Shown here: positions 1 to 56,660 of the stretch, piece by piece
Layout: each line of letters opens with the position of its first letter
Position numbering within the stretch: the stretch's first letter is position 1
The notes under the pieces: model-generated
Told to the model about the DNA's origin: nothing
Seen by the model: only the letters and a program-made list of their open reading frames with translations
The model's database searches: none
Position numbers and translations under genes: made by a program
Origin: Thermoanaerobaculia bacterium
GTDB lineage: Bacteria > Acidobacteriota > Thermoanaerobaculia > Multivoradales > JAHZIX01
NCBI GenBank assembly: GCA_027069135.1
Contig: JALXFE010000290.1
Coordinates: forward strand, 1 to 56,660
Reading direction: 5' to 3'
Length of the DNA stretch: 56,660 nt

Positions 1-425
1 TTTCGGGACTCTGGTAAGGCGTGAGGACAAGTAATAGCAGAGCTATTGCGCGGAGGAACAACGCAGCTAGAGCCCGAAAGGGCCGCGTATTTATGCGATG
101 AATTTGTCAATCGGGACACTAGCGCACGAGGTGGTCGCCGGCATGTCCCTGAGGAACCCTTGACCTCGTATCAAGGGCCCCTGAAATTTGTTACGCCACG
201 CTCTGAGCCGGACCATGGGCCGGGGCGGGCAACACGAACGTTTTTCGGGCTCTCTCGGACTCGAGGATCTCCCGGGGATAGAAGCGGTCCAATGGGGAAC
301 GCTCTAGAAGATCCGGGTCGGCCTTCGCGAAAACCTCCCAAGAGGAAGACGGCATGCCCCGCACGCGCTCGTTGATCCAACAGATGAAGGCGAGAGTAAT
401 CGTCTCGTGGTACTTCTGCGGCGGG
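1..425. other. 425-bp stretch without a recognisable gene
   Basis: No reading frame here has a family signature or a convincing ribosome binding site. In frame 2 the first ten codons read FGTLVRREDK before a TAA at 32-34, so the tail of an upstream plus-strand gene is possible but cannot be supported from ten residues. Two small perfect hairpins are visible: AATAGC/GCTATT at 33-47 and CCCTTGA/TCAAGGG at 157-177. Neither is followed by a clear T-run. The rest looks like ordinary intergenic DNA downstream of the minus-strand gene at 426-1196. Confidence 0.4.
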
Positions 426-1196
426 TTAACCTCCCCGTTCCCAAGCGGCTCGGAGCTTGGTCAGTGGCGCCGCGACTCGACCCGTTGGCTTGACAGGTTT
501 TCGATCCTCCCAACCGGCGGGCTCGATTTCTACCTCCCAGACCAACTCTCGGGTCTTTTCGGCCCTATGGAGGACCGCGTCGATTTTCGAAGCCATGGGA
601 CAGAAGATGAAGGGCCGGCGGGGATAGACGCGATCGTTGACCCAATATTGGCTCCAAGCTTCCGTCGTGGCGACGAAGAGCTCGGCAAATCCTGCCGCTG
701 ACGGATACTTGCCCTCGACCTCCAAACAGCCGTTAATGCAGATGTCTACGTAGGACTGCACCATGGGAAATTGGGGGGAAGGCAGATTGTCCGGGATCTT
801 CTCCGGCGGGAAGCTGTTGATGTAGGCCCAGAAAACTCCTTCCGGGGGCTCCCTTCGGCCGTCCAACATTCGAAGTTTCGAACGCTCAATCCGACAGCGC
901 CGATAGCCTGCGCTCTCCCGATGATCGGTGGCCGCCAGCTCTTCTTCGCTCACGGCGTAGATCACGCCATTGCACTCTGCGGCGGGGTCGTCCAAAGCTC
1001 CAAGGTATGTCGTCGTAAGACCACTCGAGGCTCCCCTCGCCCACCATCCCCGGCGGACCCCTAAGGCGACACAGGGCCAGGCATCGCGAGCCGAAGGAGT
1101 GGTGCGCTTGCGGGACTCGTCTTCGATCAACGAGCCATATCCGAAAATGTAGTTCTGTGGTCCGGTCTTGTGGGCTCCGATCTCGATGCACTTCAT
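426..1196 (-). CDS. Gamma-glutamylcyclotransferase-like protein
   Basis: The 256-residue protein carries the family hallmark YGSL at residues 20-23 (context IFGYGSLI), near the N-terminus, where the GGCT fold binds the gamma-glutamyl substrate. A second typical segment, DHRESAGYRR, lies about 70 residues later. Family members cleave gamma-glutamyl amino acids or glutathione-like peptides to 5-oxoproline, but this subgroup is also often uncharacterised, so the substrate is open. No signal peptide is seen, so it is probably cytosolic. The ATG at 1196 is preceded by GAGGAGA at good spacing. The gene is transcribed divergently from the pyruvate dehydrogenase operon, with about 290 bp between them. 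The C-terminal 40 residues are basic and low in complexity. Confidence 0.75.
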   Translation of the reverse strand: MKCIEIGAHKTGPQNYIFGYGSLIEDESRKRTTPSARDAWPCVALGVRRGWWARGASSGLTTTYLGALDDPAAECNGVIYAVSEEELAATDHRESAGYRRCRIERSKLRMLDGRREPPEGVFWAYINSFPPEKIPDNLPSPQFPMVQSYVDICINGCLEVEGKYPSAAGFAELFVATTEAWSQYWVNDRVYPRRPFIFCPMASKIDAVLHRAEKTRELVWEVEIEPAGWEDRKPVKPTGRVAAPLTKLRAAWERGG

Positions 1197-1350
1197 GAGC
1201 GGTCTCCTCTAACTCCTTGTGGACGTTACCTCTCTTTGTCGTCTCGCCCAGAAAAATGTAACTGCGGTATTCTTTCGTCCCCGCCCGGCGGGACCGCCTC
1301 GATAGGATTGTTCAGAATCTCGCACACTCTCTTCCCCCAATGAACCCCCC

Positions 1351-1379
1351 TTGACTTCGTTTCGGGACTTCGAGAGATT
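1351..1379 (+). promoter_or_regulatory. Possible sigma70-type promoter of the PDH operon
   Basis: A good -35 match, TTGACT (1351-1356), is followed after 17 bp by a weak -10, GAGATT (1374-1379). It would give a leader of about 100 nt before the aceE start at 1489. The -10 matches the consensus at only three of six positions, so this is a candidate only. Confidence 0.25.
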
Positions 1380-1488
1380 GCCTTTTCACACTGATTTTCC
1401 CGGGCTTGGGATCGCCCGACGAGCTTCATGGAGTTCTTTCCAACGCTTGCCGCGAGATTCCGGACCCGAGGGGAGGCGCCTTTCAAGC

Positions 1489-4155
1489 ATGGCCGATTTC
1501 AAGGCTCGCGACATCGACCCCCAAGAGACCCTCGAATGGCTGGAGTCCATCGATTCCGTCCTGCGCGCGGACGGTGCCGACCGGGTGCGGTTTCTTCTCG
1601 AGGCTCTGGGCGAGCACTCCGCCCGCGTCGGCGCTGCTTCTCCCTTCGAAGCGTCGACGGCCTACCTCAACACGCTGCGGCCAGAAGACGAGCCCGAGCT
1701 GCCGGGCGATCCGGAGATCGAGGAACGGCTCCTCGCCTATATCCGCTGGAACGCCATGGCCATGGTCGTTCGAACCAATAGAGATTTCGACGGGCTCGGT
1801 GGGCACATCGCGACCTTCGCTTCTTCCGCCAACCTCTACGAGATGGGATTCAACCACTTCTGGCGAGGCCGCACCCAGGACCACGGCGGGGACATGATCT
1901 ACATCCAGGGCCACGGCTCTCCGGGGATCTATGCCCGGGCCTTTCTCGAAGGGCGGCTCGGGGAGGAGGATCTCCATCGGTTCCGTCGGGAAACCGGTGG
2001 CGGAGGCCTCCCCTCCTATCCCCATCCTTGGCTCATGCCGGATTTTTGGCAGTACGCCGTGGTGTCCATGGGCCTCGGTCCCCTCTTGGCCATGTACCAG
2101 GCCCGCTTCATGAAGTATCTGGACCGCCGCGGCCTCATCGATGCTGGAGACCGCAAGGTCTGGGCCTTTCTCGGTGACGGCGAAACCGACGAGCCGGAAT
2201 CTCTAGGCGCACTCACCTTCGCCTCCCGCGAAAAGCTCGACAACCTCGTCTTCGTCATCAACTGCAACCTTCAGCGGCTGGACGGGCCGGTCCGGGGCAA
2301 TGGAAAGATCATCCAGGAGCTGGAAGGTGCCTTTAGGGGGGCTGGCTGGAACGTCCTCAAGGTGATTTGGGGCAGCGCTTGGAACCCTCTTCTGGCCAAG
2401 GATGTAGACGGCCATCTGCGAGCCCGCATGGAAGGAATGGTGGATGGCGACTACCAGAACTTCTCCGTCCAAGGAGGCTCCTATGTCCGGGATCAATTCT
2501 TCGGAGCTTCTCCGGAACTCCAGGCGATGGTGCAGGATCTGACGGACGAGGACTTCGATCACCTCGCCCTGGCCTTCGGCGGCCACGACCCCAAGAAGAT
2601 CCATGCCGCCTTCAAGGCCGCGTCCGAGCATCGGGGTGGGCCCACCCTCATCCTTGCCAAGACCGTCAAGGGCTATGGCATGGGTACTGCCGGGCAAGGG
2701 CAGAACACGACGCATCAGCTCAAGAAGCTGGGGGAAGACTCCCTGCGTGCCTTCCGCGACTTTTTCCGGGTTCCGATCGATGACGATCAGTTGAAGCAGG
2801 TCCCCTTCTACCGTCCACCGGCAGATAGCCCGGAGCTCGCCTACTTGCAGGAGCGGCGTCAGCAGTTGGGCGGGTACCTGCCGCGCCGAACGGGAGAAGC
2901 GCCCGCCCTCGATATCCCGAATCTGGATACCTTCGACGTGCTGCTCAAGGATTCCGGGGACCGGCAACTCTCCACCACCAGGGCCTTCGTCCGGGCCCTC
3001 TCGCTGCTGATCCGTAACAAGGAGCTCAAGGAGCATCTCGTGCCAATCCTGGCGGACGAGGCGCGAACCTTCGGCATGGAGGGCCTCTTCCGCCAATTGG
3101 GTATCTACTCCCCCGTCGGCCAGAAGTACACACCGGTCGATTCCGAACAGCTGATGTACTACCGGGAAGAAGAAGACGGCCAGATCCTCCAGGAAGGCAT
3201 CAGCGAGGCCGGCGCGCTCTCTTCCTGGATCGCCGCCGCTACCTCCTACGCCAACCACGGCGTGCCGATGATCCCCTTCTTCATCTACTACTCCATGTTC
3301 GGCTTCCAGCGCATCGGCGATCTGGCCTGGGCCGCCAGCGATATGCGGGCCCGGGGTTTCCTCCTGGGCGCGACTTCCGGCCGCACGACCCTGAACGGCG
3401 AAGGGCTCCAACATCAGGATGGTCACAGCCAGATCCTGGCCTCGACCTTCCCCACCTGCCGGGCCTACGACCCGACCTACGCCTACGAGGTCGCCGTCAT
3501 CCTTCAAGCCGGCCTGCAGAAGATGTATGGGGACCAGGAGGATGTCTTCTACTACCTCACCCTCCTCAACGAGAATTACTCTCATGGTGCCATGCCGAAG
3601 GGTGTGGAGGAGGGCATTCTCAAGGGTCTGTACCGTCTCAGGAAGGGCCGCCGAAAGCAGAAAAAGGTGACACTCTTGGGCTGCGGCTCTATCCTTCGCG
3701 AAGTGGAAGCAGCGGCGGAGATTCTCGAGACCGACTACAAAGTCTCCGCCGAGGTTTGGAGCGCGACGAGCTTCAACGAGCTGGCTCGGGACGGCCGATC
3801 CACGGATCGCTGGAACCGTCTCCATCCGGAAGACGAGCCGCGTCAGGCCTACGTCACCGAATGCCTGGGCGCAGCGACGGGACCGGTGATCGCCGCCACC
3901 GACTACATGCGTAATTTTGCCGACCAGATCCGAGCCTGGGTGCCCCGTTCCTATACTGTCTTGGGCACCGACGGCTTCGGACGTAGCGACACCCGGGAAG
4001 CTCTACGCCGCTTCTTCGAAGTGGACCGAGGCTCGGTAGTGGTCGCCGCCTTGAGGGCTTTAGCCGACGAGGGATCCGTGTCGCCCAAGGAAGTAACGAA
4101 GGCCATCCGGTACTTCGAGATCGATCCGGAGACGCCGGATCCCGTCACCGTCTGA
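1489..4155 (+). CDS. aceE: Pyruvate dehydrogenase E1 component, homodimeric type
   Basis: E1 decarboxylates pyruvate with thiamine diphosphate and reductively acetylates the lipoyl group of E2 in the PDH complex, feeding acetyl-CoA to the TCA cycle. The 888-residue length is almost exactly that of the single-chain (alpha2) E1 of proteobacteria. The thiamine-diphosphate motif starts at GDGETDEPES (about residues 229-238) and ends near NCNLQRLDG; the region IQGHGSPGIYAR and the C-terminal transketolase-like domain are also present. An open frame runs upstream to 1351, but the ATG at 1489 is chosen because it gives the family length and sits about 9 bases after GGGGAGG. The gene is first in an operon with aceF (30-bp gap) and lpdA. 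Confidence 0.95.
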   Translation: MADFKARDIDPQETLEWLESIDSVLRADGADRVRFLLEALGEHSARVGAASPFEASTAYLNTLRPEDEPELPGDPEIEERLLAYIRWNAMAMVVRTNRDFDGLGGHIATFASSANLYEMGFNHFWRGRTQDHGGDMIYIQGHGSPGIYARAFLEGRLGEEDLHRFRRETGGGGLPSYPHPWLMPDFWQYAVVSMGLGPLLAMYQARFMKYLDRRGLIDAGDRKVWAFLGDGETDEPESLGALTFASREKLDNLVFVINCNLQRLDGPVRGNGKIIQELEGAFRGAGWNVLKVIWGSAWNPLLAKDVDGHLRARMEGMVDGDYQNFSVQGGSYVRDQFFGASPELQAMVQDLTDEDFDHLALAFGGHDPKKIHAAFKAASEHRGGPTLILAKTVKGYGMGTAGQGQNTTHQLKKLGEDSLRAFRDFFRVPIDDDQLKQVPFYRPPADSPELAYLQERRQQLGGYLPRRTGEAPALDIPNLDTFDVLLKDSGDRQLSTTRAFVRALSLLIRNKELKEHLVPILADEARTFGMEGLFRQLGIYSPVGQKYTPVDSEQLMYYREEEDGQILQEGISEAGALSSWIAAATSYANHGVPMIPFFIYYSMFGFQRIGDLAWAASDMRARGFLLGATSGRTTLNGEGLQHQDGHSQILASTFPTCRAYDPTYAYEVAVILQAGLQKMYGDQEDVFYYLTLLNENYSHGAMPKGVEEGILKGLYRLRKGRRKQKKVTLLGCGSILREVEAAAEILETDYKVSAEVWSATSFNELARDGRSTDRWNRLHPEDEPRQAYVTECLGAATGPVIAATDYMRNFADQIRAWVPRSYTVLGTDGFGRSDTREALRRFFEVDRGSVVVAALRALADEGSVSPKEVTKAIRYFEIDPETPDPVTV

Positions 4156-4185
4156 GTCCGCCAATACCGGCAAGAAGGAGAGATT

Positions 4186-5472
4186 GTGGCCAAGATCCAA
4201 GACATTCCCGTTCCGGATATCGGAGACTTCGATGAAGTCGACGTCGTGGAAGTACTGGTTGGGGTCGGCGACCGCGTGGCGGAGGAAGACTCCCTCATCA
4301 CCCTCGAGAGTGACAAAGCCTCGATGGAGGTGCCCGCCCCGCAGGCCGGAATCGTTCGGGAGCTCAAAGTCTCCCCCGGGGACAAGATCGGCCCCGGGGC
4401 CGTGATCCTCACCTTGGAGATCGAAGACACCGAAGACACGGCAGGGGAATCCGCGGCGGTGCCGGAGGTAGCGGTCGCGGAACCCTCTCCCGCCCCTAAG
4501 CCATCACCTCCCGCGGCAGCGCCCTCTCCGGAACCAGCCCCAACTCCGGTGGACGAGGCAGCCTTCGCCCAGGCCCATGCCAGCCCTGCCATCCGGCGTT
4601 ACGCGCGGGAACTCGGGGTCGATCTGGGCAAAGTCGAGGGATCCGGTCGTAAGGGACGTATCCTCAAGGAGGACGTCCAAAGCTTCGTCAAGAAAGCCGT
4701 CGCCGACAGGCCCTCAGCCGGTTCCGGAGCAGGATTTTCTCTCCCGGAGATGCCCGACATCGACTTCTCAAAATTCGGCGAAATCGAGATACAACCTCTC
4801 TCCCGCATCCAGAGGCTCTCCGGCGCCAACCTCTCTCGGGCCTGGATCACGGTCCCCCACGTCACTCAATTCGACGAAGCGGACATCACCGAGATGGAGG
4901 CCTTTCGCAAGGCTCATAAAGACCAAGCCGCCGCTTTAGGCCTCAAGCTGACACCGGTGGCTTTTCTTCTCAAAGCGGTCGCCCGGGCACTGCTTGATTT
5001 CCCGACCTTCAACGCCTCCCTCTCGGCGGATCGGGAGAGCCTGGTCCTCAAGAAATACGTCAACATCGGCGTCGCTGTCGACACCCCAAAAGGCCTCATC
5101 GTGCCGGTCATCCGGGATGTTGGTAGCAAGGGCCTCTTCGACCTGGGAAAAGAGCTGGGCGAGGTCAGCGCCCGGGCCCGGGACGGCAAGCTCACTCCCC
5201 GGGATCTTTCCGGAGGGTGTTTCTCCATCTCGAGCCTCGGAGGCATCGGGGGCACAGCCTTCACGCCCATTGTCAACGCTCCGGAAGTCGCCATCCTCGG
5301 GGTCTCCCGTTCGTCCATGAAGCCCATATGGCAGGGGGGGGAGTTCGTACCACGGCTGATGCTCCCCCTTTCCCTGTCCTACGATCACCGGGTCATCGAC
5401 GGCGCCAGTGCCGCCCGCTTCGTCGTCCACCTCTCCGGCCTTCTGAGTGATCTACGCCGGCTACTGCTGTGA
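4186..5472 (+). CDS. aceF: Dihydrolipoyllysine acetyltransferase (PDH E2)
   Basis: E2 is the core of the PDH complex and transfers the acetyl group to CoA. The 428-residue protein has one lipoyl domain (residues 1-80) with lipoyl lysine K44 in ESDKASMEV, an Ala/Pro-rich swinging linker (about 85-125), a peripheral-subunit-binding domain (about 132-167, [15 protein letters not shown]) and the catalytic acyltransferase domain. The active-site HxxxDG is H401-D405-G406 in YDHRVIDGA. Enterobacterial E2 has three lipoyl domains; this one has a single copy. The start is a GTG at 4186 with GAAGGAG five bases upstream. It is followed by lpdA after 13 bp. Confidence 0.95.
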
Positions 5473-5485
5473 TGAGGAGCCCCGC

Positions 5486-6946
5486 ATGAGCCAGACCTTA
5501 GAAACTCCCGGCCCGGACCTAGGCAAAGCCGACCTCCACGCCGAAGTCCTCGTCTTGGGCGCCGGCCCCGGCGGCTACACTGCAGCCTTCCGCGCCGCGG
5601 ACCTGGGCAAGAAAGTGGTTCTGGTCGAGCGTTACCCGAGCCTCGGCGGGGTCTGCCTCAACGTCGGCTGCATCCCCTCGAAGGCCCTCCTCCACGCCGC
5701 CAAGGTCCTCGACGAGGTCGATGCCTTCTCGGGTCATGGCCTTCATTTCGGCAAGCCCAAGATAGACCTCGACGCCTTGCGGGCTTGGAAAGAAGGCATC
5801 GTCAGCCGCCTGACCGGAGGTCTTGCTACCCTTGCCAAGCAACGAAAAGTGCAGGTCGTCCAGGGGACCGGAAAGCTCGTCTCCTCCCATCGCCTGGAGG
5901 TCGAAACCCCGGAAGGCCCACGGCAGATCTCCTTCGATCAATGCATCCTCGCCGCCGGTTCCCGGGTCGTGAAGCTCCCCTTCATCCCCTGGGAGGACCC
6001 CCGGGTCTTGGACTCCACCGACGCTCTGGAGCTGGCCGACGTCCCGCAACGGCTGCTCGTCCTAGGCGGCGGCATCATCGGTCTCGAAATGGCCACCGTC
6101 TACCACGGCCTGGGCTCCAAGATCACCGTCGTCGAGCTCATGGACAGCCTCATCCCGGGTTGTGACAAAGATCTCGTACGCCCCCTGCAACGACGCATCG
6201 CCAAACGGTACGAGAACATCTTCCTGTCGACCAAGGTCACGGCCGTCGAAGCGACGAAGAAGGGCCTGGTCGCCCATTTTGAAGGCAAGAAAGCTCCCGA
6301 GAAAGACACCTTCGACGCCATCCTCGTCGCCGTCGGCCGCCGCCCCAACGGAGATTCGATCGGCGCCGAAGCGGCCGGCGTCGAGATCGACGATCGGGGT
6401 TTCGTCCCCGTGGACCGCCAACAGCGCACCAACGTGCCTCATATCTTCGCCATCGGTGACCTCGTCGGTCAGCCCATGCTGGCCCACAAAGCCATTCCCG
6501 AGGGCAAGGTCGCCGCCGAAGTCGCCGCCGGCCACAAGAGCAGCTTCGACGCCCGGGTCATTCCCAGCGTCGCCTACACCGATCCGGAAATCGCTTGGGT
6601 CGGGCTCTCCGAGACAGAGGCCAAGGCGAAGGGCACCGCCTACGAAAAGGGAAGCTTCCCCTGGGCCGCCAGTGGTCGCTCCCTCTCCATGGGCCGGGAC
6701 GAAGGCCTGACCAAAATCCTCTTCGACCCGCAAACCGATCGGGTCCTGGGCGGCGGCATCGTCGGTCCCCACGCCGGAGATCTCATCAGCGAAATCGCCT
6801 TAGCCATCGAAATGGATTGTGAAGCCTCCGACCTGGGCCTCACCATCCACCCCCACCCCACCCTCTCAGAGACCATCGCCCTGGCTGCTGAGTCCTTTGA
6901 GGGAACCCTGACAGATCTCTACCTCCCGAAGCGCAAGAAGAAATAG
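5486..6946 (+). CDS. lpdA: Dihydrolipoyl dehydrogenase (PDH E3)
   Basis: E3 reoxidises the dihydrolipoyl group of E2 with FAD and NAD+. The 486-residue protein has the FAD dinucleotide-binding motif GAGPGG (25-30), the redox-active disulfide C57/C62 in GGVCLNVGCIPSKALL, an NAD-binding motif LGGGIIGLEMA, and the C-terminal catalytic His-Glu segment IHPHPTLSE (about 455-465). The frame is open upstream to 5447, overlapping aceF, but the ATG at 5486 follows GATGAGGAGC and removes a non-conserved leader. As last gene of the operon it is probably dedicated to PDH, although E3 is often shared with the 2-oxoglutarate complex. Confidence 0.95.
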   Translation: MSQTLETPGPDLGKADLHAEVLVLGAGPGGYTAAFRAADLGKKVVLVERYPSLGGVCLNVGCIPSKALLHAAKVLDEVDAFSGHGLHFGKPKIDLDALRAWKEGIVSRLTGGLATLAKQRKVQVVQGTGKLVSSHRLEVETPEGPRQISFDQCILAAGSRVVKLPFIPWEDPRVLDSTDALELADVPQRLLVLGGGIIGLEMATVYHGLGSKITVVELMDSLIPGCDKDLVRPLQRRIAKRYENIFLSTKVTAVEATKKGLVAHFEGKKAPEKDTFDAILVAVGRRPNGDSIGAEAAGVEIDDRGFVPVDRQQRTNVPHIFAIGDLVGQPMLAHKAIPEGKVAAEVAAGHKSSFDARVIPSVAYTDPEIAWVGLSETEAKAKGTAYEKGSFPWAASGRSLSMGRDEGLTKILFDPQTDRVLGGGIVGPHAGDLISEIALAIEMDCEASDLGLTIHPHPTLSETIALAAESFEGTLTDLYLPKRKKK

Positions 6947-7136
6947 CCGCGGCTGAAAAAGAAATGCCATAAGCGAGCCGGTAGTGACCGATTCACAGGG
7001 GATCGGAGAGACTCCTCGGCCAGTCCTTTATAAGGTTCTACTTTCGCACTTTCTCTATTTCTATTTACTCCCACCCATCTCCCTGATACCTTCCCGCAGT
7101 CGATATTTTCTTATCCTGTACTGCCCAGAATTACTG

Positions 7137-7153
7137 CCAGCCGACCCGGCTGG
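7137..7153 (+). promoter_or_regulatory. Leader hairpin before the giant NTPase gene
   Basis: A perfect 7-bp inverted repeat, CCAGCCG/CGGCTGG with a three-base loop, ends 15 bases before the ATG at 7169, immediately upstream of the ribosome binding site. It could be an operator or a translation-modulating hairpin. The 6947-7168 gap is pyrimidine-rich and more AT-rich than its surroundings, which suits a promoter region, but no clear -35/-10 pair was found. Confidence 0.35.
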
Positions 7154-7168
7154 AATGGAGAGGGATGT

Positions 7169-10100
7169 ATGGGAGAGATCCGCAAATGGTTCTCCGAAAG
7201 GACCATCTTCGCGCCTTTCGGCCGCTACGAAGGCACCCGCCGTTCCGATGAGCCCGCCAACCAGGTTCTGATCGGGCGCGAAAAGCAACGCAGCCGTCTC
7301 CTCAACCTGCTCTTCACCGCAGGAAAAACCGGTGCCTTCCTCGTGACCGGTCAGCGAGGCTCCGGCAAGACCAGCTTCGTCCGCTACTGCCTGGACGAAT
7401 ACCGCGAGAATGTCTTCCGGCGATGGCTCGCGACCAACGTCGGCCGGCCGTTTTTCTGGGACCGCGTCGGAAACCTTCTCTTGGTCGGCATCCTGCCCAT
7501 CCTGGGCCTTCTCCTCATCTCGGAACTCACGCAGGCTACCCTGGTCGGCGAGGAACTTCGGTTCATCGAGCTCATGATCGTGGTGAGCCTGAGTTTCGTG
7601 GGTCTCTTTCCGCTCCTGGCAGCGCACCGGTGTGTCGCTCTGGCCATGCGGGGCCTGATGATCTCCTACGATCAGGCCAGAAGTGATCCGATCGGAGATT
7701 GGCCCCGCTCGAAACCCTGGCCGATCCTCGCGACCGCCCTGGTTGCCTTGTTCCTTCTTCTCTTGCCCGGCGGCAATACACCTCTTCTCTTCCTAGGAAA
7801 ATTGCTCCTTCTTTCCGGAGCGTTGGCTCTGTGCGGCTCTGCTCTGGCCTTAAGTCAGCACAGACGTTCCCAGCGCTGGAATCGGGAGAAGGCACTTTAC
7901 GGAGTGAAGCTCGGGAAACTCGGGATGACGCTCCCACAGCTCCTCAGCCTTCTCCCCTTCCTCTTGATCCTCTTGATCACCACCCCGCCGAAACCCCTCG
8001 AAGCTGCAGGTATCCGCAGTCATCTCTATTTCTACATCGCCGCTACCCTCTTGTGCCTTGGCCTGTCCTTTCTTGCAGATCTCTCCCACCGGGCCCTCAT
8101 CCGCTCTAGGCTGGAAGAAGAGGAAGCACGAAAAACCTATGGCGACTTTGGCGGGTCCATCCTGATCTGGAATGGCGTCTCTGGCACCTTGTTCGTACTC
8201 CTCGGCGCTTTCTTCTGCTACCGGTTCTTTGCTCAAGGACCTTGGGCGCACCTTACTACCGCGGGGATGTCCGCCCTCCCTTCTTCCATGAGATGGTTGG
8301 TACCCTGGGTCTTCCTCTTGGCCGTACCCGCAACCTTATGGCGAAGCAACTTCCGCCGGTTCAGCCATCAGGTCAAGAGAGGACAAGAACTTCCTCCCCT
8401 TCAGAACAACCCACCCATCAGTCTGCTCCTGGGCCTCAAGGCTTTGGGGTTTCTTGTTCTCGGCCTCCAGCTCAGCTTTCCCCTCATCGCGTTTCTCGCC
8501 CAGAGACTCGACGCGATCTCAAAGATCCCCCTGGAGCTCCGAAGCCTCTGCGAGAACTATCTATTCTGGTCAGATACTTCACTGGCCGCTGGCTTAGGCC
8601 TCCAGGGCGCCGAGAGTCTCGATCTCTTCCAGAACCTCTCCACCGACCTCCTATGGATCGGATCCGGCACGAACTTCATGGTGATCCTCGGGACTCTCGA
8701 GTTTATTTGGATCGTCCGAGCGGTCAATCACGGTATCGAGGATAGCTCCCTCCACCGCCCACCGATCCTCCCCCGCGGGCGGCAGGTTCATTCCGAGACT
8801 GAGAACTACACCATTGCACGCAGTCGGTATCTTCGGGATCTATCTCGCTCGACGTTTTTCTTCGGTATCTTCGACGCCTGGCTTCCGGTCCTGGTCGTCA
8901 ATGTAAATCTTGGCTTCGATGACCTCCAATATCGCCGTGTCGTGGAGGCGATGCTCGCGGGCTTGCGGGGGGCCTATTACGAAACCTTTCTACATTGGCG
9001 ACGCCCATTCGTCGCCGCCAAAAAAATCATCGTTGCGGGCCTACTTCTATTCTGTACCTTCAAAGTCGGCGACTTCATCTTCGACGCCAGTCGCTCGGCC
9101 ACCGACACCTCGGCGAACGACAGCCTCAAGAGCGCGACCTATTGCTCCTGGGCACAACAGAATCTCCAGTTGGATCAAAGGCCGGTCGGTGAAGCGTACT
9201 CTCCTACCCCCAAGGCCCTTTGGCTTACCTGTAGGGTGGGAGGCGAAGGCCTTCTACAGGCTCTCCAATGGCGCCCTTTGCACAGCGATGACAACTCGGT
9301 CACGCTGTCACGTCCCGTCGCTGGTGCTTCGACAGAGACAAGTCTGTCATCCCAATCCTCCGTTTCGTCGGAGTCTTTCCCCGAGACTTCGACTGATAGA
9401 AATTTACTCTTATTCCTCTTCGAAAACACTTCTCACCCTTTCCTCCAGCTCCGGGTCTACCACCTGCTGACCCTTTTGATTCTCTGGTTCATCTTCCGCA
9501 CCTTGTCCCGCCACCTGCCGATCGGTCTGCACCGCGAAACCTATCGCAAGATGTCCGAGCTCCATGAGCACTTATCCGCCAGCGTGCGAGAGGAGCTCCC
9601 CCCGGAGGTTGCCGGCCCGGTCAGCGTCTTCAACGCCTTCTTCCGACGCAAGGTCCGCCACAAGTCTATGGATCCCTTCGACCCGCGCACCGTGGAAGTC
9701 CAATTCCAGCGCACTCTCGAAGAGCTACAGGAGCGAGATGCCCGCCTACCTTTCGCGCCCAACCACCGGGTGAGCCTTCCCACTCCTGACATCATCTTTG
9801 TATTCGACGAGCTCGACAAGATCGGCGTCGGTCGGGTCGTGAAACCGCTCGGCCCCGACACGGCAGCGCGAGATAACGAAGCCCCAATGACCCAGGGTCG
9901 AGAACGGGCCCAACGCCTCCACAAACTGTTTGGAGATCTCAAGAATCTCCTCTCCTGCGCCAACGCTCGCTTTATCTTTCTGGGGGCTCGCAACCTGCAT
10001 GACGAAACCCTCGCCGACTACGCGGATCGAAACCCTCTCTTGAGTAATATTTTCGACGAGGATATCTACCTACCCTCTCTGCTCGGAGACTCGAGCTTCT

Positions 10101-13100
10101 ATCGGCGACAGCAGGTGGAAGATCCGGAATTTAGCGCTAGAGTCCGGCGTGAAATTGCAGATGAAACAGAAAGAAAAGATTACAGCCTCTTGCCTCGGGA
10201 AGATCACTATCTCGTGCCTCCCGGCATCGACTTTTTCTTAACTCAGAATCAGTGGCGGTGCCAGCTTCTCTACACGAGCTATCATCGAAAATATGCCCGG
10301 TCCTGGCTCGCTCCATGGGAGGAGGTTCGACAGTCACCGGCCTATGTGCGCTCCGGGGCTACCTGGTTTGAAGGGCAAATGAAACAAGGCGAGGAGGACT
10401 CCCCTCTTCAGCTACTTTCCGTGGACCCTCCGGAGGCCCTGAATGGCTCTCGCTCTTACCAGTTCCGTCACGACTTTCTGCAATTCCTCGCCTATCGTAG
10501 CCTTGGTAACGTCAAGAGACTACGCTCCCTCATGGAGTCCTTTCTCGAGCCCAAGGGTCGGGTCCTCAATCCGTCCAACCCCAACCCTGGAGCCCACTAT
10601 GATCACGTCCTAGCTTTTAGCGACTTGGCTCGGTATCGAATCCAACTGATAGCAGCGATCTACCGAGAGTTGATGCCGGTCTTCGAAGACCGGATCTCCG
10701 GCGGCGATGACAAACTCGTGAGCGAGATCCTCTACCTCTCCGATTTTGTCCTCAAATTCCACCGCCGTGGGTTTACTTGGTCCAACCTCGGGCGCCTGGA
10801 CGAATTGGTGCATATCCACCGGGCGCCGGAGTTGCGCCGAATCATGGAACAGATGGTGGTGGCCTGGTCCAACCGCTTCCTGCATCCGATCCGAAATGGT
10901 ATGTACGACTACCGCTTCGAGAGCTCCTTTGCCCGAGAGATCATCTATATTTCCGAGCGATCCGAACGAGAGCTGGCGGCTTTCAACTTCACCTTGGACG
11001 AATCCCAGGCGCTGAAAGCAATCTTCCAGGCCCGGCTCGAAAATCTCAGCGAAGAGGCTTCCTACGAATTCATCGCGGGCCTGGGTGAGCTGCACGAATT
11101 CGATGAAGAATTCGAAATGGCCCGCTACCACTACCGCCATGCGATTCAGCTCCTCGATCAGAAATACCACGGATCTGTGGCCGCAGTGGCGGAGACACCG
11201 GCAATCTTCGAAGCTCTCAAGATCTCGAAGGGAGGGATCGAGGGAATCCGCTTGAGGGTCTCTTGGGGAGTGGCCCGAGTACGTCTCCTCCTCCAAATCG
11301 CGATGTCCTTTGAACAATCCCACGATCTCGAGCAGGCTCAAGTGGAGTACCGAAATGCTCTGACCCTGTCGATGGCGGTCATTCATTCATTGGCCCATCC
11401 GGCAACGAACCTCAGCACCAAGACCGGGGAGCTGGGTTCGACCTTGAAGCATCTCAATCTCCTCTTTCAGCCGGCTTTCGCCGAGGCCTGGATCTGGGAG
11501 AAGCTGGCTTCCGGGGTGGACACCGCTCCGACGCTCGTCGAAGGAACTCTCGACATGCTCCGAGAGGTTCTCACCCCCTTTATCCATCCCTCCAATCTGG
11601 CAGAGATCGAGCCCGCAACAGGCCCCAACGAGATTCAACAGGCCAATTTTTCTCTGGTCCTCGCCGAGCTTCACGACAAGGCTGGAGATCTCTACTTCTT
11701 CAAGGGACGGGGCCTCCCGGCCCCGGCTACTCCCCAGCAGGAGAACGGAGGTCCACTCGAGAGCCCCCATGGCTATTTGCAACGAGCCTACTACCACTAC
11801 GCCATGGCCTTGCAGGAAGTGCGGCGGTTCAACGTCTACCGCCGCAAGAGTTCGGGGAGAAAATTCAGTGTCTCCAACGACGAGAACCCAAGTCCTACCT
11901 TCCACCGGAATTCCTGGCCGGATTTTCCTCTTCGGGCTGCAGCCGGCGCCTTTGCTGACCTCGGGGAGTGTGCTTTGGCCCGGCTACCTTTCTGGAGAAT
12001 GCTCCGAGATGGAGGGAACGGGACTGCTAGAGGAGTGAGCTCCCTTACCGTCGAGAAGCTGGAAGACTACCGGCGAGAGGTTTTTGAAGCTCTGGATGGA
12101 TGGCTCGAAAGCAATCCCGAGCCTTGGGGGAAAGTGACTTCCGAGCCCATCCTTCTCTGCAGGCTCGGCATCGCCCAACCTGGACACTACCTCGGCAGCC
12201 TCCTAGGTCGATGGAAGAGTATCAAGAGGAAAAGGCCGAGTTGGAGAATCCTCGAGGAGCTTGGAATTTCCTTCGAGGGATCCAACCCGAAGGTCTCAGG
12301 TTCTTCCCTAAGAGATCTGCTCGACGCGCAGGAGGACCAGAAAATCTACGAGCTCCGGATCGGTGGCTACCCGACCCCAAAAGACACCGTCCCCTACCTT
12401 ACTTTCTTCAGCTGGAGCCTCGCCTGTTCCCTCTATTCCGCGGAGCTCATGGATCGGGCCGGTTACCAGGAAGCCTCGGCTCGGGAGCACCTTCGGGTGG
12501 CACATACCATCACTTGCTATCTCTGGTGGTTCCGGGCGGTCCGGGTACTGGCACCTCCGGACCCAGGGAATACACCGTGGAAAGAGCAGAGTCTTCGCCA
12601 GCATCTCTTCAAGGGGATCTCGACCAAGATCGACCTGAGCGACCCAAGCCTCGGGAACCTCTTCCGGCACGCTGTAATCTCCCTTGAGGCCGCAGCCCGC
12701 GCGTTTTCCCGCCGCCGGCCCTGGACCTGGTCTGGAGGCCAGCGCCCCCGGGTTGAGGCCGGGGTACAGGTCCCCCCGGAATTGATCACCCAGGTCTGTT
12801 GGTTGGCATTGTTGCTCGACGGGCTTCCTTCGATACAGAAGGAAGACGGAAGCCAACTGAGCCCGGCGGATTTCTCCAAGGAACGAGAACGCCTCAAAGC
12901 CATCCTGGTCAAGCTCTGGCCGAAATGGACCGAAGAATTTTTGAGTGGCTCCGGGGGCGGCTCAGAACCGCCGCCCATCTTCAAAGCTGCCCTCCGCGAG
13001 AACATCGCTCGCCACAGCTTCCCGATTCGGGATCGGATCCTCGGCCTTCACGTGCTCATCGGCCAAGGCGCTCTGGCACCACTCCGCGGCTGTCAAGAAA

Positions 13101-13573
13101 GCCTTGAAGACTCCGAGGACCGTTGGAAAGAGACCGGGGACCATGTCATCGAATTCCTCAAGCTCAAGAAACATTATTCGAGCAGCCTCTACTTCACCCC
13201 GACCCAAAGCGGGATCGCCTTGGCGGTCTTAGGCCTGCGGCTCATCGAAGACAAGAAGAATCGGTATCTGGACGGGAGTTTGCATCCCGTGGAGAAGACT
13301 GGGATCTCGCTCAACTCTATCCTCCGGGTGGCTCGGCAGGATCTGCAGCTCGCTCAAGAGATGCAGAGTATGAAGCGGGGATATTACGAGGCCATCTCGG
13401 GGCTGTACTACCTCTACGACGATTTCAACGACCGCACCATTCACTACAACCTTTCTCTCCAGATGTCCGGGAGTGAACTGGCCGCGGTGCTCCTCCAACT
13501 GGTCGAAGAGGAGCTCAAAGGGCAGTTTCTTGCCAGAAACGAGGCAGCTAAAGCGGTGACTGAGCGGCCCTGA
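7169..13573 (+). CDS. Giant polytopic KAP-like P-loop NTPase with helical-repeat C-terminus
   Basis: This 2134-residue protein has a Walker A motif, GQRGSGKT, at residues 61-68. Its likely Walker B (IIFVFDELDK, about 875-884) is more than 800 residues later. Between them lie about a dozen hydrophobic segments (for example near 102-119, 131-152, 188-207, 211-233, 287-306, 332-354, 417-445, 612-635, 763-781). Membrane helices inserted between Walker A and Walker B are the hallmark of KAP NTPases, though here the insert is unusually large. A sensor-like strand (ARFIFLGARNL) and a GNVKRLRSLMESF segment resembling the KAP NPRxxKR region follow. The last ~900 residues are soluble and alpha-helical, with TPR-like stretches near 1290-1400. 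The ATG at 7169 has a GAGAGGGA site. It stands alone between the PDH operon and modABC. No function can be assigned; a membrane-anchored STAND-like sensor or scaffold is the alternative. Confidence 0.7.
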   Translation: MGEIRKWFSERTIFAPFGRYEGTRRSDEPANQVLIGREKQRSRLLNLLFTAGKTGAFLVTGQRGSGKTSFVRYCLDEYRENVFRRWLATNVGRPFFWDRVGNLLLVGILPILGLLLISELTQATLVGEELRFIELMIVVSLSFVGLFPLLAAHRCVALAMRGLMISYDQARSDPIGDWPRSKPWPILATALVALFLLLLPGGNTPLLFLGKLLLLSGALALCGSALALSQHRRSQRWNREKALYGVKLGKLGMTLPQLLSLLPFLLILLITTPPKPLEAAGIRSHLYFYIAATLLCLGLSFLADLSHRALIRSRLEEEEARKTYGDFGGSILIWNGVSGTLFVLLGAFFCYRFFAQGPWAHLTTAGMSALPSSMRWLVPWVFLLAVPATLWRSNFRRFSHQVKRGQELPPLQNNPPISLLLGLKALGFLVLGLQLSFPLIAFLAQRLDAISKIPLELRSLCENYLFWSDTSLAAGLGLQGAESLDLFQNLSTDLLWIGSGTNFMVILGTLEFIWIVRAVNHGIEDSSLHRPPILPRGRQVHSETENYTIARSRYLRDLSRSTFFFGIFDAWLPVLVVNVNLGFDDLQYRRVVEAMLAGLRGAYYETFLHWRRPFVAAKKIIVAGLLLFCTFKVGDFIFDASRSATDTSANDSLKSATYCSWAQQNLQLDQRPVGEAYSPTPKALWLTCRVGGEGLLQALQWRPLHSDDNSVTLSRPVAGASTETSLSSQSSVSSESFPETSTDRNLLLFLFENTSHPFLQLRVYHLLTLLILWFIFRTLSRHLPIGLHRETYRKMSELHEHLSASVREELPPEVAGPVSVFNAFFRRKVRHKSMDPFDPRTVEVQFQRTLEELQERDARLPFAPNHRVSLPTPDIIFVFDELDKIGVGRVVKPLGPDTAARDNEAPMTQGRERAQRLHKLFGDLKNLLSCANARFIFLGARNLHDETLADYADRNPLLSNIFDEDIYLPSLLGDSSFYRRQQVEDPEFSARVRREIADETERKDYSLLPREDHYLVPPGIDFFLTQNQWRCQLLYTSYHRKYARSWLAPWEEVRQSPAYVRSGATWFEGQMKQGEEDSPLQLLSVDPPEALNGSRSYQFRHDFLQFLAYRSLGNVKRLRSLMESFLEPKGRVLNPSNPNPGAHYDHVLAFSDLARYRIQLIAAIYRELMPVFEDRISGGDDKLVSEILYLSDFVLKFHRRGFTWSNLGRLDELVHIHRAPELRRIMEQMVVAWSNRFLHPIRNGMYDYRFESSFAREIIYISERSERELAAFNFTLDESQALKAIFQARLENLSEEASYEFIAGLGELHEFDEEFEMARYHYRHAIQLLDQKYHGSVAAVAETPAIFEALKISKGGIEGIRLRVSWGVARVRLLLQIAMSFEQSHDLEQAQVEYRNALTLSMAVIHSLAHPATNLSTKTGELGSTLKHLNLLFQPAFAEAWIWEKLASGVDTAPTLVEGTLDMLREVLTPFIHPSNLAEIEPATGPNEIQQANFSLVLAELHDKAGDLYFFKGRGLPAPATPQQENGGPLESPHGYLQRAYYHYAMALQEVRRFNVYRRKSSGRKFSVSNDENPSPTFHRNSWPDFPLRAAAGAFADLGECALARLPFWRMLRDGGNGTARGVSSLTVEKLEDYRREVFEALDGWLESNPEPWGKVTSEPILLCRLGIAQPGHYLGSLLGRWKSIKRKRPSWRILEELGISFEGSNPKVSGSSLRDLLDAQEDQKIYELRIGGYPTPKDTVPYLTFFSWSLACSLYSAELMDRAGYQEASAREHLRVAHTITCYLWWFRAVRVLAPPDPGNTPWKEQSLRQHLFKGISTKIDLSDPSLGNLFRHAVISLEAAARAFSRRRPWTWSGGQRPRVEAGVQVPPELITQVCWLALLLDGLPSIQKEDGSQLSPADFSKERERLKAILVKLWPKWTEEFLSGSGGGSEPPPIFKAALRENIARHSFPIRDRILGLHVLIGQGALAPLRGCQESLEDSEDRWKETGDHVIEFLKLKKHYSSSLYFTPTQSGIALAVLGLRLIEDKKNRYLDGSLHPVEKTGISLNSILRVARQDLQLAQEMQSMKRGYYEAISGLYYLYDDFNDRTIHYNLSLQMSGSELAAVLLQLVEEELKGQFLARNEAAKAVTERP

Positions 13574-13583
13574 GACGCGGCGG

Positions 13584-13739
13584 TCACTCCTCCGGTTCCG
13601 CGACCTCCCCGGGCCAATGGTCCTCTTCAGCCGGCGGCACGTCCGGCACTTTGGCGAGGATCCGCTCAAAGGCCGTGCGCTCTCCTCGGGCGGCACGGTC
13701 CTCTAGGTATTGCGCGGCCCTTCCCAATACACTCGACAT
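13584..13739 (-). CDS. Small 51-residue hypothetical protein overlapping modC
   Basis: A short ORF starts at the ATG at 13739, overlaps the last 37 bases of modC in another frame and ends at TGA 13584-13586. The product begins [20 protein letters not shown] and ends in an acidic tail. The central part (AFERILAKVPDVPPAEED) has the helical look and the KVPDVxPxE pattern of small antitoxin-like or uncharacterised proteins I recall in other bacteria; this resemblance is from memory. The ribosome binding site is poor, so it would depend on translational coupling to modC. No toxin partner is visible nearby. It could also be a chance frame. Confidence 0.45.
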   Translation of the reverse strand: MSSVLGRAAQYLEDRAARGERTAFERILAKVPDVPPAEEDHWPGEVAEPEE

Positions 13740-14824
13740 CCAGTGGTCTTGATGACGAGAAAGACCGGCAGCTCAGGCACGAACCCTAAGGATTCACAGG
13801 CGTCGGGAGTCACTTCTACCGAGAGGGTCGGCCCGCCGTCGTCCAGGGCTGCGCGCACGAGGCGAAGCTCACCGAGAGGCTCTACCGCCAGGATCTGAGC
13901 GGGTAAGATATTGCGGGCGGAGAGTCCTGTGGGGAAGCCGGTCGAAATCAGCACCTCGTGGGCTGGAAGGCTGACCAGGACTTCGGTACCGAGCCGGGCA
14001 TCGACCCGGGGAACGACCAACTCTGCACCGCCGCCGGGGCCTAAGCGTAGACGGCTGGTTCCTCCGCCGCTCGCGGTCAGGACCCCTTGCAACACGTTTT
14101 CGAAGCCTTCGGCGGGGGCCAGCGGAAAGACCTCCGGATTCCCCAGCACATCCGTCGGCGCACCCTCCGCGACGATGCGGCCTCGATTCAATGCAAAGAC
14201 TTCCTGACACAGAGCCTGGATCTCCACCGGATCGTGGGAAATCAAGAGCATCGGAACTTCCAGCTCCTGGCTCACCCGCCGCAGCATGGGTAACAAACGG
14301 CGGCGCAACGGCAGATCGAGAGACCCCATGGGCTCGTCGAGCAGGAGAAGCCGAGGGCTCGAGCACAGTGCCCGACCGAGGGCGACCCGTTGGCGTTCCC
14401 CGCCGGATAAGGACATCGGGTGCCGGGTCAGGAGGTGACCCAACTCCAAGAGCTCGGCCACCGATTCCAGAGCCTCGAAAGAAGATGACGCTGCCGACGC
14501 CGCCCGGCGGACACCTACCAGGAGGTTCTGTCGCACGTCGAGGTGGGGAAAGAGGAGGCCGTCTTGGGGCACGTACCCGATCCGGCGCTTTTCCGGAGCT
14601 TGGAAGACACCCGTCTCGCTGTCCAACCACACCTCGTCACCGAAAGTGATTCTGCCGCGGGCTTCCCTTCGAAGGCCCGCGATCGCTTCCAATAGGCTCG
14701 TTTTTCCTGCTCCGGAGGGTCCGAAGACGCCAGCGACCCGTGAGCTCACCCGGAGGTCTACTTCCAACGAGAAATCTTCCAAGGGCAGGGCGAGCCTCAC
14801 CTCCGGACGGTCCGGGGAGCTCAT
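13703..14824 (-). CDS. modC: Molybdate-type ABC transporter ATP-binding protein
   Basis: ModC is the cytoplasmic ATPase that powers oxyanion import through ModB. The 373-residue protein shows Walker A GPSGAGKT (35-42), the ABC signature [15 protein letters not shown], and Walker [13 protein letters not shown] with the following H-loop (LLISHDPVE). The C-terminal ~90 residues look like the TOBE oxyanion-binding domain typical of ModC. The start overlaps the modB stop by four bases (ATGA), so the two are translationally coupled. Order on the minus strand is modA-modB-modC. Tungstate rather than molybdate cannot be excluded. Confidence 0.92.
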
Positions 14825-15528
14825 GGGCGCGCCCTCCGTCGACGGGAGCCGCGAGCCAGAGATGATCGCGGAGCCGATCTCACCAATCGCTCCGAGGCGA
14901 GGACCGCCACAAAACCGACAGCCAGGGCCACCCCCAAGAGGAACGCCGCTTCCCGCTGATCCCCGACCTGCTGAGCGCTGAAGATGGCAGAGGCCAGGGT
15001 TTGGGTCTGGCCGGGAATATTGCCGGCGATGGTCACGGTGGCGCCAAATTCTCCCACCGCCCGGGTAAAGCCCAGGAGGGCCGCGGCCAGCAGGCCCCGC
15101 GAAGCCATCGGCAAAGTGAAGCGTAGGAAGGTCCGGAACGGACCGTGGCCCAGGGTTCGGGCCATCTGTTCCAGACGAGGATCGATCCCTTCGAAGGCCA
15201 CCCGGGCGGTGCGGACGACCAGGGGCGTCGCCATCACCGTCGCCGCCAGGACCGCCGCTTTATAGGTCAGCAGAATCCCCAAGTCGATCCCCAAAGTCTC
15301 CCGCCCCAGGAAGCCTCGAGCTCCGAGCATTCGCAGGAGCAAGTACCCCACCGCCGTGGGGGGAAGGACCAGGGGCAGGCTCACCACCGTCGACAACACC
15401 CCTTTGCCGAGAAACTCGAACCGGGCCAGAACATAGGCCAGAGGAACACCGGGAATCAGGGCGAAGAGAGTCGCCAGAGAGGCGACACGTAAGGTGAGCC
15501 CGAGGGCTCCGAGGGTGGCCTCATCCAT
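14821..15528 (-). CDS. modB: Molybdate ABC transporter permease
   Basis: This 235-residue integral membrane protein forms the channel of the transporter. It has five to six hydrophobic segments and the permease coupling motif around [18 protein letters not shown], which contacts ModC and is highly typical of ModB. Its start overlaps the modA end by eight bases and its end overlaps modC by four, so the three genes form one tight operon. The C-terminus is a short, very basic tail ([10 protein letters not shown]) after the last helix. Confidence 0.92.
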
Positions 15529-16363
15529 GTCCGAATCCCAACTTCATCCTCGGCGGACTCGAAGAAGGCAAGGGGGCGAAGCCGTGCTCGAAGAAATTCT
15601 CTTTCGCCGCTTCGAATCCCAGGAATTCCAGGAATTCTCTCGCCGAGGCTGCCTTCGAGGATCCTCGGATCACAGCTCCGGAGTAGCGAATTTCCGGCCC
15701 TTCTGCGGCAGAGACTTCGTAGAGCACCTTCACCCGCTCGTTGGAGACGGCGTCGGATCGATAGACGATGCCTACCGCCTCCGGCTCCGCCTCGACCCAG
15801 GCCAGCGCCGCACGCACATCCGGACACGGCACGACACGATCTCGAAGCTGCGCCCAAAGAGACGTACCCTCACCCCGAAGATCTACCGGGATCTTTTCCA
15901 AGAGCTGCCGTCCATAGCGCCCCGCCGGCACCGCCCTCGGATCTCCTAGCGCCAGGAATCGAAATGGTAGATCGGCCAAGTCGTCCAGGCGAGATATCTC
16001 GAAGGGGCTGGAGTAGTTGGCGATCACCACCAGGCGGTTGGAGAGAATCGTGCGACGGGTTTGAGGCTCCAAACGCCCGGATCGTTCCACAAAATCCATC
16101 CACTCCTCGTCGGCGCTGAGAAAGACATCACCTCGACCGGAGGCCTCGAGCTGCAAGGCCAGGGTATTGGACCCAGCGAAGTTGAATCGAAGGTCGGCTC
16201 CGGAAACGGCCTCGAAGGGTTCCTCCAACTCGGTTAGCACATCCTGCAGGCTGGCCGCGGCAAACACCAACAGCTGTTTCTCCTCGTCCCCCGCGCAAGC
16301 GCTGAGCTGTCCTAGGAACACCAGAGCTATCACCCATCCCGAAAAACGCAGCCGTCTCCTCAT
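15521..16363 (-). CDS. modA: Molybdate-binding lipoprotein of the ABC transporter
   Basis: ModA is the high-affinity solute-binding protein. From the ATG at 16363 the product is 280 residues with a lipoprotein signal ([19 protein letters not shown]) and a lipobox ending in LSAC, so it should be anchored outside the inner membrane. The mature part has the ModA pattern: [17 protein letters not shown], then [30 protein letters not shown]. The frame is open upstream to a TTG at 16399, but starting at the ATG puts the positively charged n-region first. Neither start has a good ribosome binding site. Confidence 0.88.
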
Positions 16364-16770
16364 CGCTGGAGGATCGGACGACGGAGCCCCCGGAGTCAAG
16401 GTCTATCCGGCAATCCGCCATGGACCGCTTCCGGCCACGGATCGATACGATGGGGTGGTTCCTCGTGCAGAGCCACGTCGGCTCGCCGTAGCTCCGAGAG
16501 GTGCTTCACACATTTCAAAGATGGACACAAGCTACGACCTTGCGCCGCCTGTGTTAGACTTTTTCGGAAATTCTCGGGTTCATTCCGCCTTCCGGCGGTC
16601 GACCTCTCAGTACAGGTCTCTCAGTGCAGGTCTCTTAGTACAGGTCTCTTAGTACAGGTCTCTCAGCATAAGCCTCTGCCAGACTGCCCTGGTATTCCCC
16701 TTAGGAGTTCTTTCCCGGCAACGGCTCTTGCTCTTAGGGACTCTGGCATGACCCTTCGGAGGACTCCTTC
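16364..16770. other. 407-bp intergenic region with a tandem repeat
   Basis: This region separates the divergent modABC operon and the metallopeptidase gene. It holds a 5-bp GC-rich hairpin (CCGCC/GGCGG, 16585-16598), the 14-bp tandem repeat described separately, and GGAGG before the start at 16771. No coding frame or strong promoter was recognised. Confidence 0.4.
16603..16672. repeat. 14-bp tandem repeat, about five units
   Basis: Four near-identical 14-bp units with consensus TCTCTCAGTACAGG run head to tail from 16603 to 16658, followed by a degenerate fifth unit to 16672. Units differ by one or two bases (T/C at position 6, A/G at 10). It lies about 100 bp upstream of the secreted metallopeptidase, in the leader or promoter region. 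Confidence 0.85.
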
Positions 16771-18504
16771 ATGAAACGGCATCACACCTTCACATTGGCC
16801 TTATTGCTTTGCGCGCTCTTGGCTCCGTCCACCCTCTGGGCGGCGAAGCCACCGGTTCCGAATCCCCTCCTCTCTCCGACGGATGCACCGGAAGCGTCCC
16901 ACCGCTTCGGCTACGCACGGATCAGCTCCGAAACCGGAGCTCCCCGGGCGATCTACCGCCTGAGCTATCCGGTCTCCGCCAGTACCCCGGAAGACATGGC
17001 CCGGCAGTACCTGGCGGAGAACTTCAGCCAGCTGAAGCTGGCGAGCCCCTTTCTCGCCGACCTCGAGCACTTCGCCACCAAGGAGTTGCCCGCTGGGACG
17101 ACGGTGCGGTTCAAACAGACCTTTCAAGGGATCCCGGTCTACGATGCCGACATGGCGATTACGATCTCCCCAAGCCAGGAAGTTTCCTTCGTGGTGAGTA
17201 GCTATGAGCCGGGGGTCTTCGTTGACGACCTGATCCCCTCGATCAGTGCCACGGACGCTCGCAGCCGCGTGATCGCCCACCTCGGCCTCAACGAGCCCTT
17301 CGCCTTCGATGAGACGAGCCTGACGATCTTCCACCACAAGGGTGTATCCCGTCTGGCTCAGCAAGTTCGCATCGCTCCCCGGGTAGCTCCCCACGGAGAT
17401 TTCCTCGGCCTCATCGACGCTCAGACGGGCGAGATCCTTCGCGTATGGGATAAGGCCGCCTACGCACCGGTCGACGGCTCCGGCCTGACCTTCGATCCGG
17501 ACCCGCTCTCCTCCGCCGGCGCGGCCTACGACGACCCTGGATACACCGACGGTGGTGACGCCGACACGGCCCAACTCAACGCCGAACGGGTCGCGGTCAC
17601 TCTGCGGGATATCGACCTTACCGCCGGTACCTACACCTTGCGAGGCCCCTGGGCGGACATCCGGGATTCTGAGGCTCCCTTCGACGGCCTCTACCAACAG
17701 GCGTCCGACACCTTCAACTTCACTCGCACCCAGAACGAGTTCGAGGCGGTGCTGGTGTACTGGCATATCGACAACATCATGCGCTACCTCAACGTGACTC
17801 TGGGACTTTCCATCACGCCCTTCCAATACGCCGGCGGCGCCCGTTTCGACTCCAACGGCTTGAGCGGTGCGGACAACTCCCACTATTCCGGCTCCACCGG
17901 TGAGGTCGCCTTCGGCCACGGGGGTGTGGACGATTCTGAGGACGCAGACGTGGTCATCCATGAGCTCGGCCACGCCCTCCACGATTGGGTGACCAACGGC
18001 AACCTCTCCCAGGTCAACGGCTTGAGCGAAGGCACCGGCGACTTTCTTTGCCAGTCCTACAGCCGCAGCCTCGGCCAGTGGACGCCGGCCGACCCGGCCT
18101 ACCATTGGACCTTCAGCTGGGACGGCCACAACCCCTTCTGGGGCGGCCGGATCACCAACTACGCCGCCGTCTATCCCGGAGGCCTGATCGGACAGATCCA
18201 CACGGACGGACAGATCTGGGCAACCTGCAATATGTTGATCTGGGACGCTATCGGCCGCGATGCCACCGAGCGGGCCTTTTGGTCCGGGCTCGCCATGACC
18301 AACGGCGGTACCAATCAAGAAGACGCCGCCCAGGCAGTGCTGACCGCGGCGGGAAACCTGGGATACACGGGTGCACAGCTGAGCACCATGGAAGGTATCT
18401 ACCAGGGCTGTGGCTACAGCGTCACGGCTCCCATCGATCCGCCCTTCTTTGCGGACGGTTTCGAAAGTGGCGATACGACCGCGTGGTCTGCTACCGCCCC
18501 TTGA
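16771..18504 (+). CDS. Secreted zinc metallopeptidase, fungalysin/thermolysin-like
   Basis: The 577-residue product begins with a classical signal peptide (MKRHHTFTLALLLCALLAPS, cleavage near LWA). Residues about 60-220 resemble an FTP-type inhibitory propeptide. The zinc site is HELGH at 397-401, with a likely third ligand E420 in LSEGTGDF, as in gluzincins such as the M4/M36 families. The extreme C-terminus reads FADGFESGDTTAWSAT, a tail seen on unrelated secreted proteins of similar bacteria and perhaps a sorting or structural tag. The ATG follows GGAGG. A rho-independent terminator sits 35 bp after the stop. The gene is monocistronic. It probably acts outside the cell as an endopeptidase. 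Confidence 0.85.
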   Translation: MKRHHTFTLALLLCALLAPSTLWAAKPPVPNPLLSPTDAPEASHRFGYARISSETGAPRAIYRLSYPVSASTPEDMARQYLAENFSQLKLASPFLADLEHFATKELPAGTTVRFKQTFQGIPVYDADMAITISPSQEVSFVVSSYEPGVFVDDLIPSISATDARSRVIAHLGLNEPFAFDETSLTIFHHKGVSRLAQQVRIAPRVAPHGDFLGLIDAQTGEILRVWDKAAYAPVDGSGLTFDPDPLSSAGAAYDDPGYTDGGDADTAQLNAERVAVTLRDIDLTAGTYTLRGPWADIRDSEAPFDGLYQQASDTFNFTRTQNEFEAVLVYWHIDNIMRYLNVTLGLSITPFQYAGGARFDSNGLSGADNSHYSGSTGEVAFGHGGVDDSEDADVVIHELGHALHDWVTNGNLSQVNGLSEGTGDFLCQSYSRSLGQWTPADPAYHWTFSWDGHNPFWGGRITNYAAVYPGGLIGQIHTDGQIWATCNMLIWDAIGRDATERAFWSGLAMTNGGTNQEDAAQAVLTAAGNLGYTGAQLSTMEGIYQGCGYSVTAPIDPPFFADGFESGDTTAWSATAP

Positions 18505-19484
18505 GTCCAAGAGGCCTCAGCCTCCCGGACCTCGAGAGCCCCTCCACTGCCTGGCGGCGGGAGGGGTTTTTCGTTGCCGGAAGCAGCGAGAGCCAAGACG
18601 CCCACGCCCAAGACAGTGAGTAGGGTGCCGACGAGGCTCCGGGCTCGAAGGGATTCGCCGGTGAGCCGGGCGTCGATGAAGAGGCTGAAGACCGGAGTCG
18701 TGGCCAGGAGCACGGCGACGACGGTCGCCGGGGCGTAAGCGATCCCTGCCGTCATCATCAGAATTCCAAGATAGGAACCCAAGACCGTCGGTTTGACGAG
18801 GGCTAGAAGTGAGCGAGGATTCGCCAGCAGGCCTAGGGTGGCTCGCCCGCGTCCCGCCAATGCCACCAGGACGACCAGACCCAGGGCAGAGGCCCCAAGT
18901 CGAAGAAAGCTTGCGGGCAGGGGCGGAATCCTCAGCATGCCCTCTTTAGCCAGGACGATGCCAGCTCCCTGTCCAAGAGCCGCAAACAACGCGAAGATCA
19001 CACCGACTCGGGTGAATCCCCCAGGAGACGAGCCTGGGGAAGGACGCCGCTCGGCGACCACCAGGATTACGCCCCAGAGAATGATGATCGCTCCGAGCCC
19101 CTGGCCCGCCGTCAATCGTTCTCCGAGAAAGGCTGCGGCCAGGGCAGCGGTGAATACCGGAGCGAGACTTTGTAGAAGTAGGGTCCGATAGACCCCGAGA
19201 TGGTGGACCGAAGCAAAGAGGGCGGAATCCCCCAGACTCAATCCCACCACGCCGGATAGCGCGACGAGCCAAAGTTCCCTCGGTGCCGCGGAGAGAAGGG
19301 GCCCGAGCTGTCCGAAAGCCACCGTCGTCAGACCGAGGAAGACCGTAGACAACAAACATTTGACGAGATTCACCGCCCGGGCGCCGTGGTCCCCGATGAG
19401 ACCTCGAAACATCGTCAAGGAGATCGCCCAGGCCAGGGCAGCCCCTAGGCAGGCGGCCTCGGCGAGGGTGACGCTCAAGTCCAT
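18414..19484 (-). CDS. EamA/DMT-family transporter
   Basis: The protein has about ten hydrophobic segments in two homologous halves, typical of EamA (drug/metabolite) transporters, with internal segments such as LQSLAPVFTAALAAAFLGERL in the first half and an equivalent in the second. The substrate is unknown. The frame is open to 19631, but the ATG at 19484 gives a start just before the first helix (MDLSVTLAEAACLGAALAWA), with a weak AAGAAG upstream. The last ~50 residues (after LALAASGNEK) lie beyond the final helix and run over the terminator of the opposing metallopeptidase gene and 91 bp into its coding sequence, so this tail looks like a late stop rather than a conserved domain. Length from 19484 is 356 residues. 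Confidence 0.85.
   Translation of the reverse strand: MDLSVTLAEAACLGAALAWAISLTMFRGLIGDHGARAVNLVKCLLSTVFLGLTTVAFGQLGPLLSAAPRELWLVALSGVVGLSLGDSALFASVHHLGVYRTLLLQSLAPVFTAALAAAFLGERLTAGQGLGAIIILWGVILVVAERRPSPGSSPGGFTRVGVIFALFAALGQGAGIVLAKEGMLRIPPLPASFLRLGASALGLVVLVALAGRGRATLGLLANPRSLLALVKPTVLGSYLGILMMTAGIAYAPATVVAVLLATTPVFSLFIDARLTGESLRARSLVGTLLTVLGVGVLALAASGNEKPLPPPGSGGALEVREAEASWTQGAVADHAVVSPLSKPSAKKGGSMGAVTL
18539..18571 (+). terminator. Rho-independent terminator of the metallopeptidase gene
   Basis: A stem CCCCTCC/GGAGGGG (18539-18545 with 18560-18566) is followed directly by TTTTT. It lies 35 bp after the stop of the metallopeptidase and also within the C-terminal codons of the opposing EamA gene. 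Confidence 0.75.
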
Positions 19485-19670
19485 CGCTTCTTTGTGTTCA
19501 TTTTGACACCCTATCGCCTCGGCTCCCCAAGCGAGAGATATTTTTCCGCCACCCCTGACAAAAGTTGGGGTTCCGGGCTCACAAAAGTCCGAGAAGATGG
19601 CTACCCGGCGAAGGTTGTGGTGCTTCTGCACTGGTGTCAGAGTGACGACTCATAGAACGGAGGTACCAGA

Positions 19671-22577
19671 ATGGTCGGAAGATCTCCTTCCTTCAGCAGA
19701 CTTTGGCTCGCCCTTGCCACCCTCTTCGTGGCCCTGCCCACGGCCGCTCAGGAAATTGTGCAGGTCCCCGGGGATTTCGCAACGCTGCAACAGGCTCTCG
19801 ACCGCCAACGCAACCGGGGCGGAATCATCGAGTTGGCCCAGGGCACCTATGTGGCTCCAAACCGCGGGTTTCGCCTCCGCAACCCCCGCCAGGGCCTGAC
19901 CGTCAGGGCAGCTGCCGGAGCCACGGTGGTCCTCGAGGGCGAAGGAGCCCATACCATCTTCGAATTCGAGAACAGCGCCCGAGAAAACGGTCAGCGGGTC
20001 CTCTTCCAAGACCTCATCTTCCGTAACGGCTTCTCTACCGAAGAAAAGATCGGCGGCGCTGTCAGCGTGATCGCCGCAGAGGCCTCGTTTCTCCGGTGTC
20101 GGTTCGAAGATAGCCGGTCCGAGGCCCCCACCACGGGAGGCGGTGGAGTCCTGATTTTCGACGATTCGGATGTGGTCTTCCTCGACTCCGAGTGGCAAGG
20201 CAACTCTGCCCAGAACCGCGGTGGGGCCGTGACCGTCGTGGAATCTACAGCGGAATTCCATGGCAACACCTTTGAGGACAATCGGACCAACTTACCCGGC
20301 CATGCCACCAACGCGGCCGGTGGCGCCATCTACGTTTTCAACTCCAAAGTGAGGATCGCGAGCAGTCATTTCGAGGACAACCAAACCGGTTGGGTCGGGG
20401 GAGCGATCTGGATCTTCGGCGAATGGCGGGAGCCTCTCGAGAATCCGGCAGCGGAAGTCCAGGTCTTTGATTCGACCTTCTTCGGCAATCGATCTTTCAA
20501 CGACGACTGCTGCCTACCACCGGGTTCCACCGCCGGCGGGGCCATCCACGTCGAAGACCATGCTACCTTGCGCGTCTATCGCTCTGAGTTCCTGGAAAAT
20601 CGCGCTGAGACCGGCGGAGCCATCGATGGCTACCGCGCCATCCTCGAGGTCTACGACACGGTCTTCCGCGGCAATTCCACGGTACCCCAGAATCAAGCCT
20701 CCACCTTCGGTGGCACCATTTTCCTGATCTCTTCGGATTTTAACGACGCCACCACCGACTTCGGTGCCATCAATCGGCGACCGGCGAGCCTCCTCCTCAA
20801 GAATTCCCTCGTTCAGGGGGTCTTTGGAGCTACGACCATTCCATCTCAGAACGGCGGCTGCCTCGCGGCAGCCGGCGATATCAACCGTCGGTTCGGCGAC
20901 GGTGCGGTTCCCCAAGACGGCACCATCGAGGACAACAGAGCCCGGGTCGAGGTTCGCCAGACAGCTTTCTTCGACTGCGATGTCGAGGGCCTGCCCCAGG
21001 GTGGCAGCGGTTTCGGCGGCGCCGTGAACCTACGCCTGGCGGAGCTTCAGATGGTGGATTCCCTCATCCTGGACTCCGACTGCCTGACGGATGGCTGTGG
21101 GGGCGGAGGCATCGGCGCCTTAGGGGAATCCCTGGTCGGTCTCGTCGGCAGCACTCTGGCCGGCAACTCTGCCCACCGCGGTGGCGGGATCTTCCTGAGC
21201 GGATCGACCCTCCAGGCCATCAGTAGCCAATTTGTCTCGAATCTGGTGTCCGCCCCCGGAGGCACTACAGATATCCGCAACAGCCGAGGGGCAGGAATTT
21301 TCTCGATCCCCGGCTTCTCCGCAGCCCAACCGGAGCGCAATACGGATGTCGATGGCCTGGTCCAGGACTGCACCTTCGCCGACAACCAGGGCCTCCCGGT
21401 CTGGGATGTGGATGTCGATGACGGCCCCCATAACACGGTGGTCTATGACGGGAATCGGTTCGGGCCATCGATCTTTACCAACAAGGTCTACGTCAACCAG
21501 TTGATCCGGGTCTCCGGGGAATCGGCGACCCAACTCAACAACCTGGTCGTGCGTCGGGGGGACGGAACCTCCACGGCAAAGAGCCCCGGCGGCAACCGGT
21601 CGGTAGCAACGTCTCCGGCTGCAGGAACCCTCCTCGCGGTTCCTTCGGAGCTCAGCCGCTCGGGCCCCGGGACTCCCGGTGGGCGTTCCTTCCTGGCCTT
21701 CGCCTGGAGCGGCGCCAACGCCAACCTCTCGGGTCAGAATCTCCCGAGTAGAAGCGGGCTCCGGGAGGCCACCACCGAAGAGAATTTCGAGCTGCGCAAC
21801 GGAGGGACAGTCCTCGACGAAACCGCCCTCTCCGCGGCTCTCTGCTCGACGGGCCCACTCCTGTGCCTCAACGAAGAACGCTTCAAGCTCGGCGTCGATT
21901 GGGCGACCCCCCGGGGACAATTCGGACCTGGACGCTCGGTGCAGCTCACCGGCGATACCGGCTATTTCTTCTTTTTCAACGAGAGCAACGTCGAGATGGT
22001 CGTGAAGGTCCTGGACGCTTGCGGCAACAACGGCCACTATTGGGCCTTTGCCGGAGGTCTCACCAACGTCAATACCCGGATGCGCGTGGTGGATTCCCTC
22101 TCCGGCCAGGTCCAGATCTACGACAATCCCCAGAGAACTCCGTTTCAGCCACTACAGGATACCGGCGCATTTCCTTCCTGCGAATTCGACCCGGCCTTGG
22201 CCGCCCTCGAGGATACCCTGGAAAGCCTCCGGCAGCGGATGGCGGATCCCCTTCGTCTCAACGGCGAGCGCTTCGAGGTCAGCGTGCGGTTCCGTACCCC
22301 CCAAGGCCAGGAGGGTGAAGGCCAGCCCGTCCAGCTGACCGGTGACACCGGCTATTACTTCTTCTTTAGCGAGAACAACGTCGAGATGGTCATCAAGGTC
22401 CTTCGAGGCTGCGGCATCAACGGTAATTATTGGGTGTTCGCCGGAGGCCTGACCAATGTCGAGGTAGAGATCACCGTGACGGACACGGCGAACGGGGCCG
22501 TTAAGACCTACATCAACCCTCTCGGTTCGCCGTTCCAAGCGATTCAGGACACCGAAGCCTTCACCACCTGCCCCTGA
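19671..22577 (+). CDS. Secreted right-handed beta-helix protein with duplicated C-terminal module
   Basis: This 968-residue protein has a signal peptide (LWLALATLFVALPTAAQ). Residues about 30-640 are parallel beta-helix repeats, visible as recurrent GGAV, DNRT, GNSA and RGGA turns of the Pel/CSLREA-less polymorphic type. After a Ser/Gly-rich linker come two copies of a ~105-residue module (about 732-838 and 861-968). Each starts L-x-x-ERF, contains QLTGDTGYFFFF or QLTGDTGYYFFF, then NVEMVxKVL, a GC/CG-N-GxYW segment and FAGGLTNV, and ends near F-x-x-C. The same module ends the protein at 35375-36208. The ATG has GGAGG seven bases upstream. A role in surface binding or carbohydrate interaction is plausible but unproven. 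It is divergent from the EamA gene. Confidence 0.8.
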   Translation: MVGRSPSFSRLWLALATLFVALPTAAQEIVQVPGDFATLQQALDRQRNRGGIIELAQGTYVAPNRGFRLRNPRQGLTVRAAAGATVVLEGEGAHTIFEFENSARENGQRVLFQDLIFRNGFSTEEKIGGAVSVIAAEASFLRCRFEDSRSEAPTTGGGGVLIFDDSDVVFLDSEWQGNSAQNRGGAVTVVESTAEFHGNTFEDNRTNLPGHATNAAGGAIYVFNSKVRIASSHFEDNQTGWVGGAIWIFGEWREPLENPAAEVQVFDSTFFGNRSFNDDCCLPPGSTAGGAIHVEDHATLRVYRSEFLENRAETGGAIDGYRAILEVYDTVFRGNSTVPQNQASTFGGTIFLISSDFNDATTDFGAINRRPASLLLKNSLVQGVFGATTIPSQNGGCLAAAGDINRRFGDGAVPQDGTIEDNRARVEVRQTAFFDCDVEGLPQGGSGFGGAVNLRLAELQMVDSLILDSDCLTDGCGGGGIGALGESLVGLVGSTLAGNSAHRGGGIFLSGSTLQAISSQFVSNLVSAPGGTTDIRNSRGAGIFSIPGFSAAQPERNTDVDGLVQDCTFADNQGLPVWDVDVDDGPHNTVVYDGNRFGPSIFTNKVYVNQLIRVSGESATQLNNLVVRRGDGTSTAKSPGGNRSVATSPAAGTLLAVPSELSRSGPGTPGGRSFLAFAWSGANANLSGQNLPSRSGLREATTEENFELRNGGTVLDETALSAALCSTGPLLCLNEERFKLGVDWATPRGQFGPGRSVQLTGDTGYFFFFNESNVEMVVKVLDACGNNGHYWAFAGGLTNVNTRMRVVDSLSGQVQIYDNPQRTPFQPLQDTGAFPSCEFDPALAALEDTLESLRQRMADPLRLNGERFEVSVRFRTPQGQEGEGQPVQLTGDTGYYFFFSENNVEMVIKVLRGCGINGNYWVFAGGLTNVEVEITVTDTANGAVKTYINPLGSPFQAIQDTEAFTTCP

Positions 22578-22590
22578 GGTCCTCGAGATC

Positions 22591-22612
22591 GGCCCGGGAT
22601 TTGTCCCGGGCC
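22591..22612 (+). terminator. GC-rich terminator-like hairpin
   Basis: A perfect 9-bp stem, GGCCCGGGA/TCCCGGGCC with a TTTG tetraloop, begins 14 bp after the beta-helix protein stop. Downstream is pyrimidine-rich (CTTCCCTCCT) but without a pure T-run, so termination may be partial. Confidence 0.5.
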
Positions 22613-22668
22613 GCCTTCCCTCCTGCTAAAATTCCCCCTCCCAGAAACCAGCACAGGAGGGGATCCCC

Positions 22669-23151
22669 GTGGAAAAACAACGCAGATACTGGCTGCTCAA
22701 GAGCGAGCCTGAGTCCTATAGCATCGACGATCTTCAACGCGATGGCTCCACCTATTGGGATGGGGTCCGCAACTACCAGGCCCGCAACTTCATGCGTGAC
22801 GATATGAAGCTCGGTGACGGCATCCTCTACTACCATTCCAACACCAAACCCCCGGGAATCGTCGGCATCGCCCGGGTGAGCCGCGAGGGGTATCCAGACC
22901 CCAGCCAATTCGACGAAAAAAGCCACTATTTCGACTCCAAATCCAGCGAGGAGAATCCTCGCTGGATCGTCGTCGACGTAGAGTTCGTGGCCAAACTCGA
23001 CGAGACTCTCTCCCTCCCGGAGCTCAAAAAAGATTCTAGCCTGGAAGGCTTGCCCCTCCTTCGAAAGGGCCAGCGCCTCTCCGTCCAGCCGGTGGACGCG
23101 AAGCATTGGCGCCACATTCTCAAGCGGGCGGGCGTGAAAGAAGCTACATAA
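22669..23151 (+). CDS. EVE domain protein
   Basis: The 160-residue protein is a single EVE (PUA-like) domain, starting YWLLKSEPESYSIDDL and carrying WDGVRNYQARNFMR and LYYHSNTKPPGIVGIARV. These are near-diagnostic of the bacterial family related to human THYN1. The fold binds modified bases in DNA or RNA; the actual ligand here is unknown. The start is GTG at 22669, preceded by a strong AGGAGGGG. It is cytosolic, has no operon partner and is convergent with the IPTL-tailed gene. Confidence 0.9.
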   Translation: MEKQRRYWLLKSEPESYSIDDLQRDGSTYWDGVRNYQARNFMRDDMKLGDGILYYHSNTKPPGIVGIARVSREGYPDPSQFDEKSHYFDSKSSEENPRWIVVDVEFVAKLDETLSLPELKKDSSLEGLPLLRKGQRLSVQPVDAKHWRHILKRAGVKEAT

Positions 23152-23156
23152 GAAAA

Positions 23157-23190
23157 ACGGCGTTCCTTAGCACACGCCAGGGAACGCCGT
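23157..23190 (-). terminator. Terminator hairpin between convergent genes
   Basis: A perfect 10-bp stem, ACGGCGTTCC/GGAACGCCGT with a 14-nt loop, lies between the EVE gene and the IPTL-tailed gene. Read on the minus strand it is followed by TTTTTC, so it is best placed to stop minus-strand transcripts; on the plus strand it may still act as a weaker terminator for the EVE gene. Confidence 0.65.
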
Positions 23191-23234
23191 CTCGTGTCGG
23201 GCTTCTCTCGTTTCGGCCTTCGTCTCAGAGCCCA

Positions 23235-23263
23235 AAGAAAAAGGCCGCCCTATGGCGACCTTT
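23235..23263 (-). terminator. Terminator of the IPTL-tailed protein gene
   Basis: On the minus strand AAAGGTCGCC pairs with GGCGGCCTTT (one mismatch, ATAG loop) and is followed by TTCTTT. It lies about 27 bp after the stop at 23290 and would be the first terminator met by that transcript. Confidence 0.65.
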
Positions 23264-23289
23264 CTCGAAGAAGAGGCTGAGATCTAGCC

Positions 23290-24099
23290 TCAGTTGGTGG
23301 CCTTGCGACGCATCAGGAAGAGCGCAGCACCCGCCAGGAGCGCCAACAGAGCGATGAGGCCCACGACGTCCAGGGTCGGGATGGCGAGGATGTCGCCGCC
23401 ACCACCACCACCAGCTCCACCTTCCTGACCGAGGATCTGGAAGAGGAAGTCCGGGTTGGTGCCGCCGCCGACACCACAGGTGGTCTGACGATCGAAGGCC
23501 GTGCAACCGGAGCCGAAGCCGTCACCAGGGTTGCGCCACACACCTCCGGAGAAGCTCTGGGTCGTGCGGTTGCTCCAGAAATGCTGGCCAGCGGTTCCAA
23601 AGTCCAGGTTGGAGATCAAGGTCACCCAATAGAAGCCCATGGGCAGAATGCAGGGAGCCGGCAGATCGAGGACATAGGAACCCATCGTCTGGCTGGTGGG
23701 AACGACCCCCGGGTAGGTGCATAGAGCGCCGGCGCCGGTGTCCGGAAAGCCCGCCGCATCCGCGTAGAAGAAGACGTCCACACTGGCGGTTGGGCCGGTG
23801 GTCGAGAAGGTACCCACGGTGGTGACCTGCTCGATGGTCCAGCCATCGGCGAACGTCACCTCGAAGTCGTCACCGCCTTCGGAGTCGTAGCCATCGAAAG
23901 CCGCTTCGAAATTCTGATCCGGCGCGCCGTTGCCGGACGCCATGTCGGTCTGGTCGTACAAGAGGATGGCTGCACCCTCAGGAATCGTCGGAACCACACC
24001 ACCTACGCCAGCGGCGTTGCTCAGCTGAGCGGCTGCCGGCAGAGCCAGGAGGGCCAAGGCCATAGCGCCTACCCACGCGATCTTTCCAACTCTGAACAT
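23290..24099 (-). CDS. Secreted protein with IPTL-type C-terminal sorting signal
   Basis: The 269-residue protein has an N-terminal signal peptide (WVGAMALALLALPAAAQ), a beta-rich mature region with paired Cys, a Gly-rich linker (GGAGGGGGG) and a C-terminal tripartite tail. The tail starts at about residue 240 with IPTLDVVGL, continues as a hydrophobic helix and ends in basic MRRKATN. This matches the IPTL-CTERM class, which is thought to be recognised by an exosortase-like enzyme in the inner membrane. The function of the mature domain is unknown. The start at 24099 follows AGAGGAGA. It is monocistronic, with a terminator downstream. Confidence 0.85.
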   Translation of the reverse strand: MFRVGKIAWVGAMALALLALPAAAQLSNAAGVGGVVPTIPEGAAILLYDQTDMASGNGAPDQNFEAAFDGYDSEGGDDFEVTFADGWTIEQVTTVGTFSTTGPTASVDVFFYADAAGFPDTGAGALCTYPGVVPTSQTMGSYVLDLPAPCILPMGFYWVTLISNLDFGTAGQHFWSNRTTQSFSGGVWRNPGDGFGSGCTAFDRQTTCGVGGGTNPDFLFQILGQEGGAGGGGGGDILAIPTLDVVGLIALLALLAGAALFLMRRKATN

Positions 24100-24171
24100 A
24101 ATCGTCTCCTCTTCTCGATTTTTTTTCTGCTACGCGGATCCAGGGGATTGTACGTCAAGCGCTGGAAAATG

Positions 24172-26190
24172 TCAGCCCTTCTCGCGAATCCTACGAAGAT
24201 TCTCTTGAAATTGGGGATTGTCCGGTTCCAGCTCAAGGGCTCGGACGAGAGCAGCCTCTGCGGCCTCCAAATCCCCCTGAAGGTACGCGATATTTGCCTT
24301 GAATTGAAAGACTACCGCAGCCTCCGGAGTCAGGCGCTCCGCTTCCCCGAGCACCTGCCACGCCGCATTATAGTCCCCTCGGCGGGCGGCGTCTCTCACT
24401 TTTTGCAACAAGAGTGCAGATTCCACCTCTTCAGGGGTCTTGGCCACCTTCTCTACCCAACGCTCCCCGAGGCGGTCCAGGGCCTTTCGGGGGGCTTGGT
24501 ACCCCTCATCGAAACGGACGGCTGTCCGATAATCCTTCACAGCCCCGTTTAGATGGCCCTGGCTTTCAAGAATCTGCCCCCTTCTGAAGAAGGCTGGCGC
24601 GAAGGCCGGGGAAAGCTCCAGGGCCCGATCGACGGACTCGAGCGCTTCCTCTTCGCGGTGCAACGCCAAGAGGGCCGCCGCCAGATCGACATGGAGGACC
24701 GGATTCTCCGGGGAGGCCTGGATCAGCTTGAAATAGGCCCGAGCGGCCTCGCGGTACTTCCCTTCCTTCATCGCGAAAGCGGCATCGTTACGGCTCAGCG
24801 ACGGTTCTTCCCTCTCCCCGCCCCCGATGTAGCCGAGACTCCGAAGCTTCTCCAAGACCGCCGCATCGACCGCCTCATTCCCCACGCCCGCATCCCCATC
24901 CCCGGTGCCCAGGGGCTCGGTCTCATAGGTTGCTACCCGCGGGCGAGGCGGGGGCCGTGGGCTAAACGCCGGCTCCAGAAACTCTCCGGACATGTCTTCT
25001 GAAGCCGGCAATCCTGCCAACTCGAGCAGAGTCGGGGCGATGTCGAAGATAGAAGCATCTTCCAGGGTCACCCCGGCCCGCACACCGGCGCCGTAAAGGA
25101 ACAGACTGCCGTCGATCTTGTGAAAGCGGTGGCTGACCCTCCGCAAGTCCCGCGCCTTGCTGGGGTCCTGAAGGAGAGTTCCGAGCTCGAAGCCATGGTC
25201 GGAGAGGACCATGAGCACCGCGTCATCGTCCAAAATTGCGAGGTACCGGCCCAAGATTTCGTCCGCCAGCTCATACACGGCTTCCACGGTGCCCCCAAAG
25301 CTCTCGGCCTGGGCCGCCAAGTCTCCCACCAGATTCTCTTGGCGGTGCAGGTGGCCGAAGAGATGGGCCAGGGTGTCCGTTGCTTCAACATAGACCAGCA
25401 GCAGATCCGGTGTTTCGCGAACCGCCAGGTCGAGGCCGATGGCACTGTGGGTTTCAGCTGCCGCCAACGCCCAACGAAGATGGCTGACTTCGTCGCCGAA
25501 GCCGAATTTCGCCTTGGGATCGAAATCCGGGATCTTGGCGAAGCGTCCAAGCTCGGCGGAGGAGATGGATTCCGGTTGCCGGATCAGCGGCTCGATGCGT
25601 TCCTTGAGCTCCGGTGGATAGGTGATTCCCGGGAGCTCGCCCAGGGCTTCGTCGTCGGCCAGAAGAAAATGGTAGGCCACGCGGTCTGAGACCATGGAGC
25701 CCAGAACTTTCTCTGCGGGCCAGGTCGCCCACCACCCGACGACACCGACGGACTTGCCGGCATCCGAGAAGAGATTCCACAGCGCTCGAACTCTGCGTTC
25801 CCGACGCGTCACTGGAAGCTCTTTGCCGGTGATCGGGGACCGAACGACGAAATCCGTGACGCCATGATCCGCCGGCCTGCGACCGGTAGCGAGGGTCGTC
25901 CAGATCACCGGGCTCATGAGCGGATGCGCGCTGGTCAAGGGTCCGGAGGCCCCCTCTCGGCGCAATTTCTCAAAATTCGGCAGCTTCCCCTCGGAGATCA
26001 GCTCTTCGACCAGCGTCGGCTCCAGACCGTCGAAGCCGAGGACCACGATCCGCGGCGCAAGGTAACTTCCGGGCGCGTGGGAAGACTGTTCCGATGGCTG
26101 ACAGGAGATCGTGATGAGGCCAACCAGAAGGCCAGCCAGACGGAAAGCGAGCCCATGGCTCCGAAAGCGTCGTTGGGAGGTACGGATCAT
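24172..26190 (-). CDS. Type I phosphodiesterase/alkaline-phosphatase-fold lipoprotein with TPR domain
   Basis: The protein has a lipoprotein signal ending LITISC (Cys30). Residues about 47-420 have the alkaline phosphatase superfamily layout: metal Asp in VVLGFDGLEP (D54), the nucleophile segment SPVIWTTLATG, then VEATDTLAHLFG and LSDHGFELG supplying metal ligands. This is typical of AP-type phosphodiesterases and sugar-phosphate transferases. After a Pro-rich linker, residues about 480-672 form TPR repeats (AARAYFKLIQASPENPVLHV and similar). A TTG at 26199 is possible, but the ATG at 26190 is chosen. The product is 672 residues. The substrate is unknown. It follows the DASS transporter gene after 17 bp and is probably cotranscribed with it. 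Confidence 0.8.
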   Translation of the reverse strand: MIRTSQRRFRSHGLAFRLAGLLVGLITISCQPSEQSSHAPGSYLAPRIVVLGFDGLEPTLVEELISEGKLPNFEKLRREGASGPLTSAHPLMSPVIWTTLATGRRPADHGVTDFVVRSPITGKELPVTRRERRVRALWNLFSDAGKSVGVVGWWATWPAEKVLGSMVSDRVAYHFLLADDEALGELPGITYPPELKERIEPLIRQPESISSAELGRFAKIPDFDPKAKFGFGDEVSHLRWALAAAETHSAIGLDLAVRETPDLLLVYVEATDTLAHLFGHLHRQENLVGDLAAQAESFGGTVEAVYELADEILGRYLAILDDDAVLMVLSDHGFELGTLLQDPSKARDLRRVSHRFHKIDGSLFLYGAGVRAGVTLEDASIFDIAPTLLELAGLPASEDMSGEFLEPAFSPRPPPRPRVATYETEPLGTGDGDAGVGNEAVDAAVLEKLRSLGYIGGGEREEPSLSRNDAAFAMKEGKYREAARAYFKLIQASPENPVLHVDLAAALLALHREEEALESVDRALELSPAFAPAFFRRGQILESQGHLNGAVKDYRTAVRFDEGYQAPRKALDRLGERWVEKVAKTPEEVESALLLQKVRDAARRGDYNAAWQVLGEAERLTPEAAVVFQFKANIAYLQGDLEAAEAALVRALELEPDNPQFQENLRRIREKG

Positions 26191-26207
26191 CGGTCGCAAT
26201 CCTACCG

Positions 26208-28547
26208 CTAATGAAAAGGAAAGAAGACCGGGACCAGGAGCACCATAAGGATGAGCAGGACGGCGGTCAGAGGAGTTCCGACCCGAAGGTAATCTTTGGA
26301 ACGGTAGCCGCCCGCGCCCATCACCAGAAGATTCGCCTTATGACTGAACGGGGTCATGAACGCGGCCGAGGCGGCGAGGCTGATTCCCATCATCAGGGGA
26401 TAGGGATCGATCTGGAGCGTTTCCGCCGCCTGCAGCACTACCGGCGTCAGCAGGACCACCGCCGGCGCGCCGTCCAAGCCCTGACTCAGAAGGCTGGCGA
26501 GCACGACGAGAGCTGCGAGAATTGCGTGGGGCCCCAGAGGCCCCGCCACTTCTGTGACCGTTTTCGCCATGAGGAGAGCGGCTCCGGATCGTTCCATCGC
26601 CACCCCCACCGGTAGCACCGCCGCCACCAGGAAGATGGCCTTCCATTCGATGGCCCGGTAGGCCTCCTCCATGGTCAGAGCCCCCGCGAGGATCACCAGG
26701 GAAGCGGCGGTAAAGGCGGCGACGTGAATGGGCTGGATCCCAAAGACCACCAAGCCGATCATCAGGAAGAGGCCGGCAAAGGCGAAGGGAGCTTTCTTGA
26801 CCCGGCGCACCGCTTGGGCCTCGTCGGACAGGACCACCCAATCGGAATCCGCCGCCAGACGCTTGATCTTCTTCCGGGGACCTTGCAGCAGGAGGGCATC
26901 CCCGACCCGCAAGGGAACCTCGGCAAGGTCTCGGTGCCGCGGCTCTCCGCCCCGCCAAAGCGCCAGAGCGAGGAGACCGTAGCGATCTGTGAACTCGAGA
27001 TCTTTGAGGGTTGAGCCGAGGGCGCTCGAACGAGGCGCCAGGGCGGCTTCGACGACGCCGACCTCCTCCGACTCCAAAGTCGAATCCAAATCCTGAACGG
27101 GCTCGAGTTCGACGGATCCGACCTGCAGCAGCCCCAGGATACGGGGAGGTTCTGCAGCTACCAGGAGGCGGTCGCCGGCCCGCAGCCGTTCCGCCGGAGA
27201 GATTGCCAGAATCGTCTCCGTACCGCGGATCAGACCACCGATGGTCACTCCGACCAACTCGCCCAGTCGGCTTTCTCCCAGAGTGGATCCCACCAGCGGT
27301 GAGGATTGAGAGATCCTCATCAGGAAGAGATCTTTTTGGAACTGCTGGATGGAGGCCATGCCGGTCTCCCGGACTTCCAGCTCCGGCTGACGAGCCAAGG
27401 CCTCGATCTGTTCGCGAGAACCGAGAGCCAGGATCCGGTCCTCGGCTTCGAGAGTCACTTCCGCAAGGTCTTCCCGCCGGACGTCGTCTCCCTTACGAAT
27501 TCCCACGACGACGAGACCGAAACGGGAACGGAACCGCACTTCCCGCAGAGTCTTTCCTACCAGCAGGGAGTCGGCGGGAACCCGGGCACGGACTCCGAGG
27601 ACGTCGCCCAACTGCGTCGGTAGCTCGCCAAAGGCGGTCGCCTTGACCTCCACGCCCTGCATCCGCAAGAGCTCCTGAAGCCGCCCCTCTTCTCCTTTGA
27701 CCAGGAGCTCGTCGCCGCCGTGAATCATCGACTGACCGCTCGGAGCCAGCTCACGGCGCCCCTCGTGGACGATGGCGACGACTCTTACGCCCAAGGTCTG
27801 GCCCAGCTGCGATTCCGCGATGGTCAGGCCGTGAAGCTCCGAATCCTCGGGGAGGCGGATCGAAAAAATCCGTCCCTGCATCTGGTAGAGGCTGGCGAGC
27901 CCCTGGGTCTCGGATTCCCCGGGGGCGTGGGACTCGTGGGCCGGCAGAAGCTTCCGCCCGACCGTCGCCATGAAGAGCACACCGACCCCCAGGAGAACCA
28001 GGCCGATGGGTGTGTAGTCGAAGAGAGAAAAGGGTTCCAGGCCCCTCTCGGCGAGAAGCTGGCCGGCGAGGATATTCGGCGGGGTGCCGACCAGGGTCGT
28101 CGTCCCCCCGAGAATGGCGCCGAAAGCCAAAGGCATGAAGAGCCTCGAGGGAGGGGTGCCGGTCTGCCGGGCGATGGCCGCCACGGCAGGCATCAGGACC
28201 GCCGTAGCGGCGATATTGTTCATGAAAGCCGAAAGAACCCCCGCCACCACCATGAGGGTGACGATGAGGGAAACCTCACCGCTCCCGACCACGGCCTGGA
28301 TGCGCTTACCGATGATGTCGGCGACACCGGTTTCGAGCAGCGCTGCACCCACAATGAACACCGAGAGCATGGTGATGACCGCCGGGGACGCAAAGCCCGT
28401 AAAGGCCTCGTCCGGCTTCAGGTACTCGCCAAAGATGAGGATGACCAACCCAAGAAAGGCCGTCAGGTCCACAGGCAGCTTCTCGGTCAAAAAGAGATAG
28501 ACCATGGCTGCCAGCAGGGCGAAGAGAAACCCTATTTCGAGAGTCAT
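26208..28547 (-). CDS. DASS/SLC13-type transporter with four RCK_C-like domains
   Basis: This 779-residue carrier has two membrane halves around a cytosolic insert. The first half contains FMNNIAATAVLMP and GTTTLVGTPPNIL, signatures of the divalent anion:Na+ symporter/ArsB-like superfamily. The insert (about residues 215-580) holds four successive TrkA-C/RCK_C-like repeats, each ending in a D-x-L/I-L-x-x-G/A motif (GDELLVKG, DRILALG, DRLLVAA, DALLQG-like). Two such domains are usual in these carriers. It may import dicarboxylate, sulfate or a related anion, gated by a cytosolic ligand. The ATG at 28547 lacks a ribosome binding site; a TATAAT lies eight bases upstream, which suggests a nearly leaderless message. 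Confidence 0.85.
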   Translation of the reverse strand: MTLEIGFLFALLAAMVYLFLTEKLPVDLTAFLGLVILIFGEYLKPDEAFTGFASPAVITMLSVFIVGAALLETGVADIIGKRIQAVVGSGEVSLIVTLMVVAGVLSAFMNNIAATAVLMPAVAAIARQTGTPPSRLFMPLAFGAILGGTTTLVGTPPNILAGQLLAERGLEPFSLFDYTPIGLVLLGVGVLFMATVGRKLLPAHESHAPGESETQGLASLYQMQGRIFSIRLPEDSELHGLTIAESQLGQTLGVRVVAIVHEGRRELAPSGQSMIHGGDELLVKGEEGRLQELLRMQGVEVKATAFGELPTQLGDVLGVRARVPADSLLVGKTLREVRFRSRFGLVVVGIRKGDDVRREDLAEVTLEAEDRILALGSREQIEALARQPELEVRETGMASIQQFQKDLFLMRISQSSPLVGSTLGESRLGELVGVTIGGLIRGTETILAISPAERLRAGDRLLVAAEPPRILGLLQVGSVELEPVQDLDSTLESEEVGVVEAALAPRSSALGSTLKDLEFTDRYGLLALALWRGGEPRHRDLAEVPLRVGDALLLQGPRKKIKRLAADSDWVVLSDEAQAVRRVKKAPFAFAGLFLMIGLVVFGIQPIHVAAFTAASLVILAGALTMEEAYRAIEWKAIFLVAAVLPVGVAMERSGAALLMAKTVTEVAGPLGPHAILAALVVLASLLSQGLDGAPAVVLLTPVVLQAAETLQIDPYPLMMGISLAASAAFMTPFSHKANLLVMGAGGYRSKDYLRVGTPLTAVLLILMVLLVPVFFPFH

Positions 28548-28555
28548 GGTTGGGT

Positions 28556-28561
28556 ATTATA
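28556..28561 (-). promoter_or_regulatory. -10 box of a near-leaderless transcript
   Basis: On the minus strand a consensus TATAAT ends eight bases before the transporter ATG, so transcription would start one or two bases before the codon. The -35 (AAGATG at 17 bp) is poor. The absence of a Shine-Dalgarno sequence agrees with a leaderless mRNA. Confidence 0.35.
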
Positions 28562-28660
28562 GTTGAGGTTCGCCGTCGCATCTTCGGTGGGCTTCGTGGG
28601 AGAATCCACTCTTGAGGCGCCGGCCCCTGTCGGCCACCTACACTACGCCGGAGACTTTCA

Positions 28661-30181
28661 TTGCCCCAACGCCAACTGCGCATCACCGACGACCTGGATC
28701 TACTCCTGGAGGTTCTCCCTCCCCGCATCCGTGAGTCCTTAGATGAGCTTGAGGATCTGGCGGACCTCGTCGAAGTCGTGATGGATCTCGGCCGGATTCC
28801 GGAAGCCCGTTTCCCGGGTAGGGTCAAGGAGCTCCCCCTACCGCCGGTCACGCGAGAAGACCTGGTCCACGCCGTCGACGGCGTCGGCGATTTCGGCCAG
28901 GATCATCGAGCCGGCATCGAGCGCACTCTGCACCGCATCTCCGCCATCTGCAATCGACAGGGAACGGTCGTGGGCCTGACCTGCCGGGTGGGTCGAGCGG
29001 TGGAAGGTACCGTCGACATCCTGCGCGATGTCATCGAATCCGGCCGCTCTCTCCTTTTGCTCGGGCGCCCCGGCGTGGGCAAGACCACCCTGCTCCGGGA
29101 GGCCGCCCGAATGCTCGCCGACGAGCTCCTAAAGCGGGTGGTCATCGTCGACACCTCCAACGAGATCGCCGGGGACGGTGACATCCCCCACCCGGGCATC
29201 GGTCGCGCCCGGCGCATGCAGGTCCCCGCTCCGGAGCGCCAACACGCGGTGATGATCGAGGCGGTCGAGAATCACATGCCGGAGGTCATCGTGATCGACG
29301 AGATCGGCACCGGCGCCGAGGCGCTGGCCGCCCGGACCATCGCCGAGCGAGGGGTCCAGCTCATTGCGACGGCCCACGGTAATTCGTTGGAAAACCTGCT
29401 GCAGAACCCCACCCTCTCGGATCTGGTCGGGGGAATTCACGCCGTCACCCTCTCCGACGACGAAGCCCAGCGGCGAAATACCCAAAAGACCGTCTTGGAG
29501 CGCAAGGCGCCGCCGACCTTCGACATCCTCATCGAAATCCAGGACAAGGACAGCCTGGTGGTACACCACGGTGTGGCGCGCGTCGTCGACCGAGTCCTTC
29601 GCGGGGGAGCACCAAGGCCCGAGCTGCGGCGCCGAACAGAAACCGGGGAGGTTGAGATCGAAGAAACCCCGGTGCAGGAACAAGCCGTCATCCGAGCCCT
29701 TCCCGCCCTCGGCACCGGCAAGCCCCAGCGACTACGAATCTTTCCCTATGCGGTCAGCCGAGGGAAGCTCCAGAGAGCCATCCGCGACTTGCGGGTACCC
29801 GCCCGACTGGTGGACCTGCTCCAGGAAGCAGATCTCATCCTCACCGTCAAATCCCAGGAACGACGGCAACCGAAACGCCTCCAGGATGCCACTCTTCGAG
29901 GGGTACGCTTCGAGGTCGTCAAGAGCAATACCCTGAAGCAGATGGAGAGTTTCTTGCGCCGTGAATTCCAGCTGGGAGAGTTTCCGGAAGCTCAGGAACT
30001 AGCTCTGCGAGAGGTGGAAGAGGCCATCGACGAAGCCCTGGACAACGGCCACCCGGTCGAGCTCTCCCCCCAAGAGGTATTTCTACGCCACCTACAACAC
30101 GAAGTCGTCGCGGAGGCCGGTCTGGTCTCCGAAAGCAAGGGTCAGGAGCCGTTCCGGCGGCTGGTGATCTTTCCCGGGTAG
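28661..30181 (+). CDS. Ycf45-like AAA ATPase with C-terminal R3H-type domain
   Basis: The 506-residue protein opens with ITDDLDLLLEVLPPRIRESL, a conserved start of the SpoIIIAA-like/Ycf45 family. Walker A is GRPGVGKT (135-142) and Walker B is VIVIDEIG (about 209-216). A second half carries a nucleic-acid-binding-type region and ends in HLQHEVVAEAGLVSES...RLVIFP, resembling an R3H domain. Family members are soluble ATPases predicted to bind single-stranded nucleic acid; their physiological role is unclear. The start is a TTG at 28661 with GGAG seven bases upstream, and the conserved N-terminus begins right there. It is divergent from the DASS transporter. Confidence 0.85.
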   Translation: MPQRQLRITDDLDLLLEVLPPRIRESLDELEDLADLVEVVMDLGRIPEARFPGRVKELPLPPVTREDLVHAVDGVGDFGQDHRAGIERTLHRISAICNRQGTVVGLTCRVGRAVEGTVDILRDVIESGRSLLLLGRPGVGKTTLLREAARMLADELLKRVVIVDTSNEIAGDGDIPHPGIGRARRMQVPAPERQHAVMIEAVENHMPEVIVIDEIGTGAEALAARTIAERGVQLIATAHGNSLENLLQNPTLSDLVGGIHAVTLSDDEAQRRNTQKTVLERKAPPTFDILIEIQDKDSLVVHHGVARVVDRVLRGGAPRPELRRRTETGEVEIEETPVQEQAVIRALPALGTGKPQRLRIFPYAVSRGKLQRAIRDLRVPARLVDLLQEADLILTVKSQERRQPKRLQDATLRGVRFEVVKSNTLKQMESFLRREFQLGEFPEAQELALREVEEAIDEALDNGHPVELSPQEVFLRHLQHEVVAEAGLVSESKGQEPFRRLVIFPG

Positions 30182-30260
30182 GGTCCGTAGCCTTGCCCAT
30201 GAGGATCATCGGCGTGTTTTGCCGTTGAGGTAGCCCGCGGCACTTGCTACGATCCGGCGA

Positions 30261-31418
30261 GTGAGCAACAAAAAACGGCAGCCGAAAAGTTCTTCGCGGC
30301 GCCCCCCGAGGAGCACCTTCTTGGGGATGGTCCTCGTCCTAGTGGTGATCGGCATCGTCGCATGGATAGAGAAATACCATTCGTCGACCTACCTGCGCAT
30401 CGTGCAAGAAGACGAGATCCTGGAATGGGGGACGATGTGGGCGTTTCTCGGCGCTATGGCTTTTTTTGTCTTCGCGGCTCACCGCTCTCGGAAAACCGAT
30501 GGGCGGTTCCCCTGGTTTCTCCTCGGCCTAGGCGTCTTCTGTCTGGCCGTCGCCGGTGAGGAGATCTCCTGGGGCCAACGGGTCCTGGGCTATCGCCCGC
30601 CGAGCTACTTCTTGGAACACAACTTCCAACAAGAGCTCAACCTCCACAATATTTTCGCCAAAGACCTCCGCAAGCTGACCGTGGGGCTGATCCTGCTGGG
30701 CTATGGGATCTTGCTGCCGATTCTGGCCTTGTTCGCCGGGCCCCGCCGGCTCCTCTCAAGGGTCGGTATCGAAGCACCCTCCTGGGCATTGATCCCGGCT
30801 TTCGCTGTTTCCCTCCAGCTCTATGAATCCTATCCCTGGAATTTCACCGGCGAAGTCGTCGAGCTCACGATGGGGCTGTGTTTTCTTTTCGTCGCCCTCC
30901 AAGCCTATACGGACCGTAGTGCCGTGCCCCGAGGACGAGGCTTTCGCCTCGCTGCAACAGGGACCGCTTTTCTTCTGGTGATACTTCTCGGCTGGGCCAA
31001 CGCTGCGATTTCGAGCGGCCAACGCAGCGGCAGCCCCGAGGTCGCCGAAGCCGCGACGGCCGAGATCGAGGCCCTACGCCGTGATTTTCAGGCCATGGCT
31101 GATGCCAACCACGGCCGCGTGGTGACCAAGTGCGGGCTCCACAAGCGGATCTACTCTTACGTTGAAAAATATGGGAAGGACGAGCTTCGCAGCGGCACCT
31201 TCGCGTCTCTGACAGCTCAAGGCCTACCGGAGGATCGGGCTACTTTCTTCATCGATCCCTGGAACTCCCCCTATTGGATCCGCCATCGATGCTCCAAACG
31301 CAGCGGCAAGATTCGGGTCTTCGTCTACTCCTTCGGCCCCAACCGCCGCCGGGACAGCGACCGCTGGAATATCATCGAAGATGACGTCGGGGCGATGATC
31401 TACCAGCGCAGCGATTGA
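30261..31418 (+). CDS. Membrane protein with pseudopilin-like C-terminal domain
   Basis: The 385-residue product starts at a GTG (30261) with no clear ribosome binding site. It has about six or seven membrane helices (near 20-36, 56-73, 84-100, 141-160, 175-190, 200-215, 230-248), with the conserved motif EEISWGQR at 100-107 right after a helix; I recall this motif in uncharacterised membrane proteins. From about 260 the protein is soluble: a helix, then DPWNSPYWI (332-340) and VYSFGPNRRRDSD (355-367). That layout resembles the Ca-binding beta-sheet of GspG-type major pseudopilins (DPWGNPY ... YSxG). No prepilin cleavage site is present. The fusion is unusual; the function is unknown. Convergent with ppc, 12 bp apart. 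Confidence 0.65.
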   Translation: MSNKKRQPKSSSRRPPRSTFLGMVLVLVVIGIVAWIEKYHSSTYLRIVQEDEILEWGTMWAFLGAMAFFVFAAHRSRKTDGRFPWFLLGLGVFCLAVAGEEISWGQRVLGYRPPSYFLEHNFQQELNLHNIFAKDLRKLTVGLILLGYGILLPILALFAGPRRLLSRVGIEAPSWALIPAFAVSLQLYESYPWNFTGEVVELTMGLCFLFVALQAYTDRSAVPRGRGFRLAATGTAFLLVILLGWANAAISSGQRSGSPEVAEAATAEIEALRRDFQAMADANHGRVVTKCGLHKRIYSYVEKYGKDELRSGTFASLTAQGLPEDRATFFIDPWNSPYWIRHRCSKRSGKIRVFVYSFGPNRRRDSDRWNIIEDDVGAMIYQRSD

Positions 31419-31430
31419 TCCGAAAAGTTC

Positions 31431-34079
31431 TCAGCCCGTGTTGCGCATCCCCGCTGCGACACCGTTGAAGGTCGCGAGAAGGGCATCCTCGAGGCTTGGT
31501 TCCGGCTCCGCTCCCCGCAACCGGCGTAGGAGCTCCGCCTGCACCAGGTTGATGGGATCCACATAGGGATTCCGGACACTGATCGACCGAGCGAGGACCG
31601 GAGCCCCGGCGAGAAGGCTCTCGTTGCCGGTCACCTGTAGAAGTCGGGAGGTCGCGTCCGCAAGGCGCTGACGAAGCATCTCTCCGAGAGGCTGGAGATC
31701 TTCGGGAACCAGGATCTGATCGTAATACCGGGCGACCCGCTCGTCTGCCTTTGCGAGAACCATCTCGATCAGATCCATGGTCGAGCGGAAAAAGCGCCAG
31801 CCGCGATACATCTCCTCGAGAAGCTCGGCGTCCGCAACTTTCAGACCGTCGCCGGTCCCCAACCAGGATGGCAGCATCAGACGAGTCTGGGTCCAGGCAA
31901 ACACCCAGGGGATGGCCCGCAGGCTGTCGACGCCCCCTCCCGCCTTGCCCGGTCGACGAGCGGGCCGGCTGCCGATATTGAGCTTGCCCAACTCCACCTC
32001 CGGGGTCGCGGTGCGAAAGTAGCGGACGAAATCCGGATGCTCCCGGACGATGGCCCGGTAGCCTTGGCAAGCGGCGTCGGCGATACGGTCCATGGCTTCG
32101 CGCCAAGCCGGTGCAGGCTCCGGCGGCGGCGCCAGGCTGGCTTCCAGGGTGGCCGTGGTGTAGATCTCCAGAGTTCGTAGAGCGATGCCCGGTAACCCGA
32201 ATTTTGTCCGGATCATCTCCCCCTGCTCGGTGACCCGCAGGCGGCCCGCAATCGATCCCGGCGGCTGACTCTGGATGGCCAGGTAGGTGGGGCCGCCCCC
32301 TCGGCCCACGGTCCCTCCTCGGCCATGGAATAGCGTCAGCTCAACGCTCAACTCCTCGGTCACCCGGGCCATCTCCTCCTGTGCCTTGTAGAGCTCCCAG
32401 GAAGCCGCCAGACGCCCGGCGTCCTTGGCGGAGTCGGAGTACCCGATCATCACTTCCTGGCGGTTCCCGAAGACCGCCCGATAGGGATCCACCGCCAGGA
32501 GCTTGCGCAGGGAGTCACCGGCGGCACGCAAGTCGTCCCGGGTCTCGAAAAGGGGGACGATCCGCAGCGGCGTTTCCATCCCCGCTTCCCGCTGCAGGAG
32601 CTGGACCGCCAGGACGTCGGAAGCTCCCTGGGCCATCGAGATGACGTAAGCCCCCAGGGGCTCGTTGCCGATCTCCCGTAGCAGGTGGAAGGTGTCGAGG
32701 ACATCCTGCTCCCGATCTTCGAGCTCCAGACCCCTAGGGATCAGCGGTCGCCTTCCCGCCAGCTCCTGGGCCAGGAACGTGATCCGCCGATCCTCGTCCC
32801 AATCTTCGTAGGTCCCCAGGCCCAAAGCCTCCGTGACACGGCTCAAGAGGGCAGCGTGGAGGCCCGAATCCTGGCGGATATCGAGACGCACCAAGGTCAA
32901 CCCGAAGGTCGTCAAACGCCTCAAGAGATCCTCGAGACGCCCCTCCACCAGCTTCCCGCAGCCGGTCTCGCGAAGGGATCGGTCACAGAGCTCCAGGGAC
33001 TCACGAAGCTCGGCCGTCGTCTCGTAATGAGGCGCTTCGTCCGGGAGTTTGCCGTCCAGGAATCGATGCATCCGTTCCCGGGTCGCCTCCAGGCGAGCCT
33101 CCACCCGGCGCAAGAGCTCCCGGTAGGGCTCCCGGGCTCCCGGGGTCTTGGCTACGAGCTCCGGTGAGGCCCGGCGTAGGGAAAGCTCCGAGCGCAGCGC
33201 ACGTACTTCCCGAAGGTAGAGATCCGTCCCCTGCCACCGGGCCAGCCAACAGGCCCGTCGGGTGACGTCCGGGGTGACGTTGGGATTGCCGTCCCGGTCT
33301 CCTCCCATCCACGAGCCGAAGCGGATCGGAGCGGCGGACCGGGGAAGGCCCCGTCCGGTATGGCGTTTGAGAGCTCGATCGAGATCCTTGAGAGCCCGAG
33401 GCAGCGCGTCCCAAAGGGACTGCTCGAAGGTGACCAATCCGCCTTTGACTTCGTCCAAGGGTGTCGGTTTCTTATGCTGAAGCTCATCCGTTTCCCAAGC
33501 TGCGATGATCTCCCGGCGCAGCCCTAGGGCGATCTCCTCCCGCTCCACCGCCGTACGGTCCGGCAGATCCCGCAAGGCGAGAAGCTCCGCGATGCGGCGA
33601 TACTTCAAGAGCAGGGTCCGCCGGACCACTTCCGTCGGGTGGGCCGTGAGCACCAACTCGACCTGCTGCTCGGTGATCGCCTTCCACAAGGCTTCCGGGG
33701 CGACCCCACCGCCGATCAGCCGCGAGAAAACTTCCTCGTAGGAGCCCCGTTGGGCGGAGGCGTCCGGCCCGGATTGGTAATCCCGGCGGCGGCGCACCCG
33801 ATGGTGTTGTTCGGCGATATTGGCGAGGGTGAGAAAATGGCTGAAGGCCCGAGCCGCCGGCAGAGCATCCCCTACCTCCATTCCTGCAAGAAGGCGCCCG
33901 AGGCGCTCGAAATCCTCGTCACTCCCGGCCCGTCCGGCTTTGGCCAGGGCGCGGATCTCCTCAACGGTCTCGAAAACCTTGTCTCCCGCCTGGCTCTTGA
34001 GGGTTTCTCCCAGGAGCTGCCCCAGGAGGCGCACATCGTCTCGAAGGGGTTTGTGGGGGTCGGGGGAAGCCTTGCTCAC
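31431..34079 (-). CDS. ppc: Phosphoenolpyruvate carboxylase
   Basis: PEPC makes oxaloacetate from PEP and bicarbonate to refill the TCA cycle. The 882-residue length is typical. The catalytic His lies in VLTAHPTEVVRRT (143-155, H147), the second active-site segment is FHGRGGTVGRGGGP (about 580-595), and the protein ends with the family's conserved RNTG, the C-terminal tetrapeptide needed for activity. The start is a GTG at 34079 with AAGGAG six bases upstream. It is divergent from the MscS gene, with 163 bp between, and convergent with the membrane/pseudopilin-like gene. It complements the PDH operon at the PEP-pyruvate node. Confidence 0.97.
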   Translation of the reverse strand: MSKASPDPHKPLRDDVRLLGQLLGETLKSQAGDKVFETVEEIRALAKAGRAGSDEDFERLGRLLAGMEVGDALPAARAFSHFLTLANIAEQHHRVRRRRDYQSGPDASAQRGSYEEVFSRLIGGGVAPEALWKAITEQQVELVLTAHPTEVVRRTLLLKYRRIAELLALRDLPDRTAVEREEIALGLRREIIAAWETDELQHKKPTPLDEVKGGLVTFEQSLWDALPRALKDLDRALKRHTGRGLPRSAAPIRFGSWMGGDRDGNPNVTPDVTRRACWLARWQGTDLYLREVRALRSELSLRRASPELVAKTPGAREPYRELLRRVEARLEATRERMHRFLDGKLPDEAPHYETTAELRESLELCDRSLRETGCGKLVEGRLEDLLRRLTTFGLTLVRLDIRQDSGLHAALLSRVTEALGLGTYEDWDEDRRITFLAQELAGRRPLIPRGLELEDREQDVLDTFHLLREIGNEPLGAYVISMAQGASDVLAVQLLQREAGMETPLRIVPLFETRDDLRAAGDSLRKLLAVDPYRAVFGNRQEVMIGYSDSAKDAGRLAASWELYKAQEEMARVTEELSVELTLFHGRGGTVGRGGGPTYLAIQSQPPGSIAGRLRVTEQGEMIRTKFGLPGIALRTLEIYTTATLEASLAPPPEPAPAWREAMDRIADAACQGYRAIVREHPDFVRYFRTATPEVELGKLNIGSRPARRPGKAGGGVDSLRAIPWVFAWTQTRLMLPSWLGTGDGLKVADAELLEEMYRGWRFFRSTMDLIEMVLAKADERVARYYDQILVPEDLQPLGEMLRQRLADATSRLLQVTGNESLLAGAPVLARSISVRNPYVDPINLVQAELLRRLRGAEPEPSLEDALLATFNGVAAGMRNTG

Positions 34080-34242
34080 ACAAGTCTCCTTCTTCTGCGG
34101 GTCGGTTTGGTGGATGAAACGTTCTTCACAACGCCCATTCTACGAGAAAGCGGAGGGCGAGTAGGGCTGGGGTGACATACTCCGGCGACAGAATTTGTCC
34201 GCCAAGCACAGATCTTGAGCTCGAGGCTCACCCGGGGGAAAA

Positions 34243-35367
34243 ATGCAGGAATCCGCGAAGAGAATTCTGGATCCGATTCGGGATCCTCTGCTCCAGCTCT
34301 GGGGCCACCTCGAAACTCATCCGGCTCTCAAGGCGTTGATCCTCCTCGCCCTGGGTTTCGCCCTTGCAAGAGCCGCCAATTTCGTGCTGTCTCGGGTCGT
34401 CGGCCGGGTGACTCGAAAGACCCAAACCCTACTCGACGACAAGCTGCTGGAATTGGTTCGAGGGCCGGTCTTCTACACAGTCTTCTTGTTCGGAGCTGCC
34501 CTCGCCTTGCAGCAGCTCGACCTTCCGGAGAAGTTCATCACCACTTCCGTCCGACTCCTGCGCAGCATCGTCGTCCTGACGTGGCTTCGTTTTGGCTTCC
34601 CGGCCTGCGGCCTGATCCTCGACTCCATGAGCCGCCACCGCAAGAAGCTGCAGATCATCGAGGAAAGGACCATCCCCCTCTTCGACAACCTGGCCAAGAT
34701 CGTTCTCTTCGGTGGTGCCTCCTACACGATCTTGATGATCTGGGATATCGATCCCACCGCCTGGCTGACGTCCGCCGGAATCTTAGGCATCGCCTTGGGT
34801 TTCGCCGCCAAAGACACGCTGGCCAACCTCTTCGCGGGTATCTTTATCGTCGCTGACGCCCCCTACAAATTGGGAGACTTTGTGATCTTGGACTCGGGGG
34901 AACGAGGTCAGGTGACCCACGTCGGCATTCGTAGCACCCGCCTACTCACCCGCGACGATGTGGAGATCACGATTCCCAACAACGTGATCGCCAACTCGAA
35001 AATCATCAACGAGAGCGGCGGACCTTGGATCAAGGAGCGGGTTCGGGTCAAAGTCGGGGTGGCTTACGGATCGGATCTGGATCGGGTCTGCAAGATTCTC
35101 GAGCAGGTCGCTGCATCTCACTCCGAGATATGCAACGAACCCTCTCCCCGGGTTCGGTTCCGGGCCTTCGGAGAGTCCTCCCTCGATCTGGAGCTTCTCT
35201 GCTGGATCGACGAACCGGTGCTCCGAGGCAGAATGCTCCACGAGCTCAACCTGTCGGTCTACAAGACCTTTCAGCAGGAGGGCGTCGAGATTCCCTTTCC
35301 CCGACGCGACCTCCACATCCGTCTGATGGCTGCAGCGTCCCCGGCCCTCAAGACCGGAGACGGTTGA
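34243..35367 (+). CDS. MscS-family mechanosensitive channel
   Basis: The 374-residue protein has four N-terminal hydrophobic helices and the pore-lining/upper beta-domain region of small-conductance mechanosensitive channels: TSAGILGIALGFAAKDTLAN (about 179-198), then PYKLGDFVI, followed by VTHVGIRSTRLLTRDDVEIT and IPNNVIANSKIIN. Family members release solutes during hypo-osmotic shock. The C-terminal alpha/beta domain ends near VEIPFPRRDLHI. The ATG at 34243 follows GGGGGAAAA. It is convergent with the secreted protein at 35375-36208 with only 7 bp between stops. Confidence 0.92.
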   Translation: MQESAKRILDPIRDPLLQLWGHLETHPALKALILLALGFALARAANFVLSRVVGRVTRKTQTLLDDKLLELVRGPVFYTVFLFGAALALQQLDLPEKFITTSVRLLRSIVVLTWLRFGFPACGLILDSMSRHRKKLQIIEERTIPLFDNLAKIVLFGGASYTILMIWDIDPTAWLTSAGILGIALGFAAKDTLANLFAGIFIVADAPYKLGDFVILDSGERGQVTHVGIRSTRLLTRDDVEITIPNNVIANSKIINESGGPWIKERVRVKVGVAYGSDLDRVCKILEQVAASHSEICNEPSPRVRFRAFGESSLDLELLCWIDEPVLRGRMLHELNLSVYKTFQQEGVEIPFPRRDLHIRLMAAASPALKTGDG

Positions 35368-35374
35368 ATAGCGC

Positions 35375-36208
35375 CTAGAAGCAATGAGGAAAGGCCCGGG
35401 TGTCCGCGACTGCTTGAGCCCGGTTGCCCAGGGGGTTTGAATAGGACTTCTCAAAACCGTCGAAGGCCCGGACGGTCACTCGATACCTCTGGTTGGTGAC
35501 GGCGGAAAGAAAGACCCAGAAATTGCCGTTGATGCCGCAGCCGTTCAATACTTTAACCAGCGCTTCGAAGTTGGTTTCACCGAAAAACCAAAACACTGCC
35601 GAGTCCCCGGAGCCCATGGGCACCGGTGTTCCGAGACCCCCGAAGTTGCTGTTGCTGATGTTGTCTACCTTCACCGCAAAGCCGTTCAAACAGGCCTGAT
35701 TCGCCAGTGGGACGCCGGGGAAGAAATTGCAAAATCCCGGGATGATTTCCGTCGCGGAGTTCCGACACTGCACACGGTTGTGGAAAAAACCCGCCGACGA
35801 ATTGCTGAAACCGCTGGTGATCAGGGTGTAGAACCCCGCCGACAAATTAACATCGAGGACGGAATCCCCGACTCCCATGGGTCCGTCGTCGTCCCCCGCG
35901 ATAAGACCCACGAGCTGATCGTTGATATCGGGAATTCCTGAATAAAGATGGATGTATCCGTCGAAGTCCTGGGCACTGTTGATCATGCACCTAGATGTGT
36001 CCGAAAGCGAAAAGAACGTCGCGACACCCCGGACGTTATTCCCAGAAATGTCTGGCCCCGATCCGATGGGCCGGTGCCAAAGAAAGCCTCGCTCGTTGCT
36101 TCCGGTGTAGGTGTAGGCGTCGTCCGCCCGGACTGTCGACGTGCCGGCAAGCAAGGCCATTGCCAGAATTCCCAGTACGCAAAATCTTCCTATGGTGATC
36201 TTCTTCAT
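35375..36208 (-). CDS. Secreted protein sharing the C-terminal module of the beta-helix protein
   Basis: The 277-residue product has a signal peptide (MKKITIGRFCVLGILAMALL, cleavage near VRA). Residues about 35-150 resemble a secreted beta-sandwich of the pre-peptidase/DVUA0089 sort (YIHLYSG, AGDDDG, LSAGFYTLITSGF). Residues 173-277 are a third copy of the module seen twice at the end of the protein at 19671-22577: CLN start, FWFFGETNFEALVKVLNGCG, INGNFWVF, then a final AFPHCF. Six or more Cys suggest disulfides outside the cell. The function is unknown. It lies downstream of a 14-bp tandem repeat array. Confidence 0.75.
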   Translation of the reverse strand: MKKITIGRFCVLGILAMALLAGTSTVRADDAYTYTGSNERGFLWHRPIGSGPDISGNNVRGVATFFSLSDTSRCMINSAQDFDGYIHLYSGIPDINDQLVGLIAGDDDGPMGVGDSVLDVNLSAGFYTLITSGFSNSSAGFFHNRVQCRNSATEIIPGFCNFFPGVPLANQACLNGFAVKVDNISNSNFGGLGTPVPMGSGDSAVFWFFGETNFEALVKVLNGCGINGNFWVFLSAVTNQRYRVTVRAFDGFEKSYSNPLGNRAQAVADTRAFPHCF

Positions 36209-36222
36209 GAGGTCTATACTCC

Positions 36223-36278
36223 TTGATTCTCGCTCTTCGATTCTCTCTCTTTGATTCTAGCTCCTTGATTCTCTGGCT
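36223..36278. repeat. 14-bp tandem repeat, four units
   Basis: Four 14-bp units built on TTGATTCTCGCTCT run from 36223 to 36278 with a few substitutions. They sit 14 bp upstream of the minus-strand start at 36208, so they occupy its leader/promoter region, and about 100 bp downstream of the selenoprotein gene. Confidence 0.8.
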
Positions 36279-36382
36279 CGAGGGGATGTCCCCAAAGACC
36301 ATATTGACACTCGGGAGCCCTCCTGCCTATAGATCTGTAGATTCGTTCTTCTCGAGAGATGATCGATGTCATCCGGGAGGAC

Positions 36383-36934
36383 TCATTTTGCTTCCAGGGT
36401 GATCCCAAGGCCATCTGCCAGACGGTTGTAGTAGTTGAACAGAGCGGTGACCTGGACGATGTCATGGATGGCGGTGTCTGAAAATCCCGTCCGCCGCAGG
36501 CCTTCGACGTCGGCCTCTTCCATGGTTTCCGGCCGGCGGGTGAGCTTTGCGGCGTAGTCGAGCATCGCACGGTCCGCGGGAACGAGAGCCGCGGTTCGGT
36601 AGTCGCTCCGGATCGCTGCGACGAGGGCTTCTCCACCCTCTTGATCTTGGACCTCAACCCGGAGGTCCTGAGCGTGTTCATCGATTCAGTAGTGGCACGC
36701 ATTGATTTTGGAGACGATGACCGCGATCATCTCTCTCTGGGCACGGGAAAGGGGGCTTTCCCTAGAATGCATGACCTCCGTGTAGAGAGCGGTCGAAGTG
36801 CGAAGGATCTGCGGCCGGAGACTCTGGCAGCGGATCACGTTGAAGACTTTGCCAGCGCGTTTGACGGCCGCGCTGTACAGCCGGGCCAGGAGACCTTCCG
36901 CCTCGGCAGGATCTATCGTACGAATCCAAGTCAT
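36383..36934 (-). CDS. AhpD-like peroxidase-related selenoprotein (in-frame TGA = Sec)
   Basis: The gene reads as one 184-codon frame with a single internal TGA at 36688-36686. The first 82 residues (MTWIRTIDPAEAEGLLARLY...) and the last 100 (...FNYYNRLADGLG) both match the carboxymuconolactone decarboxylase/AhpD peroxidase-related family, and no other stop or frameshift separates them. Reading TGA as selenocysteine gives C80-H81-Y82-U83-I84-D85-E86-H87, which is exactly the family active site CxxCxxxH with Sec for the second Cys. A SECIS-like stem-loop starts 17 bases after the TGA. AhpD-like selenoproteins are known in bacteria. The product would be a thiol/selenol peroxidase or reductase of 183 residues. 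The ATG at 36934 follows AGAGGGG. A nonsense-mutated pseudogene is the alternative but does not explain the hairpin. No selA, selB, selC or selD lies in the window. Confidence 0.85.
36649..36668 (-). promoter_or_regulatory. Bacterial SECIS element
   Basis: On the minus strand GGACCTC, loop CGGGTT, GAGGTCC forms a perfect 7-bp stem with a six-base G-rich loop containing GG and GT. It lies inside the coding sequence, 17 bases after the TGA at 36688-36686. Position, size and loop guanines agree with the SelB-binding hairpins of bacterial selenoprotein mRNAs. Confidence 0.75.
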
Positions 36935-37149
36935 CTGATACCCCTCTTTCTTGGGCCTATAGTAGGCGGGACTTGAAAGCCATTGTAGAAGCTCCTGTGA
37001 TCGCTGGCCCTGGAGCCTCTAGAGTCCCTCGGGGCTCGCAGAAGCCTTGGGCCCCCGAACCGCCTGTGGTAGAAACGACCGGTTCGACCGGCGAGTTCCC
37101 TCGGCTCACGGACGACCGCTTCCCGACCTAATTTTCCAGGAGATCGACC

Positions 37150-40100
37150 ATGAACCGCCTCCGCTCTGCTCTCGCGCGCTGGATCGCTTTCGCTCTCCTC
37201 GCCCTCCTGGTGCCTTCCCTCGGCCTCCGGGCTCAAGCCCCTCCCGTTCTCGACAAGGAGCGCTTGAAGACACTGGACTGGCGGGAGATCGGCCCCTACC
37301 GTGGCGGGCGAAGTGCCGCCGTCACCGGAGTCGAGGGGCATCCACGAACCTACTACTTCGGGGCTACCGGAGGAGGGGTCTGGAAGAGCGAGGACGCGGG
37401 CGTCAGCTGGAAGAACGTCTCCGACGGATTCTTCGGAGGGTCCGTCGGTTCTGTCGCGGTAAGCCCCTCGGATCCCAATGTCCTCTACGTCGGGGGCGGC
37501 GAAAAGACTGTCCGCGGTAATGTTTCTCACGGCTACGGCGTCTGGAAGTCCACCGACGCCGGCCGGACCTGGAGTGCCGCCGGCCTTGAGGACTCTCACC
37601 ATATCCCGAGAATTCGAGTAGACCCTCGGGATCCCAACCGCCTCTACGCCGCGGTCCTCGGGCATCTTTATGAAGACCATCCGACCCGGGGAATCTACCG
37701 ATCCCTGGACGCTGGAGCCAGCTGGCAGCGGATTCTCCACGTCAGCGACGCCGTCGGAGCCGCCGAGCTGGTCATGGATCCGACCAATCCGAGGACCCTC
37801 TACGCCACATTCTGGCGAGTCCGCCGCACGCCCTGGAGTCTCGAGAGCGGCGGCGAAGGCTCCGGTATCTGGAAATCGACAGACAGTGGTGACCATTGGC
37901 AGGAGATCACTCGCAACGAAGGGCTTCCTCAGGGGGTCGTCGGCATCAGCGGCATCACCGTTTCGCCCACCAACCCGCAAAACCTCTACGCCATTATCGA
38001 AGCCGACGACGGCGGGGTATTCCGGTCCCGGGACGGCGGGGAAACCTGGAAACGGACGTCGGAGGATCGCAGCCTCCGCCAACGGGCCTGGTACTACTCC
38101 CGGATTTACGCCGATCCTCGGGACGAAGAGTCGGTCTATATCCCCAACGTCCGTTTCCATCATTCCAAAGACGGTGGCAAGACCTTCCGTCAGATCGACA
38201 CGCCCCACGGAGACCATCACGACCTTTGGATCTCGCAGAAGGACCCATTGCGGATGATCCATGGCAGCGACGGGGGAGCTTCCGTGAGCCTCGACGGGGG
38301 GACGACCTGGTCTCGTCAGGACAACCAGCCCACCGCTCAAATCTATCGGTTGTCCACCGACGACCGCTTCCCCTTTCGGATCTACGGCGGACAACAGGAC
38401 AACAGCGCCCTTCGTATCGTCCATCGATCCGACGGCGCCGGGATCGGCTCTAGGGATTGGCAGCCCACGGCCGGTGGTGAAAGCGGACATATCGTCGCGG
38501 ACCCGAAAGATCCGGAAATCGTCTACGGCGGTTCCTATGGCGGCTACCTGGTGCGCCTCGACCACCGGACGGGGTTGTCCCGGGTCATCAACGTCTGGCC
38601 CGATAACCCCATGGGATGGGCGGCCAAGGACCTGCGTTACCGGTTCCAATGGAACTTTCCCGTCCTCTTCTCCCTGCACGATCCGGAAGCCCTCTACGCA
38701 GCTGGGAACCTCCTCTTTCAATCCACCGACGAGGGCCAGAGCTGGGCGGCCATCAGCCCGGATCTGACCCGAAACGATCCTTCTAAGATGGAATCCTCCG
38801 GCGGCCCCATCACCAAGGACAATACGAGTGTCGAGTACTACGGAACTATCTTCTCCGTCGCGGAATCCCGCCATGAAGCCGGGGTCCTTTGGACCGGCTC
38901 CGACGACGGCCTGATTCACATCACACGAGACTTCGGGGAAAATTGGGTCAAAGTGACGCCGCCGGCCCTGCCTCCTTGGGCGACCGTCAACAGCCTGGAA
39001 GCCCACCCTCACAACCGGAAGGGTCTGTATGTCGCGGCGACCGCCTACAAGACCGGTGATTTTTCTCCCTACCTCTTCAAGACCCTGGATTACGGCCGCA
39101 CCTGGATCCGTATCGATCGCGGGATTGACCGCCAGCATTTCACCCGCGTTCTGCGAGCCGATCCCCAAAGAAAAGGGCTGCTCTTCGCCGGCACCGAAAC
39201 CGGGATCTACGTCTCCTTCGACGACGGCGGGCAATGGCAACCGCTGCAGCTGAATCTACCGATCGTGCCGATCACGGACCTCGCCGTCAAAGGGGACTAC
39301 CTGATCGTCGCTACCCAGGGCCGGGGGTTCTGGGCCTTCGACCATCTCCCCCTCCTGCGGCAGCTCGAAACCGCCTCTTTTTCAGCCCCGGTCGAGCTCT
39401 TTGCCCCCGCTCCGACCGTGTTGGGACCCGAGAGCCGGCGGGACTCCCCACCAGCGGGGACCGGCACAAACCCGGCGAAGGGAGTCGTCGTCTTCTATGA
39501 GCTCAAAGATCCTGCCGAAGATCTCCCGGTGCGCCTGGAGCTCCTGGAAGAGGATGGAACCTTGATCCGATCCTTCGAACGCCAGCTACCCGTCGACGAT
39601 CCGGAAGAATCTTCGAAGCAACGCCCCTCGAAGACAGACCCGGACGACTCCGAGAAAGAGCCGGAGGTCACCGCCGTCGACGGCCTCAACCGATTCGTCT
39701 GGGATCTACGCTACGAACCTCCCACCGAGGTGCCTGGAATGATCTTCTGGGGTCCTAAAGGACGCGGTCCGAGGGCCCTTCCGGGAAACTACCTGGTCCG
39801 CCTCACAGCTGGCGAATCCTCGAAGACCGCCCAATTTCGAATCCTCCAGGATCCCCGAAGCACCGCCTCCGAAGAGGCGCTTCAGGCTCAATTCGACTTC
39901 CTCTTAGAAATCCGTACAACCCTCGACGAAGCCCATCGCTCGATCCTTACCATCCGCGAGATTCGCGATCAGCTCGAAGCCCTTCAAGACCGGTTGTCGG
40001 ACGAGGAGACCGAGGTCCTCTCGGCGGCTCTGGCCCTAGGAACCCAGCTCACCGCCATCGAGGAAGCTCTCTATCAAACCAAGAACCAAAGCCGTCAGGA

Positions 40101-40392
40101 CCCCCTCAACTTTCCGATCCGCCTCAACAACAAATTGGCAGCCGTGGCCGGTGGCGTCGATGGGTCTCTCGAACGACCGACGAATCCGGCGGAGGCGGTT
40201 CGAGAAGAATTGACGAAAGCCATCGAGACGGAAATTACAAAATTCGATAAGATACTCGAAGAAGAACTGGTAGCCTTCAATTCCTTGGTCCGGGAGAAGG
40301 GCGTCCCAGCCATAGCCCTCCCCCCCACGGACCGGAACGAGACCACCCCAGACCACCCCAAACCACGAAATGTGGAGACCGAAGATGAATGA
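37150..40392 (+). CDS. Secreted BNR/VPS10-type beta-propeller repeat protein
   Basis: The 1080-residue protein has a signal peptide (AFALLALLVPSLGLRAQA). Residues about 60-740 contain many Asp-box repeats of the S/T-x-D-x-G-x-T/S-W type: KSEDAGVSW, KSTDAGRTW, RSLDAGASW, KSTDSGDHW, RSRDGGETW, SLDGGTTW, KTLDYGRTW and others. This is typical of the sortilin/VPS10-like, YVTN/BNR repeat-containing proteins often misnamed glycosyl hydrolases. Residues about 780-900 look like a beta-sandwich, and the rest is charged and helical (EEALYQTKNQ). Members are envelope or extracellular proteins of unknown ligand. The stop overlaps the oligoendopeptidase start by eight bases, so the two are coupled. Confidence 0.85.
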   Translation: MNRLRSALARWIAFALLALLVPSLGLRAQAPPVLDKERLKTLDWREIGPYRGGRSAAVTGVEGHPRTYYFGATGGGVWKSEDAGVSWKNVSDGFFGGSVGSVAVSPSDPNVLYVGGGEKTVRGNVSHGYGVWKSTDAGRTWSAAGLEDSHHIPRIRVDPRDPNRLYAAVLGHLYEDHPTRGIYRSLDAGASWQRILHVSDAVGAAELVMDPTNPRTLYATFWRVRRTPWSLESGGEGSGIWKSTDSGDHWQEITRNEGLPQGVVGISGITVSPTNPQNLYAIIEADDGGVFRSRDGGETWKRTSEDRSLRQRAWYYSRIYADPRDEESVYIPNVRFHHSKDGGKTFRQIDTPHGDHHDLWISQKDPLRMIHGSDGGASVSLDGGTTWSRQDNQPTAQIYRLSTDDRFPFRIYGGQQDNSALRIVHRSDGAGIGSRDWQPTAGGESGHIVADPKDPEIVYGGSYGGYLVRLDHRTGLSRVINVWPDNPMGWAAKDLRYRFQWNFPVLFSLHDPEALYAAGNLLFQSTDEGQSWAAISPDLTRNDPSKMESSGGPITKDNTSVEYYGTIFSVAESRHEAGVLWTGSDDGLIHITRDFGENWVKVTPPALPPWATVNSLEAHPHNRKGLYVAATAYKTGDFSPYLFKTLDYGRTWIRIDRGIDRQHFTRVLRADPQRKGLLFAGTETGIYVSFDDGGQWQPLQLNLPIVPITDLAVKGDYLIVATQGRGFWAFDHLPLLRQLETASFSAPVELFAPAPTVLGPESRRDSPPAGTGTNPAKGVVVFYELKDPAEDLPVRLELLEEDGTLIRSFERQLPVDDPEESSKQRPSKTDPDDSEKEPEVTAVDGLNRFVWDLRYEPPTEVPGMIFWGPKGRGPRALPGNYLVRLTAGESSKTAQFRILQDPRSTASEEALQAQFDFLLEIRTTLDEAHRSILTIREIRDQLEALQDRLSDEETEVLSAALALGTQLTAIEEALYQTKNQSRQDPLNFPIRLNNKLAAVAGGVDGSLERPTNPAEAVREELTKAIETEITKFDKILEEELVAFNSLVREKGVPAIALPPTDRNETTPDHPKPRNVETEDE

Positions 40393-42184
40393 AGGTGCGA
40401 CACTGGCCCGGGCCTACGAGCAGACCGGTTGGGACCTTTCCGAATTGGTCCCCGATCCCAGCCCGGAAGCCATCAAGGCTCGCTTCGCGGAGCTCGAAAC
40501 CATCGCTCGCGGCCTCGAGGCCCGTCGAGACGAGCTGACCGAAGCCATGGAGCCGGCCCTCTTCCTGGATTTCTTGCGCTGCTACGAGAAATTCCAGGAG
40601 AAGGTCCACGCCCTGGAAGCCTATACCTACCTCCGCTTTGCAGCGGACACCCAATCGGATGAGGCCTTGGGTCTGCGCAGCCAGGTCGAACAACTGGTCG
40701 CGGACCTGGACAACCGAATCCTCTTCTTTCAGCTCTGGTGGAAGGGCCTCCCCGACACGGTGGCTCATCGCTTGATGCCGAGGGGCGACGAGCAGGCCGA
40801 CTTTCGCCATTATCTGGAAGAGAATCGTCGCTGGAGTGCCTTTACCCTCAGCGAAGACTGTGAGCGGCTGATCAACCTGAAAGACACCAACGGGATCGGA
40901 GGGTTGGTGACCCTTTACTCGATCCTCACCAACCGGTTGGAGTTCGAGTTCGAGGTCGACGGAAAGAAACAGACCTTGACTCGCGATGCCTTGATGAGCA
41001 ACGCCTACTCTCCCTTTCCGGAAGTCCGCGCCGCCGCCTACCGAGAGTTCTACCGTGTCTTCTCCAAGGAAACCACGCCGCTATCCCAGATCTACATCCA
41101 CCGAGTCCGCGATTGGTACAACGAAAACGTAACGGTGCGGGGTTTCGAGTCCCCCATCGCCTTCCGCAATCTCAACAACGACGTGCCCGCCGAGGCCATC
41201 GAGGCATTGCTCTCGACGACCCGAGAAAACCGTCACCTCTTTCAGAGGTTTTTTCGACTGAAGGCCAAATGGCTGGGCGTGGAACGCCTGAGCCGCTGCG
41301 ACCTCTACGCCCCACTGGTGGAATCCAGCAGCCAGGTCTCCTGGGATGACGCCGTGCAACAGGTCCTGGGGACGTTTCGGGATTTTCATCCCCGGCTAGG
41401 AGTTCTGGCGGAACGGGTCTTTGCCGAGAACCACATCGACAGTGAGGTTAGGAAGGGCAAGCGTGGCGGCGCGTTCTGCAGCACCGTCACCCCGAATTAC
41501 ACCCCATGGATTCTGGTCAACTTCACGGGTCGGCCCCGGGACGTCGCCGAAATTGCCCACGAGATGGGTCATGCAGTCCATAGCATGCTCGCCGAGGACC
41601 ACTCCCTCCTGAACCAGCATCCCTGCCTGCCATTGGCAGAAACCGCCTCGGTATTCTCCGAAATGCTGATGATGGAACGGCTGCTCGCTCGGGAAGAAGA
41701 TCCCGCCGCGCGCCGTGAGCTGCTCGCCAAGAACGTCATCGATATTTTTGCCACGGTGTTGCGCCAGACGTACTTCGTCGCCTTCGAGCTCGAAGCCCAC
41801 AAAGCGATTCTCGAGGGCAAATCCCAGACCGAGTTGAACGCGCTCTACATGGCCAACCTGGAAGAACAATTCGGCGATAGCGTGGAGCTCTCACCGGAAT
41901 TCCAATACGAGTGGATGACCATTCCCCACATCTTCCACACACCTTTTTATTGCTATGCCTACTCCTTCGGCCAGCTCCTGGTGCTCAGCCTGTATCGGCG
42001 GTACCAGAAAGAGGGAGAGGCCTTCAAACCGGGCTATCTTCGGATGCTCGCCTACGGGGGCGCCGAACGCACCCAAACCATTCTGGAAGAAGCGGGAGTC
42101 GACATCACCGACCCCGCCTTCTGGCAATCCGGCTTCGAAATCGTCCGCGACATGGTTGACGAGTTGGAGAAACTCGATCTCTAG
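40385..42184 (+). CDS. pepF: Oligoendopeptidase F, M3 family
   Basis: This 599-residue zinc peptidase degrades peptides of roughly 7-17 residues in the cytosol. The zinc site is HEMGH at 392-396 in AEIAHEMGHAVHSM, with the following E in the downstream helix (LAETASVFSEML) as third ligand. N-terminal helices match the PepF_N region. A frame is open five codons further upstream, but the ATG at 40385 has GGAG at good spacing and overlaps the stop of the BNR-repeat protein (ATGAATGA), so it is probably translationally coupled to it. A small membrane protein follows 12 bp downstream. Confidence 0.95.
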   Translation: MNEGATLARAYEQTGWDLSELVPDPSPEAIKARFAELETIARGLEARRDELTEAMEPALFLDFLRCYEKFQEKVHALEAYTYLRFAADTQSDEALGLRSQVEQLVADLDNRILFFQLWWKGLPDTVAHRLMPRGDEQADFRHYLEENRRWSAFTLSEDCERLINLKDTNGIGGLVTLYSILTNRLEFEFEVDGKKQTLTRDALMSNAYSPFPEVRAAAYREFYRVFSKETTPLSQIYIHRVRDWYNENVTVRGFESPIAFRNLNNDVPAEAIEALLSTTRENRHLFQRFFRLKAKWLGVERLSRCDLYAPLVESSSQVSWDDAVQQVLGTFRDFHPRLGVLAERVFAENHIDSEVRKGKRGGAFCSTVTPNYTPWILVNFTGRPRDVAEIAHEMGHAVHSMLAEDHSLLNQHPCLPLAETASVFSEMLMMERLLAREEDPAARRELLAKNVIDIFATVLRQTYFVAFELEAHKAILEGKSQTELNALYMANLEEQFGDSVELSPEFQYEWMTIPHIFHTPFYCYAYSFGQLLVLSLYRRYQKEGEAFKPGYLRMLAYGGAERTQTILEEAGVDITDPAFWQSGFEIVRDMVDELEKLDL

Positions 42185-42196
42185 GGCCCTTCGAAG

Positions 42197-42667
42197 ATGA
42201 CCCTCCTGGAACGAAGCCAGCACGGCGCGGTGGTCGTGGCCGTGATCGGTGGGGTCTTGGGCCTCGCAACCGCTGGCGGCTGCTCTGCTATGCCCGCTGG
42301 ACCCTCAGGTCTCGCGGGCCTGATCCATGGCCTGCTCTTCGTTCTTGGCGCTGGTGGCGGAATCCTCGCCGCGCTGCGGATCGACGAGGTGGAAGAAGCT
42401 CGCTGGTCCGCTGCCAAGGATCCCCTGGCGACCAAAGGAGAGCGGGAGTATGCCCACCGGGAGGCGGAAAGCCAAAGGCGGGTAGCGAGCACTGCCTTCC
42501 TCCTCGCTCCCATCGGCGTCGGCTATTGGTTGGCCTACGTCTTCGAGACCGAGGAGCAATTCTCACTCTCGGACCTATTCCTCGTCACCCCTCTCCTCGG
42601 ATTCTTCCTCGCTCTGTTGATCACCTCCCGCCTCAGCTCCTCTTCGCAACAAGACCGGGACTTCTAG
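42197..42667 (+). CDS. Small four-helix membrane protein
   Basis: The 156-residue product has four hydrophobic segments: near 10-30, 42-60, 97-114 and 127-142, with a charged loop between helices 2 and 3 (DEVEEARW ... REYAHREAESQRR). No family is recognised. It follows pepF by 12 bp on the same strand and is likely the last gene of that operon. The ribosome binding site is weak (GAAG). Confidence 0.55.
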   Translation: MTLLERSQHGAVVVAVIGGVLGLATAGGCSAMPAGPSGLAGLIHGLLFVLGAGGGILAALRIDEVEEARWSAAKDPLATKGEREYAHREAESQRRVASTAFLLAPIGVGYWLAYVFETEEQFSLSDLFLVTPLLGFFLALLITSRLSSSSQQDRDF

Positions 42668-42976
42668 CACTGCCCCTGTTCCAGCTTCCTTCGAAGTGAA
42701 GCAAGAAGGAGATTCGCCTCGGATCTCGTCGCGGAAGAGCTGTGGTCTTTCGCCCCACCGGCACCCGGTTCAGGGCCTTTACTCGAAAATTTCCTCGTCA
42801 CAGCGAAATACAACTAGAAATATTTGAAATTTTCAATATAATCATCTTGGGGGCGGCATAGGTCGGCCTCCGGATTCGTTCCCCGCCGCCCTGGAGCGCC
42901 GACCATCTGAGCTTTTTTTCATCCAATTTCTTGGACGGTTGAGGAAAAACGCCTCACCCGTCGAAAGGAGAGCCTT
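42668..42976. other. 309-bp AT-rich intergenic region with a promoter-like palindrome
   Basis: This gap between the pepF operon and the small peptide gene contains the most AT-rich run in the window (42785-42850). It includes the 13-bp palindrome TTGAAA-T-TTTCAA (42824-42836), directly abutting TATAAT (42837-42842). The palindrome may be an operator overlapping a -10 box; the -35 at 17 bp (CTAGAA) is poor. AAAGGAG before 42977 is the ribosome binding site of the small ORF. No coding frame is recognised. Confidence 0.35.
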
Positions 42977-43105
42977 ATGCTCAGTGCGCTCATCCACCTG
43001 ATTCTCACCTTCCTCGGCACTCCCCCGGATCCGTGTCCCGGAGAGCCACACCCGGAGACTTGCCCACAGAATCCCAATGGTCCTACCATGGATCCCAGTG
43101 GCTGA
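42977..43105 (+). CDS. 42-residue exported-type small peptide
   Basis: The ORF begins with ATG after a strong AAAGGAG and encodes 42 residues. A short hydrophobic N-terminus (MLSALIHLILTFLG) is followed by a Pro-rich, Cys-containing tail (two Cys, ending TMDPSG). A perfect 12-bp terminator starts nine bases after the stop, so the peptide has its own transcription unit. The hydrophobic start suggests membrane insertion or export. It lies just upstream of the TPR protein at 43325. Nothing similar is recognised; a signalling pro-peptide or toxin-like peptide is possible. Confidence 0.6.
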   Translation: MLSALIHLILTFLGTPPDPCPGEPHPETCPQNPNGPTMDPSG

Positions 43106-43114
43106 TCCCATGCC

Positions 43115-43150
43115 GCAGCCGGGGAGCCTCTCTCCCCGGCTGCTGTCTTT
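43115..43150 (+). terminator. Strong rho-independent terminator
   Basis: A perfect 12-bp stem, GCAGCCGGGGAG/CTCCCCGGCTGC with a five-base loop, is followed by TGTCTTTT. It closes the small-peptide transcription unit before the TPR gene. Confidence 0.85.
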
Positions 43151-43324
43151 TCGAACGATTCCCTCCTCACCATCTCACCCTTGATGTCTCCTTTCGAAGA
43201 TCTAGGCGCTCTCGACCTCCTGGCCGTGGTACCATCGACAGGCATCGAATGGCTGAGCCTGCTTGCATATTCGAAACCTAGGGCTCAGAAGCACTCCAAA
43301 GCTCCCCCCAGGCTAGGAGACCTT

Positions 43325-44692
43325 ATGTCCCCCGACATCCCAGGGATTCCGAATCCCCCCGAAAAACACCGGCGCTTCGGTCCCGGCGAGGAACGCATCT
43401 TCGCCGAACATCTCATCGAGGGCTGCGAGCAATGCATGGCCCAAGCCGCAGAGCTGCACCATGCGAGCCGAAGGCCCATACAGGGACACACAGAAAGTCA
43501 TGAACCTTCCGAATACGGCGACGCTGTCCTCCGTGCCATTCGGACTTCCCTCAGCGCGAAGGACACCGCCGCCCTCCAGCGCGCCGAAGCTCCGGAGCTG
43601 CTGAAAGAGCTACATCGATTTCCCGCGGAACGACGCCAGATCGTCATCTGCAATAGCCCGCGGTTCCACCATTTTGGTCTTTGCGAGCTTCTCTTGGAAC
43701 GGAGTGAGGAGGAGTGGTTTCGCTCAGCTACGACGGCCCGAAACGAGGCGGAGCTCGCGGTGGCGGTAGCGGAGAATCTGGAAGCCGGAAAACATGACAT
43801 CCGGGTCATATCCGACCTTCGTGCCAAATCCTGGGCTTGCCTCGGCAACGCGAACCGAATTCTGTCGGACTTCCGTACCGCCGAGGCGAACTTCCGCGAT
43901 GCGGTGGACCATCTGGAAAAGGGGACCGGCAGCCCGTCGGAAACCACGTTTCTTGGTGAGTCCCGAGTGGCCCTTTACCTCGCCCAACGAAAGTATGAGA
44001 AGGCCGACGCTATCGCGGATGAGATGGCTCGCGTCTATCGCCAGATCGGCGATTCTCACCTCCTGGGCCGGATCCTCATCCGTAAAGGGACCAGCCGGCT
44101 ACACCAAGGCAAGAACGAGACGGCGATCCGCCTTCTAGTCCAAGGTCTGCGTCTCGTGGATCAACAACGGGATCCTCGGCTTTTTCTCGTCGGCCAACAC
44201 AACCTCCTTTTTCTACAGGTCGAAGAGGGCCGGCTGGACGGAGTCCAGGAGCTACTCAAGAAGGTCCGCGCAGGCTACACCCGTTTCGAGGACCGATTGA
44301 GCCTCATACGGCTTCGTTGGGTTGAGGGCAAGATCGCTCTCAAAGAGGGCGACCGCTACACCGCAGAGATGCACCTCAACGAGGCCCGCCAACGCTTTCT
44401 AGAAGAAGGCATCGGATATGACACCGCCCTCGTTTCGATGGAGCTAGCGATGATCTACGCGGAGCAGGGACGAAACAGCGAGCTCAAGGTTCTTGCGGCG
44501 GCGATGGTCCCCATCTTCCAATCCCGCGACATTCACGAAGAGGCCTTAGCGGCGCTGGTCCTCTTCCACCAAGCGGCCGAGTCGGAGGCGGTGACTCTGA
44601 CCCTGGTCGGAAGGTTGGCCCGATACCTCGAAAAGGCCCAGTCGCAGCCGGGCCTGAAATTTCTCGGCCAAGACGACGCCTCCAGCCAGTAA
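43325..44692 (+). CDS. TPR protein with an N-terminal HxxxCxxC zinc-finger-like motif
   Basis: From the ATG at 43325 (TAGGAG upstream) the product is 455 residues. Near the N-terminus, EHLIEGCEQCM gives H-x4-C-x2-C, similar to the zinc motif of ZAS-type anti-sigma domains. The rest, from about residue 110, is all helical with tetratricopeptide-type repeats (SWACLGNANRILSDFRTAEA, LGRILIRKGTSRLHQGK and others). No HTH or membrane segment is visible. I recall such proteins as frequent in Acidobacteriota, but their role is not established; a regulatory or peptide-binding function is an inference. The stop codon lies inside the first unit of the 13-bp repeat array. Confidence 0.65.
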   Translation: MSPDIPGIPNPPEKHRRFGPGEERIFAEHLIEGCEQCMAQAAELHHASRRPIQGHTESHEPSEYGDAVLRAIRTSLSAKDTAALQRAEAPELLKELHRFPAERRQIVICNSPRFHHFGLCELLLERSEEEWFRSATTARNEAELAVAVAENLEAGKHDIRVISDLRAKSWACLGNANRILSDFRTAEANFRDAVDHLEKGTGSPSETTFLGESRVALYLAQRKYEKADAIADEMARVYRQIGDSHLLGRILIRKGTSRLHQGKNETAIRLLVQGLRLVDQQRDPRLFLVGQHNLLFLQVEEGRLDGVQELLKKVRAGYTRFEDRLSLIRLRWVEGKIALKEGDRYTAEMHLNEARQRFLEEGIGYDTALVSMELAMIYAEQGRNSELKVLAAAMVPIFQSRDIHEEALAALVLFHQAAESEAVTLTLVGRLARYLEKAQSQPGLKFLGQDDASSQ

Positions 44693-44766
44693 GACCAGCC
44701 AGTAAGACCAGCCAGTAAGACCAGCCAGTAAGACCAGCCAGTAAGACCAGCCAGCAAGCTCAGCCA
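44688..44766. repeat. 13-bp minisatellite between convergent genes
   Basis: A 13-bp unit, AGTAAGACCAGCC, is repeated five times exactly from 44688, followed by two degenerate AGCAAG units to about 44766. The first unit contains the TAA stop of the plus-strand TPR gene (44690-44692) and the last unit the TGA stop of the minus-strand gene (44760-44762). The array fills the whole gap between the two genes. Confidence 0.9.
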
Positions 44767-46976
44767 GCAAGCCGGGCTTTCCTGCTCCGTTCAGCCACCG
44801 GCACATGAGCGGAGTCTGCGGCCTCTTTCTCGACGGCTTCCAGAATCTCGAAGCCTTCCTCACGCTCACCGGAAACCAAGAGAGCCTCACCCAAGGCCCG
44901 TCGAGCGAGAAGCCAACGTCTCCGGAGCGGCTCGTCGGAGAGCTTCCGGAGGACATCTCCCGCTTCCTTGAGCTCTTCCCTGGCCTCTCCCAGGCGGGCT
45001 GATCGGAGAAGGGCGTCCGCAAGACCCAGCCGGATCACAGCTCCCAACTTCAGGGATCGCTTCTGGCTAGCCCGAGGTTCGGGCACCGCCGCGAGCCGGG
45101 ACGCCGCACCGCCTAACCGACCGATGGCGGCGGCGTAGTCGCCGCGAGCCGCAGAGAGGTCGCTCTGCCGCTCCAACGCCCGAGCCTCAGCCCAGGGATC
45201 CCCCAACTCTCCGGCTCCTTTGAGGGCCCGACGGAGGACTTCCTCTGCCCTCTCCCAGAGCTCCAGTCGCTTCAAAAGGCCAGATGCGAAGAGGTGGGCC
45301 CGGAGGGAGGCCCTTCGATCCCCCAAAGACTCTCGAAGAGCCAGGGCCACCGTCAAATCGCTGAGGCCCTGCTCGCGATTTCCCCGGGTGACGTGGAAGC
45401 GTGAACGCTGCAACAGAGTCTGAGCTTCCGAGGCCTCGAGACCGAGTTCGCGAAACGTCTCGAGGGCGACATTGAACGAAGCCCCGGCGGCGGGGGAATT
45501 CCTCAGCGCCGCGGCCACCACCCCCTGGGCCAACTCGGTTCGGGCACTTCCCCGGCGATCCCCCAGCCGGCGATAGAGGTCCTGAGCTGAGCCCACCTGG
45601 GCCAAGGCGCCGGCAACGTCTCTCAGATTGAGCAAGGCCTCCGCTTCTTCCAGCATCGCTGCGGCCTCTAAGGTCCAAGCCCTCCGAACCTCTGCCCCGG
45701 CTGCAGCGGCCCGAGCGGCCTCCAGCTGGGCGTCGAAATCTCTTTCCACGGCGGCAATCTCCGCCGCTGCCAGATCCAACCGCGGATCGCTAGCCTGGGG
45801 CGGCTCCAACCGCCGGGCTCGCCCCAAGCTTCTCCGGGCATCGAAAACCCGGCCTGCAGCCACCGACAGCCGGAGCTGCGCCAATCTCGCCTCGAGAGCC
45901 TTCTCTGGCAGCCGGCCCGCCAGATCCCAGATCTCGAGAGCCCGACCTTCCTCACCCTCCGCTTCTGCGACCAGAGCCTGCAACTCCCAGCGCCAAGCCT
46001 CCGGGACCTCCTCGCTCCCCGCGAGGGCCCCCTTAGCGAAGCTCCCAGCCTTCCCGACATTCCCGACAGAACGCTCGAACCGAGCCCGCAGCACCCTGGG
46101 ATACCAGGCCTCGGGATCCGCTTCCAAGGCGGCGTCGAGAAACCAGCCAACCCTCGGGTAGTCGAGGTCTCGCCGGTATTTCAGAGCTTTGCCGAGAGCC
46201 TCGAGCCCCTCCGGAGTCGCCGGGAAGCCCAAATCCAACCGCGGAGGCTCCGGAATCGCCGGAAGGAGCCACCGACGAATCTCCCCGGCCCAATCCCGCG
46301 AGAGCTCTTTGAGGTCGGTCCGAGAACCGAAGACGGCCCCCTCGGAGGCAGCCAGCTTGAAAGTCTCGCCCAGGGCCGGCACCCCCAGCACGCCCGACCA
46401 AGGCCCCCCACGGTCGCCTCCGCAGTCGATGGCGACAACCGCCTCGACACCAAGATTGGCCGCTATCGCATCGAGCCGGAGCACCCCATCTCCGGAGGTC
46501 TGTGCCGGGGCCGTCCCGAGCACTAGCCCAAGGTCTCGTTCCGCTCGCTCGACCTCGTCAAGCGGTGCGACGCGCAAGGCATCGAGGAGTCGTAGCTCTT
46601 CCGTGAGGTGAGCCCGGAATGCCCACAGCCCGGGGGATCCTGGGGAGTCTCCCTTTAGGCAACCGGTCACCGCCAAAGACCGGACTCCCTTCGCCATCGG
46701 GGAGCTCACCTCTCGCCGGAGCCAGAGCAGGGAGACCAGCACACTTGCCGAAAGGAGCGCTCCGAAATACGCCCAGCGACGAGCCCGGGAGAGCCCGGAG
46801 ATCCAGCCGCCTTGGGGACGTTCCTCCCCCCGAGGAGGCCGGCGGGCCATGACCCCCCGTTTACAGGCGGGGCATTTGAGCCGGACCTCCCGACGATCCT
46901 CGCCTTCGAGCTGAAATTGGAGGAGCCGACCACAGTGGGGACAGTCCACCCGAATCGGAGCGTTCATCTTCGACAT
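44760..46976 (-). CDS. Zinc-ribbon, single-pass membrane protein with TPR domain
   Basis: The frame is open to 47063, but the ATG at 46976 (MSKMNAPIRVDCPHCG) starts just before the zinc ribbon; ATG 46967 is an alternative. The 738-residue product has CPHC and CPAC knuckles near the N-terminus (as in the MJ0042/zinc-ribbon type), one membrane helix soon after (YFGALLSASVLVSLLWL), and an extracytoplasmic region of Ala/Leu/Glu-rich TPR-like helices to the end. An intermediate domain of about 150 residues recalls the FlgO/TolB-like segment before TPRs in signalling proteins. The function is unknown; sensing or protein-assembly roles are possible. It converges on the TPR gene at 43325. Confidence 0.7.
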   Translation of the reverse strand: MSKMNAPIRVDCPHCGRLLQFQLEGEDRREVRLKCPACKRGVMARRPPRGEERPQGGWISGLSRARRWAYFGALLSASVLVSLLWLRREVSSPMAKGVRSLAVTGCLKGDSPGSPGLWAFRAHLTEELRLLDALRVAPLDEVERAERDLGLVLGTAPAQTSGDGVLRLDAIAANLGVEAVVAIDCGGDRGGPWSGVLGVPALGETFKLAASEGAVFGSRTDLKELSRDWAGEIRRWLLPAIPEPPRLDLGFPATPEGLEALGKALKYRRDLDYPRVGWFLDAALEADPEAWYPRVLRARFERSVGNVGKAGSFAKGALAGSEEVPEAWRWELQALVAEAEGEEGRALEIWDLAGRLPEKALEARLAQLRLSVAAGRVFDARRSLGRARRLEPPQASDPRLDLAAAEIAAVERDFDAQLEAARAAAAGAEVRRAWTLEAAAMLEEAEALLNLRDVAGALAQVGSAQDLYRRLGDRRGSARTELAQGVVAAALRNSPAAGASFNVALETFRELGLEASEAQTLLQRSRFHVTRGNREQGLSDLTVALALRESLGDRRASLRAHLFASGLLKRLELWERAEEVLRRALKGAGELGDPWAEARALERQSDLSAARGDYAAAIGRLGGAASRLAAVPEPRASQKRSLKLGAVIRLGLADALLRSARLGEAREELKEAGDVLRKLSDEPLRRRWLLARRALGEALLVSGEREEGFEILEAVEKEAADSAHVPVAERSRKARLAG

Positions 46977-47143
46977 AGTAGGCCACGGTGAGAATAGAAA
47001 GCCATCCTGCGGAAGCCCCTTTCTTGGGTGGTCCGGAGCCTCGATTCTACTTCGATGAAACATTTCCCCGATTCCCGGCGTGTTGATTCATGAAAGCCGA
47101 CGACGGAGACCTTCTCCGCTGAACCAACTTGGAGGAACGCCCC

Positions 47144-47704
47144 ATGAGACTCAAGAATGCCCTGATCGCAGCCACCTTAACCCTGACCTTCGCCGCTAGC
47201 TCAGCCCGGGCCTCAGATCTCTGGTTTCATCTGACGGTCAACGAGCAGGGAGAAAACGCCAACGTCACGATCAACCTGCCGCTGACCATGGTCGAGACCG
47301 CTCTCTCGATGATCCCCGCCGACATCTCCGAATCCGGGACCATTGCCTTCGGCGACGAGCAATTCAATGCCCAGCAACTTCGGGAGCTCTGGCAGTCGCT
47401 GGAGAATTCCGACGATATGACCTTCATCAAGATCGACGACGACGACGAGTCCATCCGGGTCGCCAAAGACAACGGCTACCTCACCGTCGTGGGCACCGCA
47501 CGCACGGACCAAGGCAGCAATATCAACGTCCGGATGCCCATCGCCGTGGTCGATGCCCTGCTCGACACCGCCGACGAAGGCCGCCTCAACATCGCCGGCG
47601 CTCTGCGTGCCCTGGCAGCTCACGGTGAGGGCGAACTAGCGACCATCACCGACAACGATGCCCACGTTCGCGTCTGGATCGATCAGTTTCCGGAAGCCCA
47701 ATAA
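47144..47704 (+). CDS. Small secreted protein, paralogue 1
   Basis: From the ATG at 47144 (GGAGGA upstream) the 186-residue product has a signal peptide (ALIAATLTLTFAASSARA). The mature part is acidic and beta-rich: LWFHLTVNE, then a long middle, then SIRVAKDNGYLTVVG and INVRMPIAVVDALLDT. The next gene (47744) has the same order of elements: a V-x-V start, an amphipathic middle, VRIAK and a final IPIRLARDLI-like segment. They are probably diverged tandem duplicates. No family is recognised. The downstream gap is 39 bp, so an operon is likely. Confidence 0.6.
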   Translation: MRLKNALIAATLTLTFAASSARASDLWFHLTVNEQGENANVTINLPLTMVETALSMIPADISESGTIAFGDEQFNAQQLRELWQSLENSDDMTFIKIDDDDESIRVAKDNGYLTVVGTARTDQGSNINVRMPIAVVDALLDTADEGRLNIAGALRALAAHGEGELATITDNDAHVRVWIDQFPEAQ

Positions 47705-47743
47705 GAGCACCACATTCTCTGTCACCACCCCAAGGGGACAACC

Positions 47744-48193
47744 ATGAATCGCTTCCTACGTTTCACGATTTTGGCCTTCGGCGTTCTTATCTTGAGCTCT
47801 TTGGCAGTCGGGGTCGCTCTGGCGGCGACCACGGCGGCCACCGGAGGTCTCGTCTACGTGCACGTCCACCCGACGGAGGGGCCGAACCTTCGCTTCCCGG
47901 TGCCGGTCGGCCTCCTGCGCGCCGGCCTTAGCACCGCTGGCTACTTCGCCGGGCCGGAGTTGGAGGAGGCGAGACGTCAGATCGCGCCCTGGCAATCCAG
48001 CCTGGAAGCCCTCGGAGCGGAGCTGGAGCGCAGCGCCCCTTTTGTCCTGGCCGAGATCCACAGCGATGACTCCGATGTTCGGATCGCCAAGACCCGTCAT
48101 CGCCTCGTCGTCGACGTCGATGCCCCGGAGGCCACGGTCCATGTTTCCATCCCGATCCGTCTGGCTCGAGATCTGATCGCTTTCTGCGGGTAA
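47744..48193 (+). CDS. Small exported protein, paralogue 2
   Basis: The 149-residue product has an N-terminal hydrophobic helix (FTILAFGVLILSSLAVGVAL) that may be a signal peptide or anchor. It is followed by YVHVHPTEGPNLRFPVPVGL, a helical middle, and DSDVRIAKTRHRLVVDVD, HVSIPIRLARDLIAF. The layout matches the previous gene. AAGGGGA precedes the ATG. The function is unknown. It may be cotranscribed with 47144-47704. Confidence 0.6.
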   Translation: MNRFLRFTILAFGVLILSSLAVGVALAATTAATGGLVYVHVHPTEGPNLRFPVPVGLLRAGLSTAGYFAGPELEEARRQIAPWQSSLEALGAELERSAPFVLAEIHSDDSDVRIAKTRHRLVVDVDAPEATVHVSIPIRLARDLIAFCG

Positions 48194-48232
48194 GCACTCC
48201 CAGAAAAACCCGAAGGTCCCGATCCTGTGGAA

Positions 48233-48309
48233 CCACCGTGAGGTGATCCACCTTGGGCTCTGTTTATCTTGACGGGGCCCAAGGTGTAGGGTGACTTACC
48301 TTGCGGTGG
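48233..48309. repeat. Nested inverted repeat in an intergenic gap
   Basis: An outer pair, CCACCGTGAGGT (48233-48244) with ACCTTGCGGTGG (48298-48309, 10 of 12 paired), encloses a perfect inner 10-bp pair, CACCTTGGGC (48249-48258) with GCCCAAGGTG (48277-48286). It would fold into one long hairpin of about 77 nt. There is no T-run, so it is not a standard terminator. Confidence 0.65.
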
Positions 48310-48335
48310 ATGGACCAGAGATGTAGATTCTCTTC

Positions 48336-48743
48336 ATGAGAACCTTGATTTTCGGTGGCTTCGCCTTCGCCCTCCTCCTCGCCTGCAACTCCGCCTCTCC
48401 GACCGCCGTGGCCTTGAAAGATACCGCTCCCGCAGCACCTGCTGAGACCTCGGAAGCTTGCGCCGAGCTGAGTGAGAAGGGCTGTCTGGACTCTGCCACC
48501 TGCACTCTGGTTCCCCAGGCCGAGGCCCAAAGAGGCTACCTCTGCCGGGAGGCGCGGCCTCCCTGCGAAACCGACTTCAAGCAGGGGACAGACCGGGCAG
48601 AAGATTGCGTCGCCAAGAGCGGCTGCACCTTCGATCCGGGACGTTGCTATTGCGCACCGGACGTAGTCTGCATCTGTGGCGGAGGTCCCCCGCCCCGGTG
48701 TATCCCGGAAGGCTCCGCAGACTCCGGGGAATCCGCCGGCTGA
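48336..48743 (+). CDS. Cysteine-rich lipoprotein
   Basis: The 135-residue product has a lipoprotein signal, MRTLIFGGFAFALLLAC, with the lipobox Cys at 17. The mature part contains 13 cysteines, many in a pattern like EKGCLDSATCTLV and CTFDPGRCYCAPDVVCICGG, indicating a disulfide-rich or metal-binding exported domain. The family is not recognised. The DCC-family gene begins 5 bp after its stop, so they are probably cotranscribed. Confidence 0.6.
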   Translation: MRTLIFGGFAFALLLACNSASPTAVALKDTAPAAPAETSEACAELSEKGCLDSATCTLVPQAEAQRGYLCREARPPCETDFKQGTDRAEDCVAKSGCTFDPGRCYCAPDVVCICGGGPPPRCIPEGSADSGESAG

Positions 48744-48748
48744 GTCGC

Positions 48749-49156
48749 GTGGAAACGCCCAAAATCCTGTTCTACGACGGTCATTGCGGTCTCTGCCATG
48801 GGGCCGTGCGTTTCGTCTTGCATCGAGACGCTCAAGGGCCGCTACGCTTCGCACCTCTCCAAGGCGAGACCTTCCTCGAGAAAATCCCTGAAAATGTCCG
48901 CCGAACCCTCCCGGACAGCCTCGTCCTCCTGACCACTCAGGGCTCAGTTCTGACCCAATCCACCTCGGTAGCGGTCCTCCTAGGCTACCTGGGAGGGGGA
49001 TGGGGGATCGGGGGACGAATCCTTGGCCTGATCCCGCGAATCCTTCGAGACGGCGGATACCGCCTCGTGGCCGCCATCCGGCACCGAGTCTTCAAGAAGC
49101 CGGAGGGCCTGTGTCCGATCCCTCCTTCGGAGGCCAGACCCCGATTTCTGCCTTGA
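48749..49156 (+). CDS. DCC-family (DUF393) thiol-disulfide-like protein
   Basis: The 135-residue protein opens ILFYDGHCGLCHGAV, the DGxCxxC signature of the DCC family, which resembles the active site of thioredoxin-like proteins, and keeps the family's R-x-x-PLQG segment (FAPLQGETF). A GTG at 48749 just upstream of this motif is chosen; the longer frame overlaps the lipoprotein. It is likely cytosolic and its redox role is predicted. A short ORF gap separates it from the convergent ADOP permease. Confidence 0.8.
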   Translation: METPKILFYDGHCGLCHGAVRFVLHRDAQGPLRFAPLQGETFLEKIPENVRRTLPDSLVLLTTQGSVLTQSTSVAVLLGYLGGGWGIGGRILGLIPRILRDGGYRLVAAIRHRVFKKPEGLCPIPPSEARPRFLP

Positions 49157-49201
49157 CGCTTCGATAGCCGTGAAAGCCATGGCGCCGATGAAGCGCTAGC
49201 C

Positions 49202-51664
49202 TCAATCGTCCCTCAGGGCCTCGGTGGGCACGATGCGCGCGGCTCGCCAGGCGGGTAGCGCGACCGCCAAGAACGACATGGCGAGGAGAAAGGCGACGGC
49301 ACGAAAGAGGATATGGGCTGCACTGCTCCCCAAAGTCAGAGGCAGCCACCCCCCCCGTTGAAGTGCGAATAAGAAGAGGGCCCCGAGGACCAACCCGGCC
49401 AACAGCTGCCACAAGCCCTGGCGAGCCACCAAGGCCAAGACCTGGCCGCGGCTCGCTCCCAGCGCCACCCGGACACCGATTTCCCGGGTTCGGCGACGGA
49501 CCCCGTAGGACAGCACTCCAAAGACCCCGATACCAGCCACGATCACGGCGATCCCCGCGAAAATCGACCACAAGAGCCCTCCGAACCGCTCGTCCAGAGC
49601 ACTGGCCTCGAGCTGATCACGCATCGTCCCAACCTGGTAGACCGGGACCTCCGGATCGATGCGATGGATCGTCTCCCGGATGGCGGCTGCCGATAGCGGG
49701 AGGCCGTCGGCGAAGCGGACCATCAACGTTGGTGAAGCCGTCGGATCCTGATGAAAGGGCAGATAGAGATCGAGACCGAGATCTGGACCCTTGCCGAAGT
49801 CTTTGGTTCCCCGATTCTTGACCTTCTCTACAACGCCCACGATCTCCATCCAGAAAAATTCCGAGCTTTCCTTGAGCCCCCGACGCATTCTCTTGCCGAT
49901 GCCACTGCCGCCGGGCCAAATCCGGTCGACCACCGGCTGGGCCACGATCGCGACCAGCGGGCCTTGGGCGGAGTCCCCAGGGCTGAATTCTCGTCCCTCT
50001 CGCAAGGGGATCCCCATGACCTCGAAATAGCCCGGGGTCACATATTGGCGATACAGCCGAAGACCGGGCTCTTCGCCTCCCTCGGCGATGCGGTCTTCGA
50101 AGACCGAGTCGGTGGAGAGACGAACGTCCGGCGGCGCGAAGGGCCCGACCATCGCCGCACCCTCGACCCCGGGAAGGGTCCGTAGGTCGGAGATCAGGCG
50201 ATCCGCGAAGCGCTGCAGGGCACCGTCTTCCTCGAAACGCTTCGACCCCAGATCGAGCCGTAGCGTCAACAGGCCGTCCTTCGGGAATCCCAGGTCCCCG
50301 TCCCGCAACTCCAGGAACTTCTGGACGGCCGCCCCGGCTCCCACCAGAATCACCAACGCCAACCCCAACTCAGCGACCGCCAACCCATCGAGTAGATACC
50401 GGAGGCTACGCTGGTGGGTCTGTCTGCCCCCTGAACGCAAGGAGCTCCACAAATCCGCCCCGGCGGACCTCACGGCGGGCCAAAGACCGGTCAATAAGCC
50501 GCTGAGAACTACGACGACAAAGACCCCGAGGATGACTTTTTCGTCCATGAAACGACCGTCGAAGGTCTTGGGTGCGAGGGTCGACTGCCCCACCAGCCAG
50601 CCCGTGGCCGCTGCGGCCAAGATCAGGCCCAAGGTTCCCCCGATCAAAGAAAGAATCAGGCTCTCTCCGAGATGCTCCGCAAACAATCGGCGGCGACCGG
50701 CCCCCATCGCGCTGCGCACCGCGAGGTCCTGTTCGCGCTCTCGCCCCCGGGTCAGGAGGAGGCTCGCAACATTGATGCAACACAGGAGAAGGAGGAAACC
50801 GGCGGCGATCAATCCCTGCCAAAGACCTTCGTCGACGAGATCGTAGTAGAGCTCTCGCAGAGGCAAGAGATGCACCCGATACCCCTTGTTGGTCAGCGGG
50901 TGCTGGACCTCCAGCTGCTCAGCGATGCGATTCATTTCCCGCTCCGCTTCCTCCAAGGTGGCTCCCGGTCGCAACCGCGCAAGCACCGTCGACCAGCTGA
51001 GGCGACGATTATCGAAAAACTCCGGAGAGATGAGCGTTCCAGCCATCGCGATGGGAACCCAGAGATCGATAGAGTCCCACCGGGACCCCTGGTAGGACTC
51101 CGGCAGAACTCCGATGACGGTGAAAGACTGATCGTTGAGTAGAATTTGCCGACCGATGACCCCCGGATCTCCCCCGAAATGGTTCCGCCAAAGGGCATGG
51201 CTCATCATGGCCAGGGGATGGCCTCCGGGCACCCGGTCGTCCTCGGCAGAAAACCGCCGCCCGATCTCAGGTCGAACCCCGAGCATCTCGAAATAGTTCC
51301 CGGAGATCAGCTCGGCATCGAGGTGTCGCGGCTGCTCTGTGCCCGTCAGGATCACCGACCGCGTGAGGGTAACGGCAGCCATCTCGCTGAAAGTCGTAGC
51401 GGATCGTTTCCAATCCATGAAATTTTGATAGGACACCGCCAAGAAAAAGGCGTTCCGCTCCGGCTGGGAAGCGACCGCCATGACCAGCCGCTCGCCGTCC
51501 GGAAAAGGCAAGGGCCGAAAGAGAAACGAGTACACCACGCTCGAGACGGAGGCTGTCGCCCCGACCCCGAGAGTGAGGGTCGTCAATACCATTAGCGAAA
51601 ACATCCGTCGCCGAAAAAGAGATCGGCACGCCTGCTTCACGAAGACAAATATTTCTCTCAGCAA
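49202..51664 (-). CDS. ABC permease of the acidobacterial duplicated orphan (ADOP) type
   Basis: The 820-residue protein has an FtsX/MacB-like layout: helix near 21-40, a large MacB_PCD periplasmic domain (PFPDGERLVMAVASQPERNA, SYQNFMDWKR, ISGNYFEMLGVRPEIGRRF), two FtsX helical bundles, a second periplasmic domain (YVTPGYFEVMGIPLREGREF) and a C-terminal bundle with GVRRRTREIGVRVALGA. The duplication and the lack of a neighbouring ATPase gene are typical of ADOP permeases, abundant in Acidobacteriota. The likely start is a TTG (MLREIFVF). A promoter candidate lies 45-70 bp upstream. The substrate is unknown; related MacB proteins export peptides or macrolides. Confidence 0.85.
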   Translation of the reverse strand: MLREIFVFVKQACRSLFRRRMFSLMVLTTLTLGVGATASVSSVVYSFLFRPLPFPDGERLVMAVASQPERNAFFLAVSYQNFMDWKRSATTFSEMAAVTLTRSVILTGTEQPRHLDAELISGNYFEMLGVRPEIGRRFSAEDDRVPGGHPLAMMSHALWRNHFGGDPGVIGRQILLNDQSFTVIGVLPESYQGSRWDSIDLWVPIAMAGTLISPEFFDNRRLSWSTVLARLRPGATLEEAEREMNRIAEQLEVQHPLTNKGYRVHLLPLRELYYDLVDEGLWQGLIAAGFLLLLCCINVASLLLTRGREREQDLAVRSAMGAGRRRLFAEHLGESLILSLIGGTLGLILAAAATGWLVGQSTLAPKTFDGRFMDEKVILGVFVVVVLSGLLTGLWPAVRSAGADLWSSLRSGGRQTHQRSLRYLLDGLAVAELGLALVILVGAGAAVQKFLELRDGDLGFPKDGLLTLRLDLGSKRFEEDGALQRFADRLISDLRTLPGVEGAAMVGPFAPPDVRLSTDSVFEDRIAEGGEEPGLRLYRQYVTPGYFEVMGIPLREGREFSPGDSAQGPLVAIVAQPVVDRIWPGGSGIGKRMRRGLKESSEFFWMEIVGVVEKVKNRGTKDFGKGPDLGLDLYLPFHQDPTASPTLMVRFADGLPLSAAAIRETIHRIDPEVPVYQVGTMRDQLEASALDERFGGLLWSIFAGIAVIVAGIGVFGVLSYGVRRRTREIGVRVALGASRGQVLALVARQGLWQLLAGLVLGALFLFALQRGGWLPLTLGSSAAHILFRAVAFLLAMSFLAVALPAWRAARIVPTEALRDD

Positions 51665-51707
51665 GACTTAAGCTCGATGGTTCTTGGAACGAAATTGGCT
51701 GCACGGC

Positions 51708-51735
51708 ATTTTAGCTAAATCTGCCTCAATTGCAA
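51708..51735 (-). promoter_or_regulatory. Possible promoter of the ADOP permease gene
   Basis: On the minus strand TTGCAA (51735-51730) and TAAAAT (51713-51708) are 16 bp apart, in an AT-rich run between the SGNH-like gene and the permease. The transcript would have a leader of about 37 nt before 51664. Confidence 0.4.
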
Positions 51736-51873
51736 CACTCTCTCCAGCTTCATCGCGGAAGCTTCCGGTCGGACTTCATCACTCGTTAAAGAGTTCCTAC
51801 TCTTCCTAGGTGCGTGAAATGCTCCAGAGAGGACAAGCCTGCGCCGGACCGAAGGATTTTCTTGTCGGAGGTG

Positions 51874-54000
51874 TCAAATCCGACGGGCTCGAAGGCTCCA
51901 AATTTCACCGAACACAGGATGCAGGTCCGCCTCGATCCCTAACTCCAACCGCTCCATGGCTTCTGCCAGAGCCGCCTCTCCATCCCGCGACGGCATGGGC
52001 CACTCGAGACTCAGGCGGTGGACGACCCTACGCCCGGGAGGAATCCGAAACCTGAAACTCTGCCGACTCCAGCGCTTTGTCAACGGTAGCTTGCCGCAGG
52101 ATTTGCCATCGATTCTCAGCAGGATCTCTCCCACTATTTCTTCCGTGCAAGTGCCCACCACCACCGGCAACCGGGCGCATAGATCCAGGCTGGCTTCGGT
52201 ACCCTCGCCTGCAACCAGGGCGAAGCTCGACACCGGCCAGGGAGACCGGAGGGTTCCCCGCCGATGGCGAGCCTCGACGTTCATGACTTCCGGGTAGAAG
52301 CGCAGCAAGGGATCCCACAAGAACCGTTCTTGGAACAACTCGGTGGGTTCCTCGCGAAGCCCGACGCGCTTCACCACTTCTCGGCGGAGACGATCACCCA
52401 CAGAGCCTCCTTCGTCCTGAAGGACGCCGAAGAGGGCTCGTAGGACCTCGGCATCCAACCCTTCCCATCGCCATCCGTGCTGAAAGCCGAAAGGGGCCTC
52501 ACCTTCGGCGTTGCGCCGCTGGGCGTCCGTGAGCACCGCCTCAAACCCGGCCCCGCGTGCCTCTGCCAGGTCCTCCATCATCTGGGCAGCGTCGGGAGTC
52601 GCGCTCAGGGCCTGACGGCACCAATGCTCCAAGAGACCCCGCTTTTCACCGGCCCATCGGTGAGCCGTGTGGACCGCTGCCCCAAGCCGGGCTGTCGCCT
52701 CGACCACTGCCGATGGAGCCGACCGGCGAAAACCCGGGGCCGGGCCCTCCCCGGCGAGCACCGCCGTCGCCAGGGCGCCCATGGCGATGTCCGTACCCTC
52801 GGTGGTGAGGTGGCAATAATCGAGAAAAAAACGCCGGCCGGCGATAGGAGCTTCCTTGCGATCTTCGAGAGCTTTGCGAAAGATCTGCCGCAAATCCACA
52901 ATGCGAAACTCCCACCGACGAGCCGCCTCCAAAATGAGGGCGCGGGCCACGGACGTCGCCCGGGGAGCCCCCAAGAAACACAAGGTCGCGTAGCTGTCGG
53001 CATCCACTTCCGCCTGGCAAGCCTCCCGGGCCCGGCTCCACTCCTGCTGCTCCATCAAGGATCGCGCCAGGAGCCGGTGGCTGGTTGGACACACACCCCC
53101 ATCGAGCTCGATCATCCGGTGAGCCAGAGCCTCGCTCCCCAACGCGTCGCCATCTGAAAGGAGAGCTTCTCCTCGACGGAGCCATCGGTACCAACGAGCC
53201 ACGCCATCTCCCGGCAGCCACGGAACCGGCTGACGGCTCTCCCAATCCGCAAGATTGACTTCCGGCACGACGAGGAACACCGGGATCCCAAGCTGCTGCG
53301 CCACCTCCGCGACCCGGGCGAAGGCTTTTCGAGCCACTTTCCTCAAGCGGTGCTCCGCGAGCTCTCGCAGCCTTCCGACGCCCCCTCCGGCAAAAGCCTC
53401 TGCCAGCCGCTGACGCCCATGGACGGAAGGAACGTAGGTGGAGACTTGAGACGATTCCAGCAGGTTCCAATTGTTTCCGCCGAAGAAGACAAAGGCGTCC
53501 GGCGATAGCTGGCAGGATGCCTCCACCGTCCGGACCCAGCCACTCAAGGTCTCGTTGGTCCGCGCCAGATCGACGACTTCCCATGTCTCCCCGAGATCTT
53601 CGCCCAGGACCTGTGCCGGCGTCCGATGGGGGGCGTAGAGATACCCCGCCGCAACGGATTCCCCAAAAAAACACAGCCGCCGGACCCCTGCGGGTTTTGC
53701 CTCGGGGATCTCGCGGCGGCACGCGAAATGATCTCCGAAAGGTCCTGGCTCGGGCCGCACGAAGACTCTTCCCTCCGGCCGCTCTTCCGGTCGCCAGATA
53801 CTGATCCGGCGAACCGGCGCAGGAGCATCGGCGGGAGGTCTTTCTTCGGGTTCCCCGCCAGCAACGAGACGGCGGCGAGCCACAGTGGCCGGAGCGAGCA
53901 ATTCCGTCCTCTGGAGGAGGCGTAAGGCGCGCAAGGTCTTGCGGTCCCGGAGAAGTTGCGCCAGCTCGTTACAGACCCTTCGCCGTGGATCCCCCTTCAT
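51874..54000 (-). CDS. SGNH/GDSL-hydrolase-like protein with extra domains
   Basis: The 708-residue protein contains SGNH blocks: FFGESVAAGY (block I, Ser115), an Asn in FVFFGGNNW (about 176) and the catalytic pair D394/H397 in FFLDYCHLTTEG. A serine esterase or acyltransferase-type activity is likely. The first ~100 residues are charged and Arg-rich, and the last ~250 contain a beta-rich region. No signal peptide is seen. It starts at an ATG at 54000 with GAGGTGG upstream, only 9 bp after the stop of the NodU-type carbamoyltransferase, so the two form an operon; a biosynthetic modification cluster is a reasonable inference. Confidence 0.7.
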   Translation of the reverse strand: MKGDPRRRVCNELAQLLRDRKTLRALRLLQRTELLAPATVARRRLVAGGEPEERPPADAPAPVRRISIWRPEERPEGRVFVRPEPGPFGDHFACRREIPEAKPAGVRRLCFFGESVAAGYLYAPHRTPAQVLGEDLGETWEVVDLARTNETLSGWVRTVEASCQLSPDAFVFFGGNNWNLLESSQVSTYVPSVHGRQRLAEAFAGGGVGRLRELAEHRLRKVARKAFARVAEVAQQLGIPVFLVVPEVNLADWESRQPVPWLPGDGVARWYRWLRRGEALLSDGDALGSEALAHRMIELDGGVCPTSHRLLARSLMEQQEWSRAREACQAEVDADSYATLCFLGAPRATSVARALILEAARRWEFRIVDLRQIFRKALEDRKEAPIAGRRFFLDYCHLTTEGTDIAMGALATAVLAGEGPAPGFRRSAPSAVVEATARLGAAVHTAHRWAGEKRGLLEHWCRQALSATPDAAQMMEDLAEARGAGFEAVLTDAQRRNAEGEAPFGFQHGWRWEGLDAEVLRALFGVLQDEGGSVGDRLRREVVKRVGLREEPTELFQERFLWDPLLRFYPEVMNVEARHRRGTLRSPWPVSSFALVAGEGTEASLDLCARLPVVVGTCTEEIVGEILLRIDGKSCGKLPLTKRWSRQSFRFRIPPGRRVVHRLSLEWPMPSRDGEAALAEAMERLELGIEADLHPVFGEIWSLRARRI

Positions 54001-54009
54001 CGAACCACC

Positions 54010-55779
54010 TCAAACAAAGGAATAGAGGGCTTCTCGAACCCCATCCCCGGGGTGTCGACTCGCCGGGGAGCCCCGCTCCCGCCAGGACAGAATCCGCTCG
54101 CGCCAGCCGGCGGGCAAGGCCCGGGACTCGATCACGAAGTCTTCCAGCACCAGGACATCCAAATCTGCCGCCGCGAAACAGGAGAGGGCGTCGGCGGGAG
54201 AGCAGACGATCGGCTCCCCGGCAACGTTGAAAGATGTGTTGACCAGGAGCGGACAGCCGGTGCGCTCCTGAAACCTCTCGAGGAGTCGCCGGTACCGGGG
54301 ATGATGTCCGGCGACGGTCTGGGGCCGAGCCGAGCCGTCCACGTGGGTGATCCCCGGCAGGTCCAGGTCCGAGCGAACCGCGCAGGTCTCGAGCATGAAC
54401 GGGGATGGATGGTCCAACTCGAAATGCTCGTGAGCGGCCTCCTCGAGCACACTCGGAGCAAACGGACGGAAGGCCTCCCGCCTCTTGATCCGGTGATTCA
54501 GTCGGTCTCGAACCTCCGGATCCAGAGGATTCGCCAGGATGCTCCGAGCGCCCAGAGCCCGGGGCCCAAACTCCATCGGCCCCGCAAACCAGCCGAGGAT
54601 CTTCTTGTCGATCAGGAGGTCTACCACCACCGCCAACAACTCGGCCTCCCGGTCCCGGTAGTCCCGCGCCTCGAGCCCTGTCGCGGCCAGCAATTGCGCC
54701 ACCTCGTCCGGGCGCCACCGGGGCCCCAGGTACACATGTTCTAAAGGCTCCACCCCTACCCCGCTACCCTCCAGCCGGTGATGAGCCAAAGCTGCGGCTC
54801 CGAGGCATCCCCCGTCGTCGCCGGCCGCCGGTTGGACGAAAAGTCTCTCGAAGGGCCCCTGGCGCAAAATCTTGCCGTTGGCGACACAGTTCAGGGCGAC
54901 CCCTCCCGCCAGGCAGAGATTCTCTCCGCCGACGCGATCGTGCAACACGTCGATCTTCTGGAGCAGGATCTCCTCGAGCACGCATTGCACACTGGCCGCC
55001 AGATCGAAATCGAAGGGCCGCATCGGATCTCCCGGAGCCCTCGGTGGCTCCCCCAGGAGCTCTTCTAAGGCCGGGGAAAACATGCGGTGGCCTTCGAGAA
55101 AGTCGAAGTAGCGAAGATCCAATGCGAAGCGCTCGTCCGGGGCCGTCCACAGCAACCGGGTCAGACGCTGGGCCAGACGGGGCTTGCCGTAGGGAGCCAG
55201 CCCCATGACTTTGTACTCCCCGTCGTTGACCGCAAACCCCAGATAGGAGGTGAAAGTCGAGTAGAAAAGCCCCAGAGAGTGGGGAAAATGAACTTCTTCG
55301 AGGATCTCCAACCGCGAACCGGAACCCGAGCCGTAGGTGGTCGTCGCCCACTCTCCGACCCCATCGGCGGTCAGCACCGCCGCCTCCGAGAACGGGGAGT
55401 AGAAAAACGCGCTGGCAGCGTGGCTCAAATGGTGCGGGAAGCAGAGGATTTTCCCCTCGAAACCCAGCTCTTCGCGCAACAATCTCTCGGCGTAAAGAGG
55501 GTCCAACCAAGGAAGGTCTGCCTCGCTCGCCCCCGGGAGACCGCTCCACAGCTGCCGCCCCAGCTTGAGCTCCGGGATCTCGTAATAGGCGATGCAATCG
55601 AGCTCATCGATGCTCAATCCCCCCGCCTCGAGGCAATAACGGAAAGCCGCCACCGGCAACCGAGGATCGTGCTTGATCCGTGAAAACCGCTCTTCGCTAG
55701 CCGCAGCGACCAGACGGCCTCCGTCGAGGAGACAACAGGCGCTCTGGTGGTAAAGGGCCGAAAGGCCAAGGATTCGCAT
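54010..55779 (-). CDS. NodU/CmcH-family carbamoyltransferase
   Basis: The 589-residue protein carries family motifs: FPHHLSHAASAFFYSPF (114-130), GDGxGE-like LTADGVGEWATTTYGSG (137-153), AGGVALNCVANGKI (291-304) and MEFGPRALGARSILANP (402-418). The N-terminal part is the Kae1/TobZ-like carbamoyl-adenylate domain. These enzymes transfer a carbamoyl group from carbamoyl phosphate to hydroxyls of natural products, sugars or lipopolysaccharide. The acceptor is unknown. The ATG at 55779 starts the conserved ILGLSALYHQSACCLL. The SGNH-like gene follows at 9 bp. Confidence 0.93.
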   Translation of the reverse strand: MRILGLSALYHQSACCLLDGGRLVAAASEERFSRIKHDPRLPVAAFRYCLEAGGLSIDELDCIAYYEIPELKLGRQLWSGLPGASEADLPWLDPLYAERLLREELGFEGKILCFPHHLSHAASAFFYSPFSEAAVLTADGVGEWATTTYGSGSGSRLEILEEVHFPHSLGLFYSTFTSYLGFAVNDGEYKVMGLAPYGKPRLAQRLTRLLWTAPDERFALDLRYFDFLEGHRMFSPALEELLGEPPRAPGDPMRPFDFDLAASVQCVLEEILLQKIDVLHDRVGGENLCLAGGVALNCVANGKILRQGPFERLFVQPAAGDDGGCLGAAALAHHRLEGSGVGVEPLEHVYLGPRWRPDEVAQLLAATGLEARDYRDREAELLAVVVDLLIDKKILGWFAGPMEFGPRALGARSILANPLDPEVRDRLNHRIKRREAFRPFAPSVLEEAAHEHFELDHPSPFMLETCAVRSDLDLPGITHVDGSARPQTVAGHHPRYRRLLERFQERTGCPLLVNTSFNVAGEPIVCSPADALSCFAAADLDVLVLEDFVIESRALPAGWRERILSWRERGSPASRHPGDGVREALYSFV

Positions 55780-55849
55780 CGCAGTTCATCTCGCGGGGAC
55801 AGATCCGGTAACCGATTCTGTCACGACTACGTGAGAACCGTCAGCAACC

Positions 55850-56200
55850 TCACCGCCGCACCAACGCCAACACACCGGCCAGCCGCGCGAGGGACGCCCC
55901 GATGTGTCGGGCCACCAACACCCGTCCGTCCGCGGGAGCCTTCCCGGAGCCGGCAGGACCGAGACTCTGCAACAGCTCCGCGACGTGGTCTAAGTCGGCA
56001 GCGGTCCCACGTAGCTTTAGGGTGATCAGCTCTCCCCCCTCTACCGGAAGCTTTCCTATCATCAGCGGATACAAATCCTCTCCGATGGAGCGTAACCCCG
56101 TGGCATGGGGTTCTGGAAGACAGCAGAGGAAGGCCTCCCGGAAGATCGAAGACACCCCCGGCCGTTCGGCTCTTTCTACGGCCCGAGCTTCGCTCTTCAT
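55850..56200 (-). CDS. Hypothetical protein, 116 residues
   Basis: The product begins MKSEARAVERAERPGVSSIF and contains an alpha/beta pattern in the middle (GELITLKLRGTAADLDHVAELLQSL) and a C-terminal hydrophobic stretch. No family is recognised. Its ATG overlaps the end of the next upstream gene by four bases (ATGA), so both are probably translated together. Its stop lies 70 bp before the carbamoyltransferase start; it may belong to the same transcription unit. Confidence 0.5.
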   Translation of the reverse strand: MKSEARAVERAERPGVSSIFREAFLCCLPEPHATGLRSIGEDLYPLMIGKLPVEGGELITLKLRGTAADLDHVAELLQSLGPAGSGKAPADGRVLVARHIGASLARLAGVLALVRR

Positions 56201-56445
56201 GTCCCTTCCTGCCCCTTCGCGGCTGCCTCCAGCATCCTTTGGGCCACCGCGAGAAGGGTCTTCTTCTCCTCTTCATCTTCGACGCCCCGGGCATACGCGC
56301 GGACATCTAGCGTGAAACCCCGAAAGCTTCTCCGGTCCATCTCTTCCAAGTACTCCGCCGGTAGCTCCGGACCCTCGCCCCCGGAAGACCTTCCCGACCC
56401 GCCGTCCCGCATCACCTTGACAAAGAACACCCCTCCTGAAAACAT
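56197..56445 (-). CDS. Hypothetical protein, 82 residues
   Basis: The product is small, Gly/Glu-rich and mostly helical in its second half (EDEEEKKTLLAVAQRMLEAA). The exact start is uncertain: the ATG at 56445 has no good ribosome binding site, while an AGGAGGGG lies just inside the frame and could serve an ATG or GTG eleven to twelve codons later. It overlaps the next gene by four bases. No family is recognised. Confidence 0.45.
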   Translation of the reverse strand: MFSGGVFFVKVMRDGGSGRSSGGEGPELPAEYLEEMDRRSFRGFTLDVRAYARGVEDEEEKKTLLAVAQRMLEAAAKGQEGT

Positions 56446-56571
56446 GGAACGTTACGATGCTCATCGAAGCAAGAACGTGCCTGAGGTCTGGTCCTACTAG
56501 CGACCACGATCCCCAAAGCGGGCACCACCTCTCGCCGGTTCCGGTCCATCACAACCCGGAGGCCATCCCAA

Positions 56572-56660
56572 TGCCCGCCAAGCCCCGAAACCCCATCCCG
56601 TGGCTCAGCCTGCTCCTCGCCCTCAGCCTGGTCCCTGAGGCCCAGGGTGGGGTCCTGGTC
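56572..56660 (+). CDS. Start of a secreted protein, truncated by the window edge
   Basis: An ATG at 56572 follows GGAGG and opens a frame to the end of the window. The 29 visible codons begin MPAKPRNPIPWLSLLLALSL, a signal peptide, with a likely cleavage near PEAQG. The rest lies outside the window, so the function cannot be judged. It is divergent from the small-gene pair at 55850-56445. Confidence 0.55.

Follow-up and report, generated by a model that had tools for sequence, protein, structure and literature searches.

Two open reading frames on the minus strand of the window (the whole stretch of 56,660 nucleotides analysed here) are, we conclude with high confidence, the halves of one selenoprotein gene, in which an internal UGA is decoded as selenocysteine (Sec) through SelB, tRNA-Sec and a hairpin, and whose product is an AhpD-like redox enzyme. 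The gene is complete (36383..36934, minus strand) and reads as a single frame of 183 codons plus a terminal TGA, running from the ATG at 36934-36932 to the stop at 36385-36383, with one in-frame TGA at codon 83 (36686..36688) as its sole interruption. The original prediction had given the coordinates of the two frames correctly, and had described them, as confirmed here, as one continuous frame broken only by TGA. It had also expected standard annotation to produce two fragments, and a mechanical ORF list of the window does split the gene, containing only 36934-36686 (82 aa) and 36565-36383 (60 aa from the first ATG). A purine-rich AGAGGGG (36941..36947, minus strand), 6 nt before the ATG, is a probable ribosome-binding site. 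When the window was scanned for other read-through frames, the top two joined long adjacent ORFs of the same frame, and a Cys-type motif at the TGA was absent from the higher-ranked frames.

The joined protein matches the NCBIfam family TIGR01926 ("peroxidase-related") over residues 3-179 with 154.2 bits, above the curated cut-off of 81.8 bits, and also matches CMD PF02627. Alignments with the PDB homologues 2pfx, 3c1l and 6k40 (E 5e-29 to 6e-26) span the TGA and place it on the second Cys of their CxxC motif, as had been predicted together with the assignment of both halves to one AhpD/peroxidase-related protein. An AlphaFold model of the joined protein (mean pLDDT 95.2) displays the AhpD fold, with TM values of 0.81-0.90 against 3c1l, 2pfx, 6k40, 2prr and 2oyo (0.86-0.89 for 3c1l, 6k40, 2prr and 2oyo, and 0.84-0.89 for 3c1l, 2pfx and 6k40); these five proteins share the fold and the CxxC site, are 29-38% identical to the window protein, and have Cys where it would have Sec. 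The AhpD-related (seleno)protein family NF041238, which belongs to the same superfamily and likewise contains CxxU selenoproteins, is matched with 77.6 bits, below its cut-off of 175, and the window protein is accordingly not a member.

The active site can be read as C80-H-Y-U83-IDE-H87, in which U83 is the probable Sec and Cys80 (36695..36697, minus strand), its partner in CxxU, presumably the resolving Cys. Glu68 (36731..36733), Cys80, Tyr82, Sec83 and His87 (36674..36676; both on the minus strand) are invariant across 28 aligned sequences, with Cys counted as Sec, and their spacing is identical to that of the five-residue relay of PA0269 (Glu36, Cys48, Tyr50, Cys51, His55), a protein with weak peroxidase activity whose relay has been likened to Glu118, Cys130, His132, Cys133 and His137 of Mycobacterium tuberculosis AhpD (PMC3141380). 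The proton-relay residues Glu68 and His87 thus correspond to Glu36 and His55 of PA0269, and to Glu118 and His137 of the M. tuberculosis enzyme. Both of these proteins share the arrangement Glu-(x11)-Cys-x-Tyr/His-Cys-(x3)-His with the window protein, but have Cys in place of its Sec, and M. tuberculosis AhpD differs from it in topology and shows only weak overall similarity.

In the mechanism that we propose, SelB with Sec-tRNA(UCA) would insert selenocysteine at the internal UGA under the direction of a hairpin located just 3' of it inside the coding sequence, and the UGA at the end of the frame would terminate the protein. The product would be a 183-residue, all-helical AhpD-like enzyme of the carboxymuconolactone-decarboxylase superfamily (TIGR01926), with Glu68, Cys80, Tyr82, Sec83 and His87 occupying the places of the AhpD proton relay. 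The Sec83 selenolate, activated by His87/Glu68, would attack peroxide or another oxidised substrate, Cys80 would then resolve Sec83 by forming a selenenylsulphide with it, and the Cys80-Sec83 pair would be re-reduced by a thiol system of the cell. Judged from the sequence, peroxide or disulphide reduction is the likely role, and Sec in place of the second catalytic Cys should provide a faster attacking group.

The enzyme could also be a selenoprotein that is not a peroxidase but instead reduces disulphides or carbon-halogen bonds in the manner of the debrominase Bmp8, which has the same fold; we consider this unlikely, though it deserves some weight. The model resembles Bmp8, a dehalogenating relative of the fold (6ohi/6ohj, going by the PDB titles), with an E-value of about 1e-5 and a TM of 0.78-0.79, and the DUF1223 protein with a CSSC motif that is encoded just upstream in four relatives points the same way. 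Against this, AhpD-type peroxidase-related proteins are the nearest in both sequence and fold, identity to Bmp8 is only 18%, and the relay residues fit AhpD exactly.

Across the clade, no conserved operon partner that would name the substrate was found. The DUF1223 gene lies directly upstream on the same strand in G033, G040, G018 and G044 (L114, L115, L126 and L127), an arrangement that spans two families and in which the genes abut in L115; as a partner of the selenoprotein it is a weak hint. In the window it is not adjacent to the selenoprotein gene, whose neighbours encode an MscS channel, a sortilin/BNR protein and a protein of 277 aa that matches nothing in Pfam. Searches of the window with Rfam (gathering threshold) and for tRNA genes gave no matches. 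A phosphoenolpyruvate carboxylase-like gene at 31431-34079 of the window occurs in only 26 of the 59 genomes of the order and is absent from the same-genus genome G001. Contamination of the window contig was considered and rejected, as this gene shares 69% identity with that of the same-family genome G002 and no more than 46% with the others, so that the contig fits the family.

The genome to which the window belongs (G000; 7.17 Mb in 626 contigs, 97.5% complete) encodes the whole machinery for selenocysteine. We found selA (C342:83459-84814, 554 bits), two copies of selB (C342:81060-82943 and C273:15747-17630, 350 and 339 bits), two of selD (C342:80030-80953 and C320:8966-9889, 362 and 355 bits, both themselves containing a TGA), and two of the tRNA-Sec gene selC (C342:83033-83127 and C185:5396-5491, 69.7 and 66.8 bits), both with the anticodon TCA according to ARAGORN; on C342 the genes are clustered in the order selD-selB-tRNA-Sec-selA (80030-84814). 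The absence of selABCD from the genome, named beforehand as a result that would speak against the prediction, is thus contradicted for all four genes.

Within this single metagenome-assembled genome, selB, selD and tRNA-Sec exist as two sets that diverge from each other (L095-L098; C342, C273, C185, C320). The copies on C273, C320 and C185 resemble those of the same-family genomes G001 and G002 (SelB 65/63%, SelD 82% to G001, tRNA 93/94%) more closely than do the copies on C342 (SelB 52/53%, SelD 67% to G001, tRNA 86/84%), which suggests that the C342 set was acquired or that C342 is a contaminant contig. Whatever its origin, the lineage has the Sec pathway, because the same-genus G001 has all four sel genes. 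Among 396 genomes of the phylum, SelB was detected in 43 of the 46 with the gene versus 213 of the 350 without it (Fisher p 2e-6). The exceptions are G310 with a partial SelB, G137, which is 75% complete, and G320, in which SelB was not found despite 97% completeness and an intact TGA-containing AhpD homologue (L142, G320:C9). Eight further gene-owning genomes outside the set of relatives analysed, mostly non-acidobacterial, carry SelB above the cut-off in all eight cases and tRNA-Sec in seven.

A putative bacterial SECIS hairpin is located at 36649..36668 on the minus strand, with a 7-bp stem (GGACCUC/GAGGUCC) and the 6-nt loop CGGGUU. It fits all constraints of the published bacterial model (PMC13188914), which asks for a loop of 3-9 nt, a stem of 4-16 bp, a G within the first two loop positions, a spacing of 16-37 nt between UGA and loop, and a minimum free energy of at most -7.5 kcal/mol: the G is at loop position 2, the loop starts 24 nt past the UGA, and the energy is -12.6 kcal/mol for a 49-nt fold and -11.1 kcal/mol for the hairpin alone. 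Across 31 aligned relatives, 99.1% of the cells of the hairpin were paired, and compensatory changes were found at pair 21-40 (CG in 15, GC in 14) and at pair 24-37 (CG in 23, UA in 6, UG in 2). None of 500 shuffles equalled the observed number of cells paired, of cells changed on both sides, or the covariation score, and sliding the helix along the alignment destroyed it. The full 7-bp helix is present in 29 of the 31 relatives versus 5.2 expected from synonymous codon shuffling, a comparison among related sequences, in which the changes in the pairs are therefore not independent events. The check for a SECIS element suggested with the prediction has accordingly returned both a fit to the model and compensatory change.

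Folding energy was rejected as evidence for the SECIS. The region folds with an unexceptional energy (z -0.94; synonymous shuffles p 0.35), which is not significant by itself, and hairpin-length shuffles for each sequence of the window type were also weak (median p 0.18). With the raw folding energy unremarkable, the case for a SECIS rests on position, fit to the model and covariation among related sequences, and it is the specific conserved helix, not energy, that is the telling evidence for the hairpin.

A second TGA-containing paralogue (L002) is present in the same genome at C126:23900-24427, with its TGA at the same codon, and the SECIS hairpins of the two types differ. That of the paralogue type sits earlier, at positions 14-30, with the loop GGG, and shows no covariation inside its main group; in L002 itself it consists of 6 bp at 15-29 with -7.3 kcal/mol as an isolated hairpin, marginal with respect to the energy criterion. 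In the rarer members L066, L079, L083, L090, L092 and L094 the stems occupy nearly the same position, with sequences that are quite different.

That the UGA is instead read through as Cys, Trp or another residue, by a partial code change or a Cys-loading variant of the machinery, is very improbable. The Cys found in distant homologues would agree with it; the genome, however, also uses TGA as a normal stop codon, including at the end of the window gene, the hairpin matches the Sec model, and selA and selD, which act with selB and tRNA-Sec in the synthesis and insertion of Sec, are present.

Decoding of codon 83 as Sec agrees with its distribution among relatives. In the order, 53 of 59 genomes gave a match, the strong matches have one internal TGA (one row also has TAG), and the first stop-free match appeared only at E 1.6e-33. 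In the phylum sample of 396 genomes, all 53 matches at E<=1e-35, from 46 genomes, contain an internal TGA, with no Cys form among them. Two relatives that seemed to have a double TGA (G059 and G074) proved to have a single one each in the aligned frame. A check at the codon level found TGA at codon 83 in every near locus checked and TGC or TGT in distant ones, the latter being homologues from Opitutales, Bacteroidota and Humibacillus. The named relatives with TGA comprise Acidobacteriota, Nannocystis and other Myxococcota, an Oligoflexia bacterium, a Planctomycetota MAG and an Actinomycetota MAG, and orthologues in Myxococcota, Planctomycetota and Bdellovibrionota have it at the same codon. 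As proposed at the outset, the TGA aligns to the Cys of the PDB proteins and of distant homologues; TGC or TGT in close relatives, which would have told against the prediction, was seen nowhere in the close clade examined.

The part 3' of the TGA has a dN/dS of 0.15-0.41 in 13 pairs, similar to the upstream part, a rough estimate as dS is high in some pairs, which indicates purifying selection. A pseudogene or an assembly error, in which the TGA would be a true nonsense mutation or a base-calling mistake leaving only a truncated protein, as the two fragments from mechanical ORF calling might suggest, is excluded in practice, because the TGA is conserved at the same codon in dozens of independently assembled genomes from several phyla, among them Nannocystis isolates with a complete genome, and because the sequence past it, with its invariant active-site His87, is under purifying selection. 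The gene, as far as sequence can tell, is very probably a genuine selenoprotein gene.

In the tree, the window protein is placed in a clade (support 99/98) whose 30 sampled rows are all Sec, and the paralogue L002 belongs to a second group of mostly Sec rows in which Cys forms also occur. The same-genus and same-family genomes G001-G003 are without the window-type paralogue and possess only the other TGA type. With midpoint rooting, one change divides Sec from Cys rows, three long-branch rows being uncertain; since the root is not known and the Cys rows are few, no direction, from Sec to Cys or the reverse, is claimed. One speculative reading, to which we give a low probability, is that this AhpD subfamily is obligately Sec, spread over several phyla without Cys counterparts, and serves a reaction for which Cys would be insufficient, not generic peroxide removal; examples would be a reductive dehalogenation like that of Bmp8, or the repair of one particular oxidised substrate together with a DUF1223 partner. 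Cultured Nannocystis strains (L060, L062-L065) carry the window-type Sec-AhpD, and SelB and tRNA-Sec are present in both of those tested, L060 and L063.

That AhpD-like selenoproteins are already known as a class had been stated from the start and is documented: the "AhpD-like protein, TIGR01926, CxxU" is tabulated as a selenoprotein family in a 2026 review (PMC13188914) and was first found in a 2005 study of the Sargasso Sea (PMC1088965), and AhpD-like 1 (COG2128) is among the most frequent selenoproteins in the GOS data (PMC2398784). A 2006 survey listed three selenoprotein families and four selenoproteins for Acidobacteria (PMC1794560). The window gene shares with the known family (TIGR01926/COG2128; example MCB9421940.1) the NCBIfam assignment, the position of Sec in CxxU and a bacterial SECIS past the UGA, and is a new member from Acidobacteriota within a supported clade that is all Sec in our sample. 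Its novelty is low, because TIGR01926 with CxxU is already a tabulated family, and lies, as anticipated, in the gene and its lineage; new here are the member, the lineage, the supported all-Sec clade of 30 sequences, and two paralogue types with differing SECIS hairpins. No mention of selenoproteins together with Nannocystis or Thermoanaerobaculia was found in the open-access library searched.

Annotation that treats TGA solely as a stop would fragment the window gene and many of its relatives in Acidobacteriota and Myxococcota. The occurrence of two different Sec-AhpD paralogues in one genome suggests that selenium-based redox chemistry is common in this large, little-cultured phylum. With the all-Sec clade, a suitable set of sequences exists for studying why certain enzymes never go back to Cys, a question that the cultured Nannocystis strains make testable.
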